Of a DNA stretch of 10,428 nt, positions 1 to 10,428 are shown in pieces. Position numbers and translations under genes: made by a program. The notes beneath the pieces are model-generated. The model made no database searches. It saw only the letters and a list, made by a program, of their open reading frames with translations, and had not been told where the DNA came from. Each line of letters begins with the position of its first letter. Position 1 is the first letter of the stretch. Source of the stretch: Verrucomicrobiota bacterium (GTDB lineage: Bacteria > Verrucomicrobiota > Verrucomicrobiia > Verrucomicrobiales > Akkermansiaceae); contig JAPLUJ010000607.1 in the NCBI GenBank assembly GCA_026397695.1, forward strand, positions 1-10,428, read 5' to 3'.

Positions 1-572
1 AACGGCGGGCCGCCGCTGTCGCTGTTGATGCTCATGCAGAGCCGCGAGATACCGCGGTCGAGCAGCGCCATCGCGCCGGCGCGCGGGAAGCCGTTCACGT
101 CGCTTTGCAGCGCGACCGCCGGCTTGAACTGCCGCCAGAGGTCTTCAGGAACCCAGTGCATCATCGTCCGCCATTGCGCCGCGTCGAGGAATGGCGCCTG
201 GTTGCACGGCACCGCCGCCACGTCGAGCTGGCCGCTGCGCAGCGCCTTCAGGAAATCCTTCCGCCGCGCTGGCGACGCCGCCTGCCACCAGTCGTCCACC
301 ACCATCAGCGACTCGGTAGTCCAGTGGAACTTCCGCTCTGCCGGCTTCGCCATCGTCGCCAGCACGCCATCGAGCGCGATGTCGAGGTAACGGCATTGCA
401 GTTCCCGGCACACGCCCGGCGTGTCAGTGAAGCCGATGTCGTTGTGCGAAAAGTGGATGATGTAGATGCGCTGGATCGCGGAGGCCGCTGGTGCCGGCTC
501 TGCGCCAGAAGTTGTTGTGGTGATGACTGCGACTGCCGCCAAAACCCAAAAGAGTTGTTTAATCGTTTTCAT
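1..572 (-). CDS. Secreted GH38-type glycosidase (alpha-mannosidase-like), N-terminal part
   Basis: Open for 190 codons from an ATG at 572 and still open at the window edge, so only the N-terminus is present. Residues 1-24 form a Sec signal peptide: basic MKTIK, a hydrophobic stretch, then a likely cut after SGA. The segment IHFSHNDIGFTDTP (about 39-52) matches the zinc-binding HxD entry motif of GH38-type catalytic domains, with His43 and Asp45 as presumed ligands. LQSDVNGFP (Asp158) sits where the GH38 nucleophile is expected. The HNDIGFTDTP form resembles the DUF5054-like branch rather than classical mannosidases, so the substrate is uncertain; mannosides are the family default. GAGAAG about 6 nt before the ATG is a plausible ribosome binding site and supports the start. 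It lies downstream of the GH127 gene on the same strand, after a 383-nt spacer containing a structured element 34 nt from the start codon. Confidence 0.75.
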   Translation of the reverse strand, partial: MKTIKQLFWVLAAVAVITTTTSGAEPAPAASAIQRIYIIHFSHNDIGFTDTPGVCRELQCRYLDIALDGVLATMAKPAERKFHWTTESLMVVDDWWQAASPARRKDFLKALRSGQLDVAAVPCNQAPFLDAAQWRTMMHWVPEDLWRQFKPAVALQSDVNGFPRAGAMALLDRGISRLCMSINSDSGGPP

Positions 573-955
573 ATCGTTCTTCTCAAGCTGAACGCGCGAA
601 GCGCCCTGGACTGCTGCGAGCATCGCAGCTCTTCGGCTGGGCGATTCAAGCGTCGCCACTCCGAGAGCGGCAATCCTTGCCGCAGTCCATAGCCTTCGGC
701 CCCACCGCGAGTAAATGTGCTCTGCCAAGCCTCGTCCAGCATTTACCTATGCACCCGCCGCCGATATCAGAATGAATTGTTGAAGCGGGTTTCCACTTCG
801 CTTCCTTTCTGTGGACAACCGAAAGGTCGGACTTTCACTTCCCGGCGCAACAACCCCCATTTCCCCGCCCTCTGTCATGGTTCGTGGATTTACATAAGGA
901 TTTATCTATCAGTGGGTGTTGCCATAGTCATTGGACCGGTGCTTCAGGGTTTGGC
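573..955. other. Spacer between the two glycosidase genes
   Basis: This 383-nt stretch shows no convincing gene. Plus-strand ORFs crossing it have no domain signal and look like chance readings. It holds the branched dyad element at 607-689, listed separately. Two small hairpins flank that element: GCGC-GAA-GCGC at 594-604 and GCC-TTC-GGC at 692-700. Further short dyads occur at 782-804 (GAAGCG/CGCTTC), 792-815 (TCCAC/GTGGA) and 821-836 (GAAAGGTC/GACTTTC with a bulged G). A promoter for the downstream minus-strand GH38 gene would be expected here, but I see no clear -35/-10 pair. No T-tract terminator follows the GH127 stop codon. Confidence 0.6.
607..689. other. Branched dyad element (perfect four-way junction), structured RNA or dispersed repeat
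   Basis: Every base belongs to a helix, a terminal loop or a small internal loop of one nested structure. The outer stem is 607-612 (TGGACT) with 684-689 (AGTCCA). Inside it, with no junction bases left unpaired, are three arms. Arm 1: 613-619 with 623-629, GCTGCGA/TCGCAGC, 3-nt loop. Arm 2: 630-636 with 661-666, TCTTCGG/CCGAGA with one bulge, then a 3x3 internal loop, then 640-644 with 653-657, GGCGA/TCGCC, 8-nt loop. Arm 3: 667-673 with 677-683, GCGGCAA/TTGCCGC, 3-nt loop. The ends lie 34 nt before the minus-strand GH38 start codon. It could be a leader RNA, or a dispersed extragenic repeat of the REP/MITE kind; I favour the repeat. Being palindromic overall, it would fold on either strand. 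Confidence 0.7.
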
Positions 956-2878
956 TCAGGGCAACGGAACCGCCTTGTCCGCGGTGCGCGGCAGCCAGAC
1001 CTCCATGGCGTTGGGTCCGCGATGACACCAAACCTGATAGGGAATGGCGGTCAGATCAACGGGACGCGTGGCCACCGTGCCGTCCTCGCGGTGGTACGCC
1101 TCCAGCGCCGTCCCTTCGAGCACGGTGATGCCGCCCAGCAACGCCGGGCGGGGCGCGGCCCGCAGGACCACCTCGTCAGTCAGCACGAGTTGTTGCACGC
1201 CGCCCGCGTTGTCGGCCCCTTCAACGCAATACACCAGCGGCCCGCGCTCCAGTGCCACCTTGCCCTTGGCAGACGACACCTTTTCGTTAGCTACCACCCG
1301 CTGCACCGGCATTGGCAAAATGAGCTCAACCCGGTCACCCGCGCGCCATGTGCGTTCGATCACGGCATAGCCCTTTGCGCGCGGCGCGTCCGTTAGCTCG
1401 CCGTTCACTTTCAGTTCCACCTTGATGTTCCCGCGATTCAGATAGGAATACAGGTCGGAAGGCAGCGGCCGGCCTTCGGCCCAACCGGGAATGCGCATGC
1501 GCAGCGCGAATTTGACAGGTTTTTCAGGATTGAGCTCTATCCGAACGGTCCCATCCCAAGGATACCCGGTTTTTTGGCACACCTTGACCGGGGTTCCCGC
1601 CAGAGTGACCTTGCCTTCACATGCCGCAAAGAGGTTGACATAGAGATCCGTTTTGCCGGCGGCAAACAGGTACTCGGACAACCGTGGCCAGAATCTGACC
1701 AAGTTTGCCGGGCAACACGGACAACCGTGCCAACTCCAGCGGACGGGATGATCCTTCCCCCGGCAGGACAACCGATTGACATAGAAAAAACGGTCCCCGC
1801 CCAGCCCCGCTCCAGCCGCCAAATTGTTATACAAAACACGCTCCACAACGTCATAGTATTTGGCGTTCCCTGTCGCCCGGAACATGCGGCTCGACCAGAA
1901 AATGTCCGCAATGGCTGAACAAGTCTCGCAATAGGATTCCTTGCCATCAGGAAGATCATAATCTTGCGGGAATCCTTCATGATGTCGGCTGTTGCCGACG
2001 CCACCCGTAATGTACATTTTGCGGCTGACCATCCGATCCCATTTTCTTTCCAGCAGACCGATCCGTTCCTGATCCCCTTTCAGAACACCCACGTCGCATG
2101 CCCCGGCATACAGGTACATGACGGCCACCGCATGTCCAAGCACGTCATCGTTTGCCAGTGCTGGCTGGCCATTGGACCAGAGGCTGATTTGCGTCTGGTA
2201 TCCGTTGACCAGGCGCTGCGCCAAGTCCAGATATTCCTGGCAACCGGTCGCCTGATACAGCTTGACAAGACCGATCTCGACTTCCGGATGCCCGGACACT
2301 TGGAGCAGCTTGCCTTCCTGGTTCACCTTCACCATCAGATCGGCTGCACGCCTGGCGACGGCGAGATAGTTCGTGCGTCCGGTTGTCCGGAAATGTTCAA
2401 CCGCCGACTCCATCAGATGCCCCATGCTGTAGGATTCGCATGTGCCGCTGGTTTCATTCGTAAACAGCTTGTAATTCGGCTGCGTAATTTGCAGGTGCGG
2501 GAAAAGGAAGCCGCTCTTGGCTTGCGAGCGGCCGATTTGGAAGATCAGGGTTTCCAGTTGTTTCTCAAGCCCGGGATCAGGCTGCGTGCGCAAACCGTAC
2601 AGTGCGCCTTCAATGGTCTTGTAGGTATCCGAATCGCCCCACATATAACCGTGATATTTTTCGGACGAGTCGCTGGCAAGGATCCGGAAGGCATCGATCG
2701 ACCCCTGCTTTTCCATTTCGCGGAAATTGTGCTCCACCGTGACCCGGCGGTTCGTGTCCTGCCGCGGCGCCCAGAGCGTGTCTGTTAGCTTGATGTCCGC
2801 GGGCACGCTATCATGATCTGTGCGAGTCGTCGTGAATGCATCGTGGTATTGCTGGGATTGGATTTTTTTGTGCTGCAA
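956..2878 (-). CDS. GH127 family beta-L-arabinofuranosidase
   Basis: A 640-residue protein of the DUF1680/GH127 family, which releases L-arabinofuranose from beta-linked arabino-oligosaccharides. It aligns through the whole catalytic domain with my recollection of Bifidobacterium HypBA1 (658 residues). Matching segments include YDLPDGKESYCETCSAIA (307-324), HGCPCCPANLVR (384-395), MRGPLVYC-like ERGPLVYC near 550, and IPYQVW near the C-terminus. By analogy the zinc site is Glu318, Cys320, Cys388 and Cys389, with Cys388 the nucleophile and Glu301 the acid/base. The listed start is a TTG, and an in-frame TGA lies only 3 nt upstream of it, so the frame cannot be extended. There is no signal peptide. 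The domain begins at VPADIKLTDTLWAP, so the GTG at 2806 is an alternative start. No Shine-Dalgarno sequence is visible before either. It is a cytoplasmic enzyme, or one that has lost its export signal. Confidence 0.88.
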   Translation of the reverse strand: MQHKKIQSQQYHDAFTTTRTDHDSVPADIKLTDTLWAPRQDTNRRVTVEHNFREMEKQGSIDAFRILASDSSEKYHGYMWGDSDTYKTIEGALYGLRTQPDPGLEKQLETLIFQIGRSQAKSGFLFPHLQITQPNYKLFTNETSGTCESYSMGHLMESAVEHFRTTGRTNYLAVARRAADLMVKVNQEGKLLQVSGHPEVEIGLVKLYQATGCQEYLDLAQRLVNGYQTQISLWSNGQPALANDDVLGHAVAVMYLYAGACDVGVLKGDQERIGLLERKWDRMVSRKMYITGGVGNSRHHEGFPQDYDLPDGKESYCETCSAIADIFWSSRMFRATGNAKYYDVVERVLYNNLAAGAGLGGDRFFYVNRLSCRGKDHPVRWSWHGCPCCPANLVRFWPRLSEYLFAAGKTDLYVNLFAACEGKVTLAGTPVKVCQKTGYPWDGTVRIELNPEKPVKFALRMRIPGWAEGRPLPSDLYSYLNRGNIKVELKVNGELTDAPRAKGYAVIERTWRAGDRVELILPMPVQRVVANEKVSSAKGKVALERGPLVYCVEGADNAGGVQQLVLTDEVVLRAAPRPALLGGITVLEGTALEAYHREDGTVATRPVDLTAIPYQVWCHRGPNAMEVWLPRTADKAVPLP

Positions 2879-3069
2879 GAATCAAGGATGGACGCAGCCG
2901 ATCCGCTTATCATGCGCCCACCGATGCCAAAACGCAACCCGCAACAATCCACGCGCCGTCGCAAGGAAGCGTCCGCCGCCTGCTCCCGTGGTCCGGGGGC
3001 TGGATCGCTGTTGTTGTTCTGGCCTTTCCATCTGTTCAATCTGCTTACCCGTCCGCTCGCCCAGCCGGT

Positions 3070-3215
3070 GAATTGCCTGCCTGGGATCCTGAGTCGCGGC
3101 GGCATGCAGAAAACCAGTCGATTGAGGGTCACGGGTTCGGCCGGCAGCGCGACGTTCACAGGACCCTACGAAAAAAATGACCTTGATCGGCTGCGGCGCT
3201 ATGGCAGATGTGTAG
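3070..3215 (+). pseudogene. Possible decayed C-terminal tail of a DUF1680-type glycosidase
   Basis: Read across two frame changes, the plus strand gives ELPAWD (from 3070), then GGMQKTSRLRV...FTGPYEK (3098 to about 3175), then MTLIGCGAM (from 3177) and a TAG at 3213. The order Trp-Asp, a Gly-Met-Gln-Lys segment, a Pro-x-Glu, then TLIxxGA resembles the tail of many DUF1680 glycosidases, which end with a TLIPxGxxxLRI segment before the stop. The second frame change falls on a run of seven A (3171-3177), a typical indel site: removing one A joins GPYEK to MTLIG. This is pattern matching from memory over a short, low-information stretch and could be chance. If real, it is the remnant of a second, oppositely oriented glycosidase gene next to GH127. 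Confidence 0.25.
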
Positions 3216-3221
3216 CGGATG

Positions 3222-3236
3222 GTGTGGATTCCACAC
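3222..3236. promoter_or_regulatory. 15-nt palindrome, candidate operator
   Basis: GTGTGGATTCCACAC is a perfect 7-bp inverted repeat around one central T. It lies in the divergent spacer, 143 nt before the trpB2 start and 344 nt before the GH127 start. Size and symmetry fit a dimeric repressor site, but no regulator gene is in the window and only one copy was seen. Confidence 0.3.
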
Positions 3237-3378
3237 GGATTTGCCTGAGGGCAGCATGAAGGAAGACAGTCAGGCCATCGCATCTCCGAATTCAGAAAAA
3301 AACTTTAAGAGAAAACGCGTGACATGGCGGGTGCGTTTGCCTAGTTCTGCACGCGCCTTACGTGAAACCGCACACACC

Positions 3379-4671
3379 ATGAGCCAGCCCACCCGATTCA
3401 CATTGCCCCAGCAGGACATCCCGACCCATTGGTATAACCTCCTGCCGGATTTCCCAGAACCACTGCCACCACCGCTGCATCCGGGCACCAGGGAACCCAT
3501 CCCTGCGGAAGCATTGCTGGCGATCTTCCCAGAAAACCTCGTCCAACAGGAGATGAGTCCGCAGGGCCTGATAGAAATCCCGGAAGAAGTGCGCGACATC
3601 TATGCTCTCTGGCGGCCCACGCCGCTGCTGCGTGCGGTGCGCTTTGAAAAGGCACTGCAGACACCCGCCCACATTTACTACAAATATGAGGGTGCCAGCC
3701 CGGCCGGCAGCCACAAGCCCAACACCGCCGTCGCCCAAGCCTACTTCAACAAAGTGGCCGGCACCAAGCGGCTCGCCACCGAGACGGGCGCGGGCCAGTG
3801 GGGATCGTCCCTGGCGCTGGCCTGTCGGCTCTTTGGCCTGGAGTGCAATGTTTACATGGTCAAGGTGAGCTATCAGCAAAAACCCTATCGACGCATGCTC
3901 ATGCACACTTGGGGTGCCACGGTGCACGCCAGCCCGAGCGACCAGACCGCGTATGGGCGCAAGCTGCTCGCCGAGGACCCGCATTGTCTGGGCAGTCTCG
4001 GCATTGCCATCAGCGAGGCCATCGAGGACACCGTCACCCATCCTGACACGAAATACTCACTCGGCAGCGTGCTCAACCATGTGTGTCTGCATCAGACGGT
4101 CATCGGCCAGGAATCCATCAAACAAATGGAGTTGGCCGGCGAGGAACCCGATACGATCATCGGGTGCTGCGGCGGCGGCAGCAATTTCGCCGGGCTGGCA
4201 TTTCCATTCATGGAGAAGAAAATCAAGGAGCGGAAGAACTATCGCATTGTCGGGGTCGAGCCGTTCGCTTGCCCGACACTGACGCAAGGCGATCTGCGCT
4301 ACGACTTCGGGGACACGGCGGAAACGACGCCGTTGCTGATGATGTACACGCTCGGCCACAAGTTCATGCCGCCGTGACTGCGCTATCACGGCATGTCACC
4401 GATGGTCAGCCATGCACTCAAACTGGGGCTGATGGAAGCGGAATCCCATCACCAGACCAAGGTGTTCGAGGCTGGCACGCTGTTTGCCCGCAGCGAAGGC
4501 ATCGTGCCAGCACCGGAATCCGCCCATGCCATCGCATCCGTCGTGGATGAAGCCATCAAAGCACGCGAAACAGGCGAAAAACGCGTCATCCTCTTCAATC
4601 TGTCCGGCCACGGCCTGCTCGACCTGAGCGCCTACGAAACCTGTCTGTCAGGAAAAATGCAGGACGCCTGA
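3379..4671 (+). pseudogene. trpB: TrpB2-type tryptophan synthase beta chain, interrupted by in-frame TGA
   Basis: This would encode a stand-alone tryptophan synthase beta subunit of the TrpB2 class, a PLP enzyme joining indole and L-serine. From the ATG at 3379 it matches the family: IPTHWYN, the PLP lysine in SHKPN (Lys113), ETGAGQWG (135-142), and the phosphate-binding GGGSN (265-269). After residue 332 (KFMPP) comes TGA at 4375-4377. The same frame then resumes at once with LRYHGMSP and runs with good family matches (GIVPAPESAHAI, NLSGHG) to a true TGA at 4669-4671. In the family I recall, about six residues ending in HAGG lie between PP and LRYHG. All are absent and one stop codon stands in their place, which equals a net 15-nt loss that keeps frame. 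Upstream in-frame Met codons at 3208 and 3256 precede the family start. No Shine-Dalgarno is seen. The choice between pseudogene and assembly error is open. Confidence 0.85.
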
Positions 4672-4679
4672 GCCCGGAG

Positions 4680-4730
4680 CTTTTCTATCATAATAACCAA
4701 CTAACCACAAACCACCAAACCACAAATCAT
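4680..4730 (+). promoter_or_regulatory. G-free leader of the outer-membrane protein gene
   Basis: From 4680 through the AT of the start codon there is no G for 51 nt, in a G-rich neighbourhood. The second half is built from loose ACCA/CCACAAA repeats (4696-4727). It contains no Shine-Dalgarno sequence and cannot form G-C helices, so it should be single-stranded in the mRNA. CATAAT at 4689-4694 could be a -10 box, but no matching -35 element is seen. I infer a leader suited to SD-independent initiation. Confidence 0.4.
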
Positions 4731-5619
4731 GAACATCAAACTCGTTAGTCTTTGCCTCGGTGCCGGTCTGTTTGCGCTGCCGGGCAACATTCAGGCACAA
4801 TCCGTCCCTATCATCGGCGGTCATTATCCCGCCGGTGTGGAAGGCATCAAAGGTGCGTCCCTGCCGCCGCCAGGCGTGTATTTCCGCGACTACAACATCG
4901 GATATTTCGCCGACCAGTTCGAAAACGGCCCGCCGGATTTTGACATTTCCGCATATATCAATGCCCCGCGCCTGATCTGGATCACCCCATACAAAATCCT
5001 GGGTGCCGACTACGGCATGGACCTGATCATTCCCTTCGGCTACATGAACTGGGAGTACGCTGGCGGAGCCGTCAAGGACCATTATTTCGGCCTCGGCGAT
5101 ATCCAGATAGAACCGCTGCTGCTGTCGTGGCACTTCAAACAATTTGACCTCGCGTTCGGTTATGCCGTGTGGGCGCCGAGCGGTGACTTCAGCCCCACCC
5201 GTCCTGATTTGCTCGCGAAAGGTTACTGGTCGCACATGCTCACGTTGGGTGGCACCTGGTATATCGATCAGGAAAAAACCTGGGCCGTTTCCCTGCTGAA
5301 CCGCTACGAGTTTGCGCATGAACAAACGCAAACCCACACCGACCCGGGTCAAGTTTATACCATCGAGTGGGGGATCAGCAAGAGCCTCAGCAAAACGTTG
5401 GATATCGGCCTGATCGGCTACTACCAACAGCAAACCACCAAGGACAGCGGGCCTATGGCGTCAAACCTGCGCGACCGCATCGTGGGTCTCGGCGCGGAAA
5501 TTAACATGTTCTGCCCCAAGATGGGCATGTTCACATCAATCCGCTATGCCGGTGAATTCGACGCCGTGCAACGCCCGGAGGGCCAGTTGCTCGCCGTGAC
5601 CCTGACCAAGCCGTTCTAA
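4729..5619 (+). CDS. Outer-membrane beta-barrel protein, phenol MetA-degradation family
   Basis: A 296-residue exported protein resembling PF13557, the outer-membrane proteins named for the phenol degradation meta-pathway and thought to help hydrophobic compounds cross the outer membrane. Residues 1-23 form a signal peptide ending near NIQA/QS. The mature part alternates short amphipathic strands rich in Tyr, Trp and Phe with Gly/Asp/Asn turns, for example WITPYKILGADYGMDLIIPF and FGLGDIQIEPLLLSWHF. The protein ends in Phe (TKPF), the usual insertion signal of barrel proteins. Its length of about 300 fits the family. The ATG at 4729 is fixed by the signal peptide. It begins 57 nt after trpB2 behind a G-free leader and is followed closely by the ATP-grasp gene, suggesting joint transcription. 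The actual substrate cannot be read from sequence. Confidence 0.75.
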   Translation: MNIKLVSLCLGAGLFALPGNIQAQSVPIIGGHYPAGVEGIKGASLPPPGVYFRDYNIGYFADQFENGPPDFDISAYINAPRLIWITPYKILGADYGMDLIIPFGYMNWEYAGGAVKDHYFGLGDIQIEPLLLSWHFKQFDLAFGYAVWAPSGDFSPTRPDLLAKGYWSHMLTLGGTWYIDQEKTWAVSLLNRYEFAHEQTQTHTDPGQVYTIEWGISKSLSKTLDIGLIGYYQQQTTKDSGPMASNLRDRIVGLGAEINMFCPKMGMFTSIRYAGEFDAVQRPEGQLLAVTLTKPF

Positions 5620-5738
5620 CACATTCCGCGCCTGCGGCGAAAGACCGTGTGGCACTCACAAATCGTGGCTGTGGCATTGCGCCGCAGACCGTGACCGGAG
5701 TGTCGCTCTGGCTGTCCATCCAATGGAGCGGCCCGAGA

Positions 5739-7064
5739 ATGACGCTTGGCAAGCGGGCCTGCGCGGTGGAAATTCGGCGTGCGATGCGATTGAGTCTTGC
5801 CGAATTGCGCGATGGCCTGCCTGCGGGCGGATTGTTTGGCGGCGACACGTGGCGCGGGTCACCCGAACCGCTGAGGCTGTCCCGGGAGGATGCCAAATGC
5901 ATCATGGAGTTGGCTCATCCGTTAGCCAAATTCCAGCAGGCGTGTGACACGCTCTATCGGCGCAGCGCGGCAGGCAGAGTGCCCGGATGGTTGGCGGAAC
6001 TGCTAGACGCGGGCAAGCCGGATTGGATGGTCAGGCTGCAGCGGGCACCCACTACGGCGGCGCAATTTCCGCGGGTGATCCGGCCGGATTTGATGCTAAC
6101 GGAAAGCGGCTTAGCGCTGACCGAGTTGGACAGCGTGCCGGGTGGCATCGGCGTGACGGCATGGCTGGCGCGGACGTATGCCAACGCCGGATTCGACGTG
6201 CTCGGCGGCCCCGACGGGATGCTCGATGGCTTCAGATCCTTGATGCCCGATGGTGGCTCGGTGCTCGTTTCCGAGGAGTCGTCGGACTATCGGCCGGAAA
6301 TGGCATGGCTGACCGCCGAACTCGGCCCCGCCTGGAACGTGCAAGCCGCCGCAACATACGAGCCCGACGGGCGCACGCTCTATCGTTTTTTCGAACTCTT
6401 CGATTGGCAATCCGTGCCTTTTGTTAGAAAACTCGCCGCAGGTGCCGCCGCTGGCGAAATACGGATTTCGCCGCCGTTCAAGCCGCATCTGGAGGACAAG
6501 TTGTGGCTGGCGCTGTTGTGGTCGCCGGCACTCAGGAAAATCTGGCAGCAAACCTTGCGTGGCAACCACCTCCAACGCCTGCACGCTCTGGTGCCGTTCG
6601 GCTGGGTGCTGGATCCCACACCGTTGCCACCGCACGCGGTCCTGCCACGGATCCAGGCGCACTCGTGGGAGGAGGTCGCCAGCTTCAGCCAGAAGGAGCG
6701 TCATTTGGCGCTCAAAATCAGCGGTTTTCATGCGACCGCGTGGGGATCGCGCGGGGTGTTCATCGGCCATGACATGCCCGGCTCCGAGTGGGCGGCGCGG
6801 CTTCACGGCGCGCTGGAGCAATCCTCGACGCAGCCATGGATCCTTCAGGAATTCCGTGAAGCCCGCGTGATCACCCATCCGGTGTTTCGCGCTGACGGAT
6901 CGGTGGAAATGATGCGCGGACGCGTCCGCCTGTGCCCGTATTTCTTCACCGATGATGCGGCTATCACCACCTTCGGCGGTTGCCTGGCAACCATCGTGCC
7001 GGCGGACAAAAAGAAAATCCACGGCATGAGCGACGGCGTGCTGGTGCCTTGTGTGATCGGTTGA
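5739..7064 (+). CDS. ATP-grasp-like protein of unknown substrate
   Basis: A 441-residue soluble protein with no signal peptide or membrane segment. I do not know a characterised member. Its pattern resembles the circularly permuted ATP-grasp/glutathionylspermidine synthase-like group: RPDLMLTESGLALTELDSVPGG (about 111-132) is typical of the central strand and acidic metal-binding region. SQKERHLALKISGF followed by AWGSRGVFIGHD resembles a nucleotide-binding lysine and glycine-rich loop, and WILQEF a later ATP-grasp strand. ATP-dependent amide or peptide ligation is therefore a reasonable guess, not a demonstrated role. The start is uncertain. ATG 5739 has GGAG 10 nt upstream and gives EIRRAMRLS near the N-terminus. 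A GTG at 5649 in the same frame would add 30 residues and leave only 29 nt to the barrel gene; ATG 5784 is also possible. The gene ends just before a convergent minus-strand terminator. Confidence 0.65.
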   Translation: MTLGKRACAVEIRRAMRLSLAELRDGLPAGGLFGGDTWRGSPEPLRLSREDAKCIMELAHPLAKFQQACDTLYRRSAAGRVPGWLAELLDAGKPDWMVRLQRAPTTAAQFPRVIRPDLMLTESGLALTELDSVPGGIGVTAWLARTYANAGFDVLGGPDGMLDGFRSLMPDGGSVLVSEESSDYRPEMAWLTAELGPAWNVQAAATYEPDGRTLYRFFELFDWQSVPFVRKLAAGAAAGEIRISPPFKPHLEDKLWLALLWSPALRKIWQQTLRGNHLQRLHALVPFGWVLDPTPLPPHAVLPRIQAHSWEEVASFSQKERHLALKISGFHATAWGSRGVFIGHDMPGSEWAARLHGALEQSSTQPWILQEFREARVITHPVFRADGSVEMMRGRVRLCPYFFTDDAAITTFGGCLATIVPADKKKIHGMSDGVLVPCVIG

Positions 7065-7074
7065 CCCATGCGGG

Positions 7075-7108
7075 TAAAAAGAACGGCCCGGTGTTGCCAC
7101 CGAGCCGT
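7075..7108 (-). terminator. Intrinsic terminator for the rpmB side
   Basis: Read on the minus strand, an 11-bp stem (7108-7098 with 7093-7083) closes a GCAA loop of the GNRA type and is followed by TTCTTTTT. The only imperfect pair is a U-G wobble on the minus-strand RNA; on the plus strand the same position is a C-A mismatch with no T-tract after it. The element is therefore directional and ends minus-strand transcripts 44 nt after the rpmB stop codon. Confidence 0.85.
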
Positions 7109-7151
7109 CACGTCATGAAACCTGGACGTTGAAAATTATATCCACCGGTGC

Positions 7152-7415
7152 TCAAATGAGTCCGGCCTTCTTGAGCGTCACGAAAGCGCCGTTTTTGTTG
7201 ATTGTTTTGAGAGCACGGCAACTCAGCTTGATGCGCATGTACTTGCCGAGCTCCGGCACCCAAATGCGCTTGACCTGCAAATTCGGGGAAACGGTGCGCA
7301 GCACCCGCTTGGTGACGTGGCGACCAATGCCACCCTTTTTCTTGGCCAATCCCGACCGGTGGATTCTTCCGCCAGAACGGACGTGGGTTCCTCGAATGCT
7401 GCAAATACGTGCCAT
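7152..7415 (-). CDS. rpmB: 50S ribosomal protein L28
   Basis: An 87-residue basic protein of the large ribosomal subunit. It reads MARICSIRG...GLAKKKGGIGRHVTKRV...SPNLQVKRIW...MRIKLSCRALKTINKNG, matching L28 from the Cys/Gly N-terminus to the C-terminal RALKTIxKxG segment. The KKKGGIG insert before the conserved T-K-R resembles the L28 of Chlamydia and relatives, a hint of PVC ancestry. The start is the ATG at 7415. An in-frame ATG 14 codons upstream would add residues with no family match. No Shine-Dalgarno is visible. It has its own probable promoter just upstream and a strong terminator downstream, so it can be a single-gene unit even though the hydrolase and transporter upstream share its strand. 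Confidence 0.93.
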   Translation of the reverse strand: MARICSIRGTHVRSGGRIHRSGLAKKKGGIGRHVTKRVLRTVSPNLQVKRIWVPELGKYMRIKLSCRALKTINKNGAFVTLKKAGLI

Positions 7416-7446
7416 GACTTGAAATTTGTGGAGTTGCGGGGCGCGA

Positions 7447-7474
7447 AGAATGGCCATGAATTCCCACCCGTCAA
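7447..7474 (-). promoter_or_regulatory. Candidate sigma70-type promoter of rpmB
   Basis: On the minus strand TTGACG (7474-7469) is a good -35 box. At 16-nt spacing is CATTCT (7452-7447), a weak -10 that keeps only the A at position 2 and the T's at positions 3 and 6. Initiation near 7440 would leave a leader of about 25 nt before the rpmB ATG. The location between the hydrolase stop and rpmB makes sense; the -10 match is poor. Confidence 0.35.
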
Positions 7475-7497
7475 GCCGAATTCCGCCCCCTCCGCGA

Positions 7498-8482
7498 TTA
7501 ATTTGTCAGGCGATTCTTGCGCAACTTGTCCACCCAGCGCTCGACATCCTTGAAAATCGCCTCTTTTTTCTCGTCATACATCAGGAGGTGATAGGCGTTG
7601 GGGTAATTCCGGTAAGTGACGGAAGTGCCCGCCGGAATGCGTGCGACAAACCCCCGCACATCCGAATCACTGTTGAAAACATCCTTCCCGCCGTGCAGGA
7701 CCAGTACCGGGGATCGCAAGATGCTCGCGCAATCGTTCATGCGGTCAATGAGCAGGGCCAAGGCGCCAACAAACCGCAGGGTGTACTGCTCGACATGGTA
7801 CGAGTTCTTTTTCACCTGTTCGGCATGATGCGACTTCTGGGTCATCTGGAAGTCCTGCCCGCCTGCCAGCGTGTCCAGAGAAACGCGGGCCATGGGCATG
7901 GTCGAGGCCGCGATCTGGTTGTTCTGCCGGTTCTGCGTGCCGGTGCGCAGAACCGCCGTATCAAATCGTCCGCCGGCTTTTCGTGCACCGCTGTTGTTGG
8001 TCGTGGTTTTGAGCGTGCTGTTGCTGGCCAGTTCGTGGGTGGGCTGGAGCGTCATGTTCAAGGAGAAACTTTTACGAAACATCGAGCTGGGTAAAGGCGA
8101 ACAAATCGCGATACCAATCCTTCGGATCCCCGATGTCACCCCGGCGCTCACGGAGCGGATCGCTGCCCTGGCCGCGTACTTCATACGCATAGAGCCCAGT
8201 TTTCGGTTGATGTTCCAAGAGATGCTTGCCCAGATTGGCGTAATCGATGGCCGCGCCGCAAAACCCGTGAATGCCGATCAGCACCACATCCGGCTCGGTG
8301 GTTGCCGAAATCCACTGGCGGTAGCCAAAGGTGTCTCTCTTCTCACCACTCTTGGCACCACTCTTCTGACCGGGTGTTTTCGTGAAAGACACGGTCGTGT
8401 AGCGGGGTGCGCATGACCCCATCAACGCGGCGGTCACGCAAACCCCAAGCGTCAGAACGCTGATTGCCAAACCTCGTTTCAC
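7498..8482 (-). pseudogene. Broken alpha/beta hydrolase lipoprotein (lysophospholipase-like)
   Basis: The gene starts at GTG 8482 with a lipoprotein-like signal (VKRGLAISVLTL...LMGSC). The N-terminal half has the oxyanion motif HGFCGAAIDY and YEVRGQGSDPL, typical of monoacylglycerol-lipase-like hydrolases (Hydrolase_4). That frame stops with TAA at 8072-8074 soon after LFAFTQL. Another frame, open from 8190 to the TAA at 7498, carries the C-terminal half: ARVSLDTLAGGQDFQMTQ, the Asp region LHGGKDVF and the His region NAYHLLMYD. The part between, about 8083-7894, should hold the GxSxG nucleophile elbow, but I find no such motif in any of the three frames, and it is roughly 20-30 nt shorter than expected. 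One reading-frame shift therefore cannot restore an active enzyme. The stretch KPADDLI in the third frame hints at several small indels. It lies 184 nt after the POT transporter and 82 nt before rpmB. Confidence 0.75.
7928..7955. repeat. 10-bp inverted repeat inside the hydrolase break
   Basis: CGGTTCTGCG at 7928-7937 and CGCAGAACCG at 7946-7955 are perfect inverted copies separated by 8 nt. A third partial copy, GTTCTGC, lies in direct orientation at 7921-7927. The cluster sits at the downstream edge of the damaged part of the hydrolase gene. Such repeats promote template switching or deletion during replication, and a cruciform can also disturb assembly. Confidence 0.7.
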
Positions 8483-8497
8483 GGCTATGACTATCGC

Positions 8498-8514
8498 CAA
8501 TTTCCCGGAAATTG
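8498..8514. promoter_or_regulatory. 17-nt palindrome just upstream of the hydrolase start
   Basis: CAATTTCCCGGAAATTG is a perfect 8-bp inverted repeat around one central C. It ends 15 nt before the GTG start codon of the hydrolase on the minus strand, where a bound dimeric regulator could block transcription or initiation. As RNA it could only form with an impossible 1-nt loop, so a DNA operator is the better reading. No cognate regulator is in the window. Confidence 0.4.
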
Positions 8515-8666
8515 CAATCCCGGATCCATCCCGCCCGAAAATCCCGTGCGGCGCGGGTTGCGCACCCTCGTCCCCTACGCCATCCCCGACCCGCAGTCCC
8601 GCAGACCTCGCACGCTGCAGATCGGAATGCCAGGCCATGGACTTCCGGCATGCCCCGACCTCCGCT

Positions 8667-10085
8667 TCATCGCCCATGGGCCGCCTCGGCATCGCGGTAG
8701 CGGTAACATGCCGCGACTGCGCTGAACAAGATGGCGACGATGAACGACAGCCCCGCATACATCATGAACCTCCCCGAGGTCACGGCTGCTTCCCCTCCAC
8801 TGCCGGAAAATGTTTTCGTGATGAATGCCACCAACAGATTGCCCGCTGTCACGGTCAACAGCCAGAAGCTCATGATCAGGCTCTTCATTTCCGGAGCGGC
8901 TTCCCGGAACGCAAACTCCAGACCTGTGGTGGAGACCAGAACCTCCGCCGTCGTCAGCACGATGTAGGGGAGCATCTGCCAGGCGACGGAAAGCTGTGTG
9001 CCCGCTTCCAACCGTTGCTGCAACCCCGCAACGATCACGTAGGAAAAGGCGGCGAGAAACATGCCGTAGCTCATGCGCCTCAGGGGTGACGCAAATCTGC
9101 CGAGTCGTGGATAAAGCAGCAGTGTTAGCACCGGCACGAGAAGCATGACGAGCAGGGGATTCGCCGATTGCATCTGCTCCGCGCCGATGTGCAAACCGAG
9201 CAAATCAAATGCCAGCATCTTCTCGCCCTGTAACACCCAGGTCGAACTCGTCTGATCGAACAACGACCAGAACGGCGACACCAGCGCGAACACACCCACA
9301 ATAGGCAGCACGGACTGCGCCGCAGCCACTTCACGTTCGCTGAAACGCTGGTGCGCCGCGCTCCAAAAATCCTGGCCTGCATCCTTCGTGCTCGTCAGCG
9401 CATGCCAGAATACCTTGATGAAACCGGCGGTCTTCGTTTCACGGTTCGGTGGCACCCGGACGTAATGCTTCGTGCCCAGCCAGAAAATCAGCGTGGCAAT
9501 CGCCATCAGGATGCCGGGCACGCCAAATGCCCAACTGTAGCCGTGATGGTTTTTCACCCAGGGCACAACGAGGAACGAGAAGAACGAGCCGAGGTTGATG
9601 CTCCAGTAAAATGCACCGTAGGCCTTTTGGAGCAGATGCGATTGTGCGGGTTTGAATTGGTCTCCCATGAACGCCGACACGCAGGGCTTGATGCCGCCCG
9701 AGCCAAATGCAATGAGCGCCAGTCCGCAAAAGAGGCACCACATCTTGCCGTCCACACCGCCCGCAAAATCACTGCATGCCAAAACACCGTGACCGGCGCA
9801 GTAGAACAACGACACCCACAGGATGGTGTTATAACGCCCGATGAACTTATCCGATAGCCATGCACCGAACAGCGGCATGAAGTAGTTGGCGGACACGAAC
9901 ATGTGAATGATTTCCGTCGATCGGTCCGCCGTCTGACCCAATCCGCCCTGCAACACCGTGCCTGTGATATATCCCGCTAGAATGCTGCGCATCCCGTAGT
10001 AGCTGAACCGCTCGCACGCTTCGTTGCCGACGATGAATTTCACCTGCGACGGAAAACGGTTTGAGCCTGACTGCGCTGCGTTCAT
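8667..10085 (-). CDS. POT/PTR2 family proton-dependent di-/tripeptide transporter
   Basis: A 472-residue inner-membrane MFS protein that couples proton entry to uptake of small peptides. The POT hallmark ExxERFxYYG is at residues 22-31 (Glu22, Glu25, Arg26 for proton coupling). GAWLSDKFIGR (74-84) is the MFS loop 2-3 motif. GSGGIKPCVSAFMGDQF (128-144, with Lys133) and FYWSINLGS (159-167) are the two PTR2 signatures. LFDQTSSTWVLQ matches the conserved segment in the second half of the protein. Many hydrophobic segments, about 12-14, run to a short basic tail. Length fits bacterial members. The ATG at 10085 is the only start that keeps the N-terminal motif in place; no Shine-Dalgarno is visible. 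The next gene on the strand, the hydrolase, follows after 184 nt. No essential residue seems lost. Confidence 0.93.
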   Translation of the reverse strand: MNAAQSGSNRFPSQVKFIVGNEACERFSYYGMRSILAGYITGTVLQGGLGQTADRSTEIIHMFVSANYFMPLFGAWLSDKFIGRYNTILWVSLFYCAGHGVLACSDFAGGVDGKMWCLFCGLALIAFGSGGIKPCVSAFMGDQFKPAQSHLLQKAYGAFYWSINLGSFFSFLVVPWVKNHHGYSWAFGVPGILMAIATLIFWLGTKHYVRVPPNRETKTAGFIKVFWHALTSTKDAGQDFWSAAHQRFSEREVAAAQSVLPIVGVFALVSPFWSLFDQTSSTWVLQGEKMLAFDLLGLHIGAEQMQSANPLLVMLLVPVLTLLLYPRLGRFASPLRRMSYGMFLAAFSYVIVAGLQQRLEAGTQLSVAWQMLPYIVLTTAEVLVSTTGLEFAFREAAPEMKSLIMSFWLLTVTAGNLLVAFITKTFSGSGGEAAVTSGRFMMYAGLSFIVAILFSAVAACYRYRDAEAAHGR

Positions 10086-10310
10086 GATTGTGGCTGGCGT
10101 GTGGCTAACGGGTAACCACCGTGATTGCCAGATATTTGTTTGCGGGTTGCCCGTGCCTGGGAATGTCCATGCGCGTACCGTGGGATTTCAAGGCGGTGTT
10201 TCGGTGTCACGGATTTCCCGGAGCAACCCGTAGCATCGGGCTTGGTATTTCATTGGAATTTCATCGCCTTTTTCGGGACATGCATTAATGTCGTCACAGC
10301 CTTCACGATT
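10086..10310. other. Divergent spacer between the transporter and the next gene
   Basis: This 225-nt region must hold promoters for both flanking genes. It contains an imperfect dyad at 10101-10119 (GTGGCTA and TAACCAC around ACGGG), 16 nt before the transporter start, and GACAT/ATGTC (6-nt spacer, containing the palindrome CATTAATG) about 20-35 nt before the plus-strand gene. AT-rich sequence at about 10240-10270 is the best place for a plus-strand promoter. I could not assign a -35/-10 pair and see no coding sequence. Confidence 0.45.
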
Positions 10311-10428
10311 ATGAAACCATACTCATGCGCCATCACGGCGTTTCTGGCCATCGCCATGACCGCCGCCGCCGCCCCGCGGCTGGTTGTTTCCACCCCCGCG
10401 CTGGTGCCCGAATCGAAAATCGATCTGG
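10311..10428 (+). CDS. Secreted protein of unknown function, N-terminal fragment
   Basis: The ATG at 10311 opens a frame that is still open at the window end, giving 39 residues. Residues 1-21 are a signal peptide: MKPYSCAIT, a hydrophobic stretch, then AAAA before PRLVV. The mature start, LVVSTPALVPESKIDL, has the Ser/Thr/Pro-rich, beta-strand-like look of an Ig-like or alpha-2-macroglobulin-type N-terminus in secreted proteins of this group, but this is a faint resemblance. It is divergent from the POT transporter. No clear Shine-Dalgarno precedes the start; the signal peptide is the main support for it. Confidence 0.65.
   Translation, partial: MKPYSCAITAFLAIAMTAAAAPRLVVSTPALVPESKIDL

Follow-up and report, generated by a model that had tools for sequence, protein, structure and literature searches.

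A probable REPIN-like palindromic DNA repeat upstream of a GH38 gene in a Verrucomicrobiota draft genome

MITEs are short, non-coding, dispersed elements with inverted ends. The REPIN, in the sections of Bertels and Rainey (2011, PMC3116915) that deal with its structure, is an inverted doublet of REP sequences that forms hairpins in single-stranded DNA and carries compensatory changes. The legend of Figure S11 there proposes that a RAYT would read a 'clover' fold of lower stability. GTAG- or CGTC-tagged REPs and TIRtron repeats are, in the corresponding portions of PMC3733652, short palindromes that are often dimers, whose parts may fold on their own or together into a single large stem-loop. 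The same portions present the verrucomicrobial genome of O. terrae as rich in GTAG repeats and some TIRs as self-complementary.

The element described here lies in a 10,428-nt stretch of DNA (the window, which is contig G000:C597; the draft genome totals 4.53 Mb and is 82.8% complete). Together with its flanking hairpins (∼594-700) it is probably one copy of a dispersed, non-autonomous, palindromic REPIN-like DNA repeat. In the respects covered by the above sections of PMC3116915 it resembles a REPIN: two inverted short palindromic units, a variable spacer, an extragenic position, hairpins in single-stranded DNA and compensatory changes. It differs in its ends, TTTGGA(G/C)T, which are common to records from several phyla, and in its widely variable arm sequence. 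Short palindromic repeats and a dimer-type folding choice are shared with the GTAG/CGTC REPs and TIRtrons of PMC3733652, as far as described there, but the window family is without either tag flush with its arms. A TIRtron-like motif was noticed only in the variant of genome G098: GGGGACAG, the complement of its tail, fits the GGGGWSAS TIR motif given in that part of PMC3733652.

With MITEs the family shares shortness, the lack of coding capacity, inverted ends, dispersal and one tested site that is empty in two congeners. Unlike MITEs, it has hairpin arms at its ends in place of simple terminal inverted repeats, and neither a target-site duplication nor a parental transposon was identified.

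Anatomy and predicted fold of the element

The 83-nt element (window 607-689) is separated by 34 nt from the ATG of a GH38 gene and by 267 nt from the stop codon of a GH127 gene. The features of the locus are as follows.

3-572, minus strand: GH38 gene, N-terminal part in the window (PF01074), ATG at 572-570
594-604: left flanking hairpin, GCGC-GAA-GCGC; in some relatives it lies outside the ends
607-612: outer stem, 5' side, TGGACT, keeping the family end TGGA(G/C)T
613-629: arm 1, 7-bp hairpin GCTGCGA-GCA-TCGCAGC with a 3-nt loop, flush with the outer stem
630-666: arm 2 (middle), two stacked stems with an internal loop and one bulge; the variable part of the family
667-683: arm 3, 7-bp hairpin GCGGCAA-TCC-TTGCCGC with a 3-nt loop; arm 1 inverted and diverged
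684-689: outer stem, 3' side, AGTCCA
692-700: right flanking hairpin, GCC-TTC-GGC; the same flank occurs in the G005 copy L003
956-2878, minus strand: GH127 gene, bordering the intergenic region opposite GH38 (PF07944)

A preliminary description of this DNA had proposed a four-way junction from a 6-bp outer stem and three arms, and all of its coordinates match, with zero unpaired junction bases. The proposed arm shapes, two 7-bp stems with 3-nt loops and a third arm of stacked stems with internal loop and bulge, were likewise recovered. Both hairpins that it placed at 594-604 and 692-700 are there, and similar ones flank some other copies; the left one falls inside a 26-nt identity with G015 (L002). 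Flanking hairpins of at least 4 bp were not enriched over shuffles (16/216 versus 12.8), and those of at least 3 bp numbered 87/216 versus 43.9 in shuffles, in a set that includes near-identical G098 flanks. The outer flanks of L046-L049 have 2-3 bases beyond TGGACT/AGTCCA that lengthen the palindrome, with letters differing per copy, as if the target had been palindromic already or had turned palindromic.

Closure of this kind had been called very unlikely by chance, which the stability calculations bear out: z was -5.06 with RNA and -4.61 with DNA parameters, and 0/200 dinucleotide shuffles were equally stable. Complete folding into the junction holds for the window element as single-stranded DNA, where the clover is the predicted ground state or at most 0.2 kcal/mol above it. 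With DNA parameters, clover arm pairs had P 0.94-0.95 on the plus strand and P 0.88-0.89 on the minus strand, where the minimum was -26.9 versus -26.7 for the junction. It does not hold for the predicted RNA ground state. When RNA parameters were used, one interrupted hairpin in which arm 1 pairs with arm 3 reached -47.1 or -48.2 versus -42.6 kcal/mol for the junction and was better by 4.5 (plus) to 5.6 (minus) kcal/mol; the arm pairs had P 0.07 on the plus strand and 0.001 on the minus strand. Equally stable alternative structures, which the preliminary description had named as evidence against its fold, are predicted for the RNA.

Other features of the contig were recorded. Window 846-872 (CAACCCCCATTTCCCCGCCCTC) is itself a repeat with near-exact matches in more than 10 genomes of the genus, followed by shared sequence in several genomes, as at a mobile-element end; the 99% match between the window and G358 (below) ends inside it, at 867. 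Window 867-896 recurs on host contig C660 (L381), beside pieces 97-100% identical to the window GH127 gene. These pieces correspond to window 1366-1558 and 1789-1843, and the whole is a second, rearranged partial copy. The TrpB-like gene at 3208-4671 (NF009057) is interrupted in frame by a TGA at 4375-4377, and its C-terminal part resumes in the same frame at 4393.

Copies, ends and arms of the family

No full-length second copy was found in the host by blastn, and full-length blastn in 19 relatives returned only short pieces. End patterns were required because the variable arms defeat full-length blastn. Two blastn leads, in G015 (26 nt, perfect) and in G005 (41 nt, 83%), pointed to elements that have the same ends and arms and one flanking hairpin each. 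A whole-element MAFFT alignment of six elements put the arms out of register. The family ends are TTTGGA(G/C)T...A(G/C)TCCAAA, followed at each end by a variable but self-complementary hairpin arm. The conserved features are the end TGGA(G/C)T and the self-complementarity of each arm.

The pattern TGGACTGC-N45..75-GCAGTCCA was found in 6/59 genomes including the host, and its reversed control in 1 genome. The G001 match is 83 nt long and by eye has an outer stem and three abutting arms, one of them bulged, of quite different sequences; at minimum energy, however, it folds into the long hairpin even when DNA parameters are used. L048 forms just one long hairpin, of 62 nt. L045 lacks flush arms and was rejected as a chance match, and the TGGACTGC..GCAGTCCA pair alone was discarded as a diagnostic since it lets in matches of that kind. 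The pattern TTTGGA(G/C)TGCGGC-N3..25-GCCGCTTT was present in 47/286 class genomes (reversed control 0/286) and missing, as an exact end pattern, from 239/286. Exact counts were highly uneven: 96+91 in G098, 27+29 in G257, 16+12 in G110, 6+18 in G299 and 1+1, i.e. 2 matches, in the host. Extragenic position was checked for 12 copies. In the G098 copies inspected the repeat is longer and one-ended, carries a GTGTCTGTCCCC-like tail and lacks an exact partner end; at L069 and L135-L141 this high-copy variant consists of a TTTGGAGTGCGGC arm and a conserved CAACGTGTCTGTCCCC-like tail.

Named genomes were scanned with a slightly longer pattern, which gave at least 117 stretches; 80 loci were examined among the matches listed. 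The record titles among these matches include Verrucomicrobia, Planctomycetes, Acidobacteria, Chlamydiae, Lentisphaeria, Kiritimatiellae, Hydrogenedentota, WOR-3, Coatesbacteria, Rhodothermaeota and a Sphaerobacter MAG; nearly all are metagenome-assembled and single titles are unreliable. At the 80 listed loci an exact partner end lay within 220 nt for 33/83 ends. Similar GGAGTGCGGC palindromes presumably also occur elsewhere in Verrucomicrobia and Planctomycetes sequences. No description of TTTGGA(G/C)T ends was found in open-licence literature.

In IMG/VR, 36 viral-contig stretches (L414-L449) bear the end-plus-arm pattern, some as inverted pairs, and phages or provirus flanks may be carriers of the element. 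Tandem elements with short spacers were seen in L067 (G114), L456 (G136) and L191 (G257), so copies multiply locally as well.

Conservation of the arms as hairpins was measured at the fetched loci. An exact partner end GCA(G/C)TCCA lay within 260 nt for 80/145 ends, and one with at most one mismatch for 99/145. The 79 distinct exact partner ends had been picked on eight bases only, with pairing disregarded, and 63/79 had a hairpin of at least 6 bp starting exactly at the outer stem (200 shuffles: mean 1.2, maximum 5). In the 17 distinct 18-nt arms from these 79, 97.5% of cells were paired and double changes occurred at 5/7 pairs. Their covariation score was 0.526 versus 0.148 when shuffled; 0/500 shuffles and no slid version scored as high, in controls that removed relatedness only partly.

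Because arms 1 and 3 are in many cases inverted versions of one another, a comparison is available within each element. Stem changes were then counted in 93 ordered pairs of non-identical arms at least 55% alike, with the test arm free and the reference arm chosen for pairing; one pair may count twice, and related elements are non-independent, with kinship ignored. Among 452 stem pairs, 299 were unchanged, 121 had double and 32 single changes, where 41.5 double and 191 single changes would be expected if the two sides were independent. Watson-Crick pairing was kept in 114/121 double changes, the commonest being G-C to C-G flips (62/114). The single changes comprised 5 GT, 3 AC and 24 others. 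GT about as rare as AC, with many G-C/C-G flips, is unlike RNA helices drifting via G-U; this is suggestive only, the copies being unoriented by transcript.

Flush arms of at least 6 bp were present at both ends in 119/167 candidate end pairs from the fetched loci, the window having 7 bp at both, and these candidate copies span 55 to 226 nt. Arm 1 of the window differs from the reverse complement of arm 3 at five positions, which make up two stem pairs and one loop base. The changed stem pairs are T-A versus G-C and G-C versus A-T, and in each case the arm itself supplies the compensating change. The relative L070, which belongs to a different family of the class, differs from the window in arm 1 by one compensated pair (T-A versus G-C), and its arm 3 is identical. 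Double changes from arm to arm keep the hairpin of each arm and put mismatches into the long hairpin. Complementarity between arms 1 and 3 is also largely kept, with 639/928 stem bases and 314/389 loop bases the same.

With DNA parameters the arms reached P >0.5 on at least one strand in 17/119 two-flush-arm copies, and with RNA parameters in 8/119. Even as DNA, the clover was not favoured on either strand in 102/119 copies; none of the 18 copies with identical arms favoured it. Five other elements that were folded gave mostly the long hairpin. The window is among the 17 clover-favouring copies (0.95 and 0.88) and its relative L070 is not. Given 17/119 for DNA and 8/119 for RNA, the window counts as a favourable case, and for most copies a fold other than the clover is predicted at equilibrium. 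By the same DNA count, the hypothesis that mismatches between the arms tip the balance towards the clover in general was rejected. If a protein reads the clover, this form would have to arise kinetically while the strand is synthesised or unwound, or be stabilised by the protein.

The suggestion of a dispersed or MITE-like repeat acting at the DNA level is supported: the same architecture occurs within the genus, in further classes and under record titles from other phyla, and the arms covary. The repeat is not peculiar to this lineage, though, and is scarce in the host, with two exact end matches and no further full copy by blastn. The preliminary description would have been weakened by the lack of both a second copy and covariation; copies and covarying arms were found.

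Movement and the putative mobiliser

The window arm type was found in 2/387 genomes of the phylum, namely the host (both arms) and G428, which belongs to another class. G428 has 16+8 = 24 arm-type matches; at three of the places listed they form complete inverted pairs, 104-132 nt long. The window left flank GCGCGAAGCGCC is exact in two listed G428 copies, with variants in others. From sequence comparison this sharing suggests transfer between classes or mis-binning of the contig. Mis-binning is disfavoured because G358, of the same genus as the host and also a draft, has the window locus with the element (860/867 positions identical, 99%).

An empty-site test was carried out on one of seven inspected loci of G257 (genus g71), picked for its clear intergenic position. 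Eight genomes were searched, G257 included. Both flanks were present without the element in the congeners G369 and G136, with anchor-to-anchor lengths of 223 and 246 nt versus 510 nt in G257; G370 and G130 matched one flank only. The G257 presence/absence site, located to the interval between the anchors, is a single locus outside the genus of the host, and loss rather than gain may account for it. No target-site duplication was recognised in the flanks by eye, where palindromic sequence blurs it. Many of the source genomes are metagenome-assembled.

The most likely mechanism of movement, presumed for the window copy too, is as follows. Replication would expose a strand on which the arms fold; a structure-reading, single-strand transposase would recognise the hairpins next to the conserved end sequences; excision or copying of the element and insertion between genes would follow. 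Recognition would take place in single-stranded DNA, with the clover, not the long hairpin, as the presumed working form.

Candidate mobilisers were sought among Y1 and RAYT genes. Y1 transposase domains were found in 16/16 genomes tried, and the RAYT model NF047646 matched 218/286 class genomes (132 over the cut-off), so that RAYT presence was rejected as a discriminator. Element ends with a flush arm were found at none of 60 Y1/RAYT loci (187 kb), a minority of the RAYT genes in these genomes, with the second 30 loci coming mostly from genomes lacking an exact end-pattern match; the same test recovers 36 positive-set loci. Six further stretches had no element ends flanking RAYT genes. G257 copies lie ∼3.5 kb from a Y1 gene. 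GTAG or CGTC flush with an arm was found at 0/476 arm edges, of which the 238 outer ones are GAGT/GACT by search design and the inner ones mostly free. Because neither tag was found at these edges and no linked RAYT at the loci covered, the element was treated as REPIN-like in its working and was not filed as a REPIN.

The element may instead be a genuine RAYT/REPIN or TIRtron repeat with a transposase gene that escaped the search; this is a possibility of some weight, if not the expected one, and it overlaps the reading preferred here. The doublet architecture is the same, the clover has been proposed for REPINs (PMC3116915, in the legend cited above), the RAYT model matches most genomes of the class, and the motif in G098 copies resembles GGGGWSAS TIRs. 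Against it stand the arm edges without tags, half of them fixed by the search, and the 60 loci without element ends, subject to the sampling just described.

Host function, leader RNA and significance

A quite unlikely alternative, compatible with mobility, is that the element is a BIME-type DNA or mRNA 3'-end site kept for the host, through nucleoid-protein or gyrase binding or protection of transcript ends. It gains from the strong hairpins, of which the long one is usually predicted, and from position: 7/12 copies start no more than 60 nt past the stop codon of a gene with Pfam support, a raw count that leaves gene density aside. The window copy is unlike those seven; it precedes a start codon and is far from the GH127 stop. 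The presence/absence site and the patchy copy number also look mobile.

The other suggestion of the preliminary description, that the GH38 gene has a structured leader RNA such as a riboswitch or attenuator, is highly improbable and finds no backing in the other copies. It was attractive for the strong predicted fold just upstream of the GH38 start codon and for a locus that G358 retains with 99% identity across 867 nt. Yet the other copies adjoin unrelated genes, often shortly past stop codons. Twenty flanking proteins of 12 other copies were scanned, 17 with Pfam matches, and 0/20 was a glycosidase. The neighbours include an M20 peptidase, tRNA synthetases, an LRR protein, Bro-N, a DNA methylase, isocitrate/isopropylmalate dehydrogenase, an outer-membrane efflux protein, a permease, a histidine kinase, an O-antigen ligase, sugar-nucleotide enzymes, PNPOx and others. 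Rfam returned no family at gathering score for the window element, and its RNA ground state is the long hairpin, interrupted by the differences between arms 1 and 3. The G358 substitution at window 642 (C to T, in arm 2) creates an A-C mismatch on the strand that is sense for GH38, and that at 597 (C to A) breaks the left flanking hairpin. The single-change count (5 GT, 3 AC), from copies unoriented by transcript, is weak evidence against RNA. Any effect of the element on GH38 would be incidental.

A chance palindrome, for which the GC-rich region might speak, has a negligible probability in view of the shuffles and of homologous copies with covariation.

A wider reading of the preferred REPIN-like repeat is offered tentatively, and as a whole is somewhat unlikely. 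The family would be a multi-phylum single-stranded DNA 'clover' family apart from RAYT REPINs, with a putative mobiliser. Entire palindromic arms would be replaced in a concerted way as the family diversifies, keeping self-complementarity without wobble intermediates, and the window copy would have come from another class.

The clover form of REPIN-like repeats is only a proposal in the relevant part of PMC3116915. Two diverged arm copies in one element provide a direct comparison, in which the changed stem pairs spare the arm hairpin and interrupt the long hairpin. The family also carries a caution, that strongly folded, covarying intergenic elements need not be regulatory RNAs. Its conserved ends let the family be mapped across phyla, its transposase be hunted and its movement between classes be followed.
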